Assembly: GCF_004802635.2 (NCBI RefSeq)
Contig: NZ_CP046052.1
Span: 1,178,001-1,242,000 of the forward strand
From: Methylocystis heyeri
GTDB taxonomy: Bacteria > Pseudomonadota > Alphaproteobacteria > Rhizobiales > Beijerinckiaceae
DNA length: 64,000 bases
Direction of reading: 5' to 3'
The translations under genes were made by a program, and so were the position numbers. Positions 1 through 64,000 of the stretch are shown here, piece by piece; positions within the stretch are counted from its first letter, which is position 1, and each line of letters starts with the position of its first letter. Under the pieces are notes generated by a model. The model was not told where the DNA came from, did not search any database, and saw only the letters and a program-made list of their open reading frames with translations.

Positions 1-768
1 CTTCAACAGCCCTAGATCCAGAATCGGAAAAGGCGCGTTGCAAGCGTAGCGGACATAGGCGAAAAGGGCGGCGAATCCGATAAGGATGAGCGAGGTCCAG
101 GCCAAGGGAGGCACGGCGCCCCTGCCCGCGACGCTGAAGCCGAATACGAGGCAGGACAGCCCAACCCCTGTGAGCGCGGCGCCTCGTATATCGAGCGGGC
201 TCACATCGGTTTCGCGCAGGTCGGGTATGAAGCGGCTCGTCAGAAGAACGCCGAGCGCGCCCATCGGCACGTTGATCCAGAAGATGTATCGCCAATGGAA
301 ATAGGTGGCGATGAAACCGCCGACCGGCGGGCCGATCAAGGGGCCGATCAGCGCCGGGATGGTGAGCCAGGCCAGAGCGCGCACCAGCTCGGCGCGCGGG
401 GCCGTGCGCAAGATCACCAGCCTGCCGACCGGAGCCATCATGGCTCCGCCCATGCCCTGGACGACGCGCGAGGCCACCACGGTCTCCAGCGAGGACGACA
501 GGCCGCAAAGGATCGAGCCGAGGGTGAAAACCACGATCGCCGCGCGAAAAACCTTGCGCGCCCCGAATTTATCCGCCGCCCAACCCGACATTGGGATAAA
601 TACCGCAAGAGCCAAGAGATAGGAGGTCAGCGCCAGCTTGAGGGCTATCGGGTCCTCATGAAGGTCCGCAGCCATCGCCGGCAACGCCGTGGCCAGCACG
701 GTGCCGTCCAGATTCTCCATGAACAGGGCGGTGGCGACGATGAGGGGCGTCAGGACCAGAGTGGGCAA
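1..768 (-). CDS. MFS drug-resistance transporter, DHA2 type (3' end outside window)
   Basis: Reverse-strand translation reads as the N-terminal part of a 14-helix drug:proton antiporter of the EmrB/QacA (DHA2) family in the inner membrane. Seen: the family hallmark MENLDGTVLATALP in helix 1, a GxxxGPxxGG stretch (IGPLIGPPVGG) in helix 5, and FHWRYIFWINVP just after it, which is the typical junction before helix 6. The reading frame is open from the left edge to an in-frame stop at 811-813. I place the start at a TTG (768), because the first ATG (720) would cut into helix 1; the true start is uncertain. It is divergent from ftsY. The substrate cannot be predicted. Confidence 0.85.
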   Translation of the reverse strand, partial: MPTLVLTPLIVATALFMENLDGTVLATALPAMAADLHEDPIALKLALTSYLLALAVFIPMSGWAADKFGARKVFRAAIVVFTLGSILCGLSSSLETVVASRVVQGMGGAMMAPVGRLVILRTAPRAELVRALAWLTIPALIGPLIGPPVGGFIATYFHWRYIFWINVPMGALGVLLTSRFIPDLRETDVSPLDIRGAALTGVGLSCLVFGFSVAGRGAVPPLAWTSLILIGFAALFAYVRYACNAPFPILDLGLLK

Positions 769-889
769 AGGCGAAGGGCCTCTTTGATTTCGGGGCGCGA
801 ACGGAAAGAATCACGAGCTGCGGCGCAGACACGCTTGCACTGGTTCTTTAATGCAGTCTGGTGTACGGGTCAGCCGCGAAGAGGAAACC

Positions 890-1969
890 ATGAGCCAATC
901 AGACGGGACCAAAGAGAAGCGGGGCATGTTTGCGCGCCTTTTCGGTCGCGGCGCCCCGGCGCCGGAGCCTGCGGGCGAAACCCCGGCGGAGGAAGCCCCG
1001 GCCCCCAAGCGCAGCTGGCGCGAACGCCTGTTCGGCGGGCTGTTCCGGTCTTCGCAGGCGATCGCCAAGGGCATCGCCGAGGTGTTCACCAAGCGTAAGC
1101 TGGATACGCTGACGCTCGAGGAGCTGGAGGACGTGCTTCTGCGCGCCGACCTCGGCGTCGCCGCAGCCCAGCGCGTCACCAAAGCGGTGGGCGCCGCCCG
1201 CTATGAGAAAAACATCGAGCCCGACGAGGTTCGCGCCATTCTGGCGCGCGAGGTCGAGAACATTCTCGAGCCCGTCGCCCTGCCCTTCGACATCGACGCC
1301 TCCAGGCGTCCATTCGTGGTCCTCGTGGTCGGCGTGAACGGCTCGGGCAAAACCACCACCATCGCCAAGCTCGCCTCCAAATGGCGCAGCGAGGGAAAAA
1401 GCGTGGTGCTGGCCGCCGGCGACACTTTCCGCGCCGCCGCCGTCGAGCAGTTGCGGATATGGGGCGACCGTCTGGACGCCACTGTCGTCGCCGGAAAAGA
1501 GGGCGCCGACGCCGCCGGCCTCGCCTTCGACGCCATCAAGACCGCCCGGGAGCAGAACGCCGAAGTTCTGCTTATGGACACCGCGGGCCGTTTGCAGAAC
1601 CGCACCGAATTGATGGCGGAACTGGAAAAGATCGTCAGGGTGATGAAAAAGGCCGACCCGGAAGCGCCCCATGCGGTGCTGCTGGTGCTCGACGCCACCG
1701 TCGGCCAGAACGCCCTCGCCCAGGTCGAAGTTTTCGGCAAGACCGCGGGCGTGACCGGCCTCGTCATGACCAAGCTGGACGGAACCGCCCGCGGCGGCAT
1801 TCTGGTCGCCATCGCGGAGAAATACGCGCTTCCGATCCACTTCGTGGGCGTCGGCGAAAGCGCCGACGACCTCGAACCCTTCACTGCGCGCGATTTCGCG
1901 CGCGCCATAGCGGGACTCGACCCCGAGGAATCCGACCCCGCGAAAGCCGCGGCGGAGATCGCAAAATGA
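890..1969 (+). CDS. ftsY: Signal recognition particle receptor FtsY
   Basis: SRP receptor GTPase (359 aa) that docks SRP-ribosome complexes at the inner membrane for co-translational insertion. Seen: a short charged N-terminal A-domain with an amphipathic MFARLFGRG segment, the NG domain with P-loop GVNGSGKTTT near residue 148, DTAGRLQNRTELMAELEK (G3 region) and TKLDGTARGG (G4 and closing loop). An upstream in-frame ATG at 851 exists, but the ATG at 890 has GAGGAA directly upstream and matches the family start. The stop overlaps the next gene's ATG by four bases (ATGA), so the two are translationally coupled. Confidence 0.96.
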   Translation: MSQSDGTKEKRGMFARLFGRGAPAPEPAGETPAEEAPAPKRSWRERLFGGLFRSSQAIAKGIAEVFTKRKLDTLTLEELEDVLLRADLGVAAAQRVTKAVGAARYEKNIEPDEVRAILAREVENILEPVALPFDIDASRRPFVVLVVGVNGSGKTTTIAKLASKWRSEGKSVVLAAGDTFRAAAVEQLRIWGDRLDATVVAGKEGADAAGLAFDAIKTAREQNAEVLLMDTAGRLQNRTELMAELEKIVRVMKKADPEAPHAVLLVLDATVGQNALAQVEVFGKTAGVTGLVMTKLDGTARGGILVAIAEKYALPIHFVGVGESADDLEPFTARDFARAIAGLDPEESDPAKAAAEIAK

Positions 1970-2592
1970 CTGAGCAAACAGCCCTGGAGAAGAACGCCGG
2001 CCCCGACGGCGGCGATCGCAAGCGCCTCAGCCCCGGATTGAAAATGGCGCTGGAACTCGGGCCGCTCGCCGTATTCTTCATCGCCAACCAGAAATTCGGG
2101 ATCTTCGCTGCCACAGCGGCTCTCATGGTCGGGGTGCTCCTGACCCTCGCGGTCTCGTGGGTCGTCACGAGGCGCCTGCCCGTGATGCCGGTGGTCACAG
2201 CCATATTGGTGCTGATCTTCGGCGCGCTGACCTTCGTGCTGCAGGACGAGACCTTCATAAAGCTCAAGGTCACGATCCTTTATTTGCTTTTCGGCGGCGC
2301 GCTGATCGGGGCGCTCTGGTTCGACAAGCTGCTGCTGCCCATCGTCTTCGACGCCGCCTTCCATCTCGACGAGGCCGGCTGGCGCAAGCTGACTTGGCGC
2401 TGGGGCTTTTTCTTCTTCTTCCTCGCCGGTCTCAACGAAGTGCTGCGCCGCGTTCTCACCACCGACGCCTGGGTGAATTTCAAGGTCTTCGGCATTTTGC
2501 CGCTGACCTTCCTTTTCGTGCTGACCCAGATGCCGCTGGTGTTCCGCCACGAGATCAAGCCCGAAGAAGACAACGCCGAGGCGCATTTTTGA
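1966..2592 (+). CDS. yciB: Inner membrane-spanning protein YciB (septation protein A family)
   Basis: A 208-aa multi-helix inner-membrane protein of the YciB/IspZ (intracellular septation protein A) family, implicated in envelope and septum integrity. Seen: a hydrophilic N-terminus, then LGPLAVFFIANQKFGIF, the family's first helix signature; alternating hydrophobic helices; and the conserved WRKLTWRWGFFFFF and LNEVLRR segments followed by WVNFKVFG near the C-terminus. Coupled to ftsY by a four-base overlap, an arrangement common in alphaproteobacteria. It ends with a hydrophilic tail rich in Glu. Confidence 0.93.
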   Translation: MTEQTALEKNAGPDGGDRKRLSPGLKMALELGPLAVFFIANQKFGIFAATAALMVGVLLTLAVSWVVTRRLPVMPVVTAILVLIFGALTFVLQDETFIKLKVTILYLLFGGALIGALWFDKLLLPIVFDAAFHLDEAGWRKLTWRWGFFFFFLAGLNEVLRRVLTTDAWVNFKVFGILPLTFLFVLTQMPLVFRHEIKPEEDNAEAHF

Positions 2593-2743
2593 GTTTTTGC
2601 GGCGAGCTAGCAGGCGGGGCCGTTTGTGCCTCGCTTTTGTATTTTCTTCCCACTTGAGCAAGTGGCCGGGCTGCAAGCGATGCAGATCCTGGATTTTGCA
2701 TTTCTCGTCTTCGAGACGACGACGCCATGTATCGGCAAGTCAG

Positions 2744-2995
2744 GCGCGAGACGCCCGCGGCGTTCAGCGCTTTTTCCAGCACCAGTCCCGCCGGACCGAC
2801 GAAAGGCCGCCCGCTCAGATCCTCATGGTGGCCCGGCTGTTCGCCGACCAGAACCATGCGCGCATCTGCGGGGCCTTCGCCGAAAACGATTTGGGTGGCG
2901 TCGCGATACAATGGGCATCGGCGGCAACGACCCGCCTCGGCAGATATTTCAGCCAAACCTGCATCGGCGAGAGTGGGGATTGAGTCCGGCGCCAT
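2744..2995 (-). pseudogene. Truncated family 4-type uracil-DNA glycosylase (N-terminal remnant)
   Basis: About 84 residues match the N-terminus of Fe-S uracil-DNA glycosylases (family 4/UdgX group). Seen: the first two cluster cysteines (RCRRCPLY, residues 23-30), motif A as LVGEQPGHHEDLSG, then RPFVGPAG. After AAGVSR the similarity stops abruptly near 2744 and the frame continues into unrelated sequence to 2555, running into the 3' end of yciB. The other two cluster cysteines and the catalytic-loop motif are absent. A full protein of this family is about 200 or more residues, so this is a deletion remnant. Confidence 0.75.
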
Positions 2996-3079
2996 GGATT
3001 TTCGGCCCAGCTCGAAGGAATGCCCCGCCCGCTCATATGATTGCCCCGAGGGAGACCGGACGCGCTCCAGAAGCCCTAA

Positions 3080-4132
3080 TCAGCACGGCGACGCCAGGCC
3101 GCCCTGCGCCTGCGCCGCGCGCAAGACCTCCAGAAACCGCAGCTCGCCCCGTCGCACCTCGCGGATCGCGAAGAGCGCGCCATTGTCGCCGTTGAGATCG
3201 ACGATGGCCTCCCTCACGGCGGTCTGCCCCATGCCGAGCCTGCTTTCCGCATGGATGAGATAAATCCCGCTGTCGCCGTTCTGCTTGTAGGCGGCGGGAA
3301 AACGGGGGTCCTGGCGGTCGAGGTCGTTCGGATAAGGCGTCGCGCGCAAGGTCTGTACTTCTTCGGGTTTCAGGCCGATGAGCGCGCCGAACAGCGCCGG
3401 CGGCGCGGTTTCGGCGTCCACCCGCGGGCGGCGCCCATGGACGGTGACGAAGGGGATGATCTGGCGCACCAGCGACGGATCGAAGCCCTCCACCTGATCC
3501 AGCTCGTACACGGTCTGAAAAAGCTCCTGCTTCGATTGTCGGCCGCCGATCTTGCCCGGGAGCGCACTGGCGTTGCCCGGGTCCCCCGAACCGCTGCGGA
3601 AGGCGACGATGGCGCCGGCGGCGGAGTCGGCGTCGTTTTGACCGAGGCCAAAGCCGATGAGCATGGCCTTCATCAGGGCCTGATTGGCTCCGTTGAGGTC
3701 GACTTTGCCGCCTTCGTCTTCAACCGCGAGCGCCACGGCGGCTCCGGAAATGCCGCAGAAACTCGGTTCCCCTGCGTGAATGATCCGCTGCGGCGCCGCT
3801 GTCGGAACCGGAAGAGCCCCCGTAGGTTGAACGGGAGCCTGCGCTACCGCCTGCCGCTCTTTGGCGAGGGATAGAATCGCGAGATTTATTGCGGCCTGGG
3901 CGATTTCGTCGGCCTGAGTGGCGCCGGCGATGTTGTTCGCCGCCTGAAGCCTCATGCGGGCCGTGGTCATGAAGGAAACGATCATCAGCGAGATGATGCC
4001 TAGACCCCAGATCACCACCACCAGGGCATAACCCGCGCCCCTGCCCGCGCGCGTCCCGCGGCGGAGAACTCTGGAACGCGAACGCCGGCTGTCTGGTCTC
4101 GTCTTCATGGAAATCGGAGCGGTCCTTTTCAT
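3080..4132 (-). CDS. gspK: Type II secretion system minor pseudopilin GspK
   Basis: GspK caps the type II secretion pseudopilus in the inner membrane/periplasm. Seen: a basic N-terminus followed by RGAGYALVVVIWGLGII, a class III prepilin cleavage-like site plus hydrophobic helix. Then comes a large periplasmic domain with VEDEGGKVDLNGAN and YELDQVEGFD, the LN- and helix-hairpin-type repeats of the T2SSK fold. At 350 aa it is normal for the family. An internal ATG at 4108 is an alternative start. No other gsp gene lies nearby: it sits 16 bp downstream of the TPR-sulfotransferase. Its role here is uncertain without the rest of the machine. Confidence 0.85.
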   Translation of the reverse strand: MKRTAPISMKTRPDSRRSRSRVLRRGTRAGRGAGYALVVVIWGLGIISLMIVSFMTTARMRLQAANNIAGATQADEIAQAAINLAILSLAKERQAVAQAPVQPTGALPVPTAAPQRIIHAGEPSFCGISGAAVALAVEDEGGKVDLNGANQALMKAMLIGFGLGQNDADSAAGAIVAFRSGSGDPGNASALPGKIGGRQSKQELFQTVYELDQVEGFDPSLVRQIIPFVTVHGRRPRVDAETAPPALFGALIGLKPEEVQTLRATPYPNDLDRQDPRFPAAYKQNGDSGIYLIHAESRLGMGQTAVREAIVDLNGDNGALFAIREVRRGELRFLEVLRAAQAQGGLASPC

Positions 4133-4148
4133 CCCCGCGACGTCGTTT

Positions 4149-6854
4149 TCAGCGCTCGAGCGCTTGGATCAACGGGCCGAGGAAAGCTTCATAGGCGCGC
4201 CATCGTCCGATGGAGCTGTTGTAGATCGGCTGGCGGACCTGCATCAGGCTCGACGTCCGCACCAGCCTTTCCTGCCGGTGGAAATCCAGGCAACGAGGGT
4301 CCCAATCGAGGTTGCAGAAATCGACGATCCCCCTCGCGAAGCTCTCCAGATCGGCCACCGCTTCCTCATATTGCACTTCGAGCATGGCGCCTTTTGGGAG
4401 CGCGGCGCGCCAATGCGCCATCAGCTTCTCATAGGCGCGATAATAGCGCCCGAGTTCGCCGAGGTCGTAGATATAGCCGAGGTCTCCCGCGAAAAGCCGC
4501 GAAAAACAGGAAAAGCAGGTGTCCAGCGGATCGCGCCGGACGTGTATGATGCGCGCATTCGGCAGAGCGAGCCGGATAAGGCCGATAAAGCGAAAATTGT
4601 CCGGCGTCTTGTCGGTGATGCGGAGAACCCCCGGCGGCGCATTTCTGCCGATCCCCGCCACATATCTCGCGCCGAGCTCCCGCAGCTTCGCGCCTTCGAC
4701 GCCAAAGAAAGCATCGGGATAGTTCTCGCCCGGCTCCTCGCAGCAGACGGCGATCGACTCGCTCAAATCGTCCAGTTCTCCCGCGCCGAACACGGCCGGA
4801 TGGCTGGATAGAATCTGCTCGACCAGCGTCGTCCCCGAGCGGGGCATGCCGAGAATGAAGACAGGCGCAGGAGACGGATCGCCGTCTCCTGCCCGTTTGC
4901 GGAGCATATCCTCGGAGAAAACCTCCGCCGTGCGCTCGAACATCTCGAGCATCGCCGCTTCGTCGTAGCCGAGCCTCTCGCGCTTCAGCGCATTGCCCTC
5001 CAGAAGCGCGGAAAAGCAGCGCTCGCGGTCGTCGATGTCCTCATAGACCTTGGCCAGCGCAAATTGCAGATAGATCCGTTCCTCGCGCGCGAGTTCGCTC
5101 TTTCGCCGCGCAAGCGCCTCCATCTCGGAGATTTCCGGGTCGCCCGCCTTCCAACGCCTGGCGGAGGCGAGTTTGTAATGGAAAAAGGCGCGCTGCGGCG
5201 CGAGCTTCGTCGCCTGCCGGATCGAGGCCACGGCTTCTTGCGCGCGCCCGAGCTGCAGCAATATGCCGCCTTTGTTGTCATGCACCTCTGCGAAATCCGG
5301 CCGAACCCGCAAGGCCGCGTCATAATTCTCCAGCGCCTCGGCGGCGCGGTCGAGATCGCCGAGCGCATTGCCGCGGTTGTTGAGCGCTTGCGCGTAGTTC
5401 GGCCTTACCGCGAGGGCGCGCTCGAAGCTTTCGAGAGCCTCTTCGAAGCGCCTGAGGTTTCGAAGCGCATTGCCGCGATTGTTCAGCGTCTCGGGGCAGC
5501 CCGGCCTCAGGGCCAGCGCGCTGTCGAAGCTGGCCAGGGCTTCGAGCGGACGCCTGAGGTTCAAAAGAGCGTTGCCCCGGTTGTTTAGAGCTTCGGCGTA
5601 AGCTGGCCGGACCACGAGGGCGCGGTCGAAACATGCCAGCGCCTCGGCGTGACGATGCAATGCGCCGAGCGCGTTGCCGAGGCTGTTCAGCGCCTCCGGA
5701 TAATCGGCCCGCGCCGCAAGGGCCTCCCGCGCGCTCGCAAACGCTTCCTCCAGCCGCGTTAGCGCGAGCAGCGCATTGGCTCGATTGACCAGCGCCTCGG
5801 CGTAATCACCCTTGATCGCGAGGGCTTTCTCGTAGCTTGCGAGCGCCTCCGCCGGACGGCCCAGATCCATGAGCGCGTTGCCGCGGTTGTTCCATGCCTC
5901 GACATAGGCCGGATTCGCCTCGACCGCCTTACCGAAGATCGCCACGGCCTCATCGAGACGTCCGAGCTTCTGGAGAAGATTGGCGCGATTATAGAAAGCG
6001 TCGGCGTAATCCGGCTTCGCTTCGGCCGCCGCCGCGAAGCTCGCGAGCGCTTGCTCTGTCCAGCCCAGCCGCTCCAACGCATTGGCGCGGCCGTAAAGCG
6101 CTTCGGCCAAGCCCGGCTTGGAGGCGAGAGCGCTGTCGAAGCTGGCGAGCGCCTCCTGCTGACGGCCGAGAGAGAAAAGCACATTGCCGCGATTGAGAAG
6201 CGCGGCCGCGTTGTCGGGCCGCAGGGCGAGCGCATGATCGTAGCTCGCCACGGCCTCGTCGGGTCGGTTGAGCGCCATGAGAGCGCCGCCGCGATTATAA
6301 TGGGCCGCCGCAAAATCCGGTTTGAGCGCGAGGGCCTGATCATAGCTCGCCAGAGCCTCCGCGGCCCGCCCGAGCGCCGAAAGGGCGACGCCGCGATTAT
6401 TGAGCGCGTCGACGAAACCAGGCCTCAGCCTCAACGCCTGGTCGAAGCTCGCGATCGCTTCGCCGGTCCGGCGCAGCGCCGCCAGGGCGGCGCCGCGGCG
6501 ATGATGGACGTCGGGCTGATCGGGAGCCAGCGCGAGCGATTGGTCGTAGCTCGCAAGAGCGTTCTCGAACTGTCCCAGAGCGGCCTGCGCGAGGCCGAGA
6601 TCCGCTAAGATCCGCGCCGGATTGGGCGGGCGTGAGTCGAGCGCATGACTGAGAGAGCCGAGGGCCTCGGCGGGCCGGCCCTGTTGTAGGCAGATCGCGC
6701 CGAGGAGATGAAACGCTGGAAAGTAATCGCTCCGGGCGGCGGCGATCCGCCTGCACAGCGCCTCCGCCTCGGCCGCCTTGCCTTGCCGGAACAGTTGCGC
6801 GGCCTGCTGAAACAGCCGCTCGCAATTCGCTGCGGCCGAGGAGAGCTTGTTCAT
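4149..6854 (-). CDS. Large TPR-repeat protein with C-terminal sulfotransferase domain
   Basis: A 901-aa two-part protein. Roughly residues 10-570 are a run of about sixteen 34-residue tetratricopeptide repeats (recurring patterns such as YAEALNNRGNAL and EALASYDQAL). Residues about 660-890 form a sulfotransferase-3-like domain with the PAPS 5'-phosphosulfate loop FILGMPRSGTTLVEQIL near residue 664, and VRRDPLDTCFSCF for the 3'-phosphate site. No signal peptide is visible. Family members are widespread in proteobacteria with unknown acceptors. The repeats are nearly identical at DNA level in places, so copy-number drift is possible. It lies directly upstream of gspK on the same strand. Confidence 0.9.
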   Translation of the reverse strand: MNKLSSAAANCERLFQQAAQLFRQGKAAEAEALCRRIAAARSDYFPAFHLLGAICLQQGRPAEALGSLSHALDSRPPNPARILADLGLAQAALGQFENALASYDQSLALAPDQPDVHHRRGAALAALRRTGEAIASFDQALRLRPGFVDALNNRGVALSALGRAAEALASYDQALALKPDFAAAHYNRGGALMALNRPDEAVASYDHALALRPDNAAALLNRGNVLFSLGRQQEALASFDSALASKPGLAEALYGRANALERLGWTEQALASFAAAAEAKPDYADAFYNRANLLQKLGRLDEAVAIFGKAVEANPAYVEAWNNRGNALMDLGRPAEALASYEKALAIKGDYAEALVNRANALLALTRLEEAFASAREALAARADYPEALNSLGNALGALHRHAEALACFDRALVVRPAYAEALNNRGNALLNLRRPLEALASFDSALALRPGCPETLNNRGNALRNLRRFEEALESFERALAVRPNYAQALNNRGNALGDLDRAAEALENYDAALRVRPDFAEVHDNKGGILLQLGRAQEAVASIRQATKLAPQRAFFHYKLASARRWKAGDPEISEMEALARRKSELAREERIYLQFALAKVYEDIDDRERCFSALLEGNALKRERLGYDEAAMLEMFERTAEVFSEDMLRKRAGDGDPSPAPVFILGMPRSGTTLVEQILSSHPAVFGAGELDDLSESIAVCCEEPGENYPDAFFGVEGAKLRELGARYVAGIGRNAPPGVLRITDKTPDNFRFIGLIRLALPNARIIHVRRDPLDTCFSCFSRLFAGDLGYIYDLGELGRYYRAYEKLMAHWRAALPKGAMLEVQYEEAVADLESFARGIVDFCNLDWDPRCLDFHRQERLVRTSSLMQVRQPIYNSSIGRWRAYEAFLGPLIQALER

Positions 6855-6989
6855 CGCGCGAAAAGACCTGTGAAATCCTTGATCGGCCCGGACTAAGCCT
6901 CGACGCCGCGCAATGAGTCAAGAACCCGCGTTTCCCCTGTTTCGCCGGCATTGAAAAGCGGAAGCGGGGATCGTGGCCCCAAGGCGTGA

Positions 6990-8777
6990 TCAGCCCCCGT
7001 ATTTCCTTTCTCCCGCAACCCAGGTTTCGCTCACTTTGATGTCGCTGAGCTTCTCGGGTTTCGTCTTGTAGGGATCGGCCTCCAGAATGACGAGGTCCGC
7101 CTCCTTGCCCTTCTCCAGCGACCCGATGCGGTCTCCGAGGCCGATCTGGCTGGCGGCGTCGATGGTCACGGCGCGCAGAGCCTGATCGAGCGTTACGGCC
7201 TGATCCGGCCCGATCGTGGAACCGTCGATATCGCAACGCCGCGTGACCGCCGTGCTCACGAGGGCGAGCGGCCCCGGAGGCGAACATGGCGAGTCCGTAT
7301 GCAGGGAAAACGGCAGGCCGGCCTTGACGCAGGCGCCCGCCGGATCCGTGAACGCTGCCCGTTCCGGCCCGAAAATCAGGTCCCTGTAAGCCGCGCCATA
7401 CAGGCGAACATGATTCATGAGGAAGCTCGGCTGGACGTTGAGCTTCTTCATGCGTTCGATTTGGTCGGGCCGGGCCATCGTCGAATGTTCGATGCGATTG
7501 ACGCCGTTCGCGGTGGAACCGCCGTAGGCGGCCTCGATGGCGTCGAGCGAAATGTCTATCGTGTGGTCGCCGTTGCAGTGGATCAACACCGGCAGCCCGG
7601 CGGCCTTGATCTCAGCCACCATCTTTCGCATCTGCGCGGCGTCGTAATTGGCCGAGCCTTTGCTGTCCGTGTCGAGATAGGGCGAGGTCTGCGCGCCGGT
7701 CTCGGTCTGGTTGGAGCCGTCTCCGATGATCTTGATGCCGTAAAGGGAGAACAGCGAATTGGGCAATTGCGTCGCCTTCGCTCCGACCCCCAGACTGCGG
7801 TACGGGTCTATCCCCTTCAGGTCTTCATAGGCCAGGCTCGCGCTCGTGCGGCAGGCCGCCCGGCCGGAATATTTCGCGAAAGGCGCGATCCACTCCGAGC
7901 GCAGGGTTCCGGGTTCGTGTACCGCCGTATTGCCTAGGGCGGCGACCGAACGCAGGTAATCTCCGACGGCTTTGGTGGCGAGTTGGGGCGTAATCTTTGG
8001 AAAGGCGAGGAGAGCGAATTTCAGGAGCGCGCTCTCTTCATAGACGAGACCGTTCAGTCGACCCTTCTCGTCGCGCCCGAAATGTCCGCCGCCGGGGAGC
8101 ATTCCGATGTTTTCGGGGATATTGGCGGCCTTCAGCGCCGCGCTGTTGACGCAGGCGTCGTGGCCGTTGGTGTACCAGACGAAGATCGGATGGCTGGTCG
8201 ATATCCCATCCAGCTCCTCTCGCGAGAGGTCGCCCCCCTGAAGCAGGTTGTCGAAATTGGAGCACGCCACCCATTGGCCCGGAGGGGTGCGCGCGACAAT
8301 GGCGCGAAGTTCGTTGAGAAGCTTGCCGCGCGTCGGAAATTTCGCATAGCCGACATCATTGAGGAGCTCGAAAATAAGCGCCGCGAGAACGGTGTGATTA
8401 TGCGGATCGACGAAACCAGGCATCAGGACCCGTCCCCCGAGATCGACGACCCTGGTGCTTTTCGACTTCAAGCCGTCGATGGCGCTTTCGGACCCAAGCG
8501 CAAGAATCCGCCCGTCCTTGATCGCGAGCGCTTTTTGCGCAGCCGCTCCCGGAACCGGAATGATCTTTCCGCCTTTGAAGATGACGTCCGCGCCCGCTTC
8601 TCCCAGCAGCGCGGCGCGCGCGTCCGAAACCACGGCGGCGGCGCCGGCCGCGGCGACCGAATAGGCCATGAAACTACGCCTTGTGGCGCTGACGCCGCTC
8701 CGGCCGAAAAGATGTCGGCTGCCGCCTTCGATGAAGTCACTTTTCAGAACGAGGGGATTGAAACAGGCGCGACACAT
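6990..8777 (-). CDS. Tat-exported amidohydrolase, YtcJ-like
   Basis: Metal-dependent amidohydrolase of the YtcJ/NfdA-like subgroup, 595 aa, probably periplasmic. Seen: a twin-arginine motif ATRRSFMAY (residues 31-39) followed by an Ala-rich hydrophobic stretch; GRVLMPGFVDPHNHT, with the HxH metal ligands of the TIM barrel; IKIIGDGSNQTETG in place of the carboxylated-lysine strand; LIHCNGDHTID; and a C-terminal LEKGKEADLVILEADP signature. The leader before the Tat motif is unusually long (about 30 residues, beginning MCRACFNPLV), so a later start cannot be excluded. Substrate unknown. Confidence 0.88.
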   Translation of the reverse strand: MCRACFNPLVLKSDFIEGGSRHLFGRSGVSATRRSFMAYSVAAAGAAAVVSDARAALLGEAGADVIFKGGKIIPVPGAAAQKALAIKDGRILALGSESAIDGLKSKSTRVVDLGGRVLMPGFVDPHNHTVLAALIFELLNDVGYAKFPTRGKLLNELRAIVARTPPGQWVACSNFDNLLQGGDLSREELDGISTSHPIFVWYTNGHDACVNSAALKAANIPENIGMLPGGGHFGRDEKGRLNGLVYEESALLKFALLAFPKITPQLATKAVGDYLRSVAALGNTAVHEPGTLRSEWIAPFAKYSGRAACRTSASLAYEDLKGIDPYRSLGVGAKATQLPNSLFSLYGIKIIGDGSNQTETGAQTSPYLDTDSKGSANYDAAQMRKMVAEIKAAGLPVLIHCNGDHTIDISLDAIEAAYGGSTANGVNRIEHSTMARPDQIERMKKLNVQPSFLMNHVRLYGAAYRDLIFGPERAAFTDPAGACVKAGLPFSLHTDSPCSPPGPLALVSTAVTRRCDIDGSTIGPDQAVTLDQALRAVTIDAASQIGLGDRIGSLEKGKEADLVILEADPYKTKPEKLSDIKVSETWVAGERKYGG

Positions 8778-9095
8778 TTCTTTTCTCTCGATTCGAGGGC
8801 AATGTGGTCAAGGTAGAGTATCTTGAAAGGAAGATAAGTGGCTGCGTCGCTTTCGCGCAGGTTTTTTAACATGACTGGTCGTGAAGCCCGACTCTCGTCG
8901 CCCAGAAGCGGATTTTAACCCGGCGTTTATCGTGAATATTATGAAAGCAATTACCACGTAAATATACCAGTTTTCTCTTTCCTAACCACAGCAAATGCTT
9001 GAGATTTACGATAAATATTTAAAGGTTATCATCTGGACAGACATTTCCGGGGGACCGATAGCCGTGGCGAAGCCGCTTCGGCCCGGCCCAAACTG
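8778..9095. other. Intergenic region between divergent amidohydrolase and L,D-transpeptidase genes
   Basis: About 318 bases containing the promoters of two divergent genes. Roughly 8930-9040 is clearly AT-richer than its surroundings. I see no convincing open frame, tRNA or strong hairpin, and no promoter pair good enough to annotate. Confidence 0.5.
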
Positions 9096-9854
9096 GTGCA
9101 GAAGTCGATGCGCAATAGAATTGTTTTCTCCACTCTGGGCGTCGTGGCGTTTTTCGCGGCGCTTCAGGCCCCGGAACAGGCTGTTGCGGGTTCCTGGCTC
9201 GCAAGCGCCTCCGACCAGTCCTCGCTCGAATCCCTTTTGCCTGTGCAGGCGCCGACCGCGCCGCAACCGCAGCCGCAAAGCGCCCTCGGCGGCGGCTTTC
9301 TCGAAATGCTCGTGACCGGCGGCGATCCCGGCCCGCGCTACGGCGGCCGGCGCTATGGCCGGCAGGTCGCCACAACCGCGGCGCCGGGTCAGATCGAAAT
9401 GCGCCGGGAGGTCAGTCCTCTCTACCGGCGGCAGGTGGTCGAATATTCCGGCGGGCAGCCCGGTTCGATCGTGGTGGATACGCAAAACAAGTTCCTTTAT
9501 TACGTGGAGAACGGCGGCCGCGCGATCCGCTACGGCATCGGCGTGGGGCGCCCCGGCTTCGAATGGTCCGGCGTCAAGACCGTCAGCCGCAAGGCGGAGT
9601 GGCCCGACTGGACGCCGCCCGCCGAGATGGTCGCCCGACGGCCCGATCTGCCGAGATTCATGCCCGGCGGGCCGGAAAATCCGCTTGGCGCGCGAGCCCT
9701 CTATCTCGGGTCGTCGCTCTACCGCATCCACGGCACCAACGAGCCCTACACCATCGGCCAGAACGTCTCCTCCGGCTGCATCCGCATGATGAACGAGGAT
9801 GTCATCGATCTTTACGATCGCGCGAACGTCGGGACGCGGGTCGTGGTGCGGTAA
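9096..9854 (+). CDS. L,D-transpeptidase (YkuD family)
   Basis: Periplasmic peptidoglycan cross-linking or lipoprotein-attaching transpeptidase, 252 aa from GTG 9096 (an ATG at 9108 is equally possible). Seen: an N-terminal hydrophobic signal (residues 8-31), a low-complexity Pro/Gln linker (50-62), then the YkuD catalytic domain (about 123-252). That domain carries the invariant IHGTNEPYTIG (His212) and SSGCIRMMNED (nucleophile Cys228). The ErfK/YbiS/YcfS/YnhG pattern is complete, so it should be active. It stands alone between intergenic stretches. Confidence 0.93.
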   Translation: MQKSMRNRIVFSTLGVVAFFAALQAPEQAVAGSWLASASDQSSLESLLPVQAPTAPQPQPQSALGGGFLEMLVTGGDPGPRYGGRRYGRQVATTAAPGQIEMRREVSPLYRRQVVEYSGGQPGSIVVDTQNKFLYYVENGGRAIRYGIGVGRPGFEWSGVKTVSRKAEWPDWTPPAEMVARRPDLPRFMPGGPENPLGARALYLGSSLYRIHGTNEPYTIGQNVSSGCIRMMNEDVIDLYDRANVGTRVVVR

Positions 9855-10023
9855 AGGGCTTTTGCAGTAGAGGGTGAGGCGCGACGGTCTTTTCCCTTCA
9901 AAGAGATGGCCGGGCGCCCTTAGTCGACGGCCTCCGGCCGCCGTCGACCGGACAGTTGCAATCGGCGGCGCTTCGCGCGATAGCAGACATGGCTGATTAT
10001 TCCTTAATGGAGGGGCCGATCCC

Positions 10024-10167
10024 TTGCCCAGCCTCATTCGCTTCTTCGTCACCGCCGGCCTACTCGCAGCCCTCGCCTATGGCGCGATGCTGGCGCTCGT
10101 CACCTTCGTCACGCCGCAACCCAGGGAAATGACCCAGACCATTTCTCCGGCCCGCCTCAACAAGTGA
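10024..10167 (+). CDS. Small conserved single-pass membrane protein
   Basis: A 47-residue protein starting at TTG 10024 with GGAGGGG eight bases upstream (10009-10015). Translation begins LPSLIRFFVTAGLLAALAYG, giving one transmembrane helix (about residues 4-29). It is followed by a short polar tail with TPQPREMT and ending RLNK. The pattern (one helix, then a PxxREMT-like tail) resembles small proteins I associate with rhizobial genomes upstream of xerD, but no function is known to me. Too short for most gene callers. Confidence 0.7.
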   Translation: MPSLIRFFVTAGLLAALAYGAMLALVTFVTPQPREMTQTISPARLNK

Positions 10168-10197
10168 TGATATTTTCAGCCAAGTAACCGGCTTTAC

Positions 10198-10281
10198 GTC
10201 GTCATCGCGAGCGAAGGCGAAGCGATCCAGAGCAATGCCAGTCCCTCTGGATTGCCGCGTCGCTGCGCTCCTTGCAATGAC
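10198..10281. repeat. Palindromic intergenic repeat
   Basis: An imperfect inverted repeat whose ends read GTCGTCATCGCGAG and TGCAATGACGAC, with a TCCAGA/TCTGGA inner pair. This is the common rhizobial 'CAATGACG' palindrome. It lies between the small membrane protein and xerD. It is read through by an upstream in-frame extension of xerD, which argues against the longer xerD start. Confidence 0.75.
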
Positions 10282-10308
10282 GACGCGAAGCAATTCGCCG
10301 GAAGCACC

Positions 10309-11256
10309 ATGAAAACGCGCCAGAGCGCTCTTCGCCTCCTCGATTGTTTTCTGGAAATGCTGGCCGCGGAGCGCGGGGCGGCGCTCAACACCCTGGCGGC
10401 CTATCGGCGCGACCTGACCGATTATATCGACCATCTCGCCAGGACCGGGCTCGATCCGACCGGCGCGACGACCGACGATCTCCGCGGCTATATCGCCGCG
10501 CTCACGCAATGCGGCATGGCCGGCGCAACGGTAGCGAGGCGCCTATCGGCCCTGCGCCAGTTCCATAAATTTCTCTATGTCGAGCGGCGCCGCGGCGACG
10601 ATCCCGCCGCAGCGCTGGAGGGGCCGCGCCATATCAAGAACGCCCCCGGCGTTCTCTCGGTCGCCGAGGTCAACCGGCTGCTGAGCGTCACGCGCGAAGG
10701 CGTCGACGACGACAAACGCCCGCTCGGAGAACGCATGCGCGCGGCGCGGATGTATGCTCTGCTGGAGACGCTCTACGCCACCGGACTGCGGGTCAGCGAA
10801 CTTGTGTCGCTGCCGAAAAGCGCCGCGCGGGCGCGCGATCCTTTCATCACGATCAAGGGAAAAGGCGGCCGCGAGCGCCTGGTTCCGCTGACCGGCCGCG
10901 CAAAGGAAGCCCTGGTCGCCTATCGTGCGCTTCTGGAGCAGAAAAGCCCCGCCCTCGCCGCGACGCCCTTTCTGTTTCCCTCCGACAGCGACAGCGGCCA
11001 TCTCACGCGGCAGGCTTTCGCCCGCGATCTCAAAACCGCCGCCGTCGCCGCCGGCATCTCCGCGAGCGACATCCATCCACATGCCCTACGACATGCCTTC
11101 GCCAGCCATTTGTTGCAGAACGGCGCCGATCTGCGCGTGGTGCAGGAACTGCTGGGCCACGCCGATATTTCGACCACCCAGATTTATACCCATGTACTCG
11201 ACGAGCGCATGCGCGCCATGGTGCGCGATCTGCACCCGCTCGGGGACGAGGCGTGA
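10309..11256 (+). CDS. xerD: Site-specific tyrosine recombinase XerD
   Basis: Chromosome-dimer resolution recombinase acting at dif with XerC, 315 aa. Seen: an N-terminal SAM-like core-binding domain (residues 5-95), and a catalytic domain with the complete RKHRHY set: Arg161 (TGLRVSEL), Lys185 (IKGKGGRER), His258 and Arg261 ([12 protein letters not shown]), His284 ([10 protein letters not shown]) and Tyr293 (IYTHV). Start chosen at ATG 10309; an in-frame ATG at 10252 lies inside a palindromic repeat. XerD rather than XerC is my reading of overall similarity. Confidence 0.93.
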
Positions 11257-11307
11257 GATCTCAACGCAGAATATCTATAAATTACAATGTGATCAGGCGA
11301 GGGGCGC

Positions 11308-11760
11308 TTACCCTCCCCTTGAGGGGGAGGGTCGCTGCGCAGCAGCGGGGTGGGGTGATTTGCAACCCTGTTTTTGGCATTCGAAGCGGCGGTGAGCCTC
11401 GGACGGATGCTTCACCCTCGACGGGCGACCGTCACGTTGCATCCGCAGATGCGCTTCTTTCCATGTCGGCGGCTGAGCGGATTCTTGCGTCCAGTGAACG
11501 ACCGACGCCTCGTCGCACCAATCGAGCAGTTTCGGCATGGCGGCACGGTGCGCGCCGGAATCCCTGAAAGACCTCATCGCGGATTCGTCCGTCCAAATCG
11601 AGCGGGTCCAAAAGACATTGCCTGCCTCACGCGAGACGCCGACGGCCAGATTGCCCCGCGCCCGCCGCGCCTGCAAAACCGACCAAACCGCCGCCGCGAT
11701 GAATGCCGGGAGGTATCCCCACGACCTCAGGCGCAGGCGCGTGATCGATACGAGCGGCAT
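11308..11760 (-). CDS. DUF3291-like / spheroidene-monooxygenase-like protein
   Basis: A 150-aa protein starting at ATG 11760 with AAGGAA upstream. Seen: a start MPLVSITRLRLRSW, an Ala/Arg-rich helix, then FWTRSIWTDESAMRSF and SGAHRAAMPKLLDWCDEASVVHW, a pattern typical of the small ferredoxin-like DUF3291 proteins (dimeric alpha+beta barrel fold). Biochemical role unknown. The last about 18 residues (PHPAAAQRPSPSRGG) are encoded by an intergenic repeat, so the original stop was probably upstream and the tail is a later addition. Confidence 0.75.
   Translation of the reverse strand: MPLVSITRLRLRSWGYLPAFIAAAVWSVLQARRARGNLAVGVSREAGNVFWTRSIWTDESAMRSFRDSGAHRAAMPKLLDWCDEASVVHWTQESAQPPTWKEAHLRMQRDGRPSRVKHPSEAHRRFECQKQGCKSPHPAAAQRPSPSRGG
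11311..11348. repeat. GC-rich double hairpin between convergent genes
   Basis: CCCTCCCC (11311-11318) pairs with GGGGAGGG (11324-11331), followed by CGCTGC/GCAGCG. It sits between xerD and the convergent DUF3291 gene and could act as a bidirectional stop, but lacks a T-run. It encodes the last residues of the DUF3291 frame. Confidence 0.55.
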
Positions 11761-11828
11761 GGGGTTCCTTAGTTTGGCCGGAGGAGTTTCGGGACCCATG
11801 GCGAGGGGCGGCTCTCCATCCGCGCGAT

Positions 11829-12320
11829 TTAAAGAAAAAGCGTCTGTTTGACGGTCTCGCCGGCGAAGAAGATTTCAATCTCCAGCCTTTCCGGCTGGCT
11901 CAGCAGAGAGACGGCTTGAATCTCGCCGTCCTCGAAGCGCTTTTCTATAATGTCGCATGGCGAGGCGATCAAAGTAATCGCCCAGAAAGACCACAGGACG
12001 ACGTAGCGGCTGGTTATGATTGGTGGCCCGGCCACCCATAGGACGTCCACAACGGAGTTGGATTCCGGACTTCCCAAGTCTACGACAACGACCTTATTCT
12101 CAAAAAGAATAACGAGCCCTTCCGATGAAGGACATTTCCAAAAGCCCGTATGCTCTCCCCCGGAGCCTTGCGAGGAAACCCCGATAGTGCAATTCGGCGT
12201 TTCCACAAGGCAGTGCGCCCTGGCGACGCCGACAGGGGAGCCGTCATCAGTAAAAACCAGATGAGTCGATGTGCTGATTTCGTCGAGGGAGCACCAGCGG
12301 GCGAACCAGTCGCAACTCAT
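11829..12320 (-). CDS. Hypothetical protein with one transmembrane segment
   Basis: A 163-aa frame with a good ribosome site (AAGGAG six bases before ATG 12320). I do not recognise the family. Seen: a polar N-terminal half with several Cys, a Ser/Gly-rich stretch, then YVVLWSFWAITLIASP, a plausible membrane segment, and an acidic C-terminus. Base composition is lower in GC than adjacent ribE, which hints at acquisition. It lies immediately downstream of ribE on the same strand, but there is no functional link visible. Confidence 0.6.
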   Translation of the reverse strand: MSCDWFARWCSLDEISTSTHLVFTDDGSPVGVARAHCLVETPNCTIGVSSQGSGGEHTGFWKCPSSEGLVILFENKVVVVDLGSPESNSVVDVLWVAGPPIITSRYVVLWSFWAITLIASPCDIIEKRFEDGEIQAVSLLSQPERLEIEIFFAGETVKQTLFL

Positions 12321-12342
12321 CGAATGCTCCTTATGGCGCCCC

Positions 12343-12945
12343 CTACTTCGCCTCGGCTAACCGCGCCGCATAACGCGCCATCAGATCGACCTCGAGGTTG
12401 AACCAGTCGCCGGCTTTTCTGGCGCCGATGGTCGTCACCGCCAGCGTATGCGGGATGATGAGCACGGAAAAGCGGTCGCCGTCGACCTCGTTCACGGTGA
12501 GCGAGACGCCATCCAGCGTCACCGAGCCTTTTTGCGCGATGAAGCGGGCGAGATCGTGCGGCGCCTCGATGACGAAGCGGGCCATGCCGTCGAAGTCTTC
12601 GCGCGAGATCACTTGCGCGGTCCCGTCGACATGGCCGGTGACGATATGGCCGCCGAGCTCGTCGCCGATCTTCAGCGCCCGCTCCAGATTGGCTCTCGAA
12701 CCGACCTCCCAACGCCCGACCGTGGTGCGGGCGAGAGTCTCGGCGGCGGCGTCGATGTCGAAGATTGCGCCAGCGCCTTTTTGCTCCACCGCCACGACTG
12801 TCAGGCATGTCCCCGAGCAAGCGATCGAGGCGCCGAGCGCAATGCCCTCCGCAGGATAGGCGCAGGCGATGCGCAGCCGCCGCAGGGCGCCGCGTTCTTC
12901 TATGGCGATGACCTCGCCCATGTCGGTGACGATGCCGGTGAACAT
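12343..12945 (-). CDS. ribE: Riboflavin synthase, alpha subunit
   Basis: Dismutates two 6,7-dimethyl-8-ribityllumazine molecules to riboflavin. 200 aa, the standard length. Seen: the invariant start MFTGIV, two tandem lumazine-binding barrels (about 1-95 and 96-190) each with the characteristic turn (ACSGTCLTV in the first, VTLDGVSLTVNEV in the second), and GHIVTGHVDGTAQV at the domain junction. One base separates its ATG from the ribD stop, so the two are co-translated in the operon nrdR-ribD-ribE. Confidence 0.96.
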   Translation of the reverse strand: MFTGIVTDMGEVIAIEERGALRRLRIACAYPAEGIALGASIACSGTCLTVVAVEQKGAGAIFDIDAAAETLARTTVGRWEVGSRANLERALKIGDELGGHIVTGHVDGTAQVISREDFDGMARFVIEAPHDLARFIAQKGSVTLDGVSLTVNEVDGDRFSVLIIPHTLAVTTIGARKAGDWFNLEVDLMARYAARLAEAK

Positions 12946-12946
12946 C

Positions 12947-14059
12947 TCAAGCGATCCTTTCCCGCCGCGTCATCAGGTCCGGCCCGAACTGGACCGTTTC
13001 GACCAGACGATAAAGCTTTTCATCTTCCAGCACCGCGGCCGCCGCCGGCCTCAGGGCGAGCCGCCCCGCCCCGCCGAAAGGCTTGCCGCCGGTGTGCAGA
13101 ATCACCTCATCCGCGAAGCCCGCGGTGATGAGGCTTTCGGCGACGCGAGGTCCCCCTTCGGAGAAAACCCGCGTGACGCCCCTCTGGGCCAGCGCCTTCA
13201 GCGCCGCCTCCAGCGAGACGCGCCCCAGCATGTCGCTTGGAACCGCTATGACCTCGGCGCCGGTCGCCTGCCGGAACCTCTCGGCGGCGGCCGGATCGAC
13301 GCCCTGCCCGGCTATGACCAGGGTCGGCGTCCGCCTTGCGGTCGAGCCGAGCCGCGACCGCGGCGAAAGCGTCAACTCGGCGTCGAGGACGACCCTCAGG
13401 CGCGTCTCGCTCTCCATACCGGGAAGCCGGACGGTCATCAGTGGATCGTCCTCGCGGGCGGTTCCCGCGCCGACCATGATGGCGTCATGCAGCGCGCGCT
13501 GCATATGGGTGTAGGCGTCGGCCAGCGGCCCGGTGATGTGGAGGCGCGGATCGTGGAGCGCCCCGGCGGCGAAGCCGTCGGGCGTGCGCGCCAGTTTGAG
13601 CGTCACCATGGGCCGGTTTCGGGTCACGCGAAGAATATGGCCGAGATGCTCGCGTTTCGCCTCGCGCTCCAGCACGCGATGCGCAACCGCTATGCCGGCC
13701 TCGCGCAGCATGGCGAGGCCACGCCCGGCGACGCGCGGATCAGGGTCGTCGACGGCCGTGACCGCACGCGCGATCCCGGCGGCGATGATGGCGTGGGCGC
13801 AGGGAGGCGTTTCGCCGTGGTGCGAACATGGCTCCAGCGTCACATAGATGGTGGCTCCGCGCGCGGCCTCGCCCGCCTCGGCCAGCGCCATGGTCTCCGC
13901 ATGGGGACGCCCGCCGGTTCCGGTATAACCCCTTCCGACGACGATCCCGTCGCGGACGACGAGCGCTCCGACCGCGGGATTGGGCGCGGCGCGGCCCATA
14001 TTGCGCCTTCCGAGCGCCAGGGCCGCGGCCATGAATCTTTCGTCGTCGACGGAGATCAT
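12947..14059 (-). CDS. ribD: Bifunctional riboflavin deaminase/reductase RibD
   Basis: Catalyses the deamination and side-chain reduction steps of riboflavin synthesis. 370 aa. Seen: a deaminase domain (1-145) with zinc ligands His53 (RPHAETMAL), Cys78 and Cys87 in [14 protein letters not shown]; a reductase domain (about 150-365) with [10 protein letters not shown] and [16 protein letters not shown]. The start at ATG 14059 overlaps the nrdR stop (ATGA); the frame is open much further upstream, but that part is nrdR in another frame. Confidence 0.96.
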
Positions 14060-14565
14060 GGCGTCTTGCCGCCCCGCGCCGCATCCCCGGTCGGCTGCTC
14101 CGGCGCATCCGCGCGGGAGCTTTCGAGTTCGTCGATCAAAGCGCTGAAATCCTTGGCTTCGCGAAAATCGCGATAGACCGAAGCGAAGCGGACGAAGGCC
14201 ACGGGGTCGAGCGAGCGCAGGCCTTCGATCACGAGTTCGCCGATTCTGCTGCTGGGGATTTCGGGATCGCCGGAGCTTTCGAGCTGGCGGACGACGCCAT
14301 TGATCATCTGCTCGACGCGCTCGGGATCGACGGGCCGCTTGCGCAGCGCGACTTCGAGCGAGCGCATGAGCTTGTCGCGGTCGAAAGGAACGCGCCGCCC
14401 GGATTTCTTGATGACGACGAGTTCGCGCAGCTGCACGCGCTCGAAGGTGGTGAATCTGCCGCCGCAGACGGGACAGACGCGGCGACGCCTTATGCAGGAA
14501 TTGTCCTCGGCGGGCCGCGAGTCTTTCACCTGCGTATCGGCCGAGCCGCAATAGGGACAGCGCAT
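14056..14565 (-). CDS. nrdR: Transcriptional repressor NrdR
   Basis: ATP/dATP-sensing repressor of ribonucleotide reductase genes, 169 aa. Seen: the MRCPYCGS zinc ribbon (Cys3/Cys6 and Cys31/Cys34 in CPVCGG), RRRRVCP and [10 protein letters not shown] linking to the ATP-cone ([16 protein letters not shown] onward). An ATG at 14601 is in frame, but the family always begins at MRCPYC, so 14565 is chosen. The C-terminal tail after residue about 150 is Ser/Ala-rich and poorly conserved. Operon: glyA, nrdR, ribD, ribE. Confidence 0.95.
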
Positions 14566-14585
14566 CTTCCGGCCTTTAATGAAGA

Positions 14586-14614
14586 CGCCCCCTTCCCGCA
14601 AGGGAATGGGGGCG
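14586..14614 (-). other. Strong hairpin between glyA and nrdR
   Basis: CGCCCCCTTCCC (14586-14597) can pair with the GGGAATGGGGGCG arm (14602-14614) with one bulge. No T-run follows, so it may be an RNA-stability or partial-termination element rather than a full terminator. Confidence 0.45.
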
Positions 14615-14637
14615 CTCAGAAGGGAGAATGCCCCTTA

Positions 14638-15912
<1,275 letters not shown>

Positions 15913-16085
15913 TATTTTCCTCTATGCCAAAAGGCGCGAAACTTGTGCTCCGCCGGCTGTTCGGCGCATGATGGCCAGCCGGTCCCGTGACGCGCATGAG
16001 TGAGGCCCTGCGCTTACCACGCTTGGAACAAGACGAAAAGAGCGCATCGCGACACGGATGGGGGTTGTTGCAGGCTCGGCTAAAG

Positions 16086-16114
16086 TTGACATGATTTTGC
16101 GGTTGGTTTTGGAT
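16086..16114 (+). promoter_or_regulatory. Candidate sigma-70 promoter upstream of coiled-coil protein
   Basis: TTGACA at 16086-16091, 17-base spacer, TTGGAT at 16109-16114. The -35 element is perfect and the -10 is poor. It is 34 bases from the ATG at 16148. Confidence 0.35.
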
Positions 16115-16147
16115 CGCGTCGATTGAGCTGGAGCCGATGGAAACGGC

Positions 16148-16486
16148 ATGACGGAAGAACCGCAAAATCTCGTGCTCGCCCTGCTGCGTGAAATGCGCGC
16201 AGAAATGGCGGACATGCGCGCAGAGATGGCGGACGTGCGCGCCGAGATGGCGACAAAAAGCGAACTCGCGGACCTTCGCTCGGAAGTGCATTCGTTGCGG
16301 GCCGACGTGGCCTCAGATCTCCTGACGGTCGAGAAGCGTCTGGCTGATCAGATAGTCGGGCTGCGGCGCGCGGTTATGGAATATCATTCCTCGGCCGTGG
16401 GCCACGGCGCGCTCATCAGCGAGCTGGAAGAACGGGTCCGACGCGTCGAGGAGCATTTGAAACTGCCTCCGCGAGACGCGCATTAG
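16148..16486 (+). CDS. Short coiled-coil protein
   Basis: A 112-aa predicted coiled-coil protein of unknown function. Seen: start MTEEPQNLVLALLREMRAEM, then three copies of a seven-residue unit (MRAEMAD / MRAEMAD / VRAEMAT), encoded by 21-bp tandem DNA repeats (about 16192-16255), followed by further heptads through DLRSEVHSL and ending ELEERVRRVEEHLKL. Similar small 'PQNLVL' coiled-coil proteins are common in Hyphomicrobiales. The tandem repeat suggests length variation between strains. Confidence 0.7.
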   Translation: MTEEPQNLVLALLREMRAEMADMRAEMADVRAEMATKSELADLRSEVHSLRADVASDLLTVEKRLADQIVGLRRAVMEYHSSAVGHGALISELEERVRRVEEHLKLPPRDAH

Positions 16487-16582
16487 AGCGCGTTCGGTTA
16501 AAACTCGGTCGAACGCGCTCCAAAACCTATGACGGAGCATGTTCTTTTCCAAAAACCGGCTTCGCGCTTTTTGGGAACATGC
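16486..16582. repeat. Two adjacent palindromic elements
   Basis: Hairpin 1: GAGCGCGTTCG (16486-16496) with CGAACGCGCTC (16510-16520), perfect arms. Hairpin 2: GCATGTTC (16537-16544) with GAACATGC (16575-16582), with inner CCAAAAA/TTTTTGG pairing. Both are of the rhizobial intergenic palindrome type. Hairpin 1 begins within the stop codon of the coiled-coil gene and may end its transcript. Confidence 0.7.
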
Positions 16583-16643
16583 CCTAGCCCCGGAATTCTC
16601 GCTGGCGGGGACTCCGCGCCGCCAGCGCTCCTGTCTCGAAACG

Positions 16644-17234
16644 TCAGTCGAAATCCTGCGCCAGCGCTTCGCGCATATTTTCCCCCAGGACCGCCATATG
16701 GCTGTAAGCCGGGTGGGAAATGCCCAGGATCGCCTGAGCCCCAGGCTGACGGAAGGCCGCGACCTGGGCCTCCGTAAAGGGAAAATGCACGAACTGCACG
16801 GAACTCGCCTTGCCCTCGGCGCTGGTGCGATCCTGATCGGTTTCCGGCTGCGCCGGGATCTTCTCGCCGCCGATCTGGAGAAAAACGGTATCCTCCACGC
16901 CGCCGAGACCGGCCAGAACGCGCGCGCGGCGCTGCGGGTCGTCGATCTCGATCATGAAGGTCGCCACCAGCTCACGCCCGCCCGGGATCAGCGGATTATA
17001 GGCGGCGAGCTCGTCCTTCAACTGTTCCTCGCCACCCTTTTCGATGTGCAGCATCTCCTGCACCTGGAGCCACATCGTATCGAAGCTCTCGAAATAGAAG
17101 GTGACATAGGGGCCGACCTCGACGCGCCGGTTCCGCTTGACGGCGGTTATCCGGCGGCGATGCTCCATGCGATTGCGAGCATATTCCGGCCAGGGCAGGA
17201 TATCGGACGGCCCCAGTTCGCGCTTGCTAGACAT
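16644..17234 (-). CDS. DUF3501 family protein
   Basis: A 196-aa protein beginning MSSKRELGPSDILPWPEYA with the family's core YVTFYFESFDTMWLQVQEML and ELVATFMIEIDD, and ending with HPAYSHMAVLGENMREAL. DUF3501 has no known biochemical activity but recurrently sits with rubrerythrin and a CCG-domain Fe-S protein, as here; the three genes share strand and order. That context points to peroxide or iron stress. Start at 17234 chosen because upstream sequence is the 3' end of the Fe-S gene in another frame. Confidence 0.88.
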   Translation of the reverse strand: MSSKRELGPSDILPWPEYARNRMEHRRRITAVKRNRRVEVGPYVTFYFESFDTMWLQVQEMLHIEKGGEEQLKDELAAYNPLIPGGRELVATFMIEIDDPQRRARVLAGLGGVEDTVFLQIGGEKIPAQPETDQDRTSAEGKASSVQFVHFPFTEAQVAAFRQPGAQAILGISHPAYSHMAVLGENMREALAQDFD

Positions 17235-17254
17235 TTCTTGCTCCAGACAGGCCC

Positions 17255-18592
17255 CTACTCGCCGTAAGCGCGAGCCAGCAGTTCGATCGGATGGGAAACG
17301 AGCTCGGGCTTGGGCGCGTCGCTCTCCATGCGCTCCACGCCTTGCGCCAGATGCATCCCAGCCAGCGGACATTCCGAAACCATGTATTTCTTCCCGGCGC
17401 CGGCGATCTGCCGCGCGGCCGGCTTGCCGACCTTCAGGGCGGTTTCGAAGTTCGAGCCCTTGCATCCCCAGGCGCCGCCATGGCCCGAGCAGCGCTCGAT
17501 CACGGTGAGATCCATCTGTGGCGCGAGCCGCAGCAGATCGGCGCCCTTCTGGCCCATGTTCTGTGCGCGCGAGTGGCAGGAGACGTGGAAGGCGACCCCG
17601 CCGTCCAGCGGCTTCAGGCCCTCGGCGAGGCCTTCCTTGCGCGCTATGTCCACGACATATTCCGACAGATCGAAGGTGGCTGCGGCGAGGCGCTTCACAT
17701 TTTCGTCGCGGGGAAGAATCAGCGGCCATTCGAATTTGAGCATGAGGGCGCAGGACGGAACCAGCGCCACGATGTCCCAGCCTTCGGCGATGTAAGGCGC
17801 AAAGCTTTCCGCGACGAGCTTCGCCGAGTCGGCGACTTCGCCGATCAGGCCCTGCTCGAGCTTCGGCATGCCGCAGCAATGGGGATGCAGAACCTTGGTC
17901 TCCACCCCGTTTCGGGCGAGCACGGCGAGCGCCGCCTTGCCGATGGAAGTGTCGTTGAAATTGCCGTAGCAGGTCGCATAGACGATCGCCTTGCGGCCTT
18001 TCGCCGGCGCGTTCTCGGCGCGCTGCGGCGGATTGGCCTGCGCTTCGGCTTCGAGCGTCTTGCCGGCGTATTTCGGCAGCGCCGCCTCGGGATTGAGGCC
18101 GAGCAGGCTGTTCAGGACGCCGCGAGCCGCCTTGTTGTCGGCGTCGGTCGCCCAATTGGCGAGGCCCGAGACGACGGTCGCGATCCCGCCGTTGAAGTCT
18201 GTCGCCGCCAGGGCGCGATCCTTCAGCTTCACGCCGTCGCGGTTCGCCTCCACGGCGCGGTACCGCAGCATGAGATGCGGGAAGTCCAGATTGAATTCAT
18301 GGGGCGGCACGTAGGGGCATTTGGTCATGTAGCACATGTCGCAGAGCGTGCATGCGTCGACGACCGGCTTGAAGTCCTTGCTGTCTACGGTGTCGAGCTC
18401 GCCGTTCTTCGAATTGTCGACGAGATCGAACAGGCGCGGGAAACTGTCGCAAAGGTTGAAGCAGCGACGACAGCCGTGGCAGATGTCGAGCACGCGGCGC
18501 ATTTCCGCGTCCAGCTTGGCCTCGTCGTAGTAATCGGCGCTTTGCCAATCGATCGGATGCCGCGTCGGGGCTTCCAGACTGCCTTCCCGCAT
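17255..18592 (-). CDS. CCG-domain iron-sulfur oxidoreductase (GlpC/HdrD-like)
   Basis: A 445-aa electron-transfer protein. Seen: two 4Fe-4S motifs, [11 protein letters not shown] (near residue 40) and [13 protein letters not shown] (near residue 85); then two CCG modules, HPHCCGMP in the middle and [11 protein letters not shown] with [12 protein letters not shown] near the C-terminus, which bind a non-cubane cluster in heterodisulfide reductase relatives. No flavin domain. It is likely to pass electrons between a quinone or NAD-linked donor and the adjacent rubrerythrin; this is inference from neighbourhood. Often annotated as anaerobic glycerol-3-phosphate dehydrogenase subunit C, which is unlikely here because glpA/glpB are absent. 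Confidence 0.9.
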
Positions 18593-18751
18593 CGTAGACC
18601 TGTCGATTTTCGAGAGAGTTGCGACCCTTCCCTTCCACGGGAGGGCGAGCGGCGCAGTAGTAGCGCCAGTTCTTTCGGGGTGCGCCCCCTCCCTGCACGC
18701 AGGGAGAGGGTGCGGATCGAAGGACTTTGTTTCAAAGTCCCTGGGGAACTC
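18593..18751. other. Repeat-containing gap between rubrerythrin and Fe-S genes
   Basis: Holds a GC-rich palindrome (CCCTCCCTGC with GCAGGGAGAGGG) and a perfect small hairpin GGACTTTG/CAAAGTCC at 18722-18740, 11 bases past the rubrerythrin stop. Neither has a T-run. They could reduce read-through into the Fe-S gene. Confidence 0.5.
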
Positions 18752-19171
18752 TTATTTCAGCTCGTCGAGGGCGCGCTGGAAGCGGCCGGCGTGCGAACGC
18801 TCGGCTTTGGCGAGGGTCTCGAACCAATCGGCGATTTCCTCGAAGCCTTCCTCGCGGGCGGAGCGGGCCATGCCCGGATACATGTCGGTGTATTCGTGGG
18901 TCTCGCCGGCGACGGCGGCCTTCAGATTGTCCGAGGTCTTGCCGATCGGCAGGCCGGTGGCCGGATCGCCGACGGACTCGAGAAACTCGAGATGGCCATG
19001 GGCATGGCCGGTTTCGCCTTCCGCGGTGGAGCGGAAGACCGCGGCGACGTCGTTGTAGCCCTCGACGTCCGCCTTTTGAGCGAAATACAGATAGCGGCGA
19101 TTCGCCTGCGACTCGCCGGCGAAGGCGGCCTTCAAATTGTCTTCGGTCTTGGTGCCCTTGAGCGTAGCCAT
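18752..19171 (-). CDS. Rubrerythrin (ferritin-like domain only)
   Basis: Non-heme diiron peroxidase, 139 aa. Seen: [20 protein letters not shown] start, first diiron Glu in [43 protein letters not shown] and [11 protein letters not shown], which together give the four-helix bundle ligands. The C-terminal rubredoxin zinc/iron domain of classic rubrerythrins is absent, so a separate electron donor is needed; the downstream Fe-S protein is the obvious candidate. ATG 19171 is chosen over an upstream in-frame extension lacking similarity. An Irr-type box lies about 190 bases upstream. Confidence 0.93.
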
Positions 19172-19248
19172 AGCCTGATGCTCTCCTGTTGGAAAAACTG
19201 AACCGGGACGCCCGCCGTCCGCCGAGCGGCGCGTTTTGGAGCGAACTG

Positions 19249-19274
19249 TCGAAAAAGTTGACCGACTTTTTCGA
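19249..19274. repeat. Perfect inverted repeat in rubrerythrin upstream region
   Basis: TCGAAAAAGT (19249-19258), six-base loop, ACTTTTTCGA (19265-19274). It may be a rhizobial palindrome copy or a binding site in the rubrerythrin leader. Confidence 0.6.
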
Positions 19275-19360
19275 TAGGAATTCGCCCCAATTTTTCGACT
19301 TTGCTCGATTTCTTGTCGATCGGACGAATCCGTCCGGTCGGAAGCCGCGCTGGCGTCGTA

Positions 19361-19377
19361 CTTAGAATAATTCAAAA
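19361..19377. promoter_or_regulatory. Putative Irr-binding box (ICE motif)
   Basis: CTTAGAATAATTCAAAA matches the rhizobial iron control element consensus TTTAGAA-NNN-TTCTAAA at 12 of 14 defined positions. It lies between lpxB and rubrerythrin, about 190 bases upstream of the rubrerythrin ATG. Irr represses or activates iron-related genes according to haem/iron status, and a diiron protein is a sensible target. Not proven. Confidence 0.5.
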
Positions 19378-19404
19378 TTCGCCGGCGCCAAGCCTTATCG
19401 CCAC

Positions 19405-20553
19405 TTAATTTGCAGTGCCGACACGACGTCCGCTGTCAGCATAGCCCAAAACGATCCTTGCCGCGCGGGCGCTCGGCTCGGCCCCTGCGGAAAGGATTCT
19501 AGTGCGCAAGACCTTGAAAGCATTAAGTTGCGCCGATCGCGAAGGCCCTTCCCTGAGCACTGCCGACACGGCGTCCGCGAGCGCGCCGGGCGCAGCGGCG
19601 CCCTGAAAAAATTCCGGCACGGGCCGGGACCCGACGATCAGATTAGGCAGCACGATCGAATCGACGGTCACCAGAAATCTGAGCAGGCTCTCGATCGGCG
19701 CGACCCGGTAGCCCACCGCCATGGGCACGTCGGCGAGCGCCAGTTCCAGAGTTGCGACGCCGGAGGTGACGAGCGCCGCCCGGGCGGCGCGGAACGCCGA
19801 AAACTTTTCCTGCTGGCTCAGGAGGCGCGGCTTCACGGGCCAATGGGAAAGTTCTTCCCTCAAGACCGCTTCGACATGCGGCACCACGGGAATCGCCATG
19901 TCCAGCGCCGGGAATTCCCGAGCGAGAATTCCCGCCGCCTGTCCATAGACCGGCATCATCCGCCGGATTTCCGCGCGGCGCGAGCCCGGCAGAATCAGCA
20001 GCGGCCCCTCGGCGGGCTTTTCGACTCCGATCGGGGCCAGCATGTCGATGTGCTCGATCAACGGGTGACCGACATAATCGCAGGGCGGGCCCCCAAGGCG
20101 CGCCAGGGCGTCAGGCTCGAAGGGCAGCACTGCGAGCACATGGTCGACATAGGCGCGCATTCGCCGCGCCCTGCCGGGACGCCAGGCCCAGACCGTCGGA
20201 CAGACATAGTCGACGATGGGAAGATCTGGCCGCGCGGCGCGCACTCTGCGGGCGACGCGATGGGTGAAGTCCGGCGCGTCGATCAGAACCAGGCAATCGG
20301 GCGGATCGGCGATGATCGCGCGGGCTGTCTCTTCGATGCGCCGGACGAGGCGCGGCAGCCGCGCCAGCACCGGCAGGAGACCCATCACCGCAAGATCGCC
20401 GAACGGAAAAAGGGAGTTCAGTCCCTCTCGCGCCATCTCCTCGCCGCCGACGCCCGAAACGACGACGTCGCCCGCCCTGCGCAGGGCGCGCATCAGAAGC
20501 GCGCCGAGGCGATCCCCGGAGGCTTCTCCGGCGATGAGGAAAATATGCTTCAC
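19405..20553 (-). CDS. lpxB: Lipid-A-disaccharide synthase
   Basis: Glycosyltransferase (GT19) joining UDP-diacylglucosamine and lipid X in the cytoplasmic leaflet. 382 aa. Seen: VKHIFLIAGEASGDRLGA at the start, GVGGEEMAREGLNSLFPF, LVLIDAPDFTHRVAR, DYVCPTVWAWRPGRARRM, LLILPGSRRAEIRRMMP and SGVATLELALADVPMAVGY. Starts at GTG 20553, whose GTGA overlaps the lpxA stop. Normally lpxI lies between lpxA and lpxB in this group; here the two are fused back to back. Confidence 0.95.
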   Translation of the reverse strand: MKHIFLIAGEASGDRLGALLMRALRRAGDVVVSGVGGEEMAREGLNSLFPFGDLAVMGLLPVLARLPRLVRRIEETARAIIADPPDCLVLIDAPDFTHRVARRVRAARPDLPIVDYVCPTVWAWRPGRARRMRAYVDHVLAVLPFEPDALARLGGPPCDYVGHPLIEHIDMLAPIGVEKPAEGPLLILPGSRRAEIRRMMPVYGQAAGILAREFPALDMAIPVVPHVEAVLREELSHWPVKPRLLSQQEKFSAFRAARAALVTSGVATLELALADVPMAVGYRVAPIESLLRFLVTVDSIVLPNLIVGSRPVPEFFQGAAAPGALADAVSAVLREGPSRSAQLNAFKVLRTRILSAGAEPSARAARIVLGYADSGRRVGTAN

Positions 20554-21374
20554 CTCGAGGCAATCGCGCCCGCGCGCGGCGCGCACAGCGGGCGATTCGA
20601 GGCCGGGCGCAGGAAATCGACAAGCAGGCCGATATCCTCGTTTCCCTCATGCAGATCGGCGAGCGTTTCTATCCGCTCGGCGAGCGAAGCCGCCTCGCCG
20701 GTTTCGCGCCGGCCGAACAGAAGCCGGTAGGCGGCTTTGAGCCTCGATATCCGTTCCGGCGAAAATCCCCGCCTCTGCAAGCCGACCAGATTGAGGCCGA
20801 AGAGATGGGCCCGGTTTCCGGCCGCAAGCATGAAGGGCGCGACATCGCCCTCGACGCCGGACATGGCCGCGACGAAAGCGTGAGCCCCGATGCGGGCGTG
20901 CTGATGCACGGCGCTGGCGCCGCCGATCATGACGTGATCGCCGATTTCCGCATGACCGCCGAGCAGAACATTGTTGGAGAGCACCACGCCGTCCCCCAAT
21001 CTGCAGTCGTGCGCGACATGGGAATAGGCCAGCAGAGCGCAGCGGTTTCCGATCCTGGTTTCAGATCCGCCGCCCGGTGTTCCGACATTGACTGTCACAC
21101 CTTCGCGGATGATGCAGTCGGAGCCGATCGAGAGGCTCCCCGCCTCCCCGACGGCCTTCAAATCCTGAGCGGAAGAACCGACGCAGGCGAAGGAGAATAT
21201 TCTCGTGCCGGGCCCGATGCGGGTCGCTCCGGTGACGATCGCGTGGGATGCGAGCTCCACGCCTTCGCCGAGTTCGGTCTGCGCCCCGACGACGCAAAAT
21301 GGGCCGACGACGACATCCCGGCCGAGCCGGGCTCCGCTCTCGACGACTGAAGAAGGATGGACGCACGCCTCCAT
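20550..21374 (-). CDS. lpxA: UDP-N-acetylglucosamine acyltransferase
   Basis: First step of lipid A synthesis: transfers a 3-hydroxyacyl chain from ACP to UDP-GlcNAc. 274 aa. Seen: many left-handed beta-helix hexapeptides (for example VVGPFCVVGA, GVELASHAIV), catalytic His in LLAYSHVAHDCRLGD, and a C-terminal helical domain with NLVGLQRRGFS. ATG 21374 is preceded by GGGAACC; the frame extends to a TTG at 21386. It is coupled to lpxB by a four-base overlap. Confidence 0.95.
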   Translation of the reverse strand: MEACVHPSSVVESGARLGRDVVVGPFCVVGAQTELGEGVELASHAIVTGATRIGPGTRIFSFACVGSSAQDLKAVGEAGSLSIGSDCIIREGVTVNVGTPGGGSETRIGNRCALLAYSHVAHDCRLGDGVVLSNNVLLGGHAEIGDHVMIGGASAVHQHARIGAHAFVAAMSGVEGDVAPFMLAAGNRAHLFGLNLVGLQRRGFSPERISRLKAAYRLLFGRRETGEAASLAERIETLADLHEGNEDIGLLVDFLRPASNRPLCAPRAGAIASR

Positions 21375-21434
21375 GGCGGTTCCCAAGCGGCTATGACGCG
21401 AAGGCGAACGTCCGCAACGCCGGCCGGCCGCCCG

Positions 21435-21896
21435 TCAGGCGCCGAGCATGGCGCTGATTTGCGCTTCGCAAACCAGGGCGCCGTCGACGAGCGCGCGTCC
21501 TTCATACCAATATATGTTGCGCCTGTGCGCAGTCTTGGTCATGTGGAGCTCGAGCCGGTCCCCGGGCCCCACCGGCTTGCGGAACTTGGCCTTGTCGATG
21601 GTGACGAAATAGACTGTCTTCGGGCTTTGCGCCGCTTTTTGCGCGTGCATCGCAATGACCCCGGCCGTTTGCGCCATGGCCTCGATCATCAGCACCCCCG
21701 GCATGACCGGCGCATGCGGAAAATGTCCCTGGAACTGGGGCTCGTTCATGGTCACGTTCTTGATGCCGACGCCGAACTCGTCGCCCCGAATGCCGACGAC
21801 CCGGTCGATCAGCAGGAACGGATAACGATGCGGCAGGTAGCCGAGTATCTGTTGGATATCCAGAGTTTCGAGCGTCGCTCCGGCAGTGTCGTCCAT
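21435..21896 (-). CDS. fabZ: 3-hydroxyacyl-ACP dehydratase FabZ
   Basis: Hot-dog-fold dehydratase of fatty-acid elongation, 153 aa. Seen: ILGYLPHRYPFLLIDRV, FQGHFPHAPVMPGVLMIEAMAQTAGV (catalytic His and Glu) and VGPGDRLELHM. Located between lpxD and lpxA as in most proteobacteria, where it balances 3-hydroxyacyl-ACP use between lipid A and fatty acids. Confidence 0.96.
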   Translation of the reverse strand: MDDTAGATLETLDIQQILGYLPHRYPFLLIDRVVGIRGDEFGVGIKNVTMNEPQFQGHFPHAPVMPGVLMIEAMAQTAGVIAMHAQKAAQSPKTVYFVTIDKAKFRKPVGPGDRLELHMTKTAHRRNIYWYEGRALVDGALVCEAQISAMLGA

Positions 21897-21937
21897 ATTT
21901 CGCTCCCCGGCGCGCCTGTGCGTTTTTTAGGCGCGCC

Positions 21938-23023
21938 TTAATTTTTCTTGTCGTTCTTATCCGATATGCGGCGGCTGAGTCTCGTCAATAGGGCCTCCCC
22001 GCGCAAAAACCTGCGTAGCGGACGCGCAGGCGCGCCGCCATAGCGCGAAAAGGCAGGAATGTCGCGCATGACGCCGGCCTTGGCCGCAACGCCCGCTCCT
22101 TCTCCGATCACGATATGCCCGGCGATCGCGGCCTGGCCGCCAATCTGGACGAAATCGCCGATTTCGCAAGAGCCCGCAATCCCGGCCTGAGCCGCGATCA
22201 CGCAGCCTCTTCCGACGGTTACGTTGTGGCCGATCTGAACGAGATTATCGATTTTGCTCCCCTGCCCCACGACGGTGTCCCGCAAAGCGCCCCGGTCGAT
22301 CGTGGTATTGGCGCCGATTTCGACATCGTCCTGTACGATCACCCGGGCGAGTTGGGGGGTTTTGAGGTAGCCCTTCGAAACAGGCGTGAAACCAAAGCCG
22401 TCCTGCCCCAGCCGCGCGCCGGCGTGAATGATCACCCGGTTGCCGATGAAAGCATGGGTGACGCTCACATGGGGGCCGATGCGGCAGCCGCGCCCAATTT
22501 TTACATGGGGGCCGATGACAGCATGCGAGCCGATGACGGTGTCCGAGCCGATCTCGGCGAAGGGGCCGATAGAAGCGCCGGGATCGACAACCACCCCGGG
22601 TTCCAGCCGCGCTTCCGGATGCACCAGGGCGCTGGGAGAAACCCCGGCGCCGCCGAAAAGCGAAGCCGGCGCCATGGCCTCCGGATATAGCTCAGCCATA
22701 GCAAGAGCCATGGCCTGCTGCGGCCGCTCGGTCACCAGTCCGATAACATTGTGGGGAAGAAAGCGCAGGTCGGCTTCGCGCAGGAAGCACGCAGTCGCGC
22801 GACAAAGCGCCAACGCGCCAGCATAGCGTCTGTTGTCGTAGAAAGTCAGTTCGCCCGGATGCGCCTCGTCGACAGAGGCGACGCCCACAATTGCGGCGTC
22901 GCCGCAATCCCGGCCGTCGGCGACGACGCGCGCCGAGGTCAGCGCAGCGATGTCGGCGATCGAGATGGCGCCTTTCGCATCGAAAAAATCGGTTCCCGTC
23001 ACGAAGCGCGCCCTGCCGTCCAT
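21938..23023 (-). CDS. lpxD: UDP-3-O-(3-hydroxyacyl)glucosamine N-acyltransferase
   Basis: Third lipid A step, second acyl transfer. 361 aa. Seen: an N-terminal uridine-binding domain (about 1-110), a long hexapeptide beta-helix ([16 protein letters not shown] and so on), the substrate-pocket GQDGFGFTP, catalytic His in [13 protein letters not shown], and [19 protein letters not shown]. The C-terminal extension ([11 protein letters not shown]) is short and basic. The upstream gap holds repeats, so a local promoter is likely. Confidence 0.95.
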
Positions 23024-23042
23024 CCAGAGCGTCTTCCTGTTT

Positions 23043-23124
23043 CACGGAAACATGAATCCACTCTAAGTTTTTGTGTTGACGCGTTTCCCACGCCGAACCG
23101 GCCTCCACTCCGGCTGGAAACGCT
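23043..23124 (-). repeat. Interspersed repeat, copy 1
   Basis: Read on the minus strand this matches the copy at 55998-56092: both run GCGTTTCCAGCCG, TTCGGCGTGGGA, ACGCGTCAA, CTTAGAG and ATTCATGTTTCC in the same order. About 80 bases; upstream of lpxD. Confidence 0.75.
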
Positions 23125-23126
23125 CC

Positions 23127-23166
23127 AGAGCGCTTTCGGCTTTGATTGAATCAAAACCGGCGCTCT
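23127..23166. repeat. Palindromic repeat
   Basis: AGAGCG and CGCTCT ends enclose a TTTGATTGAATCAAA core, an inverted repeat of the rhizobial intergenic type. It directly abuts the interspersed repeat copy at 23043-23124. Confidence 0.65.
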
Positions 23167-23422
23167 AAGTTCTTGCTTTGTCGCATTTTCGGAGTCGTCG
23201 GGTGTTTCCGCCCGACTCGAAAACGCTCCGGCGCGCTCGAACCCACTTGCTCGAACGGAAAGAACCCGCGCCGTATCAAAGAGATGGAGCTGCTCCCATC
23301 GCTGCGGTCCGCGGATTTTCGTGACTTTGCGCCCCAGGAGAAGCTTCATCATCACGCTACTTCCTGACAGCAATCCCGCGCCCGCACAAGGCGCCATTGC
23401 GCGCCGACGCTACGACGCGCGC

Positions 23423-23454
23423 AAAAAAGCCGGGGCGCGTTTGCCGCCCCGGCT
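23423..23454 (-). terminator. Rho-independent terminator of bamA
   Basis: On the minus strand AGCCGGGGCG pairs with CGCCCCGGCT around a seven-base loop and is followed by a run of six T. It lies 51 bases after the bamA stop. The rest of the gap to lpxD (23024-23504) contains repeats and no open frame. Confidence 0.88.
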
Positions 23455-23504
23455 CATGTGGTTCCCCATTCCGGCGCGGCCCAAGCCGCGAAATGCGTCG
23501 CCGA

Positions 23505-25997
23505 TTAGAAGCTGGTGCCGCCGGTGAAGCGGAAGCGCTGCGTGATGTCGTAGGGGCCCTTCGCTACAGCGATCGCGTAGTCGAAGCGGATCGGGCCGAG
23601 AGGCGATTGCCACAGCAGGCCCGCGCCGACCGACGCCCGGATACGGAATTCCTGCCCGGAGAGCAGAAGGCAGCTCCCCTGGCCATAAGTCGGGGCCGTA
23701 TAGGGATAGACGCAAGGCAGATTGGGTATGCCGACCAGATATTTGCTGAAGTTGGTCGGCCCGCGGTAGTCCCAGAGAGCGCCGGCGTCGCTGAACAGCG
23801 CGCCGCGCAATCCGATGTCTTTCGGCAGACCCCAAATCGGGAACTGCACCTCGACCGTGCCGCCGACATATTTGGTGCCGCCGACCGAGTTGCCGACGGT
23901 GCTGGTCCAGTTGGAGATGTCGCGCGGACCGATGCCGCCGGGAGCGAAGCCGCGAACGAGGCTCGGCCCGAGGTTGAAGTTGTCGAAGACCCGGAGCTCA
24001 TAGCCGCCGAAGGGGGTCAGGAAACCGCCCTGCAGACGCCCGATGCCGATGATGTCGTTCAGGAACGGCAACTCGTAAAAATAGCGCGCTTCGCCGGTCG
24101 CACGCATATAGCGAGCGTCGCCGCCGATACCCGCAAAGTCGTTGGTGACGGTCGCGGACAGGCCGTTGCGCGGGTTTCTGGGGTTATCGATGTTGCTGTA
24201 GCTGAGAGTGTATCCGCCGAGCGAGGTGGTGATCGACCCTTGCGACTGCTTGATCGCCAGCGAAGCTTCGCCGTTGGTCATACAGTTATAGATCGGATTC
24301 AGATTGGCCGGCGTCGGCGCGAGCCAGTAGCCATACCCCGGCGTATAGAAGGGGATCGGCTGCTGACAGTCGTTGTAGGGCTTCTGCGTGTCGTTCGGGA
24401 TCGAGATCGTGGTCTGATAGATCGAATAGTGCGGCTGGAACGTCAGCTCTTCCGTGATCGGCACGCCGAAACGTATGGTGCCGCCGTAGGAAGTGGTGCT
24501 GTAATAGTTGTAGTTCCAGGCGTCGCTCTTCTTGGCGAAAAGGTCGAAGCCCGCAGACATGCGCTGGTCGAGGAAATAGGGCTCGGTGAAGCTGAAGTTC
24601 ACGCCGCGCGAATACTGGCCCTCGTTCACCGAGAGGCGCACGGCCTCGCCGCGACCCATGAAGTTGCTGTCGGAGACGGAAACCTCGCCGAGGAAGCCTT
24701 CGACGGTCGAGTAGCCGCCCGAGACGTTGAAGCTGCCGGTCGGCTGCTCTTCCACGTCGACGTTGACGACCACCCGATCCGGCGACGAACCGGGCTCATT
24801 GGTGATCTTCACCTTCTTGAAGTAGCCGAGACCGTTGAGATGACGTTCGGCGCGTTCGACCAGCACGCGGTTGTAGGCGTCGCCTTCGCCGATGTCGAAC
24901 TCGCGCCGGATCACATATTCGCGGGTCTTGTTGTTGCCGCGAATGTTGATTCTCTCGACGTAGACGCGCGGCCCCTCATCCAGCACGAATTTGATCGCGA
25001 CGGTGCGATCGGCGGGATTGCGCTGGCCGCGCGGGCGGGCCTGGGTGAAAGCGTAACCCTTGCGGGCGATTTCCCTGGTCAGGACGTCCACGGTCTTTTC
25101 CACCGCGTCGCCGTTGTAGACGTCTCCGGGAGCCACCCGCAGCAGCGGGCGCAGCGTTTCCGGATCGATGTCGGGAAGGTGGGATTCGATGTCGACGCCG
25201 GAGACGCGATACTGCGGCCCTTCGGACACCGTGATCTGGAGAATGTAGCCGCCCTGCCCCGCGTCGAAGATCGCTTCCGAATTGACCACGCGGAAGTCGG
25301 CGTAGCCGTTCTTGAGATAAAAGCGGCGCACCAGCTCGAGATCGGCTGCGACCCGATCGGGATCGTAGACGTCACTGGTCTTGATGAAGGAAAGAAAGTT
25401 CATCTCGGTCGTTTCCATCAGCCCGACGAGTCGGCTGGTGGAATAGACATCATTGCCGATGAAGCGGATTTCCTTGACGCCGGTCTTGTCGCCTTCCTCG
25501 ATGGTGAAGACCACGTCGATGCGGCCGTTGGGGAGAGAAACCGTGCGATAGGAGACTTTCGCCGCGGCGCGGCCGGCGCGCTTGTAGATCTCCTGGATGC
25601 GGGCGACGTCCTGATCCGCGATCTGCGGGCTGAACGTCCCGTGGGACTTGGTGCGAATCTCGGGCTCGAGATTATCGGTCTTGAGCTTGCTGTTGCCCTC
25701 GAAGGCGACGCGGTTGATCTGAGTGCCCTGAGCCACCCGGACGACGACATGGCCGCCGCTGCGGCTGACGGAAACATTGGAGAAGCGCCCGCTGGCGCGC
25801 AGAGCCTCGAGGCCGGCCTGAACCTCGGCCTCGCTGGTTCCCGAGAAATAAGCTCGGATCGCGTCGGCGTCGGCGCGGGAAACGCCCACGACCTCAATGT
25901 TCTCGGACGTCGCCGCATAGGCAGCAGGCCCGCTCACTGCGGCAAGGATGGCGACCACCGAGGAGAAACGTCTGCAATTGGCCTTGGTCGACAGCAT
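23505..25997 (-). CDS. bamA: Outer membrane assembly factor BamA
   Basis: Omp85 insertase of the BAM complex, 830 aa. Seen: a signal peptide ending AAYA (about residue 28), five POTRA domains (about 30-430, for example IEVVGVSRADADAI and RINIRGNNKTREYVIRREF), and the C-terminal 16-strand barrel with YSNIDNPRNPRNG and VRGF (lid-lock motif in SLVRGFAPGGIG). It ends in Phe (FTGGTSF), the beta-signal. Gene order rseP-bamA-lpxD is conserved, but the periplasmic chaperone gene skp usually found after bamA is missing. Confidence 0.96.
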   Translation of the reverse strand: MLSTKANCRRFSSVVAILAAVSGPAAYAATSENIEVVGVSRADADAIRAYFSGTSEAEVQAGLEALRASGRFSNVSVSRSGGHVVVRVAQGTQINRVAFEGNSKLKTDNLEPEIRTKSHGTFSPQIADQDVARIQEIYKRAGRAAAKVSYRTVSLPNGRIDVVFTIEEGDKTGVKEIRFIGNDVYSTSRLVGLMETTEMNFLSFIKTSDVYDPDRVAADLELVRRFYLKNGYADFRVVNSEAIFDAGQGGYILQITVSEGPQYRVSGVDIESHLPDIDPETLRPLLRVAPGDVYNGDAVEKTVDVLTREIARKGYAFTQARPRGQRNPADRTVAIKFVLDEGPRVYVERINIRGNNKTREYVIRREFDIGEGDAYNRVLVERAERHLNGLGYFKKVKITNEPGSSPDRVVVNVDVEEQPTGSFNVSGGYSTVEGFLGEVSVSDSNFMGRGEAVRLSVNEGQYSRGVNFSFTEPYFLDQRMSAGFDLFAKKSDAWNYNYYSTTSYGGTIRFGVPITEELTFQPHYSIYQTTISIPNDTQKPYNDCQQPIPFYTPGYGYWLAPTPANLNPIYNCMTNGEASLAIKQSQGSITTSLGGYTLSYSNIDNPRNPRNGLSATVTNDFAGIGGDARYMRATGEARYFYELPFLNDIIGIGRLQGGFLTPFGGYELRVFDNFNLGPSLVRGFAPGGIGPRDISNWTSTVGNSVGGTKYVGGTVEVQFPIWGLPKDIGLRGALFSDAGALWDYRGPTNFSKYLVGIPNLPCVYPYTAPTYGQGSCLLLSGQEFRIRASVGAGLLWQSPLGPIRFDYAIAVAKGPYDITQRFRFTGGTSF

Positions 25998-26249
25998 GTA
26001 ACTTAAGTCCTCGTCGCAACTTCCGCCGCCCTATTAAAGCACGGCGCGGTTCACTCACGCACGACGCGCCGCACACGCGCCCTTCGCCGGATCCGTTTAT
26101 CCCTTCTACAAGGTTTAACGAACGGTGCAAATGCGCAAGAAGTCTACATACATCAATTTGTCGATCGCGTGGCGGGGGAGCCACAATTCATGGAGAACAC
26201 AGGGTTAAGAGCGCTTCGATGAAAGTCGAAATCGTTAGCTATAGATAGT

Positions 26250-26305
26250 AAAAAACGCCAGGGTCGGAGGTCGCGCCCGCTCCCGAAGGAAAAACGGACG
26301 CGACC
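26250..26305 (-). terminator. Possible terminator downstream of rseP
   Basis: Minus-strand stem GGTCGCGTCCG / CGGGCGCGACC (11 pairs, one G-U) with a T6 run about 13 bases further on. The distance between stem and T-run makes this only moderately convincing. The remaining gap (25998-26249) should carry the bamA promoter; none is clear. Confidence 0.45.
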
Positions 26306-26317
26306 CCGAGCCTATCC

Positions 26318-27490
26318 TTACGACCCGCCCCCGACAAGGCGGCGCAAGCCCCTCGCGAGATCGTTGTAGGTGGCGAACAACATCAGCGATCCCACCGTCG
26401 CCAGTCCGATTCGGAAGGCGTATTCCTGAACCCGATCGTTGAGAGCGCGGCCGCGCAGGGCCTCGATGACGAAGAACATGAGATGACCGCCGTCGAGCAG
26501 CGGCACCGGCATCAGATTGAGCAGGCCCACCGAGACGGAGAGCAGCGCGATCCAATTGATCATCGGCCACAGACCGAGGGTCGGTATCTTCTGGGCTACC
26601 CGGCCCGAGGCCTCGGCTATGCCGATGGGGCCGGAAAGATTGGCGGGGCTTTCCCGGCCGGTGACGACTCCCGCGAAAAAGCGCCCGGTCGTCTCCACGA
26701 TCGACCAGGTTTTCTCGAGAGCCATCTCCAGGGCTTCCGGCGCCGAGCAGGGCTCAACCAGCATGTCGCGGAAGTCCTCGCTGGACTTCAGGCCCAGGCG
26801 GCCGAGCTTCGCCTTGCCCTTGGGGGTGTCGGCCTCCACCAGATCGGGCGTGGCCGTCAGGCTGGTCTCCGCCCCATTGCGCAAGACGACGAAACGAAGC
26901 TCCTTGCCGGCCGAAGCCGCCACGACCTGTTGCAGCCGGAAGAAGCTCTCGATGGTCTGGCCGTCGATGGTCTGGACCAGATCGCCCGGAAGGAAGCCCG
27001 CGCGCGCGCCGGCGCGTCCCGCATCGACGGCCGAGATTCGCGGCGTCGCCACGGGTTCGCCGTTGACGAGAACGGGCCGGCCGAAGGCGAGAAACACCCC
27101 CGCAAAAATTGCGATCGCGAAGATGAAGTTGAACGCGGGTCCGGCGAAGACCGTGGCGGCGCGCTTCCAGACCGGCTGAGCGAAAAAGGTCACCGCCCGC
27201 TCTTCAGCCGGCATGGCCGCGACCGACTCGGCGTCGCTCATGCTGGCGCCGTTGGCGTCCCCGTGGAATTTCACGTAGCCGCCCAGTGGAATGGCGGCGA
27301 TGCGCCATCTTGTGCCCTTGCGATCGTCGAAAGCGCATATCTCCGGACCAAAGCCCAGCGAAAAGGCGTCGACCTTGATGCCGCAAAGGCGCCCGACGAT
27401 GAAGTGCCCGTATTCGTGGACGAATACGATAATGCTCAGCACGATCACGAAGGGCAGGATATAGACCAGAAGAGTCATGAGTAAATCCAT
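26318..27490 (-). CDS. rseP: Site-2 metalloprotease RseP
   Basis: Intramembrane zinc protease releasing envelope-stress sigma factors by cleaving anti-sigma factors, 390 aa. Seen: HEYGH zinc motif (His25, Glu26, His29) in the first membrane helix, LGFGPEICAF and PLGGYVKFHGD, a PDZ domain around 125-205 (FLPGDLVQTIDGQTI), and LLNLMPVPLLDGGHLMFF with the third zinc ligand Asp. ATG 27490 is taken; an upstream ATG at 27517 has no similarity support. Part of the uppS-cdsA-dxr-rseP-bamA run. Confidence 0.95.
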   Translation of the reverse strand: MDLLMTLLVYILPFVIVLSIIVFVHEYGHFIVGRLCGIKVDAFSLGFGPEICAFDDRKGTRWRIAAIPLGGYVKFHGDANGASMSDAESVAAMPAEERAVTFFAQPVWKRAATVFAGPAFNFIFAIAIFAGVFLAFGRPVLVNGEPVATPRISAVDAGRAGARAGFLPGDLVQTIDGQTIESFFRLQQVVAASAGKELRFVVLRNGAETSLTATPDLVEADTPKGKAKLGRLGLKSSEDFRDMLVEPCSAPEALEMALEKTWSIVETTGRFFAGVVTGRESPANLSGPIGIAEASGRVAQKIPTLGLWPMINWIALLSVSVGLLNLMPVPLLDGGHLMFFVIEALRGRALNDRVQEYAFRIGLATVGSLMLFATYNDLARGLRRLVGGGS

Positions 27491-27584
27491 GAGATACCAA
27501 CTCCTTGCAACACGCACCAGACAAGCCCGAGCCCGCGTTAACGGGTTCGAAAGGTTACTGATGCGTTAAAATGCATGAGCTGGC

Positions 27585-28775
27585 TCACGCGGCCAAGACG
27601 GCCCGCGATCTTTCTCTCACAATATGGTCAATGGTGAGCGCCTCCGCCACCGAGGACGGCTCCCTCGCCGATCCGTCGGCGATCGCCGCCTCGATCGCAT
27701 CGGACACATGGCGCGCTATCCCGCCGAACGGAATCTTCCCGGCCAGGAAAGCTTGAACGGCGATTTCATTGGCCGCGTTGAGGACCGTGGGAAGGCCGCC
27801 GCCGGCGCCGAGAGCGTCCAGCGCCAGCCTCAGAGAAGGAAACCGCTCGAAATCCGGTTTTTCAAAGGTGAGCGTGCCTATTGCGGCGAGATCCAACCGG
27901 GGGGTCGGCGCCGCCATGCGCTCGGGGAACCCCAGGCAATGCGCGATAGGCACGCGCATATCCGGCGCGCCCATGCCGGCTGTGACGGCGCCGTCGGCGA
28001 AGGACACCAGACCGTGGACGATGGATTGAGGATGCACCACCACATCGAGCTTTTCCGCGGGAACCCCGAAGAGGTGATGCGCTTCGATGAGTTCGAGCCC
28101 CTTGTTCATCATGGTCGCGGAATCGACCGTGATTTTCGGCCCCATCGACCAGTTGGGGTGCTTCAGCGCTTCGGCGACGGTCGCTTTCTCTATGGCTTCC
28201 TTTGACCAGGTTCGGAACGGCCCGCCCGAGGCGGTGATGGTCATCCGTTCGATCGTCGCGGGATCAGCCCCGCCGAGCGCCTGGAAAATCGCATTATGCT
28301 CGCTGTCCATGGGCAGCAGGCGGATCCCTGCCCGCTCGGCTGTCCGCATGAAAGGCGCGCCGGCGCAGACCAGGCATTCCTTGTTGGCGAGCGCGACCTC
28401 CCGGCCCGCCTCCAGAGCCGCGTGGGTCGGCTCGACGCCCGCCGCGCCCACGATCGCGCTGACGACCAGATCGGCCTCGCGCAACGCCGCCTCGACGATC
28501 GCCTCGGGCCCGGCTCCGACCTGAATATTGGTGCCGGCCAGGGCTTCCTTCAGCGCGCCATAGGCTTCCTCGTCGCGGATCGCGACAAATTCGGGCTTGA
28601 GCGACCGGGCGAGGCGCGCCAGGGCCGCGTGATCCCGGCCGGCCGCCAAGGCGACCACCGAAAAGCGATCGGGATTGCGCTCCACCAGGTCGATGGTCGA
28701 TGCGCCGATCGAGCCCGTGGCCCCGAGAATCACGAGACGCCGCGGCGCCGCGGCGGTTTTTGCTTGTGAACCCAT
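27585..28775 (-). CDS. dxr: 1-deoxy-D-xylulose-5-phosphate reductoisomerase
   Basis: Second step of the MEP isoprenoid pathway, 396 aa. Seen: NADPH-binding ILGATGSIGASTIDLV near the N-terminus, LANKECLVCAG, LPMDSEHNAIFQ (metal-binding Asp/Glu), ASGGPFRTWS, HPNWSMGPKITVDSATMMNKGLELIEAHHLF and PQSIVHGLV. All signature blocks are intact. Six bases separate it from cdsA. Confidence 0.97.
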   Translation of the reverse strand: MGSQAKTAAAPRRLVILGATGSIGASTIDLVERNPDRFSVVALAAGRDHAALARLARSLKPEFVAIRDEEAYGALKEALAGTNIQVGAGPEAIVEAALREADLVVSAIVGAAGVEPTHAALEAGREVALANKECLVCAGAPFMRTAERAGIRLLPMDSEHNAIFQALGGADPATIERMTITASGGPFRTWSKEAIEKATVAEALKHPNWSMGPKITVDSATMMNKGLELIEAHHLFGVPAEKLDVVVHPQSIVHGLVSFADGAVTAGMGAPDMRVPIAHCLGFPERMAAPTPRLDLAAIGTLTFEKPDFERFPSLRLALDALGAGGGLPTVLNAANEIAVQAFLAGKIPFGGIARHVSDAIEAAIADGSAREPSSVAEALTIDHIVRERSRAVLAA

Positions 28776-28781
28776 TTTTCC

Positions 28782-29684
28782 TTACCAGAAGAAGACGCCG
28801 GCGGCGGTCGAGGCGAGGCCGCGGGCCGCTCCCAGCAGAGCGGCGAAGACGCAAGCGAAAATAAAACCGTCGAGCCTGTCCATGACGCCGCCATGACCGG
28901 GAATCAACTGACTCGAATCCTTAACGCCGAAACGGCGCTTGATGGCGCTTTCGGCGAGGTCCCCCACCTGGGATACCGCAGATGCGACGAAGCTTACCAG
29001 AAACACCGCGAAGCTGCTGCTTCCGGCGGGATCGGCGAGACGAGCCACGGCCAGCCCGAGCAAGGCCCCGCTGAAGGCGCCCGTGAGCGTCCCGGACCAT
29101 GTCTTTCCGGCGGAAACGCGCGGCCAGAGCTTGGGTCCGCCGATCAGGCGGCCGCCGAAATAAGCGAAGACGTCGGTGCCCCAGACCACGGCGAAAAGCC
29201 AGGCGATCGAGAGCAGGCCGGCCTGAGGCGAATCGCGCAGGAGACAGACCGATACCAGGAGCGATCCCGCGTAAATCACGCCCGCAGCGGCCCAAAGACG
29301 CCGCCCGGGGCCTGCGACCACGGCGGACGCAGCCGCCGCCAGAACGAGGGCTGCGAGGCCCGGCTGAACCTCTCCGCCGTGAGTCATCGCGGCTGCGACG
29401 GCGAGCCCTGCGCCGCCGAGCGCGACCCTGACGAATCGACGCTCGCCCCCGACGAGCCCCTGCCATTCCCAGTTGATCGCCAGGCTGGCGGTCATCCAGA
29501 ACAGAACGAACCAATCGCCGCCGGCGACCAGCGCCGCCACGGCGAGCGCGACCAGCACTACCGCCGAAATGACGCGAGGTCCGAGATCGGCGAAGCCGCC
29601 CGGTTTTTTTGGTTGCGAGGGCGCTGGGCCGCCGAGTCGCTCCGATATGGGCTCTTCGCCACCAACCCGTCCCGGCTCGTTCAT
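28782..29684 (-). CDS. cdsA: Phosphatidate cytidylyltransferase
   Basis: Makes CDP-diacylglycerol for phospholipid synthesis in the inner membrane, 300 aa, with about eight hydrophobic helices. Seen: the CdsA signature [21 protein letters not shown] followed by VMDRLDG near the C-terminus, and [16 protein letters not shown]. The N-terminus is a hydrophilic 30-residue extension rich in Pro/Gly/Glu. The start overlaps the uppS stop by four bases (ATGA). Confidence 0.95.
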
Positions 29685-30472
29685 GAACCGGTCTTCGCGT
29701 TGCAGGCCACCGGCTCCACGCGGCCGAAGCGCCGGTCACGGTGCGCGTAGTCCTCGATGGCGGCCTTGAAGGCTCCTTCGTCGAAATCCGGCCAGTTGAT
29801 CGGCAGAAAGACGAATTCGGCGTAAGCCGCCTGCCAGAGGAGGAAATTCGAGAGGCGCTGCTCGCCGGATGTCCGGATGATGAGGTCCGGATCGGGAATG
29901 TCGGCCGTGTGCAGATGCGCGGAAATCGCGTCCGTGTCGATGTCGTTCAGGGAAAGGCGCCCGGCTGCGACAGCTTCGGCGATGGCGCGGGCCGCGGCGG
30001 CGATCTCCTGCCTTGCGCCATAATTGAAGGCGACGACCAGGGTCAGTCCGGAGTTGCCTTCCGTGACCTGCTCCGCCTCGCGCAGCAGGGCCGCCACATC
30101 GGCGTCGAGGCCGGCGCGGGCCCCGATGACCCTCACCCGGACGTTGTTGGCGTTGAGTTCAGCGAGATCGTTGCGGATGAATCGATGCAGCAGCCCCATG
30201 AGGCCCTGGACTTCTTCCCGCGGCCTGGACCAGTTCTCGACGGAAAAAGAATAAACCGTGAGATATTGGATTCCTATCCCGATGGCGGCGCGAACGGCGC
30301 GGCGAAGCGCTTCCACGCCGCGGCGATGCCCCTCGAAACGAGGAAGCCCGCGCTTTGCGGCCCAGCGCCCGTTGCCATCCATTATGAGAGCTACGTGGCG
30401 CGGCACAGGGCGCGGACCGGAGTCCGCTTCCTTAGCGGAGCCGCTCAACGCCAGAAAATCGCTTTCCGCCAT
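29681..30472 (-). CDS. uppS: Undecaprenyl diphosphate synthase
   Basis: Cis-prenyltransferase making the C55 lipid carrier, 263 aa. Seen: [20 protein letters not shown] (catalytic Asp32), [36 protein letters not shown] and [27 protein letters not shown] 30472 is chosen by alignment to the family; the longer frame to 30550 has no similarity. Coupled to cdsA. Confidence 0.95.
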
Positions 30473-30574
30473 TTGCGTGTTCCAAACCGTGATTTCACTA
30501 TCGCAAGGTTGGCGCGACCAAGCCGAAAACCGTCGCAGACTTGACAGCAATCGATCCCGCGCGGGGACCGAGCG

Positions 30575-31135
30575 TCAGATCTGCATGATTTCCTTTTCTT
30601 TGGTCGCAAGCAAGGCGTCTATCTCGTGAATCACGTCGTCGGTCGCTTTTTGAACCTCGACGGCGTGGCGCTTTTCGTCGTCCTCGGGAATGGCGTGATC
30701 CTTCAGCAGCTTCTTCAGGATGTCGATGCCGTCCCTCCGGACATGCCGCACCGCCACCCTGCTCTCCTCCGCATATTTATGCGCCACCTTGACCAGTTCC
30801 TTGCGTCGCTGTTCGTTCAGTTCGGGGGTGCGGATGCGGAGCGTCTGGCCTTCCACATTGGGGTTGAGGCCGAGGTTGGAGTCGCGGATGGCCCGTTCGA
30901 CAGCGCCCACCAGGGCCTTGTCCCACACCTGGACCGCGATGAGGCGAGGCTCTGGAACGCTGATGGTCGCGACCTGATTGAGCGGCGTATGTTGTCCATA
31001 GGCGTCCACATGTATCGGCTCGACCAGGGACGCCGAAGCTCGACCGGTGCGCAGACCGCCCAATTCATGTTTCAGTGTGGCCACGGCGCCCTGCATGCGG
31101 CGCTTCAGCTCGGCGAGATCGAACGTCTGACTCAT
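30575..31135 (-). CDS. frr: Ribosome recycling factor
   Basis: Splits post-termination ribosomes with EF-G; 186 aa, standard. Seen: the three-helix bundle plus small barrel, with [38 protein letters not shown], and [11 protein letters not shown]-type block (here [11 protein letters not shown]) followed by [11 protein letters not shown]. Between pyrH and uppS as in most proteobacteria. Confidence 0.97.
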
Positions 31136-31247
31136 GATGGCGTCTACCTATGGCGTCTGGTTTTCCGAATCCGGCGAACAATAATCGATACGCCGGCGAC
31201 ATTCATGATTTTTCCGAAGGGACCGGCCCGCGCTACGTCAGCCGGCG

Positions 31248-31976
31248 CTACGGAGCCACATAAGTGGCCCGGCCCGCACCCATCAAAATCGCGGTAATCG
31301 CCTTTTCCTCGCGAATGGAGAAGACGACGATGGGGAGCCCGTTTTCCCTTGCGAGCGCGAAGGCGGCCGTGTCCATCACGGCCAGATTCCTGGCTATGGC
31401 TTCGTCGTGCGTCAGCACGTCATATCGCCGCGCAGCGGGATCGCGCTTGGGATCGGCGGTGTAGACGCCGTCGACCTGGGTGGCCTTGAGGACCGCGTCA
31501 GCCGATAATTCGGCGGCGCGGAGAGCGGCTCCCGTGTCCGTGGTGAAGAACGGATTGCCGGTGCCTCCGGCGCAGATCACCACCCTGCCCTTGGCGAGGT
31601 GATGCAACGCGGCGCGCCTCGAATAGGATTCGCAGAGCGAGGGCATGGGAACTGCGGACAATGCGCGAGCCTGGCGCCCCTGCGCCTCGATCGCCTGTTC
31701 GAGGGCGAGGCCGTTCATGACGGTCGCCAGCATTCCGATCGAATCGGCGCGAGCGCGCTCGATTCCCTTGTCGGCTCCCTGGATGCCCCGGAAGAAATTC
31801 CCTCCGCCGACCACGACGGCGATTTCGACGCCTGTAGCGGCGGCTGAAGCGAGATCGCCGGCGATGCGCGCGAGGGTCGGGGCGTCGAGCCCGTTCCGGC
31901 CCTCGCCCATCAACGCCTCGCCGGACAGCTTGACGACCACTCGCTTCCAACGGTTCGCTGGCATTGCGTTCGTCAT
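31248..31976 (-). CDS. pyrH: UMP kinase
   Basis: Phosphorylates UMP to UDP; hexameric amino-acid-kinase fold, 242 aa. Seen: RVVVKLSGEALMG, VVVGGGNFFRG, CAGGTGNPFFTTDTGAALRAAE and KATQVDGVYTADP. ATG 31976 has AGAGGA upstream; the ATG at 32018 is in frame but lacks support. It is preceded by the tsf terminator, so it may have its own promoter. Confidence 0.96.
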   Translation of the reverse strand: MTNAMPANRWKRVVVKLSGEALMGEGRNGLDAPTLARIAGDLASAAATGVEIAVVVGGGNFFRGIQGADKGIERARADSIGMLATVMNGLALEQAIEAQGRQARALSAVPMPSLCESYSRRAALHHLAKGRVVICAGGTGNPFFTTDTGAALRAAELSADAVLKATQVDGVYTADPKRDPAARRYDVLTHDEAIARNLAVMDTAAFALARENGLPIVVFSIREEKAITAILMGAGRATYVAP

Positions 31977-32026
31977 CCCGTCCTCTTTCGATCGAGCGCC
32001 AATTAAACTTGCTCGCATGTCTTACA

Positions 32027-32065
32027 AAACGACACGCCCGGACCGCAAGCGGCGCCGGGCGTGTC
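32027..32065 (-). terminator. Terminator between tsf and pyrH
   Basis: Perfect 11-bp arms GACACGCCCGG (32031-32041) and CCGGGCGTGTC (32055-32065). On the minus strand it is followed by GTTTTG, a short T-run. It probably terminates or attenuates rpsB-tsf transcription before pyrH. Confidence 0.75.
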
Positions 32066-32098
32066 CAAGCGACTATAATCGGCGGCCGCGATCGCGGA

Positions 32099-33025
32099 TC
32101 AGCCCTTGACGGCGGCGGCGACCTCGGCGGCGAAATCGCCGGTAGCCTTCTCGATCCCCTCGCCCAGAGCGTAACGGACGAAGCCCTTGAGCGCGATCGG
32201 CGCGCCGGCCTTGCCCTCGGTTTCCTTGATCGCCTGAGCCACGGTCTTGCCGGCATGGTCGGGATGGTTGGAGACCTGCTCGGGCAGAAGAACTTCCTTG
32301 TAATAGGTCTTCAGGCCCGATTCGATGATCTTCTCCAGCACGTTGGCCGGCTTGCCCGCGTTCTTCTCGGCGAGCAGGTTCTTCTCGCGCTCGACCGTGG
32401 CGGCGTCGAGATCGGCGGCCGTCATCGCCAGCGGATTGGCGGAGGCCACATGCATGGCCAGCTGGCGGGCCAGGGCCGCGAGCACGTCCTTGTCGCCGGT
32501 CGACTCGAGAGCGACGATCACGGCGATCTTGCCGAGGCCGTCGGAAATCTGGGTGTGCACATAGCGGCCGACGACGCCGTCGTTCACCGACAGGCCGGCG
32601 ACGCGGCGCAGCGTGAGGTTCTCGCCGATATTGGCGATGGCGGTGGTCACGGCCTCGGAGACCGAGCCGCCGGTGGGATAGCTTTCCGAACCCAGAGCCT
32701 CGATGTCGGACTTGCCGCTGGCGAGAGCGACCTGCGCGATGTTGCGCACGAGCTTCTGGAAGTCGTCGTTGCGGGCGACGAAGTCGGTTTCCGAATTGAC
32801 TTCGACGACGACGCCGGCCTTGTCGCCGATCAGCGCCGCAACCAGACCCTCGGCGGCGACGCGGCCGGCCTTTTTGGCCGCCTTGGACAGGCCTTTCTTA
32901 CGCAGCCAGTCGACGGCGGCTTCCATCTCGCCATTGCACTCGGCCAGCGCCGTTTTGCAATCCATCATGCCGGCGCCGGTGCTTTCGCGCAGTTCCTTGA
33001 CGAGAGCGGCGGTAATCGTGGCCAT
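32099..33025 (-). CDS. tsf: Elongation factor Ts
   Basis: Guanine exchange factor for EF-Tu, 308 aa. Seen: [27 protein letters not shown] (split here: [16 protein letters not shown] then [11 protein letters not shown]), the [17 protein letters not shown] signature and the core dimerisation region. Start at ATG 33025; a second ATG two codons upstream is possible. Follows rpsB after a hairpin terminator. Confidence 0.97.
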
Positions 33026-33135
33026 GGGCAAATTCCTTTATCTGCTTGACGCCCGACGAGCGAACCATCGCTCCGTAGCGGCGCATTTTTCGGAGGCGGC
33101 TGAGCCGGAGCCGGCCGCCTCGGCGGACTTTCTTG

Positions 33136-33171
33136 AAAAGAGCGCCGGCCCAAGCCGGACCGGCGCTCTTT
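33136..33171 (-). terminator. Terminator/attenuator between rpsB and tsf
   Basis: Perfect 12-bp arms AAAGAGCGCCGG (33137-33148) and CCGGCGCTCTTT (33160-33171) with T4 at the end on the minus strand. It sits 43 bases after the rpsB stop and would uncouple ribosomal protein S2 from EF-Ts levels. Confidence 0.8.
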
Positions 33172-33213
33172 CACCATTGGTCAGGACGCAGTCTTGCGCC
33201 CTTGAAACGCTGC

Positions 33214-34224
33214 TCAGGCAGAAGCGAGGCTACGCGCCTGCTCGACCCAGGCGTCGCGGCCGATGCGACCGCCCAGCTTGAGGTCGGAATCGAGCTTGGC
33301 CGCTTCGTCGACGGTCAGAGCGGCGATCTGCCAATAATGGAACACGCCGCCGTCGTTCAGCTTCTTCACGATCTGCGGGCCGACGCCCGGCAGCTTGGCG
33401 AGGTCGTCGGGCGCGCCGCGCGGAGCCGCGAGCAACTCGAAGACTTCGGCGGGGACTTCCACCGCGCCCTCGCCGGCCAGCGCAGCCTCGGCGGGCGGAG
33501 CTTCAGCCTCGCCGAAATCCACCCCCGCGGCGCCCTGGCTGCGCGAGATGCCGTCGATGGCGGCGCGGGCGATGAGATCGCAGTAAAGGGCGATCGCCCG
33601 TCCCGCGTCGTCGTTGCCCGGGATCGGATAGGTCACGCCGTCCGGATCGCAGTTGGTGTCGAGAATGGCGACCACCGGAATCTTGAGGCGGTTCGCCTCT
33701 TTGATCGCGAGGGCTTCCTTATTGGTGTCGATGACGAAGATCAGGTCGGGCGTGCCGCCCATGTCCTTGATGCCGCCGAGCGCCGTTTCGAGCTTGTCGC
33801 GCTCGCGCGTGAGCAGGAGACGTTCTTTCTTGGTGACGCCCGAAGCCCCGGCGCCGAGCATTTCGTCGAGCTTGCGGAGCCGCTGGATCGAGCCGGAAAT
33901 CGTCTTCCAGTTGGTCAGCGTGCCGCCCAGCCAACGGGAGTTGATGTAATACTGAGCGCTGCGCCTCGCCGCGTCGGCGATCTGCTCCTGAGCCTGCCGC
34001 TTGGTTCCGACCAGCAGAACGCGACCGCCCTTGGCCACGGTGTCGGAAATAGCCTTGAGAGCCTGATGCAGCAGGGGAACGGTCTGCGCGAGGTCGACGA
34101 TGTGGATGTTGTTGCGCGCGCCGAAAATATAGGGCGCCATTTTGGGGTTCCAGCGGTGCGACTGGTGACCGAAATGAGCGCCGGCTTCGAGCAGTCCGCG
34201 CATGGTGAAATCAGGAAGCGCCAT
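33214..34224 (-). CDS. rpsB: 30S ribosomal protein S2
   Basis: Small-subunit ribosomal protein, 336 aa. Seen: [27 protein letters not shown] (as [20 protein letters not shown] then QSHRWNP), [27 protein letters not shown] and [13 protein letters not shown]. Beyond the normal end (about residue 240) is a C-terminal extension with a helix-hairpin-helix-like segment ([19 protein letters not shown]), which is a known feature of S2 in Hyphomicrobiales and not a fusion artefact. Confidence 0.97.
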
Positions 34225-34531
34225 TTTTTTGTTCTCCGGTTGGACCTCGGCGAAAGCAATTTGCGGCCGGAAATCCGGCCACCGGAACGACGCCTTGAAA
34301 CAGCCGCCGTTTAGACTCTCGCCTGTGGGATGGGGGCTCTATATGTCAGACCTCGCCCAAGAGCAAGGGCGCCCTGGGGGCGCAGCGGCGAAATTGAACG
34401 CAGGCCGGCGAAGCTTTGCCGTCCGCCGCCGGCGGTCCCAATCTATGCGACGACCCGTCATCTGTTGCAACGCCGCAAAATTCCGAGAATAGTAATGCAT
34501 TGAATTTGAGAGCCCGGGAAGGGAGAGTTTC
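34225..34531. other. Divergent upstream region of rpsB and the DUF1254 gene
   Basis: About 307 bases. It should hold the rpsB promoter and leader on one strand and the DUF1254 promoter on the other. I see no clear -35/-10 pair and no open frame; a good ribosome site (GGGAGAG) precedes the ATG at 34532. Confidence 0.5.
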
Positions 34532-36043
34532 ATGAAGCACGGAAGGTCGTTGATTGTAGCGGCCACGCTCGCGGCAGCGAGCTGGTCTGTCGCGCAAGGC
34601 GCTGAAAGCCCAAAATATTCAGCAAAAGTCCCGCCTTCTGTCGAAACGCCCGACACCTTCAAGACGCGTGTCGGAACGCTGAAATTCAAGGACGGCGCTC
34701 CAGACGCGAAAACGGCGGAGCTGGCCTATGACCAGCTCGATTACAGCCGCGGAATCGAGGCGTTCCTTCAAGGCATTCCCGCAACTTCCATTTATGCGGC
34801 GTGCCGGGGCCTCGACGAAGCCGGAGTCAAGGAAAACAAGGTGTTCGGCGTCACCGAAGAACTGATGGACGCGCGATCGCTGTTTCTCACGCCCAACACC
34901 ACGACCGTCTATGTATTCACCTGCGTCAATCTCAATGACGGACCGATCGTCGTCGAGATCCCGCCGGGCGTTCTCGGACCGGTGGACGACGCCTATTTCC
35001 GCTGGGTGACCGATGTCGGCCTCACGGGGCCCGACCAGGGCCGCGGAGGCAGATATCTCTTCGTTCCCCCGGAATATAAAGGCGAACTGCCTCCCTTTGG
35101 TTTCTTCGTCGCCAAGCCGAAAACCAACCGTTCGATCATCTTCTTCCGGGCGTTCGTTCGGGACGGCGACATCGCCGCGGCGGTCAAGGGCGTAAAGGAG
35201 AACGCGCGGATTTATCCGCTCGCGGCGGCCCAGAACCCGCCGGAGACCCCCTTCGTCGACACCTCGGGCAAACAGTTCAACACGATCAGCGCAAACAACT
35301 TCGATTTCTATAAGGAACTCGACGCGGTGGTGCAAAACGAGCCCGCCGATTTCGTTTCTCCCGAAACCGTCGGGCTGTTCGCGGCGATCGGCATCAAGAA
35401 GGGGCAGAGCTTCGAGCCGAACGCCCGGCTGAAGAATATTCTCACGGAGGCTGTTGCGGTCGGCAATGCGGCGGCTCGCTCCCTGCTTTGGGCGCCGAGG
35501 GACAAGCGCGTCGCGGTCTATCCCGATCGCCAATGGATCAATCCATTCGTCGGGGGAAGCTATCTGTTCCTGGACGGAGCCGAGCGCATGCTCGACGTGG
35601 AAGCCAGCTTCTTCTACTACGCCACCGGAATAACGCCGGCCATGACCGAGGCGAGGCCCGGGACCGGGTCGGCCTACGCCGGCGCGTTCCGCGACGCCAA
35701 GGGCCAATATCTGGACGGAAGCAAGACCTATAAGATTACCTTGCCGGCCCCGGTTCCGGCCAAGGCGTTCTGGGCGCTGACGGTCTACAGCAACCAGACG
35801 CGGTCTCTCCTGGAAACGGATCAGAAGACTGCCGGCCTCGATAGCCTGGCCAAGGATCTGGAGACTGGCTCCGACGGCTCGGTCACGGTTTGGTTCGGAC
35901 CCAAGCCGCCCAAAGGTCACGAGCGCAACTGGATACAGACCGTGCCGGGCAAAGGCTGGAATGTGCTCTTGCGCCTCTACGGTCCGCTGGAGCCCTGGTT
36001 CGACAAGAGCTGGAAGCCCGGAGACGTCGAGCGCGTCGACTAG
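34532..36043 (+). CDS. Secreted DUF1254/DUF1214 domain protein
   Basis: A 503-aa exported protein of unknown function. Seen: a signal peptide (residues 1-23, ending AQGAES), an N-terminal DUF1254 domain (about 45-180, with TPNTTTVYVFTCVNLNDGPIV-like core, here split as TPNTTTVY and NLNDGPIVVEIPPG) and a C-terminal DUF1214 domain (about 370-495, with LPAPVPAKAFWALTVYSNQT and GKGWNVLLRLYGPLEPW). Such proteins are frequent in bacteria and often labelled 'exported protein'; no enzyme activity is established. It stands alone as the only plus-strand gene in this stretch. Confidence 0.9.
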   Translation: MKHGRSLIVAATLAAASWSVAQGAESPKYSAKVPPSVETPDTFKTRVGTLKFKDGAPDAKTAELAYDQLDYSRGIEAFLQGIPATSIYAACRGLDEAGVKENKVFGVTEELMDARSLFLTPNTTTVYVFTCVNLNDGPIVVEIPPGVLGPVDDAYFRWVTDVGLTGPDQGRGGRYLFVPPEYKGELPPFGFFVAKPKTNRSIIFFRAFVRDGDIAAAVKGVKENARIYPLAAAQNPPETPFVDTSGKQFNTISANNFDFYKELDAVVQNEPADFVSPETVGLFAAIGIKKGQSFEPNARLKNILTEAVAVGNAAARSLLWAPRDKRVAVYPDRQWINPFVGGSYLFLDGAERMLDVEASFFYYATGITPAMTEARPGTGSAYAGAFRDAKGQYLDGSKTYKITLPAPVPAKAFWALTVYSNQTRSLLETDQKTAGLDSLAKDLETGSDGSVTVWFGPKPPKGHERNWIQTVPGKGWNVLLRLYGPLEPWFDKSWKPGDVERVD

Positions 36044-36079
36044 GGCCTGTGGAACGGACCGAGTTTCGGCCGCGCAGGC

Positions 36080-36853
36080 TCAAGCCTGCGCGCGTCTCGG
36101 ATAATGCGCTTCCAGCCCTTTGGGCGAAGCTTCCTCGGGCGCGGGCGCGGCCGGTGCGTCGGAATATGCTGCCCGCACCCGCTTCTCGTCGGCGTCGATC
36201 CGCTGCAAATCCTGGCGCACCACCAGAATGAAGGCGACGAAAGCGCAAAGGGACAAAGCTGCGACGGCCCAGTCGACGCCCGTCAATCCCAAAACTCGGG
36301 CGTGGAGAACCCGCCAGTCGCCGAGTTGCGCCAGCGTCGGCCAGAGGGCCAGCATGGCGCGGAACTCGGTCGAGCCAAGGCCGGCGTAGGAGAGCCGGTG
36401 CACGCCTTCCACAGTGATGCGGAGATAAGTGTAGGAACTCAACAGCAGATAGAGCGACAGCAGCATCAGCGCCGAGGTCAGGGTCAGATAGGGAGACAGG
36501 CCGAGCCCCACCACCATCGCGGTCTGGGCGAGCAGATCGCATGAATGCTCGAACAGAAATCCCTGCGGACGCTGATGCAGCCTGCGTACGCGCGCAAGCA
36601 GGCTGTCGGCGGAATCGCCGAACCAGCTTATCGCGATTCCCGCCAGGGCCAGCGGCAGAAACTTGGGCGAGACGTTGCAAAGGACAAAGGAGACGCCCGC
36701 AATCAGCCCGCCGACCACCGCGATCAGGGTCAGGTCCGCCGGTTTGGCCGCCCTCGGAAGCAGACGAACCAGACGCTGGAGCACAATGCGCTCGGGCCGG
36801 GCCAGCAGACTATGGTTCAATGTCTTATCCGCCAATGCGCTTCTCCTTTTCAC
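36080..36853 (-). CDS. CDP-alcohol phosphatidyltransferase family protein
   Basis: Membrane enzyme of the CDP-OH family, 257 aa, with five or six helices. The family motif DxxDGxxAR(x8)GxxxDxxxD is recognisable as Asp80, Asp83, Ser84 (in place of Gly), Ala87-Arg88, Gly98, Glu102 (in place of the third Asp) and Asp106. The first two metal ligands and the general-base Asp remain, so activity is possible but altered. Its substrate is unknown. It is the last gene of the polysaccharide-type cluster read leftwards. Confidence 0.8.
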   Translation of the reverse strand: MKRRSALADKTLNHSLLARPERIVLQRLVRLLPRAAKPADLTLIAVVGGLIAGVSFVLCNVSPKFLPLALAGIAISWFGDSADSLLARVRRLHQRPQGFLFEHSCDLLAQTAMVVGLGLSPYLTLTSALMLLSLYLLLSSYTYLRITVEGVHRLSYAGLGSTEFRAMLALWPTLAQLGDWRVLHARVLGLTGVDWAVAALSLCAFVAFILVVRQDLQRIDADEKRVRAAYSDAPAAPAPEEASPKGLEAHYPRRAQA

Positions 36854-36958
36854 CTGAAACCCTTGCCGGATCTGGCCCGCCGGGGTTGATCAGAGAAAGC
36901 CTCGCGATTTAGCCGCCCGCGTCCAGGATCAGATTGGACCAATCGGACTAACTACTTC

Positions 36959-39475
36959 TTAACGAAGCGCCGACGCCGTGATGGCGTCCGGTTTTTGCTC
37001 CGTCTGTTCCGCCCCGGCGCGCAGAAGCGCCGCAATGTCCTCAGGACTTGCGAGGGGATGATGGCTGCTTTGTGGCGAATCGAGCGCCCTCAGCGAGCCC
37101 GGCTTTCCGATCTGCGGCTCCATCTTCGCGACGGCGTCTTCGATCGCGTCCGCCAAAGTTTGAATATCGAGCCGATTCAACGAAACGATGTCGGGGCACC
37201 TCTTCGCCAGCGACTTCCCCGGAAAATCATTGGCGATTGTGAGCAGGCCGGCTTCGGCCATCTCCAGCGGGGGGTAGCTCGGATGGGGAGAGACCATCAG
37301 CGAAACGCCTACCGAAGCGCGATTGAGCCAATCGGCGTAGACCTCCAGAGTCGCCTTGCCGCCGAGGTCCGCGTTTTGAACGGGATAGGCCAGCGGCGCC
37401 TCGAACTCCTCGCCCAGAAAAAGGATTCGCCAGCGGCTGGCGCGAATTGGATCGCGCTGCTGCCAACGGCACAGGCTCGCGCAGATGAGCTCGAAGGCGT
37501 TGCGCATGACCGTAGGACGGCCATAGACCAGGATGATCCGCTCCTTGGGCGTCGGACGCAGCATCGCGGCCACCCTTTCGTTGGTCTGGTAAGGCAGGCA
37601 GAAAGCGGCGCGGAAACGATATTTCCCGGTCATCAGATCGAAGAGCTCCTCCGAATTGATGATCGCGATGGTGTCCTCCGGATAGCGGTAGGTCGCCTCC
37701 GCCATCACGAATTTGCTGCTCCAGCCATAGAAGTTCGGTTCATCGTCCTGAATGACGTAGACGAAGGGCCGGCTTCCGCCGAAAAACCTGCGCCGTTCGC
37801 TCTCGAACCCCAGCGCGAATTCGGCGGTCCACCACGCCGTTGCGACGAAGACATCGTCTTTTCGCAAGTCCAGCCGACCGCCCTCGCGCTCGCTGGCGTC
37901 CACGATGGTGCGACCCGCTTCGTCGAGGCTCGCGGCGAAGGGCGCGGGGACGAAACCCGGAAAGTTCCGATAAGCGGCCTGTTCGATCTCGGCGTCGGTG
38001 ACGATGATCCTGCGGTCGAAATCATCGCCAAGAGCGTCCCCGATCTGCCGGAACAGCCGCAGCGCCGTCGCGACGCCGCCGAAGGTCTGCTCCGGATTGA
38101 TCGTCGGGACGATGAGGTTGAGCCGCGCCCGCGCGCTGCGGGAGGGATAGACCGGAATCGGGCGGGTTTCCTTCAGCGTCCGCGCGAACGGGGCCAGTTC
38201 GATGTCCACGCCCGCAAGACAGGGCTGATAAACCTTGAGCCTGTGCTGGGCGATGTCGGCGGGGGCCGTCACCGGAAGAACGGTCTTCTGCACCGGATAA
38301 AGATCGCGCCGGACCACCTTCAGCCACTCGTAGCCCCGCGACTCCGCCGCCATCAGCACGCAGCGCTCGATCGCATGGGCGAGCGTGCCGTCGATCTGGC
38401 CGCGCTCCTCGGGGAAATCGGAATATTCCAACCCCGCCTCGAGCAGCGGCCCGATGGCGGCGCTACGTCCCCAGAACATCGATCCCGAGGGAAACTCCAG
38501 CACGAGATTCTTGTCGATGGATACGCCGATCCGGCGCATCAGCTTGCGGGCCAGATTGTAGTCGTAGCCCCAGTTCAACACGCCGCGCAGCTCGAAAAGA
38601 TGCTGCGGAAAGACGATCCCAATTTGCGGATCGTCGAATAGGCTGAGGTTCGAGGCCGCAATCTCGGGCGTGCCGAACAGATTGTCGATCAGATAGTCGC
38701 GCCAGCGCGCCAGCGGCTCGCCGCCATGCGGCGAACGCTTGGTGTGAAGGTGCAGGAAAATCTCGTAGCGGTCGTAGACGTCGCGAAAGCCGACGAATTT
38801 GGCGCCGATGTCGCGGCCGCGGTTGGGAAGCCGCCGAATCTCCACCCTGCCCTTCGACCAGTTCGACGTGTCGGCGGAAATTTGGGCGATCTTTTCCTCG
38901 GCGTCGCTGGAAAGGAACAAATCCACCGCGCAGGGGATATTATCCAGCTTCTCGAGGATCAGCGGCAGAACCTCGGGATAAAACACATGAATCACGGCCG
39001 CGACGGGTCCCTTGAATCCGGGCCGGGGCGCATAGGCGAACGGGATCTCGAGAGCGTAGTCCACATCGTTGACGGGCCGCCGGGAGGGCGCAACCCCGTC
39101 CGGCTTCAGCAATTCATAGGTGTAATGATAGCGAATGGCCGAGGCTCGCGCCTCGGCGTTCACCGGATTGCGGCTTCGACCCAGCGGAGGATCGTATTCC
39201 GCCGCGACCTGACGCAGGACGGCGCCGAAGGCGACGCGCAAGCCCTGCGCCCGGACCAGTTCCGGCCCGTCCTTGAAGATGTCTTTGGGCGCCAGAAAGG
39301 CTCCGACCGGCGAATCGACTATTTTTGCGAGTTCGCGCATCGCGGCGCCGTACAGGGCGACTATCCCCCGCTCGGTAAGGATCACATATCCATTGCGAAG
39401 ATGCCTGCGAACCGCTTGAAAAGTCGTTTCGGTCTTGCCCGAAGCCATATTGCCAACCCGTTTCTGCCCCGCCAT
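36959..39475 (-). CDS. RgpF-type rhamnan synthesis protein fused to WsaF-like glycosyltransferase
   Basis: An 838-aa two-domain cytoplasmic enzyme. Residues about 130-400 match the RgpF (rhamnan synthesis F) domain: RDIGAKFVGFRDVYDRYEIF, LHTKRSPHGG, FPSGSMFWGRSAAIGPLL. Residues about 450-810 resemble WsaF-type rhamnosyltransferases: NLIVPTINPEQTFGGVATAL, YVIQDDEPNFYGW, ILVYGRPTVMRNAFEL and VSLMVSPHPSYPPLEMAEAG. It is likely to build a rhamnose- or deoxyhexose-containing surface glycan. ATG 39448 is an alternative start. Divergent from the unknown gene at 39785. Confidence 0.85.
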   Translation of the reverse strand: MAGQKRVGNMASGKTETTFQAVRRHLRNGYVILTERGIVALYGAAMRELAKIVDSPVGAFLAPKDIFKDGPELVRAQGLRVAFGAVLRQVAAEYDPPLGRSRNPVNAEARASAIRYHYTYELLKPDGVAPSRRPVNDVDYALEIPFAYAPRPGFKGPVAAVIHVFYPEVLPLILEKLDNIPCAVDLFLSSDAEEKIAQISADTSNWSKGRVEIRRLPNRGRDIGAKFVGFRDVYDRYEIFLHLHTKRSPHGGEPLARWRDYLIDNLFGTPEIAASNLSLFDDPQIGIVFPQHLFELRGVLNWGYDYNLARKLMRRIGVSIDKNLVLEFPSGSMFWGRSAAIGPLLEAGLEYSDFPEERGQIDGTLAHAIERCVLMAAESRGYEWLKVVRRDLYPVQKTVLPVTAPADIAQHRLKVYQPCLAGVDIELAPFARTLKETRPIPVYPSRSARARLNLIVPTINPEQTFGGVATALRLFRQIGDALGDDFDRRIIVTDAEIEQAAYRNFPGFVPAPFAASLDEAGRTIVDASEREGGRLDLRKDDVFVATAWWTAEFALGFESERRRFFGGSRPFVYVIQDDEPNFYGWSSKFVMAEATYRYPEDTIAIINSEELFDLMTGKYRFRAAFCLPYQTNERVAAMLRPTPKERIILVYGRPTVMRNAFELICASLCRWQQRDPIRASRWRILFLGEEFEAPLAYPVQNADLGGKATLEVYADWLNRASVGVSLMVSPHPSYPPLEMAEAGLLTIANDFPGKSLAKRCPDIVSLNRLDIQTLADAIEDAVAKMEPQIGKPGSLRALDSPQSSHHPLASPEDIAALLRAGAEQTEQKPDAITASALR

Positions 39476-39784
39476 TCGCGGCAGGCCGTCGCCCGTGAAA
39501 AACGGACCCGCGACATAGCCTTAACGACTTCTACCATCGGCCCTCGCTTCTTGTAGCGGTTTTCCGCGCCATTCATGATAAATTATGGAGCCGGCGCCGG
39601 CCCTTGAACCCGCCGGGGCGCTTTTCGCGAGGATCTACAGACTCTTGCGGGCGGAGCGCTCTCTCGACGGAAGGTCCGGCTCGGCCTGCCGCGCGCGCAA
39701 AGATATTCCTCATGACGCCTTTCGGGCGAAGCCCGGCGAAAGGCGGGGCGCAAAGCGCGCTCCGGACGGGACAGAAACGAACCG
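39476..39784. other. Divergent intergenic region
   Basis: About 309 bases between two divergent surface-polysaccharide genes. A plus-strand frame starting at 39585 runs into the next gene in a different frame; it looks like a shadow and is not called. No promoter pair stands out. Confidence 0.45.
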
Positions 39785-40867
39785 ATGTTTTTTCATATCG
39801 ATGCGGACGAAGGACATAGAATCATCGGCTGGGTCGCCCCCGACGATCCCGCGCAGACTCCAAAGATTCTCGTCAAGGTTCAGGATCAGGAGGAATTTGC
39901 CCTCGAAGCGGATATCCTGCGCCCCGAAGTGAGGGATCTGGGACTTCATCCGACCGGAGAGGTGGGGTTTGAAATCACCAATCTCATCGTGCCCGATCTC
40001 GAGAACATAGACGACGTGGAGTTGTTCGACGCCGTCGAACGCATTCCGATCTACCGGCGCTTTCCCCCCGGCCGCTTCATCGAGCGCAAGCTGTTCCTGT
40101 TCGATTGCTCGGTGATGCCGCAGCGACGCATCATAAATGCGGCGTCGCGGCGTTTCGCCCTCTGCTACACCGCCGCCGAACATTATCTGCCGGAAACCAT
40201 TCACGTTTTGATCAACAATAAATCCGCGCGATCGCAATTTCTCGCCGGACGCCCCAATTTCAGTCGCGTCTGCCAGCATTTGCGCAGCGCGGAATATCTC
40301 GTCGCGGCGATGCTGCGCGATCCGTTCACGGAGATGGCGGAGCGCCTTCTGGTGCTGAAGCTGCTCTCCCGCCCCAATTCGAGCCATTTGCTGAAAACAT
40401 TCGTGACCGGCGTCGAACCGCTGGTCGATTTCGCCCGCGATCTCAAGATCGACGAGCACAGAGCCGTGCTCTCCGCTTTCCGCAACTGCACCGACGCCCA
40501 GCGCATGGCGCTCGCCAGTCCGATGGTCAAGACCTTCGGCTGCAACCCGGAGGAAGCGCCCGATTGGCCGCATGTATCGCGCGCCCTGGAGAATCTCGCC
40601 ACGATGGACGTCGTAGGAATGGAGACGTCCTACCCTCTTTTCAGAAGCCTTTTGAACGAGGCGGTGGGGACGGAATTCCTGCGGGACGAGGCGAGCGAGA
40701 CTTTTTCGAGCGTCAGCTCACTGGCGCAGATTCTCGCGCGCGTCGGACTGGCGGCCGATCTTCTCGAGCATGATATCGCGCTTTACGAGGCCGCGCAGGA
40801 GTCGATCCTCGCCGCGGTGGAGGGAGGCTCCGAGGGACCCGCGCCAAACGGCGCTCAGATCATCTGA
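39785..40867 (+). CDS. Unknown protein in polysaccharide cluster
   Basis: A 360-aa soluble-looking protein that I do not recognise. Seen: an N-terminal beta-rich part (MFFHIDADEGHRIIGWVAPD, then ILVKVQDQEEFALEADIL) that recalls small carbohydrate-handling modules found at the start of capsule-cluster proteins, then a largely helical region to the end. No signal peptide or membrane helix. It runs opposite to its neighbours and its 3' end overlaps the KpsE-like gene by 13 bases convergently. Its role in surface glycan assembly is inferred from position alone. Confidence 0.75.
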   Translation: MFFHIDADEGHRIIGWVAPDDPAQTPKILVKVQDQEEFALEADILRPEVRDLGLHPTGEVGFEITNLIVPDLENIDDVELFDAVERIPIYRRFPPGRFIERKLFLFDCSVMPQRRIINAASRRFALCYTAAEHYLPETIHVLINNKSARSQFLAGRPNFSRVCQHLRSAEYLVAAMLRDPFTEMAERLLVLKLLSRPNSSHLLKTFVTGVEPLVDFARDLKIDEHRAVLSAFRNCTDAQRMALASPMVKTFGCNPEEAPDWPHVSRALENLATMDVVGMETSYPLFRSLLNEAVGTEFLRDEASETFSSVSSLAQILARVGLAADLLEHDIALYEAAQESILAAVEGGSEGPAPNGAQII

Positions 40868-42150
40868 TCGCTGAACGCCGCGCCGATCAGCATGCAGATC
40901 GCCCAGAGGACGGCGAGTTCGCAAAACAACAGTACCGTCGAGACGAACACCTTCGGCGTGGCGGGCGCTTCCGGCAGGGTCGGCTTAACCACCACCACCA
41001 GATAAAGCACCTGCTTTTCAAGCTCCTGCCGTGCTTTCTGATAGGACGTCTGCGCGATTTGATAGAGCGTCTGCGCGAATTGCTCTTCGAGTTTCAGGCG
41101 CTCGTAGCCCGCAATCTGCGCGGAAAGCGCGTCGCTGGCTTTTTCGCTGGTGAGCTTGGCTCTCGCTTCGGCTATCTGCTTGTTGATGGTGGCGAGCTTC
41201 GCCCGCTGTATGCGCTCGCTGGGCGAATCGGGAGAAAGCGCCCCCGTGAAGGTCGAAAGCTCGGCCTCGAGGTCGATCTTTTCCAGCGTCAGCTTGCCGA
41301 TGACCTCGCTTATGCTCGCGGCCTTCGAGGTAGGATCGATGAGAAGATTGGCGTTGCGGAACTGCAGCAGCTTCTCGCGCGCGTCGGCGAGGCGCTGGCT
41401 GCTCACGGAGACTTCCTGGTCTGCGCGCTTCAACGCGTCCTTGCGGCCCCGCAGGGTTATCTGATTGACGAGCGCCTCGCTGAGCCGCACCAGGTCGTTG
41501 GAGAGGCGCAATGCGCTCTCGGGGCTGTAGGCGTCGACCTGGACGGTCAATATGCCCGACATCGACTCGACGCTCGCGGTGATATGCTTGGCCCAATATT
41601 TCTGGAGGTCTTCGATATTGGCGCCGCGCCGCAGACGCGAGAAATAATCGACGTCGTCGCCGGAATAGATGCTTTCGAAATAGGCGCGACCGCCGATGTC
41701 CGCGATCATGGCGCGGCTCTTGAGATAATTCAGGACGATATAAGTGTCCTGCGTGGTGCTTTTCGAGCCGCCCGAAAACTTGCTGATGAGAGAGGACATC
41801 GTCGAGGAATCGCCCATGGCGGCGACCTTCTGCTCGGGAGCGGCGCGCACCGTGAGGCGCAACTCGACGGAATAGCCCCTCGTTTCCCACAGCAGCGCGT
41901 AAAGCCACATGACGAAGGTGGGCAGTATGACGAACAACAGGAAAGTCTTTGCGCCTAACCCCATGCGCGAGACGGCGGGCTCTAGCGTCCTCCCGGTTTG
42001 GGCGGCGGCGCCGGCCACCGCCGGAAGCCGGGAGCGTATGACGGCAGGCAGGTTCCTGGACAGATTCGCAACGTCCGGCGAAGCGAACAGGCTTCGCAGG
42101 CTCGCCGCCCACTTTCCGATCTTTTGGCTGAAAAGATTTATCCCGGTCAT
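40855..42150 (-). CDS. Capsule export inner-membrane protein, KpsE/CtrB-like
   Basis: Polysaccharide co-polymerase/export periplasmic adaptor of the KpsE/CtrB/BexC class, 431 aa. Seen: a cytoplasmic N-terminus, membrane helix about residues 70-88 (FLLFVILPTFVMWLYALLW), a long periplasmic coiled-coil region (for example LADAREKLLQFRNANLLIDP, IAEARAKLTSEK), the PTLPEAPATPKV proline motif just before the second helix (about 405-427). Partner ABC transporter genes kpsM/kpsT are not in the window. Confidence 0.87.
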   Translation of the reverse strand: MTGINLFSQKIGKWAASLRSLFASPDVANLSRNLPAVIRSRLPAVAGAAAQTGRTLEPAVSRMGLGAKTFLLFVILPTFVMWLYALLWETRGYSVELRLTVRAAPEQKVAAMGDSSTMSSLISKFSGGSKSTTQDTYIVLNYLKSRAMIADIGGRAYFESIYSGDDVDYFSRLRRGANIEDLQKYWAKHITASVESMSGILTVQVDAYSPESALRLSNDLVRLSEALVNQITLRGRKDALKRADQEVSVSSQRLADAREKLLQFRNANLLIDPTSKAASISEVIGKLTLEKIDLEAELSTFTGALSPDSPSERIQRAKLATINKQIAEARAKLTSEKASDALSAQIAGYERLKLEEQFAQTLYQIAQTSYQKARQELEKQVLYLVVVVKPTLPEAPATPKVFVSTVLLFCELAVLWAICMLIGAAFSDQMI

Positions 42151-42335
42151 TCGCCCGTTCAGCTAACGGCTCGCGCCGTCTGTCCCAAATGCGCCCGCGC
42201 CTGCGGCGGCTCCGCAAGCGCAAGCGCGCCAGCGTCGTTCACCGCGGCTTTGATAGACGAGGAACGTCCATCTGAACAGGAGTTGGGATCAAACTGGGGC
42301 CAAAGGATGACGCGGCCGTGACTGCAGCCGCGCGA

Positions 42336-44348
42336 TCACGCCAGCGCCGGGATATGTGCGTATAAAGACATCGCGGGATTGAAATAGGGATCATTGCGGA
42401 TCGTTCCCCGCCATTTGTCGATGAAATAACCGCGCTCGGCGGCGTAGGTTTTCTGCAGACGGAAAGCGGCTCCGCCCCGACTCGCGGACTGATGGTGCAT
42501 CAGCGCCGCCCGCGTGTCGCAGATCGTGCGCCATCCTCGCCGCGAAAGTCGCAAGCACAGATCGATGTCGTTGAGTTCGATGGGGAGATTTTCGGCGTCG
42601 AAGCCGGAAACCGCCTCGAACTTGCGCCGCTCCACCATCAGACAGGCTCCCGTGACCGCCGAAGCCTCGTGAGGATGAAGATTCATGCCATGCCAGCCCT
42701 CTTCGGCTGCGCCCAGCTCCGAGCCGAAATGGCCCGCGACGCCGCCCATGCCGAGCACGACGCCGACATGCTGGACTCTGTTGTCGGGGAACAACAGCTT
42801 CGCCCCCACGGCGCCCACATCCGCCATCGACGCGAACTCCAGCATCGACTCGAGCCATCCCGGCGTCAGCGCCGTAGTGTCGTTGTTGAGGAACAGAAGA
42901 AACTCGCCGCGCGCCTCCTGCGCCGCGCGATTGCATATGGCGGAGAAATTGAAAGGACCGGGCGCGGGCAGAATCCGGACGCGCCGGTCGCGGCGCAGGG
43001 TCTCGACGAAGAGGCGATGCGTCGCCGCCTCTATGCTGTCATTGTCCACCACGATGACGTCGAGATCGGGATCGGTGACCGAACTCAGTAGCGAATCGAG
43101 ACAGGGCCGCAGCAGATCCGCGCGGTCGCGGGTCGGGATGATCGCGCTCACCCGCGCCTTCGGCCGCCTTTCAGGCGAAGCCGGGCGCGCAGGCCGGCGC
43201 GGCTGGGGCGCCGCCCCCAGACGGAAAAGAATGCGCGCGATGCGACCCACGGAGGATACTTCCGCACGAGCCAGCAAATCGTCGAGCAGACATTCGGGCG
43301 TTCGCGCCAGCGAATCGGCCTCGCCTCGCAACAGCGCGCCCCGGAACATCGCCGCCCGGCCCACATAGGGCGAAACGGCGTTCAGAACCGGACTCCAGCC
43401 CGGCTTGAAACATGGCGCCCCTTGCGGCCCGGCGTCGCAATGATCCGCGTAGGCTATGGTCTCCTGCGGGTTTCTCGCGAAATGCTCGACGAAACAGGCG
43501 AGCCCGTGAGGCGGGAACTCATCGCCGGCGCGCAGGCTGCAAAGGAGATCGTTCGAGACCTCCGGCGCGCCGTCCTCGATTCTGGTGAAGCGCCCGTCCC
43601 CGAGCGAGGCTGCAAACCCGGCCGTTCCGCCCTCGAGCAAGACCCGCCAGCGTGGATAGGTTTGTTCCAGAAACGAGCGTCGGCTCGCTTCCACCGCCGC
43701 CGGGGTCGCGCCCTCGACATGCAGGACGATCGTCGCGACCGGGGCGCTTTCCCAGTCGGCGCGAGGGCGGTCGACGGCTCCGTCGGACCGGCGGTTTCTC
43801 TCCCGGCTCCAGGCAGGATAGCCGGAAACCTCCTCGCGCCCCAGCGCCCAGCGGAGATTGAGATCGGCCTCGTCGTGCAGGCCCACCATCCGGGCCGACA
43901 GCGAGAAGAACATGCGTTTCGGCGACGCCAGCGCCTTGCGCAGCGAAACCCCCAGCGGAACCGGGCCTATGGAAAGGATGCGGAAGTCGAATCTCCCGAT
44001 CCGATCGGTCGGGCAGATCCACAGGGCGGCGAGGTCCGGCGGCGCGCGTCCGAGCCATATCGCTTCGCCCTCGCAAGGCGCGGGCGCGAGAACGTCCTTC
44101 CGCGAGCCGTCGCGCATCAGGAAGCGCAGTATCGGCCGCACCGGCTCGTCGTAGAGACTCGCGGCGTAGCGCATGGCGATCCAGCGGCCGGGCTGAAAAT
44201 CCGCGATCGAAGACAGTCGCAACCAGGGTTCCGCCGACGTCGCTTCGGGCCCGGATTCGCCCATTGCGACGTCGCGTTCCGGGATGAGCGCCAAGCCAGT
44301 CTGGTCGCAGGCCTCCACGCCGATCATGTCATTGCTTTTGTCGATCAT
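42336..44348 (-). CDS. Two-domain family 2 glycosyltransferase
   Basis: A 670-aa cytoplasmic glycosyltransferase of the O-antigen/rhamnosyl type. C-terminal GT2 domain (about 395-650): VSAIIPTRDRADLLRPCLDSL, VIVVDNDS, FLNNDTTALTPGWL (DxD-like), VTGACLMVERRKFEAVSGFD and ELNDIDLCLRLSRRGW. A middle region (about 190-370) looks like a degenerate second GT2 fold without a clear DxD. The N-terminal 150 residues are unassigned. Close to the KpsE-like gene and the RgpF-type enzyme, with which it presumably acts. Confidence 0.87.
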   Translation of the reverse strand: MIDKSNDMIGVEACDQTGLALIPERDVAMGESGPEATSAEPWLRLSSIADFQPGRWIAMRYAASLYDEPVRPILRFLMRDGSRKDVLAPAPCEGEAIWLGRAPPDLAALWICPTDRIGRFDFRILSIGPVPLGVSLRKALASPKRMFFSLSARMVGLHDEADLNLRWALGREEVSGYPAWSRERNRRSDGAVDRPRADWESAPVATIVLHVEGATPAAVEASRRSFLEQTYPRWRVLLEGGTAGFAASLGDGRFTRIEDGAPEVSNDLLCSLRAGDEFPPHGLACFVEHFARNPQETIAYADHCDAGPQGAPCFKPGWSPVLNAVSPYVGRAAMFRGALLRGEADSLARTPECLLDDLLARAEVSSVGRIARILFRLGAAPQPRRPARPASPERRPKARVSAIIPTRDRADLLRPCLDSLLSSVTDPDLDVIVVDNDSIEAATHRLFVETLRRDRRVRILPAPGPFNFSAICNRAAQEARGEFLLFLNNDTTALTPGWLESMLEFASMADVGAVGAKLLFPDNRVQHVGVVLGMGGVAGHFGSELGAAEEGWHGMNLHPHEASAVTGACLMVERRKFEAVSGFDAENLPIELNDIDLCLRLSRRGWRTICDTRAALMHHQSASRGGAAFRLQKTYAAERGYFIDKWRGTIRNDPYFNPAMSLYAHIPALA

Positions 44349-44387
44349 TGTTCCTGCATGGGCGCCGCCGGGGCCAAAAAAAGCCCG

Positions 44388-44963
44388 TCAGGCCTTCTTG
44401 CCGTTTCGGCCGGCGATAAAGAGGCCGAAGGCCAGTGCGCCGGCGAGGCCGAGCAATACGAAGGGCAGCTTCCTCATCGGCGCGCCGCCGACCGAGAAGG
44501 GAAAGCGCGCCTCCCAATGCTGGCCGCTCGAATCCTCCACCGTCACGACCCCCACATAACTTCCGGCCTTGTCGAAACGATGAGCGAAGCTGAAGGTGCC
44601 GTTGGGATAGACCTGCGGCGCGAGATAGGCGATCGTCGGACCATCGGCGGCGCCGCCGTCCGCGGTTTCTTCCCCCTCGCGAAGAATACGGAAGTCCGTC
44701 TTCATCCCGCGCAGCTCGTCCTGCCCGAAGTCAAAGACGAAGGTCGTGTCTCCGACCGAGGGCGCGTCCTCGCAGAATTTTTTTCGCCCGGTCCCGGGCT
44801 GATAGCCGGAAAAATAGAAGAAATCAGGGCCGATCTTGAGGACGCACTGGTCCTGATCATAGCCCAGCGACCCCCGGGCAGTGGCGTCGGTTATCCTCGA
44901 GTAGAGGCCGAGAGAAATCGTGGCCGTAACCACACACACGACAAGAAGATCGTTTAGTTTCAT
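44388..44963 (-). CDS. Unknown bitopic periplasmic protein
   Basis: A 191-aa protein with an N-terminal hydrophobic signal/anchor (residues 5-22), a periplasmic domain of about 130 residues with two Cys (DQDQCVLKIGPDFFYFSG and KKFCEDAPSVGD), and a C-terminal membrane helix (RKLPFVLLGLAGALAFGLFI) ending in a basic tail. The stretch HRFDKAGSYVGVVTVEDSSG looks like a beta-sandwich edge. I do not recognise the family; resemblance in layout to copper-site PmoD-type proteins is superficial, because the expected Cys/Met ligands are not evident. Confidence 0.7.
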   Translation of the reverse strand: MKLNDLLVVCVVTATISLGLYSRITDATARGSLGYDQDQCVLKIGPDFFYFSGYQPGTGRKKFCEDAPSVGDTTFVFDFGQDELRGMKTDFRILREGEETADGGAADGPTIAYLAPQVYPNGTFSFAHRFDKAGSYVGVVTVEDSSGQHWEARFPFSVGGAPMRKLPFVLLGLAGALAFGLFIAGRNGKKA

Positions 44964-45050
44964 TGGCCTGCCTCCGGTCCCAGCCTCTCGCGTCGCCGGT
45001 TATTTTTCAGCGAGTATAACAAGCCGGGAGAAAGGCGGTAGCAGGCATGT

Positions 45051-46040
45051 TCAAGCTTCCGCCCGAAGCGGGCGCATCAACAGAGAATCTATGGCCCCTT
45101 CCACGCTCAGCCGGTTGGTGAGGATCGCCGCCACCGCTTCGGCTATGGGCATTTCGATCTGTCTTTCGCGCGCGACCTCCACCAGCGCGGAAGCGGTGAA
45201 GGCGCCTTCCGCGAGCTTGCCGTGATTGGCCTCGCGCGGCGTTTCGCCGCCGCCCAGCGCATAGCCGAGCGCAAAGTTGCGCGATTGGGCGGAACCGCAG
45301 GTCAGCACCAGATCGCCCAGGCCGGAGAGGCCCATCAGCGTCTCCTGGCGGGCGCCCCAGGCTTCGCCCAGCCGGCGCAGTTCCGCGAAACCCCGCGCGA
45401 TGAGGGCGGCCTGCGCGCTGGCCCCCAGCGCGCGCCCGGCGGCCATGCCGCAGGCGATGGCGAGGACGTTCTTGGCCGCGCCGCCGATCTCGACCCCGCG
45501 CAGGTCGGTGGAACGGTAGAGCCGGAAGGTCCTGGTGGAAAGCTGCTCGCAAAGATGCTGCGCCAGGGCGTCGTCGCCCGCCGCCAGCGTCACGGCGGTG
45601 GGCAACCCTTTGCAGACATCGCTGGCGAAGCTCGGTCCCGACAGAACCGCGACCTCCGCCTCGGGAGCCTCCTCGGCGACGACCTCGCTCATGAATTTGA
45701 GCGTGTCGCGCTCGATGCCCTTGGCGCAGGTGACGAAGGCCGCGCCCTTGCGCAGATAGGGGCGCGCCTGCCGGACGACGGACCGCATCGCCTGCGCGGG
45801 CACGACGCCGAGGACAATCTCGGCCTCGGCGAGGTCGGAGAGATCGGCGGTCGGCGCGACGGCGGGCGCAAGGGGAAGGCCCGGCAAATGCCGCCGGTTT
45901 TCCCGGTCCCGCGCCAGCGCCGCTATATGGGCGGTGTCGTGTCCCCAAAGGGGCACGCGATCGCGTCCCGCCGAGGCGACATTGGCGAGCGCCGCGCCCC
46001 ATGCTCCGGCGCCGAGAACGAATACCGAGGCGCGGCTCAT
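45051..46040 (-). CDS. gpsA: Glycerol-3-phosphate dehydrogenase [NAD(P)+]
   Basis: Makes sn-glycerol-3-phosphate for phospholipids, 329 aa. Seen: VFVLGAGAWGAALANV (dinucleotide fold), the ATCAKGIE-like VTCAKGIERDTLKFMSEV, catalytic-lysine region GGAAKNVLAIACGMAAG and LSGLGDLVLTCGSAQSRN. Its start overlaps the upstream PLD gene by four bases. It is the last gene of a tsaD-PLD-gpsA run. Confidence 0.96.
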   Translation of the reverse strand: MSRASVFVLGAGAWGAALANVASAGRDRVPLWGHDTAHIAALARDRENRRHLPGLPLAPAVAPTADLSDLAEAEIVLGVVPAQAMRSVVRQARPYLRKGAAFVTCAKGIERDTLKFMSEVVAEEAPEAEVAVLSGPSFASDVCKGLPTAVTLAAGDDALAQHLCEQLSTRTFRLYRSTDLRGVEIGGAAKNVLAIACGMAAGRALGASAQAALIARGFAELRRLGEAWGARQETLMGLSGLGDLVLTCGSAQSRNFALGYALGGGETPREANHGKLAEGAFTASALVEVARERQIEMPIAEAVAAILTNRLSVEGAIDSLLMRPLRAEA

Positions 46041-46588
46041 CTTGCTCCAATCCGCTGGTTGTCGGCCCGCGCCCAGAGCCGCTCGAAATTTTCGCTGAAG
46101 CCGCGCGCGAGCTCCGGACTTTCGACGACGATCAGGTCGTTGTCCTGATATTCCTCGCCCGAAACGCTGAAATTGGCCGATCCGCTGCGCAGGATGCGCC
46201 GGTCGACGGCGAAGGATTTCATGTGCATGAGATCCCCCGATCGGCGTTTCTGGCGCAGCTCGACATTGGGCGTGGCGGAAATGGCCGCCACCGCATGCTC
46301 GGAATGGGCCATCTGATCGCCGTCGAGATAGACGCGGATATGGACGCCCCGCATCGCGGCGCGGCCCAGCGCGCTCACCACCGCCCGGTCGCTGAGGACA
46401 TAGGCGGCCATGTCGATGGAGGATCGGGCCTCGTCGATCAGCCGTGCGTCGATCGAGCCGATCCCGTCTCCCGGACCATAGAAGGCCCGCACGCCCGCAA
46501 AAGACGGCTCTTTCGAGAGCGGGCCGGAGGCCGGCGGCTGCGGCGTCAAGGCCAGCGCCGTCACCGCGGCGGCCAGTCTGGTTCGCAT
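46037..46588 (-). CDS. Single-domain phospholipase D-like nuclease
   Basis: A 183-aa exported PLD-superfamily protein. Seen: an N-terminal hydrophobic leader (about 1-20), and one complete HKD motif, HMKSFAVD with His122, Lys124 and Asp129, followed by RSGSANFSVSGEE. One HKD motif means it should act as a dimer, like the Nuc-type nucleases. ATG 46588 is preferred over 46660, which overlaps tsaD. Located between tsaD and gpsA with tight spacing. Confidence 0.87.
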   Translation of the reverse strand: MRTRLAAAVTALALTPQPPASGPLSKEPSFAGVRAFYGPGDGIGSIDARLIDEARSSIDMAAYVLSDRAVVSALGRAAMRGVHIRVYLDGDQMAHSEHAVAAISATPNVELRQKRRSGDLMHMKSFAVDRRILRSGSANFSVSGEEYQDNDLIVVESPELARGFSENFERLWARADNQRIGAR

Positions 46589-46595
46589 GGCTCTC

Positions 46596-47660
46596 TCAGG
46601 CCTTGCCGTGATGCGCGGCGCTGAAGCTGGCGTCGAGAGGCCAGCGCGGGCGAGGCGCAAAACCGAGATCGTCCACGAGGCCGAGCTTGAAACGCTCCAG
46701 CCCCGCCCAGGCGATCATCGCGCCGTTGTCGGAGCAGAGCTCGGGCGCCGGAGAAATGAAGCGCAGCCCCGCCTCCGCCGAGAAACGCGTGAGCGCGCGG
46801 CGTATCGCGCCATTGGCGCCCACCCCGCCGCCGATGACCAGCGCATTGGGGCGGCAGTCCTCTTCCGCGAGAAGCCGCAGCGCCGAGCGCACGCGATCCA
46901 CCACGATATCGACGATCGCGGCCTGGAAAGAGGCGGCGATGTCCCTCTTGTCCGTGTCGGAAGGCTCTTCACCGAGGCGCAGCAGCTCCTGCCGCACGGC
47001 GGTCTTGAGCCCGGAAAGGGAGAAATCCGCTCCGGGCCGTCCCAGCATCGGGCGCGGCAGATTGAAGCGCTGGGCGTCGCCTTCGGCGGCGAGCCTTTCG
47101 ATATGCGGCCCGCCGGGATAAGGCGCGCCCATCATCTTGCCCACCTTGTCGAAAGCTTCCCCGATAGCGTCGTCGATGGTGGAGCCGAGGCGCTGATAAT
47201 CCCCGACGCCCCGCACCGCGACGAGCTGGGTATGGCCGCCGGAAACGATCAGGGCGAGATAGGGGAAGTCGGTGCCGTCGGTGAGGCGCGCGGTAAGGGC
47301 GTGGGCCTCCAGATGATTGACCGCGATGAAGGGCTTTCCGGCCGCGAGCGCCAGCGCCTTGCCGGCGGTCAGCCCCACCAATATGCCGCCGATCAATCCC
47401 GGTCCGGCCGCCGCCGCCACGGCGTCCACCGCGCCGAGGTCGATGCGCGCGTCGGAAAGGGCGCGCGCCACCAGACGATCGAGCACCTCGATATGGGCGC
47501 GCGCGGCGATCTCGGGCACGACGCCGCCATAGGCGGCGTGGCGGGCGATCTGACTCATCACCTCGTTCGAGAGGATTTCGCCGCCCCCGCCGCCGAGCTT
47601 GTCCTCGACGACCGCCGCGGCGGTCTCGTCACAGGTCGTCTCAATGCCCAAAACGCGCAT
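46596..47660 (-). CDS. tsaD: tRNA threonylcarbamoyladenosine transferase TsaD
   Basis: Catalytic subunit for the t6A37 modification of ANN-decoding tRNAs, 354 aa. Seen: [16 protein letters not shown], the metal site HLEAH (His116, His120), [22 protein letters not shown] and [17 protein letters not shown] 47660 is taken on alignment; the frame extends to 47717 without similarity. Confidence 0.96.
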
Positions 47661-47721
47661 TCGGGTCCCCCTCGCGCATGGAAGGGCCGATTCTGCGCCC
47701 GCGCGATTCTTTTCCAACCTA

Positions 47722-47790
47722 TAGAGTGTTTTCGGGCGAAGTGGATACCGGTTCGCGCGAAGAAAACACGACCAAACCGGGACTCTCTAC
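47722..47790. repeat. Interspersed repeat, divergent copy
   Basis: TAGAGTGTTTTC at 47722-47733 and GAAAACAC at 47762-47769 form a stem; the GCGAAGTGGATACCGGTTCG core is the common rhizobial form related to the 23043 and 55998 copies. A second fragment with CATGTTTCC lies just downstream (about 47828). Confidence 0.6.
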
Positions 47791-47854
47791 CGCATGAATG
47801 GGGAGGGAAATAGGCGGCGAGTCTTTTCATGTTTCCATGGAAACTGAAATGACT

Positions 47855-49051
47855 CTAGCCCCGCCGCGTGATCGCCAGCGCGGCGGCGCTCGCCGCCGTC
47901 AAAAGAAGCCAACCGAAGACGAAGCTTCCCGAAGCGTCCCGCAGCCAGCCGAACAGAGGCGGCGCCAGGACGACGGCGATCTGGTTCACCGCCATGACCA
48001 GTCCGATCATGAAGCCGATCCGCCCCGGCGGCGCGGTCTCGCTGACCAGCGCGATCCAGGGGCCATACCAGCCGAAGCCGAAGAAACCGAGCCACAGCGC
48101 CAGCGCATAAAGCAGCGCCGGCGAAGCCGCCGGCAGCGCCACATAGGCCGCGGTTCCGGCGACGAGGGCGGCCATGCTGGCCTGCAAAGGAAAATAACGG
48201 CCGTGGTCGCTGTGGTCGCTCCAAAAGGCGAGCACGATGCGTCCCACGGCTCCGGCGGCTTGGGCGGCGAAAAGCGCAGCGACCCCGGTTTCCGCAGGCA
48301 GGGCGAAACGATCCCGCACATCGAGCGGCAGATAGACGCTGAGCGCAAATTGCAGCGAAACCAGCGTGACGCCGGGAAGAAGGATGCGCCTCATGCCCGG
48401 CAGGCGCAACAGAGCGAGGCGTTCGCTCAAGGGCGGGAATTCCGCCAGCCGCGGCGCGCCCTCCGCCGGCGCCCGATAAAGAGCCGCAAAGCTCAGGCCC
48501 CCGAGCAGCGCCACCAAGGCGCCGAGAGCGAAAGCGCCGCGCCAATCCCGCAGCTGCGCGACCGCGGGGAGAATTAGCGTCCCCAGCGCCGCCCCGAGCG
48601 GCAGGCCGGCCTGGCGAACGCCCATGGCGAGGCCGCGCTGATTGGGCGCGAACCAGGAAGCCACCGCCTTCCCGCCCCCGGGCTGAACCGAGGAATAGCC
48701 GATGCTGGCGACAACCAGACAGGCGAGCAGCGCCGTATAGCTCTCCGCGCGCGAGGCCGCGAAGATCGAAGCTGAGACCATCGCCGCCCCGAGACCGACG
48801 ATCAGGCGCTCGCTGAAACGGTCGAGCAACTCGCCGGCGACCAGCAATCCGATGATGGGCGCGAGCTGGGCCGATGAACTCAACAGGCCGATTTTGGCGG
48901 CGTTCAACCCCATGGCGCGTTGCATCTGAGGTCCCAGAGCGCCGAGCCCCTGCATGAGAAAACAGCCGGCGACCTGGGCCCAGGTCGCAAGCGCGAGCGC
49001 GGTCCAGCGGTAGGGATCGGCAAGTTTTGTGATCGCCGGGGTGTGGGTCAC
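47855..49051 (-). CDS. MFS transporter
   Basis: A 398-aa 12-helix major facilitator of unknown substrate. Start GTG 49051 with a strong GAGGAGAC ribosome site; the upstream frame to 49156 lacks similarity. Seen: WAQVAGCFLMQGLGALGPQM (helix 1), LVAGELLDRFSERLIVGLG (motif A-like), GVRQAGLPLGAALGTLILP (a helix 5 pattern of the CynX/NimT-like exporters) and FGWYGPWIALVSETAPPGR. Confidence 0.87.
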   Translation of the reverse strand: MTHTPAITKLADPYRWTALALATWAQVAGCFLMQGLGALGPQMQRAMGLNAAKIGLLSSSAQLAPIIGLLVAGELLDRFSERLIVGLGAAMVSASIFAASRAESYTALLACLVVASIGYSSVQPGGGKAVASWFAPNQRGLAMGVRQAGLPLGAALGTLILPAVAQLRDWRGAFALGALVALLGGLSFAALYRAPAEGAPRLAEFPPLSERLALLRLPGMRRILLPGVTLVSLQFALSVYLPLDVRDRFALPAETGVAALFAAQAAGAVGRIVLAFWSDHSDHGRYFPLQASMAALVAGTAAYVALPAASPALLYALALWLGFFGFGWYGPWIALVSETAPPGRIGFMIGLVMAVNQIAVVLAPPLFGWLRDASGSFVFGWLLLTAASAAALAITRRG

Positions 49052-49157
49052 GTCGTCTCCTCGCCGAGGGCGGGTATGCAAGGGCCGAGCCCACCGCAAC
49101 GACGCCAGAAGACCCCGACAAAGGATACCCATAATCAATCCGTCGGGGCCGAGCACG

Positions 49158-49292
49158 GGGACGATTTTCGCCTATGACGAGGCTGGCCATGCGATAAACG
49201 AATACTATCCGACTGGCGTCGTGGCCACGGAATATGTCGGGCTTAAAGATTGGGGAATCACGAGCTGGGCGCAATACTACTGCACAGATTGA
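49158..49292 (+). pseudogene. RHS/YD-repeat protein C-terminal remnant
   Basis: A 44-residue open stretch reads GTIFAYDEAGHAINEYYPTG then VVATEYVGL, matching the terminal YD repeats of RHS proteins (YDEAGHLIGEY...EYV). It then carries a short unrelated tail and a stop. There is no upstream RHS core. It overlaps the 3' end of the convergent dCTP-deaminase-like gene by 16 bases. It marks the left edge of the accessory islet. Confidence 0.6.
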
Positions 49293-50011
49293 GTTCGCTG
49301 ATTCCTAACATGAAAATCTCCAACTGAGTTTTGCCAAGCCAAGGTTAGAACAGCAAGCAACACAGCCCCAATAACGCCCACTATAACCGCGCGCCACACG
49401 AAGGTAAGATTATCGATTATCGGCTTCTGCTCTGCAAGCTTTGTGTTTATACTTGCTTCCAAATCTCTCATTTTATCTGCTAAACTTTGCAGCGAATATA
49501 TCTCTTTACTCATTCCGCTTATCAGATCACTACTTATGTCGTTTCGCGCTGATCCTCTGAACAGGTATTGCTCACCAGACCGATGATCTAGGTCGCAAAA
49601 CCAAATTTTGAAGACAGCGTCTCCCTCACATATTTGCACTTGAGAAGGGCCAGCATTATATACTGCGTAGATCAGCTTGCCCTCGTAGCCCGGATCAACG
49701 TGGAACCCGGAGACATTAATCAAGCCCTTGAACTTGACTCCGGTACGCATTGATATGAAAGCCATCGCGTTGTCTGGGACATTTACAGCCTCTCGGGAAA
49801 GAAGGTATGCAAACTGCCCAGGCGGTATGATAAAAGCTTCGCCTGCTGACAAGAACGTCTTTTTTTGCTCTTTCCCTGCCGCACTCTCGGCTGTGCGAAA
49901 GTAACAGTTTCCCATGCGCAAGTTGTACGCGTTCACGTCAACCTGATCGATAGAAAAATCACTTACTACGGCGGGGTTCGCAGCAAGTTTCTCGCCGCTC
50001 CAGAAGCTCAT
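49277..50011 (-). CDS. Membrane-anchored dCTP-deaminase-like (DCD/dUTPase fold) protein
   Basis: A 244-aa protein. Residues about 15-140 match the dCTP deaminase/dUTPase trimer fold: VNAYNLRMGNCYF, GEAFIIPPGQFAYLLSRE, FISMRTGVKFKGLINV, FHVDPGYEGKLIYAVYN. At the position of the catalytic Glu of Dcd (normally in a VLEFYN-like strand) there is Ala116, so deamination is probably lost. Residues about 165-200 are predicted coiled coil and 204-227 a membrane helix. GC is low (19 of 60 bases G/C at 49441-49500). It follows the upstream gene by five bases, with its GAGG ribosome site next to the stop. Confidence 0.8.
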   Translation of the reverse strand: MSFWSGEKLAANPAVVSDFSIDQVDVNAYNLRMGNCYFRTAESAAGKEQKKTFLSAGEAFIIPPGQFAYLLSREAVNVPDNAMAFISMRTGVKFKGLINVSGFHVDPGYEGKLIYAVYNAGPSQVQICEGDAVFKIWFCDLDHRSGEQYLFRGSARNDISSDLISGMSKEIYSLQSLADKMRDLEASINTKLAEQKPIIDNLTFVWRAVIVGVIGAVLLAVLTLAWQNSVGDFHVRNQRTQSVQ

Positions 50012-50016
50012 CCTCG

Positions 50017-50547
50017 TTAGTCCATAATATAAAATTGCCTATCGGCAATTTCTTTGCGGCGCACTTTGATAGCTGACGATAAATTCAGATGCCGTTCTGC
50101 AGAGATAGTGAAAACCCATTTCAGGATGTCTTCGTTTGCAGTTCGTGCGAGCAATAAAAATTCTTCCAAATGGTCTATCTTTTCACACGCGTCGGCGAAC
50201 CGACCTGCGGCATCCGCGAGGGAGAGCGTTTTATCGGTTTGAAGGCTCGAAGACGGCATAGTTGATGCCGGTTTCTTCAGACGTTGATTGAGCGAGTTGG
50301 CAGCGCTGAGACAAATGAGAGCCGCGTCGACAATGGTCCGATCAACCGGTTTTGTCTCAGCCGAGCCACGAGCAAGCCGGCCAACATATTTCGCAAAATG
50401 CAATCCATAGTGCTTCAGGCGGTCGGGCCTGGGCATGTTCAAAATGTCCGAGTGATTCCGCTGGTCATGGCGGAATTGCTCTTGCTGCCACGGAGTTAGG
50501 TCGTCCGTTAAGAGCACGTCGCTCGCATGCAGGCGCAATGACATCAT
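50017..50547 (-). CDS. Small helical protein, possibly MazG-like
   Basis: A 176-aa, entirely helical-looking protein starting at ATG 50547 with GGGAGGG seven bases upstream. Two stretches resemble all-alpha NTP pyrophosphatases (MazG-like): RLKHYGLHFAKYVGRLARG with VDAALICLSAANSLN, and NEDILKWVFTISAERHLNL with IKVRRKEIADR. The canonical ExxE and ExxD metal ligands are not present (His and Lys occupy those positions), so this is a fold guess only. It forms an operon with the DCD-like gene, five bases apart. Confidence 0.6.
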   Translation of the reverse strand: MMSLRLHASDVLLTDDLTPWQQEQFRHDQRNHSDILNMPRPDRLKHYGLHFAKYVGRLARGSAETKPVDRTIVDAALICLSAANSLNQRLKKPASTMPSSSLQTDKTLSLADAAGRFADACEKIDHLEEFLLLARTANEDILKWVFTISAERHLNLSSAIKVRRKEIADRQFYIMD

Positions 50548-50761
50548 GTGATGGCCCTCCCTTCCGCCTTGGGACTGCTCATGCTGCCCCAAGAGCCTCC
50601 CGGAATCTGTCGCTCTGTTCTCGGTTCACTTCCATACAACCACCTTGCCCAGAATCCCTTAGGTCCAGACAAAGTTTCTTGTGGATAGGCGAGACATGTT
50701 TCTAAAGGTCCTGCGATAATATCCTCCATAAATTTCCCCATTAAAGAAGGATTCCAGCCAA
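50548..50761. promoter_or_regulatory. Divergent promoter region of the islet
   Basis: 214 bases between the minus-strand MazG-like/DCD-like pair and the plus-strand UDG-like gene. AAGAAGGA precedes the ATG at 50762. Promoters are expected here; I cannot define -35/-10 boxes with confidence. Confidence 0.4.
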
Positions 50762-51430
50762 ATGAGATCCCAAGAGCGCGAGGTCGAGAAGTTCATCGGG
50801 CATATCGCCGCACTCAGGTTCGATGACGTTTTCAACCCTTATTCCGACGTTTGCGTTGCTCAGGATATTCCAGATGCCGCGGGAATTCGAAGGCGCAACT
50901 TATCTCTGGTTTTAAACGCAGCGCTCACCCATGGCGTTGAGTCGATTTGGATCGCGCGCGATCTTGGCTACCTTGGCGGCCGGCGCACCGGCCTCGCTTT
51001 AACCGATGAAGCCCACCTCGGCGCACATGCCGATTTGTTCGGGGGTGCCTTGCCGCTGGCTCGGGCGACCAAGGGGCCTGCAGTAGCCGAGCGAACTGCA
51101 ACGATTGTTTGGCAAGTTCTAAACGAACTTCAACGACCTATCTTCCTTTGGAACGTGTTTCCACTGCATCCACATCAGGCTGGCAACCCATTTTCGAACC
51201 GCTGCCATAGCCGCTTCGAACGCCAAGCCTGCCGACCGTTGTTGATTTGGCTTTTGGAGACCTTACGACCAAAATCCATAATCGCGATTGGCCGCGATGC
51301 AGAGCGGGGGCTCGCTGAACTGGAAGTCAGCGCCGAAAAAATTCGTCATCCGAGCTACGGTGGAAAAAGGGAGTTCGTAGAGGGGATGCACTCTCGCTTT
51401 GGGTTGGCGCAAGGCAGACGACTACTCTGA
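50762..51430 (+). CDS. Uracil-DNA-glycosylase-like protein
   Basis: A 222-aa protein with the UDG superfamily layout. Seen: a motif A region reading IWIARDLGYLGGRRTG (residues 62-77) where relatives have GEAPGYRG; the uracil-binding strand WNVFPLHPHQAG (130-141); IIAIGRDAERGL (173-184); and the DNA-intercalation loop KIRHPSYGGKREF (193-205). The GEAPG residues are replaced by ARDLG, so the usual water-positioning residue is changed and activity is uncertain. Lower GC than its surroundings. It is divergent from, and presumably functionally linked to, the DCD-like pair. Confidence 0.8.
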   Translation: MRSQEREVEKFIGHIAALRFDDVFNPYSDVCVAQDIPDAAGIRRRNLSLVLNAALTHGVESIWIARDLGYLGGRRTGLALTDEAHLGAHADLFGGALPLARATKGPAVAERTATIVWQVLNELQRPIFLWNVFPLHPHQAGNPFSNRCHSRFERQACRPLLIWLLETLRPKSIIAIGRDAERGLAELEVSAEKIRHPSYGGKREFVEGMHSRFGLAQGRRLL

Positions 51431-51533
51431 TGCGCGTTATGCCGCTTGCGCTAAGCCAGAACGCATCTGACTCGAGCATTGTCGGCCCGGAGTTCGCGTG
51501 CAACGCCGTTCGCGAAATCTCGAACACTCATGA

Positions 51534-51774
51534 GAAACTGCCTATCTCACCATCCGCCCCGGCCAGGAAGCGGCGTTCAAGTCGGCACCGGCAGAGGCCG
51601 CCCGCTAATCGGCGCGACGCCGGGCTTTCGCGCAATCGAGTTCCGGCCCTGTATCGAAGAGCCGCGCCGCCATCTGCTGTTGGTATGGTGTAGGCTTCCG
51701 GCGATCTGAACAATGCCCGGAATGGAAGGTGCATCCTTTCCCTCTGGTCACGCATTTTTCGAGCTCGATCATTT
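51534..51774 (+). pseudogene. Frame-broken antibiotic-biosynthesis-monooxygenase (ABM) domain gene
   Basis: Three plus-strand frames stitch together into one ABM-type small protein: YLTIRPGQEAAFKSAPAEAA, then LIGATPGFRAIEFRPCIEE with HLLLVW in another frame, then VGFRRSEQCPEWKVHPFPLV in a third. The order matches ABM proteins (RPGQE, SPGY, LLLVxWE, FR.S..xxxW, PFPVVEH). A stop at about 51607 and indels near 51690 disrupt it. No start is visible. Unknown substrate. Confidence 0.65.
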
Positions 51775-51848
51775 GAGAAGACTGACCAACAGAAAGAGCG
51801 CCGCATCAGATAACCGGAGTCCAGAGCGATCTTCGCGCGCCTTATTGC

Positions 51849-51876
51849 TTGCCGCAAGCGCCGTTGCTCCTATAGT
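51849..51876 (+). promoter_or_regulatory. Candidate sigma-70 promoter of hemC
   Basis: TTGCCG (51849-51854), 16-base spacer, TATAGT (51871-51876), 35 bases upstream of the hemC ATG. Good -10 and fair -35. Confidence 0.5.
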
Positions 51877-51911
51877 CGCGGCGAAAGCCGCGTCACCAGA
51901 ACGGATATTGC

Positions 51912-52838
51912 ATGACCACCCCACCCCTACGCATCGGCACGCGCGGCAGCCCGCTCGCGCTGGCGCAAACCCATATGACCCGGGCTTTGCTGGCGCGGTC
52001 GCTGGGCGTCGCCGAAGACAGCATCGCCATCGAGATCATCCGCACCACCGGCGACGTGATTCAGGATCGCGCGCTATCGGAATCGGGCGGCAAGGGGCTT
52101 TTCACCAAGGAGCTCGACTCCGCGCTGATCGCCGGAGGCATCGACCTCGCCGTTCATTCCTCCAAGGATCTGCCGACGCATCTGCCCACGGAGATTATCG
52201 TCGCGGGCTATTTGCCGCGCGAGGATGTCCGCGACGTCTTCATCGGCCGCGGCGGCATGAAACTGGCGGAGCTGCCCCAGGGCGCGACGGTCGGCACGGC
52301 GTCGCTGCGCCGCGCCGCCCAGGTCAAGCGCCTGCGGCCCGACATCAAGACCGCGCTGCTGCGCGGCAATGTCGAAACAAGACTGAAAAAGGTGGAGAGC
52401 GGCGAATTCGACGGCACGCTGCTGGCCTATGCCGGGCTCAAGCGGCTCGGGCTCGCCGACAGGGCCACAGAACTTCTGCCATTGGAAAGCTTCCTGCCGG
52501 CCGCCGGCCAGGGCGCCATCGGGATCACCTGCCGCGCCGACGACGCCAAAACCCGCGCTGCGCTCGCCCCCATTCTGGACGCGGCCACGGGTTTTGCGCT
52601 CGCGGCGGAGCGCTCCTTCCTCGCCGTGCTCGACGGCTCCTGCCGCACGCCGATCGCCGCCTACGCCCGGCTGGAAGGCGAGAATCTGGTCTTCTCCGGC
52701 GAGGTGCTGCGCAGCGACGGCGGCGAGGTTTTCTCCTCCAGCCACAGCGGGCTCCCCGTGGACGCCGCCCTGATCGGCTACCATGCCGGCCACGACATAT
52801 TGCGCCGCCTGCCCCACGGCGTCGCGGGGCTGGCGTGA
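51912..52838 (+). CDS. hemC: Hydroxymethylbilane synthase (porphobilinogen deaminase)
   Basis: Polymerises four porphobilinogens to hydroxymethylbilane on a dipyrromethane cofactor, 308 aa. Seen: LRIGTRGSPLALAQT, SGGKGLFTKELDSALIAGGIDLAVHSSKDLP (as two adjacent blocks), AAGQGAIGITCR, and the cofactor-attachment Cys244 in VLDGSCRTPIAAYA. It is coupled to hemD by a four-base GTGA overlap. Confidence 0.97.
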   Translation: MTTPPLRIGTRGSPLALAQTHMTRALLARSLGVAEDSIAIEIIRTTGDVIQDRALSESGGKGLFTKELDSALIAGGIDLAVHSSKDLPTHLPTEIIVAGYLPREDVRDVFIGRGGMKLAELPQGATVGTASLRRAAQVKRLRPDIKTALLRGNVETRLKKVESGEFDGTLLAYAGLKRLGLADRATELLPLESFLPAAGQGAIGITCRADDAKTRAALAPILDAATGFALAAERSFLAVLDGSCRTPIAAYARLEGENLVFSGEVLRSDGGEVFSSSHSGLPVDAALIGYHAGHDILRRLPHGVAGLA

Positions 52839-53545
52839 GGCGCGTCCTCGTCCTTCGTGCGCGCGACGATGCCGGGCGCACGGCGGCGAGGCTGCGCGAA
52901 ATGGGCTTCGAGCCGGTTCTTTCCCCCGTGCTGGAGCCGGCGCGTCTCGAAGTCTCTCTTCCCGAGGGGCCTTTCGACGCCGCGCTCGTTACCAGCGCCA
53001 GAGGCGTCGAACGCCTACCGCCGCCCAAGGATCTGTGGGAGACGCCGCTCCACGCAGTCGGCGCGCGCACGGCGAAAGCCGCAGAGGCGCAAGGCTGGCG
53101 GACCTATATCGTCGCCGGCAAGGCAGCGGCTCTGCTGGCGCTTCTCAAGGCCCGCTATCGCGCCCCGGCGCGCTTCCTTTATCTCGCCGGACGAGACCGC
53201 AAGGAGGATCTGGAATCCGGCCTGCGCGCGGCGGGGCATGAGGTTGTGGTGGTGGAGACCTATGAAGCGCAGGCGGCGAAGGCGCTGTCTGCGGAAGCGC
53301 TTGCCGCCATCGCCGGCGGCGAACTCAAAGCCGTGTTGCATTACTCCCGGCGCAGCGCCGAGATTTTTTTGGCCCTCGCGCGCGAGGCCGGTGTTTTGGA
53401 GCGCCTGCGCGAAGTTCCGCAGCTTGCGCTTTCCGCCGATGTCGCCGCACCACTGGAGCGCGAGCTGGGCGTGAAGCCGCTCATCGCCGCCACGCCGGAC
53501 GAGAGCGCATTGCTGGGATTGCTCGCGACGCTGAAGCAAGCTTGA
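52835..53545 (+). CDS. hemD: Uroporphyrinogen-III synthase
   Basis: Closes and inverts the D ring to give uroporphyrinogen III, the shared precursor of haem and the adjacent cysG product siroheme. 236 aa, starting at GTG 52835. Seen: two alternating Rossmann-like lobes, VLVLRARDDAGRTAARLREMG at the start, LVTSARGVERL, LYLAGRDRKEDLESGL, VVVVETYEAQAA and VLHYSRRSAEIFL. This family is poorly conserved, so the call rests on these blocks and the hemC coupling. Confidence 0.93.
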   Translation: MRRVLVLRARDDAGRTAARLREMGFEPVLSPVLEPARLEVSLPEGPFDAALVTSARGVERLPPPKDLWETPLHAVGARTAKAAEAQGWRTYIVAGKAAALLALLKARYRAPARFLYLAGRDRKEDLESGLRAAGHEVVVVETYEAQAAKALSAEALAAIAGGELKAVLHYSRRSAEIFLALAREAGVLERLREVPQLALSADVAAPLERELGVKPLIAATPDESALLGLLATLKQA

Positions 53546-53679
53546 GCGATCTCGACCGTTCCGCCCGCCCCAAACGCTCATAATATCAACTATCAGCCCG
53601 TGAGCCGGTCACCGCGCCGTCACCATAGGCTTCTATAGGCGCTCCCTAATCGACGAAGAACAATTCGAGGCGGGGGCTG

Positions 53680-55983
53680 ATGAAACATATTTTGCGCCAC
53701 GGGCTGCTCGGCCTTGCCGTGGGAGGCGCAGTCTTCGCCTGCGTTCCGCCTGCGGGCGCGGCCGTCACAGGCAATCTTCTGGTCAACGGCCACGCCGAGG
53801 CGCATCTTTGCACGGACGACTGGACTGCGCAGACGCCGACGCCGGGCTGGACCGTCGTTCGGGGCGCGGCAAGCGTCGCGTGCTGGTCGGGTTTTAGCTA
53901 CATGAACGAGGTTCCGGTCCTTCCGACGGGCGGATCGCCGGGCAAGGCGCTGTTCGCTTCGCCGGGAATCGATACGTCGATCGAGCAGATCGTGGACGTC
54001 TCGGCCGCTGCCGAAGCCATCGACAAAGGACAGGTGGCTTTTTCGCTGTCGGGCTGGCTCGGCGGCTGGCGCGACCGCCCCGAGCACGCCGTGCTGACCG
54101 CGATCTTCCTCCATGACGACAGGCGGGCTGCTGGAGCGCCGGTCGTGGTGGCCGGCGCTGGCCCCGAGGCGCGCCATCAGAAGACAGCGCTGCTACAGCG
54201 CGCCGCGCAGGGAATGGTGCCGCCGGGCACGCGCCAAATCGCCGTCAGCGTCGATTTCCCGAGCGGCATGAGCTCGTTCCAGAACGCTTTCGCCGACAAT
54301 CTGAGCCTGACGCTCTCGGGCGATGTCCGCGCGCTGGCTGCGGCGCCGCCGCAAGAGCCGAAAGAGCCGAAGGGCATGACGCCGCCGCTCGACCATGTCT
54401 ATGTCGTGATGATGGAGAACACGAACTACGCCGACATCGTGCATGACGACGGCCGCTCCGCTTCGATCGATGAGCGCATGCCGTTCCTGGCCTCGCTGGC
54501 GCGTCGGGGTGTGCTGCTGACGGATATGTGGGCCGCCTACCATCCGAGCGATCAGAATTATGTCGCGATGGTCGCCGGCAATACGTACAAATTTGGGCCG
54601 GTCTATTACCCCAACTATGATCTGTCGGCGACGCATCTCGGCGACCTGCTCGACGCGCAGCGGCGCTCATGGAGCGCCTATGTCCAGAACATGAAGGCGC
54701 CGTGCAACCTCAATAGCGATCCGTCGGGCGCCGGCTGGTATGCGCCGGACGACCAGCCGTTCGCGCAGTTCCACAATGTCATCGCCAACCCGGCCCGCTG
54801 CCAGGCGACGATGCGCGATCTGACCGATTTCCAGGGCGCGATCGCGGCCGGCGGCAAGCTCCCGAATTTCGCATGGATCGCCGCCGACGGGTGGTGGGAC
54901 GGCGAAGGCGCTTGGCAGGACAACTTCGACGTGGGTGTGTCGTTGCAGCGGCAGGACCAGTTCCTGCAATCCACATTCGCCCCGCTTCTGGCGTCGCCTG
55001 AATGGAGAGGATCGCGCTCGCTGCTGGTCGTGACCTGGGACGAGAGCCTGGGTTGGGGCTGGCCCGACAACCACATTGCAACGGTCCTGGTGGGCTCGCC
55101 CGGCCTGCTGCGCGAGGGCGCGATCGATCGCACGCATTACGACGCCTACGGCGTGCTTCGCACCATCGAGTCCGCCTTCAGGCTACCCGGCTTCGATCGC
55201 TTTGACCGATACGCTACGCCGCTGAATTCCGTGTTCAAGGACGAAGACGAGCAACGGCCTCATGCCCGCCCGGCCAACCCGATCCCCTCACCGGCGCTGG
55301 CGACGCGTGGCGCGATCGCCGAGACCTTCGGCCGGGTCGCGACGCCCGCCTCGGCCGAGCGCGGGCAGAAGTTCGTATTGATCGCCCCGGACGACATCGC
55401 CAATACGGCGGCCGTGCTGGCGCCGCTCGGCCGAGCGCCGGATGAGGACGCTCCGCGGTTCGCGTTCGACGCAAAGGGAGCCGCGACCATCCCGACCGAG
55501 GGCCTGGCTCCGGGCTATTACGGCGCCTGGCGTGTCGATAGAGCCGACGGCCGGCCAGTGCGCGCGCCTATCCCACTGCGCGTTCTTCCTTCGCCGCAGG
55601 TCGGTCCGCGCACGCCCGGGGTCGAGATCGTCGACGCCCCCCGGGCCGACGGCGGGACCAAGGCGATCTTCGTGCGCGAGGGCGCCAACACGCTGGTCCG
55701 CTACTGCCGCCCCAACAATGCCGCTGCGGGCGATGCCTGGATCGGCGTCTTCCCGGCCGGAACGACGCCGGATCAGCTGACGCAGGCGAATGCGCTCAGC
55801 ATCGGCTATTGGCTGAAGACGCCGGCAGAGGGCGGCGGCCCGTGCGGCGAGGCGATGGCTTCAGCCTCCGAACTACCGGTGAACGCCGTCTACAATATCT
55901 ACTTGCTGACGAACACCGGCGCCGCCGGCGTTCCGATCGGCCGCAGCGACTCCTTTACCGTGACGCCGGCGCTGCCGCACTGA
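53680..55983 (+). CDS. Secreted phosphoesterase (acid phosphatase / phospholipase C family)
   Basis: A 767-aa exported protein. Seen: a signal peptide (residues 1-27, ending AGA), an N-terminal beta-rich domain (about 30-215) beginning GNLLVNGHAEA, and a phosphoesterase-family (PF04185-type) catalytic domain from about 237 with VYVVMMENTNYADI, YHPSDQNYVAMVAGNTY and LLVVTWDESLGWGWPDNH. A C-terminal domain (about 560-767) of Ig-like look follows. Likely phosphate scavenging or phospholipid hydrolysis; the substrate cannot be told. A promoter is likely in the 134-base gap after hemD. Confidence 0.87.
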   Translation: MKHILRHGLLGLAVGGAVFACVPPAGAAVTGNLLVNGHAEAHLCTDDWTAQTPTPGWTVVRGAASVACWSGFSYMNEVPVLPTGGSPGKALFASPGIDTSIEQIVDVSAAAEAIDKGQVAFSLSGWLGGWRDRPEHAVLTAIFLHDDRRAAGAPVVVAGAGPEARHQKTALLQRAAQGMVPPGTRQIAVSVDFPSGMSSFQNAFADNLSLTLSGDVRALAAAPPQEPKEPKGMTPPLDHVYVVMMENTNYADIVHDDGRSASIDERMPFLASLARRGVLLTDMWAAYHPSDQNYVAMVAGNTYKFGPVYYPNYDLSATHLGDLLDAQRRSWSAYVQNMKAPCNLNSDPSGAGWYAPDDQPFAQFHNVIANPARCQATMRDLTDFQGAIAAGGKLPNFAWIAADGWWDGEGAWQDNFDVGVSLQRQDQFLQSTFAPLLASPEWRGSRSLLVVTWDESLGWGWPDNHIATVLVGSPGLLREGAIDRTHYDAYGVLRTIESAFRLPGFDRFDRYATPLNSVFKDEDEQRPHARPANPIPSPALATRGAIAETFGRVATPASAERGQKFVLIAPDDIANTAAVLAPLGRAPDEDAPRFAFDAKGAATIPTEGLAPGYYGAWRVDRADGRPVRAPIPLRVLPSPQVGPRTPGVEIVDAPRADGGTKAIFVREGANTLVRYCRPNNAAAGDAWIGVFPAGTTPDQLTQANALSIGYWLKTPAEGGGPCGEAMASASELPVNAVYNIYLLTNTGAAGVPIGRSDSFTVTPALPH

Positions 55984-55997
55984 GCGCCGCTAGATGT

Positions 55998-56092
55998 GAG
56001 CGTTTCCAGCCGAAGTAGATTCGGCGTGGGACACGCGTCAAAACAAAAGCTTAGAGCGTATTCATGTTTCCAGGAGACATGAATGCGCTTTA
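55998..56092 (+). repeat. Interspersed repeat, copy 2
   Basis: Matches 23043-23124 in reverse orientation. It ends with a hairpin ATTCATGT (56060-56067) / ACATGAAT (56077-56084). It lies between two convergent genes. Confidence 0.75.
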
Positions 56093-56115
56093 GTCGCCGG
56101 CAGGCCCTGAATCCG

Positions 56116-57294
56116 TTACGATTGGGGCTCTTTTTGCCGCTCCGGCTGAGAGACCCCGGCGCCTGGGCAATTTACCGGTCGGTACGAGGTGTCGATTCCG
56201 ATTTTTTCCTCGACCGCGCTGACATCTTCCGATGCGCCGATCGGGCGAACATAGTCGCCGCGCCAATCGATATTGGCGGCGAGCGGCTGATCGCTTTCGG
56301 GATAAACCGATTTGAGCCCCAAGAGGCTCGGAATCCTGACCAGCAGAACGGTGGCGAGCCGATAGGCCAAGGTCTGGCTGTTTTCTATCGGTTCGCCCGG
56401 ATCTGGCGCGAAAGGGCGATCGGGCGCAAAGCGAACTTCCGACAAATTCTGGAGTTTCAGGCCGTTTTCCTCGGCGCGCGCCGCCATCCACTGCAACGCG
56501 TAATCAGACAGGCCATGCTTTGTCTCATAGCCCCCGCCGACATTCGAATGCACTCCGGGGAACCATCGCTGCGCATAAAGCGGGAAACCGAATTCGGCGA
56601 CGTTCTCTTTGTTCCGCGAAAGATGATGATCGGTAAGGACGATAGGGGTCGGTCGGAACGGCCATCTGCGTTCGTCGGCGGCCATCGCGTGATAAGCCGC
56701 GTCGACGCTCTCGCTCAGCGTTACGTCGTGGAATCCCGTGTTGAATAATGCGTTGAGCAAGCGGCCGAAGATTTCGCCATAAGGCGCGCCGAGCGCGCCG
56801 ACCGTATCCCACACGCCCAGGAACCGAATCTTGTTGGGATAGGGATGGCAATATTGTTGGCGGAATTTTATCGATTCAGCTCCATGGGGGCTCCACGCCT
56901 CGGTCTTGTCCTTGTAGTATTTATAGGCGACCGAGACCAGAGGAAGGTTATAACGATAAAGAATCCCAAGATTATGAATTAAACCCGCGATGCTTCTGGC
57001 GGTATAAGCGCCACGGCTGAAGCCGAATAAATAAATATTGTCGCCAACCTCGTAATTGCTGACGATAAAAGAATAGGCGTCTTTTATGTTTTCTGATATG
57101 CCGAAACCGAACGCACCGCCGATGAATTTTTCGTCCTCCCGGCGTGTGCCGACGCCCGCGATGTAATGCGCAAGCTGAGGATTTCCGTCCTTGTCCGCAA
57201 AATCCATGGCCTGAAGCATGCGAAGGACGTTTGTGCCCCGCTTTGTCGGCTCGTTCCAGGTTCCGTCACAAAATATAACGATACTTTTGGCCAC
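56116..57294 (-). CDS. DUF2235 alpha/beta hydrolase (Tle1-like phospholipase)
   Basis: A 392-aa protein starting at GTG 57294 with GGAGGACAGC upstream. Seen: SIVIFCDGTWNEPTKRGTNV (start signature of the family), the nucleophile elbow YLFGFSRGAYTARSIAG (Ser93), FLGVWDTVGALGAP and QRWFPGVHSNVGGGY. This family includes type VI secretion phospholipase effectors (Tle1), but no T6SS gene, immunity gene or signal peptide is nearby, so an orphan or housekeeping role is just as likely. Confidence 0.87.
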   Translation of the reverse strand: MAKSIVIFCDGTWNEPTKRGTNVLRMLQAMDFADKDGNPQLAHYIAGVGTRREDEKFIGGAFGFGISENIKDAYSFIVSNYEVGDNIYLFGFSRGAYTARSIAGLIHNLGILYRYNLPLVSVAYKYYKDKTEAWSPHGAESIKFRQQYCHPYPNKIRFLGVWDTVGALGAPYGEIFGRLLNALFNTGFHDVTLSESVDAAYHAMAADERRWPFRPTPIVLTDHHLSRNKENVAEFGFPLYAQRWFPGVHSNVGGGYETKHGLSDYALQWMAARAEENGLKLQNLSEVRFAPDRPFAPDPGEPIENSQTLAYRLATVLLVRIPSLLGLKSVYPESDQPLAANIDWRGDYVRPIGASEDVSAVEEKIGIDTSYRPVNCPGAGVSQPERQKEPQS

Positions 57295-57585
57295 GCTGTC
57301 CTCCGGCAATAAACGAAATAGCTGAACCCGGCCGCTCACGCTCGCGATTGCTGGCCGAACGGCCGAAATCCATCGAGACTGGAAAAAGAGCCTGAACCCA
57401 GGCTATCAGCCTGTGCAGAATTGGCAATCCCCTGGAGCAGGCTCCCAAGAAATGCGAAACGGTCTTTTGGAAGAGAACGCACCAGATCAAAGATCTACGG
57501 AACGCGTTCGACAGAGTTTGGCCCGAACACGCTGGGGAACGTGGTAATTCGCCGTGATCCACGAACAATCCGGCGCAGGCACGCG

Positions 57586-57792
57586 CTACGGTTTTTCTAT
57601 TCCGACCTCTGTGGATTTTACCACCGCGCGGACTTCGTCGCCGACCTTCAGTCCCAATTCCTGCAGGCTGCGGGCGGTGATCACGGAACTCAGGGTTCCG
57701 GCCGAGGTCTCGATTTCCACCTCGCACACGGCCGGACCCGGAACGATCTCCTTGACCTTGCCCTTCACATGGTTTCGTAGACTTGTCGCCAT
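57586..57792 (-). CDS. Molybdate-binding Mop/TOBE-domain protein
   Basis: A 68-aa single TOBE domain, the molbindin type that stores molybdate or tungstate as a hexamer. Seen: RNHVKGKVKEIVPGPAVCEV, TLSSVITARSLQELGL and VGDEVRAVVKSTEVGIEKP. A normal length for Mop. No molybdate transport genes adjoin it. Confidence 0.93.
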   Translation of the reverse strand: MATSLRNHVKGKVKEIVPGPAVCEVEIETSAGTLSSVITARSLQELGLKVGDEVRAVVKSTEVGIEKP

Positions 57793-58153
57793 AGTCGATC
57801 TCCATCAGGCTTGGGGCGCCCACAGGCTGCAAGTAGAGCCCCGGGCCCGGCGATCCAACCTCCTGCAATTCGGGGAGAGGAGCATCCGGCCGGCAGGCGG
57901 GACGCCGTTCATCGAACCTGCCCCAGCCCTTGAATCCGGGATGGTCGGCGCCCCAATAGACAATGCTGTTCATGATCGACGGCGCGCCGGCGTTGCTGGC
58001 CCGAAGCCTTGGACGACGCGAACATCACTCCATTGGCCACGCGGTCGCTTCTGCGGATCACGAAGCGATCTCGCGGAAACCGTGCGATAGCGCTTTAATT
58101 ACACTATAGCTCGACCGCGCGCGACGTCCGTTCGCTCAGCTTCCGCGCCCCTA
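57793..58153. other. Gap between mop and the cysG repeat
   Basis: 361 bases. A minus-strand frame (about 57793-57973, beginning MNSIVYWGADHPGFKGWGRF) overlaps the start of mop and is unsupported. The last bases (58151-58153) are the original cysG stop codon (TAG on the minus strand), followed downstream by the ancestral 3' flank. Confidence 0.5.
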
Positions 58154-58311
58154 CTCCCCCGCCAGCGCGCGCCCGATCAGCACCAGCACCGGCCCGTCGA
58201 GGCTTTCCTGCGCCATCCTGCCCGGCAGATCGGCGATGGTCCCGCGGATGACCTTTTGCTGCGGCGTGCTCGCGCGCTCGATCAGAAATGCGGGCGTCGA
58301 CGGATCGGCGC
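58154..58311 (-). repeat. 158-bp direct repeat, left copy (3' end of cysG)
   Basis: Identical at every base to 60971-61128. It encodes on the minus strand the last about 52 residues of siroheme synthase (DPSTPAFLIERASTPQQK through LIGRALAGE), ending next to the original TAG stop. It is a partial gene copy that is not expressed as CysG. Confidence 0.95.
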
Positions 58312-58462
58312 GGCCAGCGGGCTGGAAAGAAAAGATTGGCTCCACAAGAACAATATGCGAACATACATTGAGGAGTATTCTCATTCTCCCAGCGTTTCAG
58401 CAATGTAATATTGAGTGATTCCGGCGATCGGCGAAACCGGCGCAGACCTTGAAAGGTGAGAG

Positions 58463-59641
58463 ATGAAGGTCGCAGGACTGTTTGCGGGGATCGGCGGTCT
58501 CGAATCGGGTCTGGCGTCGGCCGGGCATGAGGCGATCATGCTCTGCGAGATTTGGGAGCCCGCCCGAGCGGTGCTGTCCGCGCGGCACCCGGATGTTCCG
58601 TGCGAAGCCGATGTGGCCGGGTTGCGAAGCCTGCCGGACGATACCGAAGTCGTCGTCGGCGGATTTCCGTGCCAGGATCTGAGTCAGGCGGGACTGACGG
58701 CGGGCATTACGGGAACACGTTCGAGTTTGGTGGGGCACGTGTTCCGCCTCCTCGATCAGCGGCGCGCCCCCTGGGTTGTGCTCGAGAACGTCTCGTTCAT
58801 GCTTCACCTCGACAAAGGGAGAGGACTTCGCACATTAGTCGAAGCATTTGAGGAGAGAGGATACCGCTGGGCTTATCGGGTGGTGAACTCTCTCGCTTTT
58901 CTTCCCCAGCGCAGAGAGCGTGTTCTGTTCGTCGCTACGACGACCGATATCGACCCTGCCGACGTGCTTCTTGCCGATGAGGCCTTCACAGAGGATCGAA
59001 AGACCTCCCTGTCGACCCATGCGCACGGTTTCTATTGGACAGAAGGCATACGAGGCTTGGGGTGGGCGCCTGACGCTATCCCGACCCTAAAGAACGGCTC
59101 CACCGTCGGCATAGCTTCGCCACCCGCAATACTGCTCCCTAACGGCCGAGTAATCACGCCGGACATCCGGGACGCCGAGCGGTTGCAAGGCTTCGACGCC
59201 GACTGGACGGCTCCGGCCGAGTCGGTTGCGCGCTCTTCGCAGCGTTGGGCTCTGGTCGGAAATGCGGTAACCGTTCCCATGGCTGCGTGGATAGGAGCGC
59301 GACTGGCGAAGCCCGGCTGTTACGACCGCGCTCGGGACAGAGATCCATCATCTGACGGACGGTGGTCGAAAGCGGCGCGCTTCGATGGCAAGCATCGGCT
59401 CCGGGTTGAAATCGGGAGCTTTCCGGTTTGGAAGGAGCGCCCGCCCCTTTCCGAGTTTCTGCGATTCGAAGGAAAACCGCTCTCCGCCAGAGCTACTCGG
59501 GGCTTCTTGTCTCGAACCGAGCGCGGCACTCTACGGTTCGTTCCCGGCTTCAAAGAGCGCCTGGGCCGCCATCTTCTGAGAATGGAGGCCGATGCGCCCA
59601 CCGCAGGGACTCGGCTCATACCACCTGTCGCCGCCGAATGA
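58463..59641 (+). CDS. DNA (cytosine-5-)-methyltransferase
   Basis: A 392-aa C5 methyltransferase of a type II system. Seen: motif I GLFAGIGGLESG (residues 6-17), motif IV VGGFPCQDLS with catalytic Cys70, motif VI ENV (108-110), motif VIII QRRER (149-153), and motif X GNAVTVPMAAWIGARL. The target-recognition region (about 160-260) gives no readable specificity. The C-terminus extends about 100 residues beyond motif X, including SFPVWKERPPLSEFL. The AAAGGTGAG ribosome site precedes it. Coupled to vsr by ATGA. Confidence 0.95.
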   Translation: MKVAGLFAGIGGLESGLASAGHEAIMLCEIWEPARAVLSARHPDVPCEADVAGLRSLPDDTEVVVGGFPCQDLSQAGLTAGITGTRSSLVGHVFRLLDQRRAPWVVLENVSFMLHLDKGRGLRTLVEAFEERGYRWAYRVVNSLAFLPQRRERVLFVATTTDIDPADVLLADEAFTEDRKTSLSTHAHGFYWTEGIRGLGWAPDAIPTLKNGSTVGIASPPAILLPNGRVITPDIRDAERLQGFDADWTAPAESVARSSQRWALVGNAVTVPMAAWIGARLAKPGCYDRARDRDPSSDGRWSKAARFDGKHRLRVEIGSFPVWKERPPLSEFLRFEGKPLSARATRGFLSRTERGTLRFVPGFKERLGRHLLRMEADAPTAGTRLIPPVAAE

Positions 59642-60054
59642 GATCATTCGCGCCTGTCGATCCGAAGCGCAGCCTGCTTATGGGCCGGATCCGTCAGCGT
59701 GGAACCAGCGCGGAGCTTATCGTCGGGTCGGCTTTGAGAGAGTTGGGAGCGTCGTATCGGCTCAACGTGCGTTCGCTGCCCGGCTCGCCGGATTTCGCCA
59801 ATCGCCGAAGAAAATGGGCCGTTTTTGTTCATGGCTGTTTCTGGCACCATCATACCGGCTGCCGTCGAGCGACAATCCCAAAAACGAACGAAGCATTCTG
59901 GCGCGAGAAATTCGTATCGAACCGATCACGCGACGCCCGAGCGATAAAGGTTTTGAGAAAAGCCGGATTTCGGGTAGCGATCGTTTGGGAATGCCTGACT
60001 TCCGACCCCAGCCGTCTAAGGGCCAAGCTGTCCAATATCCTTGAACCGAGTTGA
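59638..60054 (+). CDS. vsr: Very short patch repair endonuclease Vsr
   Basis: Nicks beside T:G mismatches made by deamination of 5-methylcytosine, protecting the methylated site. 138 aa. Seen: RQRGTSAELIVGSALRELG, GSPDFANRRRKWAVFVHGCFW (with catalytic Asp52 and the zinc/DNA motif) followed by HHHTGC (Cys75). ATG 59638 overlaps the methyltransferase stop. Its 3' end overlaps the convergent restriction-enzyme gene by 39 bases. Confidence 0.95.
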   Translation: MRSFAPVDPKRSLLMGRIRQRGTSAELIVGSALRELGASYRLNVRSLPGSPDFANRRRKWAVFVHGCFWHHHTGCRRATIPKTNEAFWREKFVSNRSRDARAIKVLRKAGFRVAIVWECLTSDPSRLRAKLSNILEPS

Positions 60055-60879
60055 GTAGATATGCCCGAGACGGTCGATCATGGACGCATAGTGATAGATT
60101 TCGCCCGGTTGTGGAGCTGGAGGCTCCGTAACCAGCCTGGCGGGGGCGCCGTCGTTCGCGCAATCGATTACCACGATCGACAACGCATCATAGCCTGTGT
60201 CGCCAGTCTTCGATCTCCTCGGTAGCTGACGGATTTTTTCGATCGCCAATTGGGCGTCGCGCGGCTGATCGTGAACGCTCCACTCTGGACTATGCCGTCG
60301 ATTTCCTTTGTTGAGATCGGGGCTGAGATAATTGCTGGCAATATTGACCATGGTGAAACCGGCGGCGATTGCCTGGTCGCTCGCCCCATGAACGGTCAGA
60401 TGCGACGAGTTCAGCTCGTCATAAAGGCGCGGAAGGGCCCGCTGATGCGCCGTCATGCAAGCTTTGGCTTCCAGCGCCATCAGGACGCTGCCTACTGGAG
60501 CGCGGCGCAGAGGAGGAAGAGCCTCCATCTCGGCCTGCTCCTTTTCAGTGAGGTCGATGCCGTAATCACGCGAAATAGACTGCAGCGTCTGGTCCGCCAG
60601 CCTGCTGTCGACGCGGGAGCTCGTGCAGAGAACGAGATCGAGATTCTTCTTCCGATCGTGAGCGAAATCTCGCATCTCGTGGTTGATCCCGAAATTCACG
60701 ATCCCATTCGCGACGTGACGTTGCAGCAAAGGGTTCAACCGCAGGAGGTCGAATATGATTCCCCAGCACGCAACCTTAGAATGGTGATCGCTGCGGGAAT
60801 GATATTGCCAACGGTTTCCGTATCGATCCTCCCGCGTCGTTTTAGAGAGAGTGCGGACGAGTATCTCCGGACCAAACAT
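60016..60879 (-). CDS. Probable type II restriction endonuclease, PD-(D/E)xK type
   Basis: A 287-aa protein not recognised by sequence, but with a candidate nuclease core: Asp81 in KNLDLVLC and Glu137-x-Lys139 in LMALEAKACMTAH, the spacing of a PD-(D/E)xK active site. Basic patches and RLYDELNSSH follow. Start ATG 60879 with AGGA six bases upstream. Position (with methyltransferase and Vsr, inside the repeat-bounded cassette) makes restriction enzyme the most likely role. It converges on vsr with a 39-base overlap, which can prevent runaway co-expression. Confidence 0.75.
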   Translation of the reverse strand: MFGPEILVRTLSKTTREDRYGNRWQYHSRSDHHSKVACWGIIFDLLRLNPLLQRHVANGIVNFGINHEMRDFAHDRKKNLDLVLCTSSRVDSRLADQTLQSISRDYGIDLTEKEQAEMEALPPLRRAPVGSVLMALEAKACMTAHQRALPRLYDELNSSHLTVHGASDQAIAAGFTMVNIASNYLSPDLNKGNRRHSPEWSVHDQPRDAQLAIEKIRQLPRRSKTGDTGYDALSIVVIDCANDGAPARLVTEPPAPQPGEIYHYASMIDRLGHIYSTRFKDIGQLGP

Positions 60880-60922
60880 CTCGAGTCCTGACAGCGAATC
60901 GCGAGCGGCTTAGCCTCCAGTT

Positions 60923-62374
60923 TTAGGACGCCCCACCTCCCGAGTCGACAAGCACCCAAGTTCCATCGCCCTCCCCCGCCAGCGCGCGCCCGATCAGCAC
61001 CAGCACCGGCCCGTCGAGGCTTTCCTGCGCCATCCTGCCCGGCAGATCGGCGATGGTCCCGCGGATGACCTTTTGCTGCGGCGTGCTCGCGCGCTCGATC
61101 AGAAATGCGGGCGTCGACGGATCGGCGCCCTCTGCGATCAGGCGCCTCGAGAGCTCCGGCAGGGTCCGGTTGCCCATATAGACCGCCGTCGTCGCGCGGG
61201 CGTCGGTGAGCGCGCTCCAGTCGAAATCCTCGGGAAAAACCCCGTCCTTGGTGTGGGCGGTGATGAACTGCACCCGGCGGGCGGTTTCCCGGCTGGTCAG
61301 CGACAGGCCCAGCGCGGCCGCTCCGGCCAGCGCCGCAGTGACGCCCGGCACCACCTCCACATCCAGCCCGGCGGCGCGGATGGCCCCGATCTCCTCATTG
61401 GCGCGGCCAAAGATCATGGGGTCGCCGCCCTTGAGGCGCACCACATTCTTGCCCTCGCTCGCGAGTTTCACCAGAAGGGCGGTGATTTCCTGCTGCTGCA
61501 CCGAAGGCGCATAGCCGCGCTTGCCCACATTGATGCGCTGGGCTTCCCGCCTCGCGAAATCGAGCACGCTCGCCGGCACCAGATCGTCGAACAGCACGAC
61601 ATCGGCGCCCGCGAGCACGCGCAAGCCCTTCAGCGTCAGAAGCTCCGGATCGCCTGGCCCGGCGCCGACCAATGTCACGCGCCCGCGTGAGGGAGCGTCC
61701 AGGGCTTCGCGCGTTTCAGCCAGCAGCGCTTCGCAGTCCTGCTCGGTCGGCTCGCGCGCGATCTGCGCAAAGGCGAGCCGCGCAAAGCGGCGCCAGAAAT
61801 CCCTGCGCGCGAGAAAATCGAGGCCGGAGGCCAGAATTTGGGGGCGCCAGGCCTTGGCGGCGCGCGCCCAACCGGCGAAGGAAGCGGGGGCCAGGGTCTC
61901 GAGCCGCCCGCGCACCGCCTGCGCGAACACCGGCGAGGCGCCGCCGGTGGAAACGCCGATGACCAGCGGCGATCGGTTCACGATCGCCCCCATGATGAAG
62001 TCGCTCATCGCCGGCCGATCGGCCAGATTAATCGGAACCCCGGCGGCCTTGGCGAGATTGCGAGCCTGTTCGGCCGTGACGTCGTCGAAGACCGATCCGA
62101 GAACGATCGCCGCGCCTACCAGGTCCTCCGGGGCGAGATCGCGCGCGAAGAACGAGACATTGGCGCGAGCAGCTATGATGTCGCGCATTTTTTCGCTGGC
62201 TTCGGCGGCAAAAACGCAAACTTCCGCGCCCGCGGCGGCGGCGAGGTCGGCTTTCCAGGCTGCGCCCTCCGAGCCGCCCACGACGACCGCCTTCCGGCCC
62301 TTGAGGTCGAGGAAGACCGGCAAGGTCTCCAGCGGCGCCATGAGATCGGACGAGATTTCGTCGGGCTTGCGCAT
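60923..62374 (-). CDS. cysG: Siroheme synthase (CysG fusion), with a cassette-derived tail
   Basis: A 483-aa fusion making siroheme for sulfite/nitrite reductases. Residues about 1-215: precorrin-2 dehydrogenase/ferrochelatase (FLDLKGRKAVVVGGSEGAAWKA, ADRPAMSDFIMGAIV). Residues about 225-468: uroporphyrinogen-III methyltransferase (VTLVGAGPGDPELLTLKGLR, LKGGDPMIFGRANEE, VVPGVTAALAGAAAL). The original ended at LAGE; the inserted cassette supplies the last 15 residues GDGTWVLVDSGGGAS and a TAA. Start 62374 chosen by family length; the upstream frame is unsupported. Confidence 0.93.
   Translation of the reverse strand: MRKPDEISSDLMAPLETLPVFLDLKGRKAVVVGGSEGAAWKADLAAAAGAEVCVFAAEASEKMRDIIAARANVSFFARDLAPEDLVGAAIVLGSVFDDVTAEQARNLAKAAGVPINLADRPAMSDFIMGAIVNRSPLVIGVSTGGASPVFAQAVRGRLETLAPASFAGWARAAKAWRPQILASGLDFLARRDFWRRFARLAFAQIAREPTEQDCEALLAETREALDAPSRGRVTLVGAGPGDPELLTLKGLRVLAGADVVLFDDLVPASVLDFARREAQRINVGKRGYAPSVQQQEITALLVKLASEGKNVVRLKGGDPMIFGRANEEIGAIRAAGLDVEVVPGVTAALAGAAALGLSLTSRETARRVQFITAHTKDGVFPEDFDWSALTDARATTAVYMGNRTLPELSRRLIAEGADPSTPAFLIERASTPQQKVIRGTIADLPGRMAQESLDGPVLVLIGRALAGEGDGTWVLVDSGGGAS
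60971..61128 (-). repeat. 158-bp direct repeat, right copy (within cysG)
   Basis: Base-for-base identical to 58154-58311 and retained as part of the intact cysG reading frame. The repeat ends exactly one codon before the ancestral stop, where cassette DNA begins. Confidence 0.95.
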
Positions 62375-62580
62375 CAATTCGGCTTGTCCTGTCGCGGTAA
62401 GCGCGGCCCGGCGAAGGACCGCGCGCTTTGCGGGAAGAATGCGTCTTGCTTTCTGAGAGGGCGCGGCTTTTCGCCCTTCGCATGGCGCACCCGACCTATA
62501 CAACGCACAATGGGCGAGCGGGAAGCGGCGCTGGAGCCGCGCTTCGCTCCAAGAGGGCTCCCGTGCGCGGAGGAGCGCAA

Positions 62581-62608
62581 AGAAAAAGCGGCCCCGAGGA
62601 GCCGCTTT
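62581..62608 (-). terminator. Rho-independent terminator of the cytochrome c gene
   Basis: AAAGCGGC / GCCGCTTT stem around an eight-base loop with T5 on the minus strand, 23 bases past the stop at 62632. The gap to cysG (62375-62580) shows no other gene. Confidence 0.82.
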
Positions 62609-62631
62609 CCGATTGCTGCGGTTGTGAAGAA

Positions 62632-63030
62632 TTACTTCTTCTTGCCGTCGGCGCCGTAGCTGGAGATATAGGCCCACACGTTGTCCTCGTCGCCCTCGCT
62701 CGGGAGACCCTGGAACACCATCTTGGTGCCGGGGACCTTGGCCTTCGGGTTCTTGATGAATTCCTTGAACGAGGCGGCGTCCCAGGTGATGCCCGAAGCC
62801 TTCATGGCGTCGGAATAGTTGTAGCCCTCGACCGAGCTAGCCTTGCGGCCGTCGATTCCGTTGAGCTCCGGCGCGATGGCGTTCTTGGCGCCTTCGCCGA
62901 TCTGATGGCAGGCCTTGCACTTGGCGAACACCTTCTCGCCCGCGGCGGCGTCGCCGGCGGCGGAGGCCGTGCCGGCCATGGCGATGAAAGCAGCGCCAGC
63001 CAGGAACGTCATCAGCGAAATAGACTTCAT
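62632..63030 (-). CDS. Periplasmic class I cytochrome c (c2/c550 type)
   Basis: A 132-aa soluble electron carrier. Seen: a signal peptide (1-24, ending ASA), haem-binding CKACH (Cys38, Cys41, His42), LNGIDGRKASS, and an axial Met in GTKMVFQGLPS. Probably links the bc1 complex and an oxidase or a dehydrogenase. It has its own terminator and no operon partner. Confidence 0.93.
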   Translation of the reverse strand: MKSISLMTFLAGAAFIAMAGTASAAGDAAAGEKVFAKCKACHQIGEGAKNAIAPELNGIDGRKASSVEGYNYSDAMKASGITWDAASFKEFIKNPKAKVPGTKMVFQGLPSEGDEDNVWAYISSYGADGKKK

Positions 63031-63209
63031 CCTCGTTACCTTTCCTCGTCGCGGTCGTCACAACGCCGACCGTCGTTTTTTAATTTCGGGCCGTGGCCTC
63101 CCGCGGCGCGCCGAACCGGACCCTCACAGTTCGGAAACTATATCGGCGCAGTCCAAGACACAATATCCCGGCGGCCAAAAGCCGCCCGTCGGCCCGGCCG
63201 CCCGCGCAT

Positions 63210-63818
63210 TCACGCGCCGTTCACGCGCCGCAGCGTCAGGTTTACGCGCACGGCGCCAGCGGGAAGTTGGAGGACGTTCGGCGGCGCCAGCGTCGGCAAT
63301 ATGCGATCGACTCCGTGATGGCGCATACGCGCCTCCCCTCCGAGAATCAGGACGTCGCCGGAGGACAGAACCAGCGGAACCGTCGCGCCCCCGCGCTTCA
63401 AGCCGCCGATTCGAAACAGGCAATCCGCGCCGAGGGAGAAAGACACTATCGGCGCCGAGAGTTCCTTTTCGTCGCGATCCTGATGAAGGCCCATGCGGGC
63501 TTCCGGGCCATAGGCGTTGATCAGGCAGGCCTCGGGCGGAGCGGGACAGTCGGCGAGCATCCCCCATGCGTCCAGCAGGACCTTCGGGATGGCCGGCCAC
63601 GGCTCGCCGGTGACGGGATGGCGCGGTTCGTAGCGGTACCCTCTTTCCTTGTCGCTCATCCAGCCGAGAGACCCGCAATTGGTCATGCGCACCGACATCG
63701 GCGCGCCGGTCTTCGGCATGACGGAGACAAAGAGCGGCGCGCGCGTGACGATCTCCCGGATTTCGCGCGCCAGCGCTTCCTGGGCCGCAGCGTCGAGAAA
63801 GCCGCGGCGCAGAACCAC
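63210..63818 (-). CDS. alkB: DNA oxidative demethylase AlkB
   Basis: Fe(II)/2-oxoglutarate dioxygenase that removes methyl groups from 1-methyladenine and 3-methylcytosine, 202 aa. Seen: the metal triad LHQDRD (His112, Asp114) with the distal His in RMRHHGVDRI, and the 2-oxoglutarate arginines in VRVNLTLRRV. Taken from GTG 63818; no ribosome site is clear and a slightly longer N-terminus is possible. It follows gpmA on the same strand. Confidence 0.9.
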   Translation of the reverse strand: MVLRRGFLDAAAQEALAREIREIVTRAPLFVSVMPKTGAPMSVRMTNCGSLGWMSDKERGYRYEPRHPVTGEPWPAIPKVLLDAWGMLADCPAPPEACLINAYGPEARMGLHQDRDEKELSAPIVSFSLGADCLFRIGGLKRGGATVPLVLSSGDVLILGGEARMRHHGVDRILPTLAPPNVLQLPAGAVRVNLTLRRVNGA

Positions 63819-63862
63819 GCCCGGCGGGAGATCGGACGCGAGGATCGTGGGCGGATCCTTTC

Positions 63863-64000
63863 TCAGACCAGCACGGTCTTAGACGCCACGGTCGAATCGG
63901 CGTTGAGCTTGTAGATTATCGGTACGCCGGTCGCGATTTCGAGCGTCGGAATGCTTTCCGGCGTCATCTGATCCAGCACCATGGCCAGCGCCCTGAGCGA
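63863..64000 (-). CDS. gpmA: 2,3-bisphosphoglycerate-dependent phosphoglycerate mutase, C-terminal end
   Basis: Last 45 codons in the window on the minus strand: [20 protein letters not shown] followed by [17 protein letters not shown] and a TGA at 63863-63865. The phrase '[19 protein letters not shown]' is the distinctive C-terminus of GpmA in alphaproteobacteria. The 5' part lies outside the window. Confidence 0.88.

What the first reader, a model, noticed from the sequence alone, without database searches (positions are those of the whole stretch)
58154..61128. Restriction-modification cassette bounded by perfect 158-bp direct repeats of cysG
58154-58311 and 60971-61128 are identical base for base. 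The segment between them carries a C5 methyltransferase, Vsr and a candidate restriction endonuclease, with no recombinase. Insertion with a long target duplication is an established mode of mobility for such gene complexes, but the enzyme that does it is unknown. A fully intact, identical repeat pair implies a recent event.
Basis: partly seen in the sequence, partly recalled or inferred. Interest (0 to 1): 0.85.

Follow-up and report, generated by a model that had tools for sequence, protein, structure and literature searches.

The report
Mobile DNA-cutting gene cassette in cysG
A small set of genes that marks and probably cuts DNA appears to have entered the end of a housekeeping gene, copying 158 letters of it on the way, and its switches look wired to the host's DNA-damage alarm and cell-cycle marks.

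Summary
Confirmed: 58154-58311 and 60971-61128 are identical over 158 bp. Between them lie a C5 methyltransferase (M), Vsr and a convergent gene (R) of no named family. Insertion is supported: 29 of 29 fetched same-genus cysG loci (36 same-genus genomes searched) run unbroken to their stop. A second case: in a Salinarimonas MAG a related M-R cassette sits between 31-bp repeats (29/31 identical), and a relative, G468, has both flanks together without it. The other 74 of 76 cassettes tested show no repeat beyond chance. Insertion with long, variable target duplication is a known mode for such genes, so this part is a new member. The wiring seems new. Within 130 bp of M, 22 of 32 R-bearing cassettes have a LexA (SOS) box, against 0 of 103 control promoters. 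Within 80 bp of R, 23 of 26 non-Burkholderiales cassettes have GANTC, the CcrM/GcrA site, against 13 of 103. Expression was not tested; CcrM and LexA proteins were not searched for in this host; the inserting enzyme is unknown; R as a nuclease rests on linkage and conserved residues.

The parts
58154..58311 (-). left copy of the 158-bp target duplication: 3' fragment of cysG, followed at 58151-58153 by a stop codon about where relatives' CysG stops
58312..60970 (.). inserted cassette, 2659 bp, 59.1% GC against 68.5% for cysG; no terminal inverted repeat beyond chance
58348..58362 (+). predicted LexA (SOS) box GAACAATATGCGAAC, 115 bp before M; same 15 letters as a box before a comM-like gene of the same genome
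58417..58421 (+). GANTC site 46 bp before M start (predicted CcrM/GcrA site)
58463..59641 (+). C5-cytosine DNA methyltransferase (M), 392 aa, with PCQ, ENV and QRRERV motifs
   Evidence: motif names recalled
59638..60054 (+). Vsr, 138 aa; its start overlaps the M stop (ATGA)
60016..60879 (-). R: candidate restriction endonuclease, 287 aa, convergent with Vsr and overlapping it by 39 bp; D81, E137 and K139 invariant in 20 homologues (PD-(D/E)XK-like spacing, by recall)
   Evidence: fold not predicted
60883..60946 (.). three GANTC sites (60883, 60896, 60942) in the R upstream region
60971..61128 (-). right copy of the duplication, inside full-length cysG
60923..62377 (-). cysG (siroheme synthase); its last 15 codons (GDGTWVLVDSGGGAS) come from the insert

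Best explanation
A compact M-Vsr-R cassette entered the 3' end of cysG and duplicated 158 bp of target, so that one copy stays in full-length cysG and the other closes the far side. Shown by sequence: the repeats, the empty sites in relatives, and a second insertion of the same family with a 31-bp duplication. Inferred (about 0.4): the duplication length is set by a staggered break in the target, two opposed nicks filled in, and the cassette is joined by host repair, possibly Ku-dependent end joining, not by a recombinase of its own. Inferred from motifs (about 0.7): M and Vsr are repressed by LexA, so that DNA damage, self-cutting by R included, would raise M. Inferred from motifs (about 0.55): R, and M too, respond to CcrM/GcrA at GANTC, which would hold R back until a newly arrived copy has been methylated by the host.
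For: 158/158 repeat. 29 of 29 same-genus cysG loci empty. Salinarimonas L038: 31-bp repeats 99 and 101 bp outside the M and R starts; in G468 (85% nt identity) the two flank matches meet and overlap by 16 bp, with no cassette; flank score 23 against a maximum of 15 in 300 mismatched flank pairs. R-bearing cassettes fall into 27 flank clusters of 32. No terminal inverted repeat in the window insert (198 of 200 shuffles as good). Ku in the host. LexA box upstream of M within 250 bp: 32 of 77 cassettes, 23 of 32 with R; controls 2 of 146, 1 of 32, 2 of 308. Within 130 bp: 22 of 32 against 0 of 103. The pattern lies before recA in this genome. GANTC before R: 23 of 26 against 20 of 103 in 130 bp, 23 of 26 against 13 of 103 in 80 bp. 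GcrA in the host.
Against: 74 of 76 cassettes and six further ones show no long flanking repeat, so most insertions are old or came by another way; one, L044, lies between a tRNA-Val 3' end and its copy. Two cases carry the duplication argument, and in the second the target itself has diverged in G468. Four of the 32 R-bearing cassettes had a flank too short to be clustered on both sides. Of 30 R-bearing cassettes outside Burkholderiales 23 have an exact LexA box; L041, L044, L063, L135, L203, L205, L206 do not, and L203 has the highest M identity of those fetched later. Without a detected R it is 9 of 45. The bare pattern is common: 126 matches in the host genome against 70 for the control pattern, and of nine boxes looked at only three lie before genes I take as SOS genes. 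GANTC is found in 10 of 38 GC-matched controls. CcrM and LexA proteins were not searched for in the host. Nothing shows that Ku or staggered nicks were involved. R has no sequence match in the PDB or Pfam. 53546-58153, beside the left copy, is not at this place in the nearest relative, so the flank has a longer history.
Confidence: 0.72

Rival explanations
1. Single crossover (Campbell-type) integration: a circle carrying the cassette plus 158 bp of cysG, excised from a conspecific by RecA, recombined into cysG. The repeat is then inherited homology, not a product of insertion.
For: Predicts the same structure; perfect identity fits conspecific exchange; the repeats themselves permit such excision (inference).
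Against: Needs an earlier insertion with duplication in the donor, so it only moves the question. The Salinarimonas repeat is 31 bp, short for efficient RecA exchange (recalled).
Confidence: 0.2
2. A transposase or integrase acting in trans inserted the cassette.
For: R-M units with short duplications and imperfect inverted repeats are reported (passage in PMC3874152); L044 lies between tRNA-Val repeats.
Against: No inverted repeats beyond chance in the window insert (198 of 200 shuffles as good); L038 has an 8-bp pair reached by 10 of 200 shuffles, which leans weakly the other way. Duplications of 31 and 158 bp in one family. No tRNA in the window.
Confidence: 0.12
3. The cassette is ancestral at cysG and was lost elsewhere, the repeat being a later gene conversion.
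For: Identity alone could come from conversion.
Against: 29 of 29 relatives empty; conversion does not place a 3' fragment of cysG beyond the cassette.
Confidence: 0.03
4. GANTC near R and M is the system's own recognition site, used for self-regulation, not a CcrM/GcrA site.
For: Own-site control of R-M promoters exists (recalled); GANTC is enriched before both genes.
Against: Before M it is enriched in the 54 loci taken as alphaproteobacterial (46 sites, 13.8 expected; one of them, L138, is a viral contig of unknown host) but not in 12 actinobacterial (3, 6.2 expected), 5 other (2, 2.5 expected) and 5 Burkholderiales loci (3, 2.0 expected). Before R 1 of 4 Burkholderiales has one.
Confidence: 0.25

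Closest known systems
R-M gene complexes inserted with long target duplication (Nobusato 2000; Furuta 2010; neither was held, known here through passages of PMC3874152, PMC3031569, PMC1643837)
   Same: R-M genes only, no recombinase, long and variable direct duplication of target (order of 100 bp), inferred from comparison of related genomes
   Different: Alphaproteobacteria; two cases in one M-R family with 158 and 31 bp; LexA and GANTC wiring not mentioned in the passages seen
Type II R-M systems with a C5 methyltransferase and Vsr
   Same: M followed by overlapping Vsr; adjacent candidate endonuclease
   Different: R matches no Pfam, NCBIfam or PADLOC model; control by host LexA and CcrM/GcrA predicted where other systems use a C protein (recalled)
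Caulobacter ScmA/VsrA (PMC12907096; summary, introduction and passages seen)
   Same: C5 methyltransferase and Vsr tied to the SOS response; the authors report a GTTC(N7)GTTC inside vsrA
   Different: there M and Vsr are unlinked and M is solitary; here the box is before M in a mobile cassette with R
GcrA/CcrM-activated promoters (PMC3667746, PMC7987155; passages seen)
   Same: GANTC near the start of transcription or translation
   Different: the targets in the passages are cell-cycle and other host genes; here a restriction gene

Membership tests
R-M insertion with long target duplication | long direct repeat of target at both ends | tested here: met
   158/158 bp; 29/31 bp in L038
R-M insertion with long target duplication | empty site in relatives | tested here: met
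   29 of 29; G468 for L038
R-M insertion with long target duplication | only R-M genes, no recombinase in the insert | tested here: met
   window; L038 insert filled by M and R (its other frames not searched)
R-M insertion with long target duplication | shown to move | not testable with these tools
   needs PCR or culture
Type II R-M with Vsr | C5 methyltransferase and Vsr | tested here: met
Type II R-M with Vsr | cognate endonuclease | tested here: inconclusive
   linked, conserved ORF with D81, E137, K139; no PDB or Pfam sequence match
DNA transposon or composite transposon | terminal inverted repeats or IS ends with transposase | tested here: not met
tRNA-targeted integrase island | tRNA att site and integrase | tested here: not met
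   no tRNA in the window; no integrase in the insert
LexA regulon | GTTCN7GTTC operator upstream | tested here: met
   motif as in PMC12700426 (passage)
LexA regulon | LexA protein in this host | not tested
LexA regulon | induction by DNA damage | not testable with these tools
   no expression data
GcrA/CcrM regulon | GANTC upstream and GcrA in the host | tested here: met
   (the GcrA model also rings in 2 of 14 controls, Caulobacter and, oddly, Sulfolobus)
GcrA/CcrM regulon | CcrM in this host | not tested
GcrA/CcrM regulon | methylation-dependent transcription | not testable with these tools
   no expression or methylome data

The most novel reading that the evidence does not exclude
A mobile restriction-modification family that borrows two host circuits in place of a control protein of its own: CcrM/GcrA marks keep the endonuclease gene silent on a freshly arrived, unmethylated copy, and LexA lets DNA damage, its own cuts included, raise the protecting methyltransferase. 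This would let it land at many sites, by long variable target duplication, without killing the new host.
Probability: 0.35. Interest if true: 0.82.

Novelty: new variant of a known kind. Interest (0 to 1): 0.62.

Why it matters
How R-M genes move without a recombinase, and how they establish in a naive host without killing it, are long-standing questions. This family gives two before-and-after insertions with different duplication lengths, and a prediction, testable in an ordinary laboratory alphaproteobacterium, that host SOS and cell-cycle methylation time the endonuclease and the protector.

Tried and rejected
Other flanking repeats were checked and set aside: L044 (38 bp) overlaps a tRNA-Val end, so a putative island (no integrase looked for); L051 and L088 look like dispersed repeats; L098 is 76% identical and weak. 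Terminal inverted repeats: none beyond chance in the window insert; in L038 an 8-bp pair reached by 10 of 200 shuffles, not used. R against the PDB: ribosomal S17e at E 0.22 for one sequence, none for the profile. Pfam with 20 homologues: four families, one member each, best E 0.03. A distant haloarchaeal R homologue (24%) has no M match in the 6.7 kb fetched. Phages: no R match. An Actinobacteria-type LexA box GAACN4GTTC (recalled): 0 of 77. Five Burkholderiales upstream-of-M regions have a stretch 21-24 bp before M with 10-15 of 20 letters of the E. coli SOS consensus (recalled); 0, 4, 5, 37 and 2 of 500 random windows as good: suggestive only, as some share descent. A common nick motif at the duplication ends was looked for by eye without a convincing one. 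A fold of R was not obtained.
Full report
Observation. The two stretches are identical over 158 bp and the match is maximal. The 2659 bp between them encode a C5 methyltransferase, an overlapping Vsr and, convergent with Vsr, a 287-aa protein with no family match at E <= 0.001. Eight other-frame ORFs in the insert match nothing in Pfam. The segment occurs once in the host genome.

Polarity. 36 other same-genus genomes were searched for CysG; the loci of the best 29 (L003-L031, 29 genomes) were fetched and all used. blastn shows cysG unbroken in 29 of 29, and the frame stops in 29 of 29 near the point where the left window copy stops. The left copy has a stop there; the right copy, in full-length cysG, reads 15 codons of insert. 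One detail leans the other way: the nearest relative, G033, ends CysG in QGD and shares a few letters with the right copy past the repeat, while G034 ends in E like the left copy; I read the G033 match as chance. R homologues exist in 3 of 39 same-genus genomes, this one included; the other two have R on a different contig from cysG. So the cassette came in. A caution: G033 has hemD and cysG about 140 bp apart, while the window has 4.6 kb there (53546-58153); three other relatives have 1.0-1.6 kb. This neighbourhood has taken in other DNA too.

Second case. A scan of GTDB genomes with M gave 68 loci. Self-comparison pointed to L038, a Salinarimonas MAG: M and R, no Vsr hit, between 31-bp repeats with two mismatches, 99 and 101 bp outside the two starts. 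Among 148 genomes of its family, G468 carries both flanks at 85% identity, meeting with an overlap of 16 bp and no cassette; within the target itself G468 has several differences and a one-base gap. Flank-to-flank scores over 76 distinct cassettes (77 less L099, whose contig ends) were 158 (window), 23 (L038), then 14 and lower; 300 mismatched flank pairs reached at most 15. Both duplications span the 3' end of a predicted gene. The 32 cassettes with R fall into 27 flank clusters; four of them have a short flank, so this may be a slight overcount. The family moves.

Spread. R was found in 10 of 397 genomes of the order (two of them weak), 8 of 396 of the Salinarimonas family and 3 of 385 of the class (one weak), this genome being counted in the first and third: rare and scattered.

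Mechanism of insertion. There is no known recombinase, no terminal inverted repeat beyond chance in the window insert, and the duplication length differs fivefold within one family. I favour capture of the cassette at a staggered break with fill-in; Ku is present in the host. This step is inference, at about 0.4.

Regulation by LexA. Upstream regions of M share little except GAACN7GAAC, the alphaproteobacterial LexA box (GTTCN7GTTC on the other strand; passage of PMC12700426). Within 250 bp it is present in 32 of 77 cassettes: 23 of 32 with R and 9 of 45 without a detected R. Controls: 2 of 146 windows further upstream, 1 of 32 before R, 2 of 308 within M. In equal 130-bp windows: 22 of 32 with R against 0 of 103 intergenic upstream regions of other genes in 26 of these loci. 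Free positions lean to one pattern (A after the first half in 29 of 32) while flanks are hardly conserved. In the host genome the pattern has 126 matches against 70 for the control pattern. I looked at nine, picked for AT-rich spacers: three lie before recA, a DNA polymerase III alpha gene (dnaE2-like, by recall) and a comM-like gene (an SOS gene by recall) that has the same 15 letters as the cassette; one near a radical-SAM gene; five before genes I did not recognise. Three later R-bearing cassettes, L203, L205 and L206, have no exact box; L206 and L135 have one-mismatch forms. Leaving out five Burkholderiales, 23 of 30 R-bearing cassettes have an exact box (23 of 27, and 0 of 3; the 27 include the remnant L064 and the viral contig L138).

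Regulation by CcrM/GcrA. A word count over 30 upstream regions brought up GAATC (21, 3.9 expected) and GACTC (11, 2.2 expected) before R. GANTC occurs within 130 bp of R in 23 of 26 cassettes outside Burkholderiales (L064 dropped as a remnant; L138 of unknown host kept), 38 sites against 5.9 expected, no other palindrome of that form exceeding 2.9-fold; windows further upstream of M 9 of 97. Intergenic controls: 20 of 103 in 130 bp, 13 of 103 in 80 bp (where R again has 23 of 26), 10 of 38 when GC is matched. L203, L205 and L206 add 0, 1 and 1 sites. The extended form YGAKTCG occurs in 11 of 26, background 0.039. GANTC is the CcrM site, and GcrA, present in this host, binds methylated GANTC promoters (passages of PMC3667746). 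The motif was found by looking, so word-count P values are not corrected. It is also enriched before M in alphaproteobacterial, not in actinobacterial, members, which argues against its being the enzyme's own site. CcrM and LexA proteins were not searched for in this genome.

Print. Searches for LexA with restriction-modification (7 of 7 papers listed; 14 of 15; 3 of 3; 15 of 81) and for CcrM/GcrA with restriction-modification (10 of 93) showed, by titles, starts of abstracts and a few passages, no paper describing such control of an R-M system; the unlisted ones were not seen, and only open-licence papers are held. The nearest is PMC12907096 on Caulobacter Vsr. Insertion with long target duplication is in print (passages of PMC3031569, PMC3874152, PMC1643837).

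Verdict. As a mobile R-M insertion it is a new member of a known kind; the predicted host wiring makes it a new variant worth testing.

Noticed in passing
window 53546-58153: 4.6 kb (phosphoesterase, Tle1-like phospholipase, Mop-type protein) between hemD and cysG is not at this place in the nearest relative G033, and the gap is 1.0-1.6 kb in three others: an insertion-prone spot.
   Followed up: partly
window 58041-58097: A short dispersed repeat beside the cysG fragment: six other places in the host genome are listed, 42-58 bp, 89-95% identical; only 7 of 116 candidates were scored.
   Followed up: no
L044:6109-14040: In Rhodobacter viridis an M-R cassette lies between a tRNA-Val 3' end and its 38-bp copy about 7.8 kb away, a putative island.
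   Followed up: partly
L036, L040, L205, L078: Order and orientation of M, Vsr and R vary (Vsr before M in L036 and L205, beyond R in L040, R on the M strand in L078), and L038, L041, L203 give no Vsr hit: the cassette reshuffles.
   Followed up: no
L215:3001-3747: A distant R homologue (24% identity) on a haloarchaeal plasmid with no M match in the 6.7 kb fetched.
   Followed up: partly
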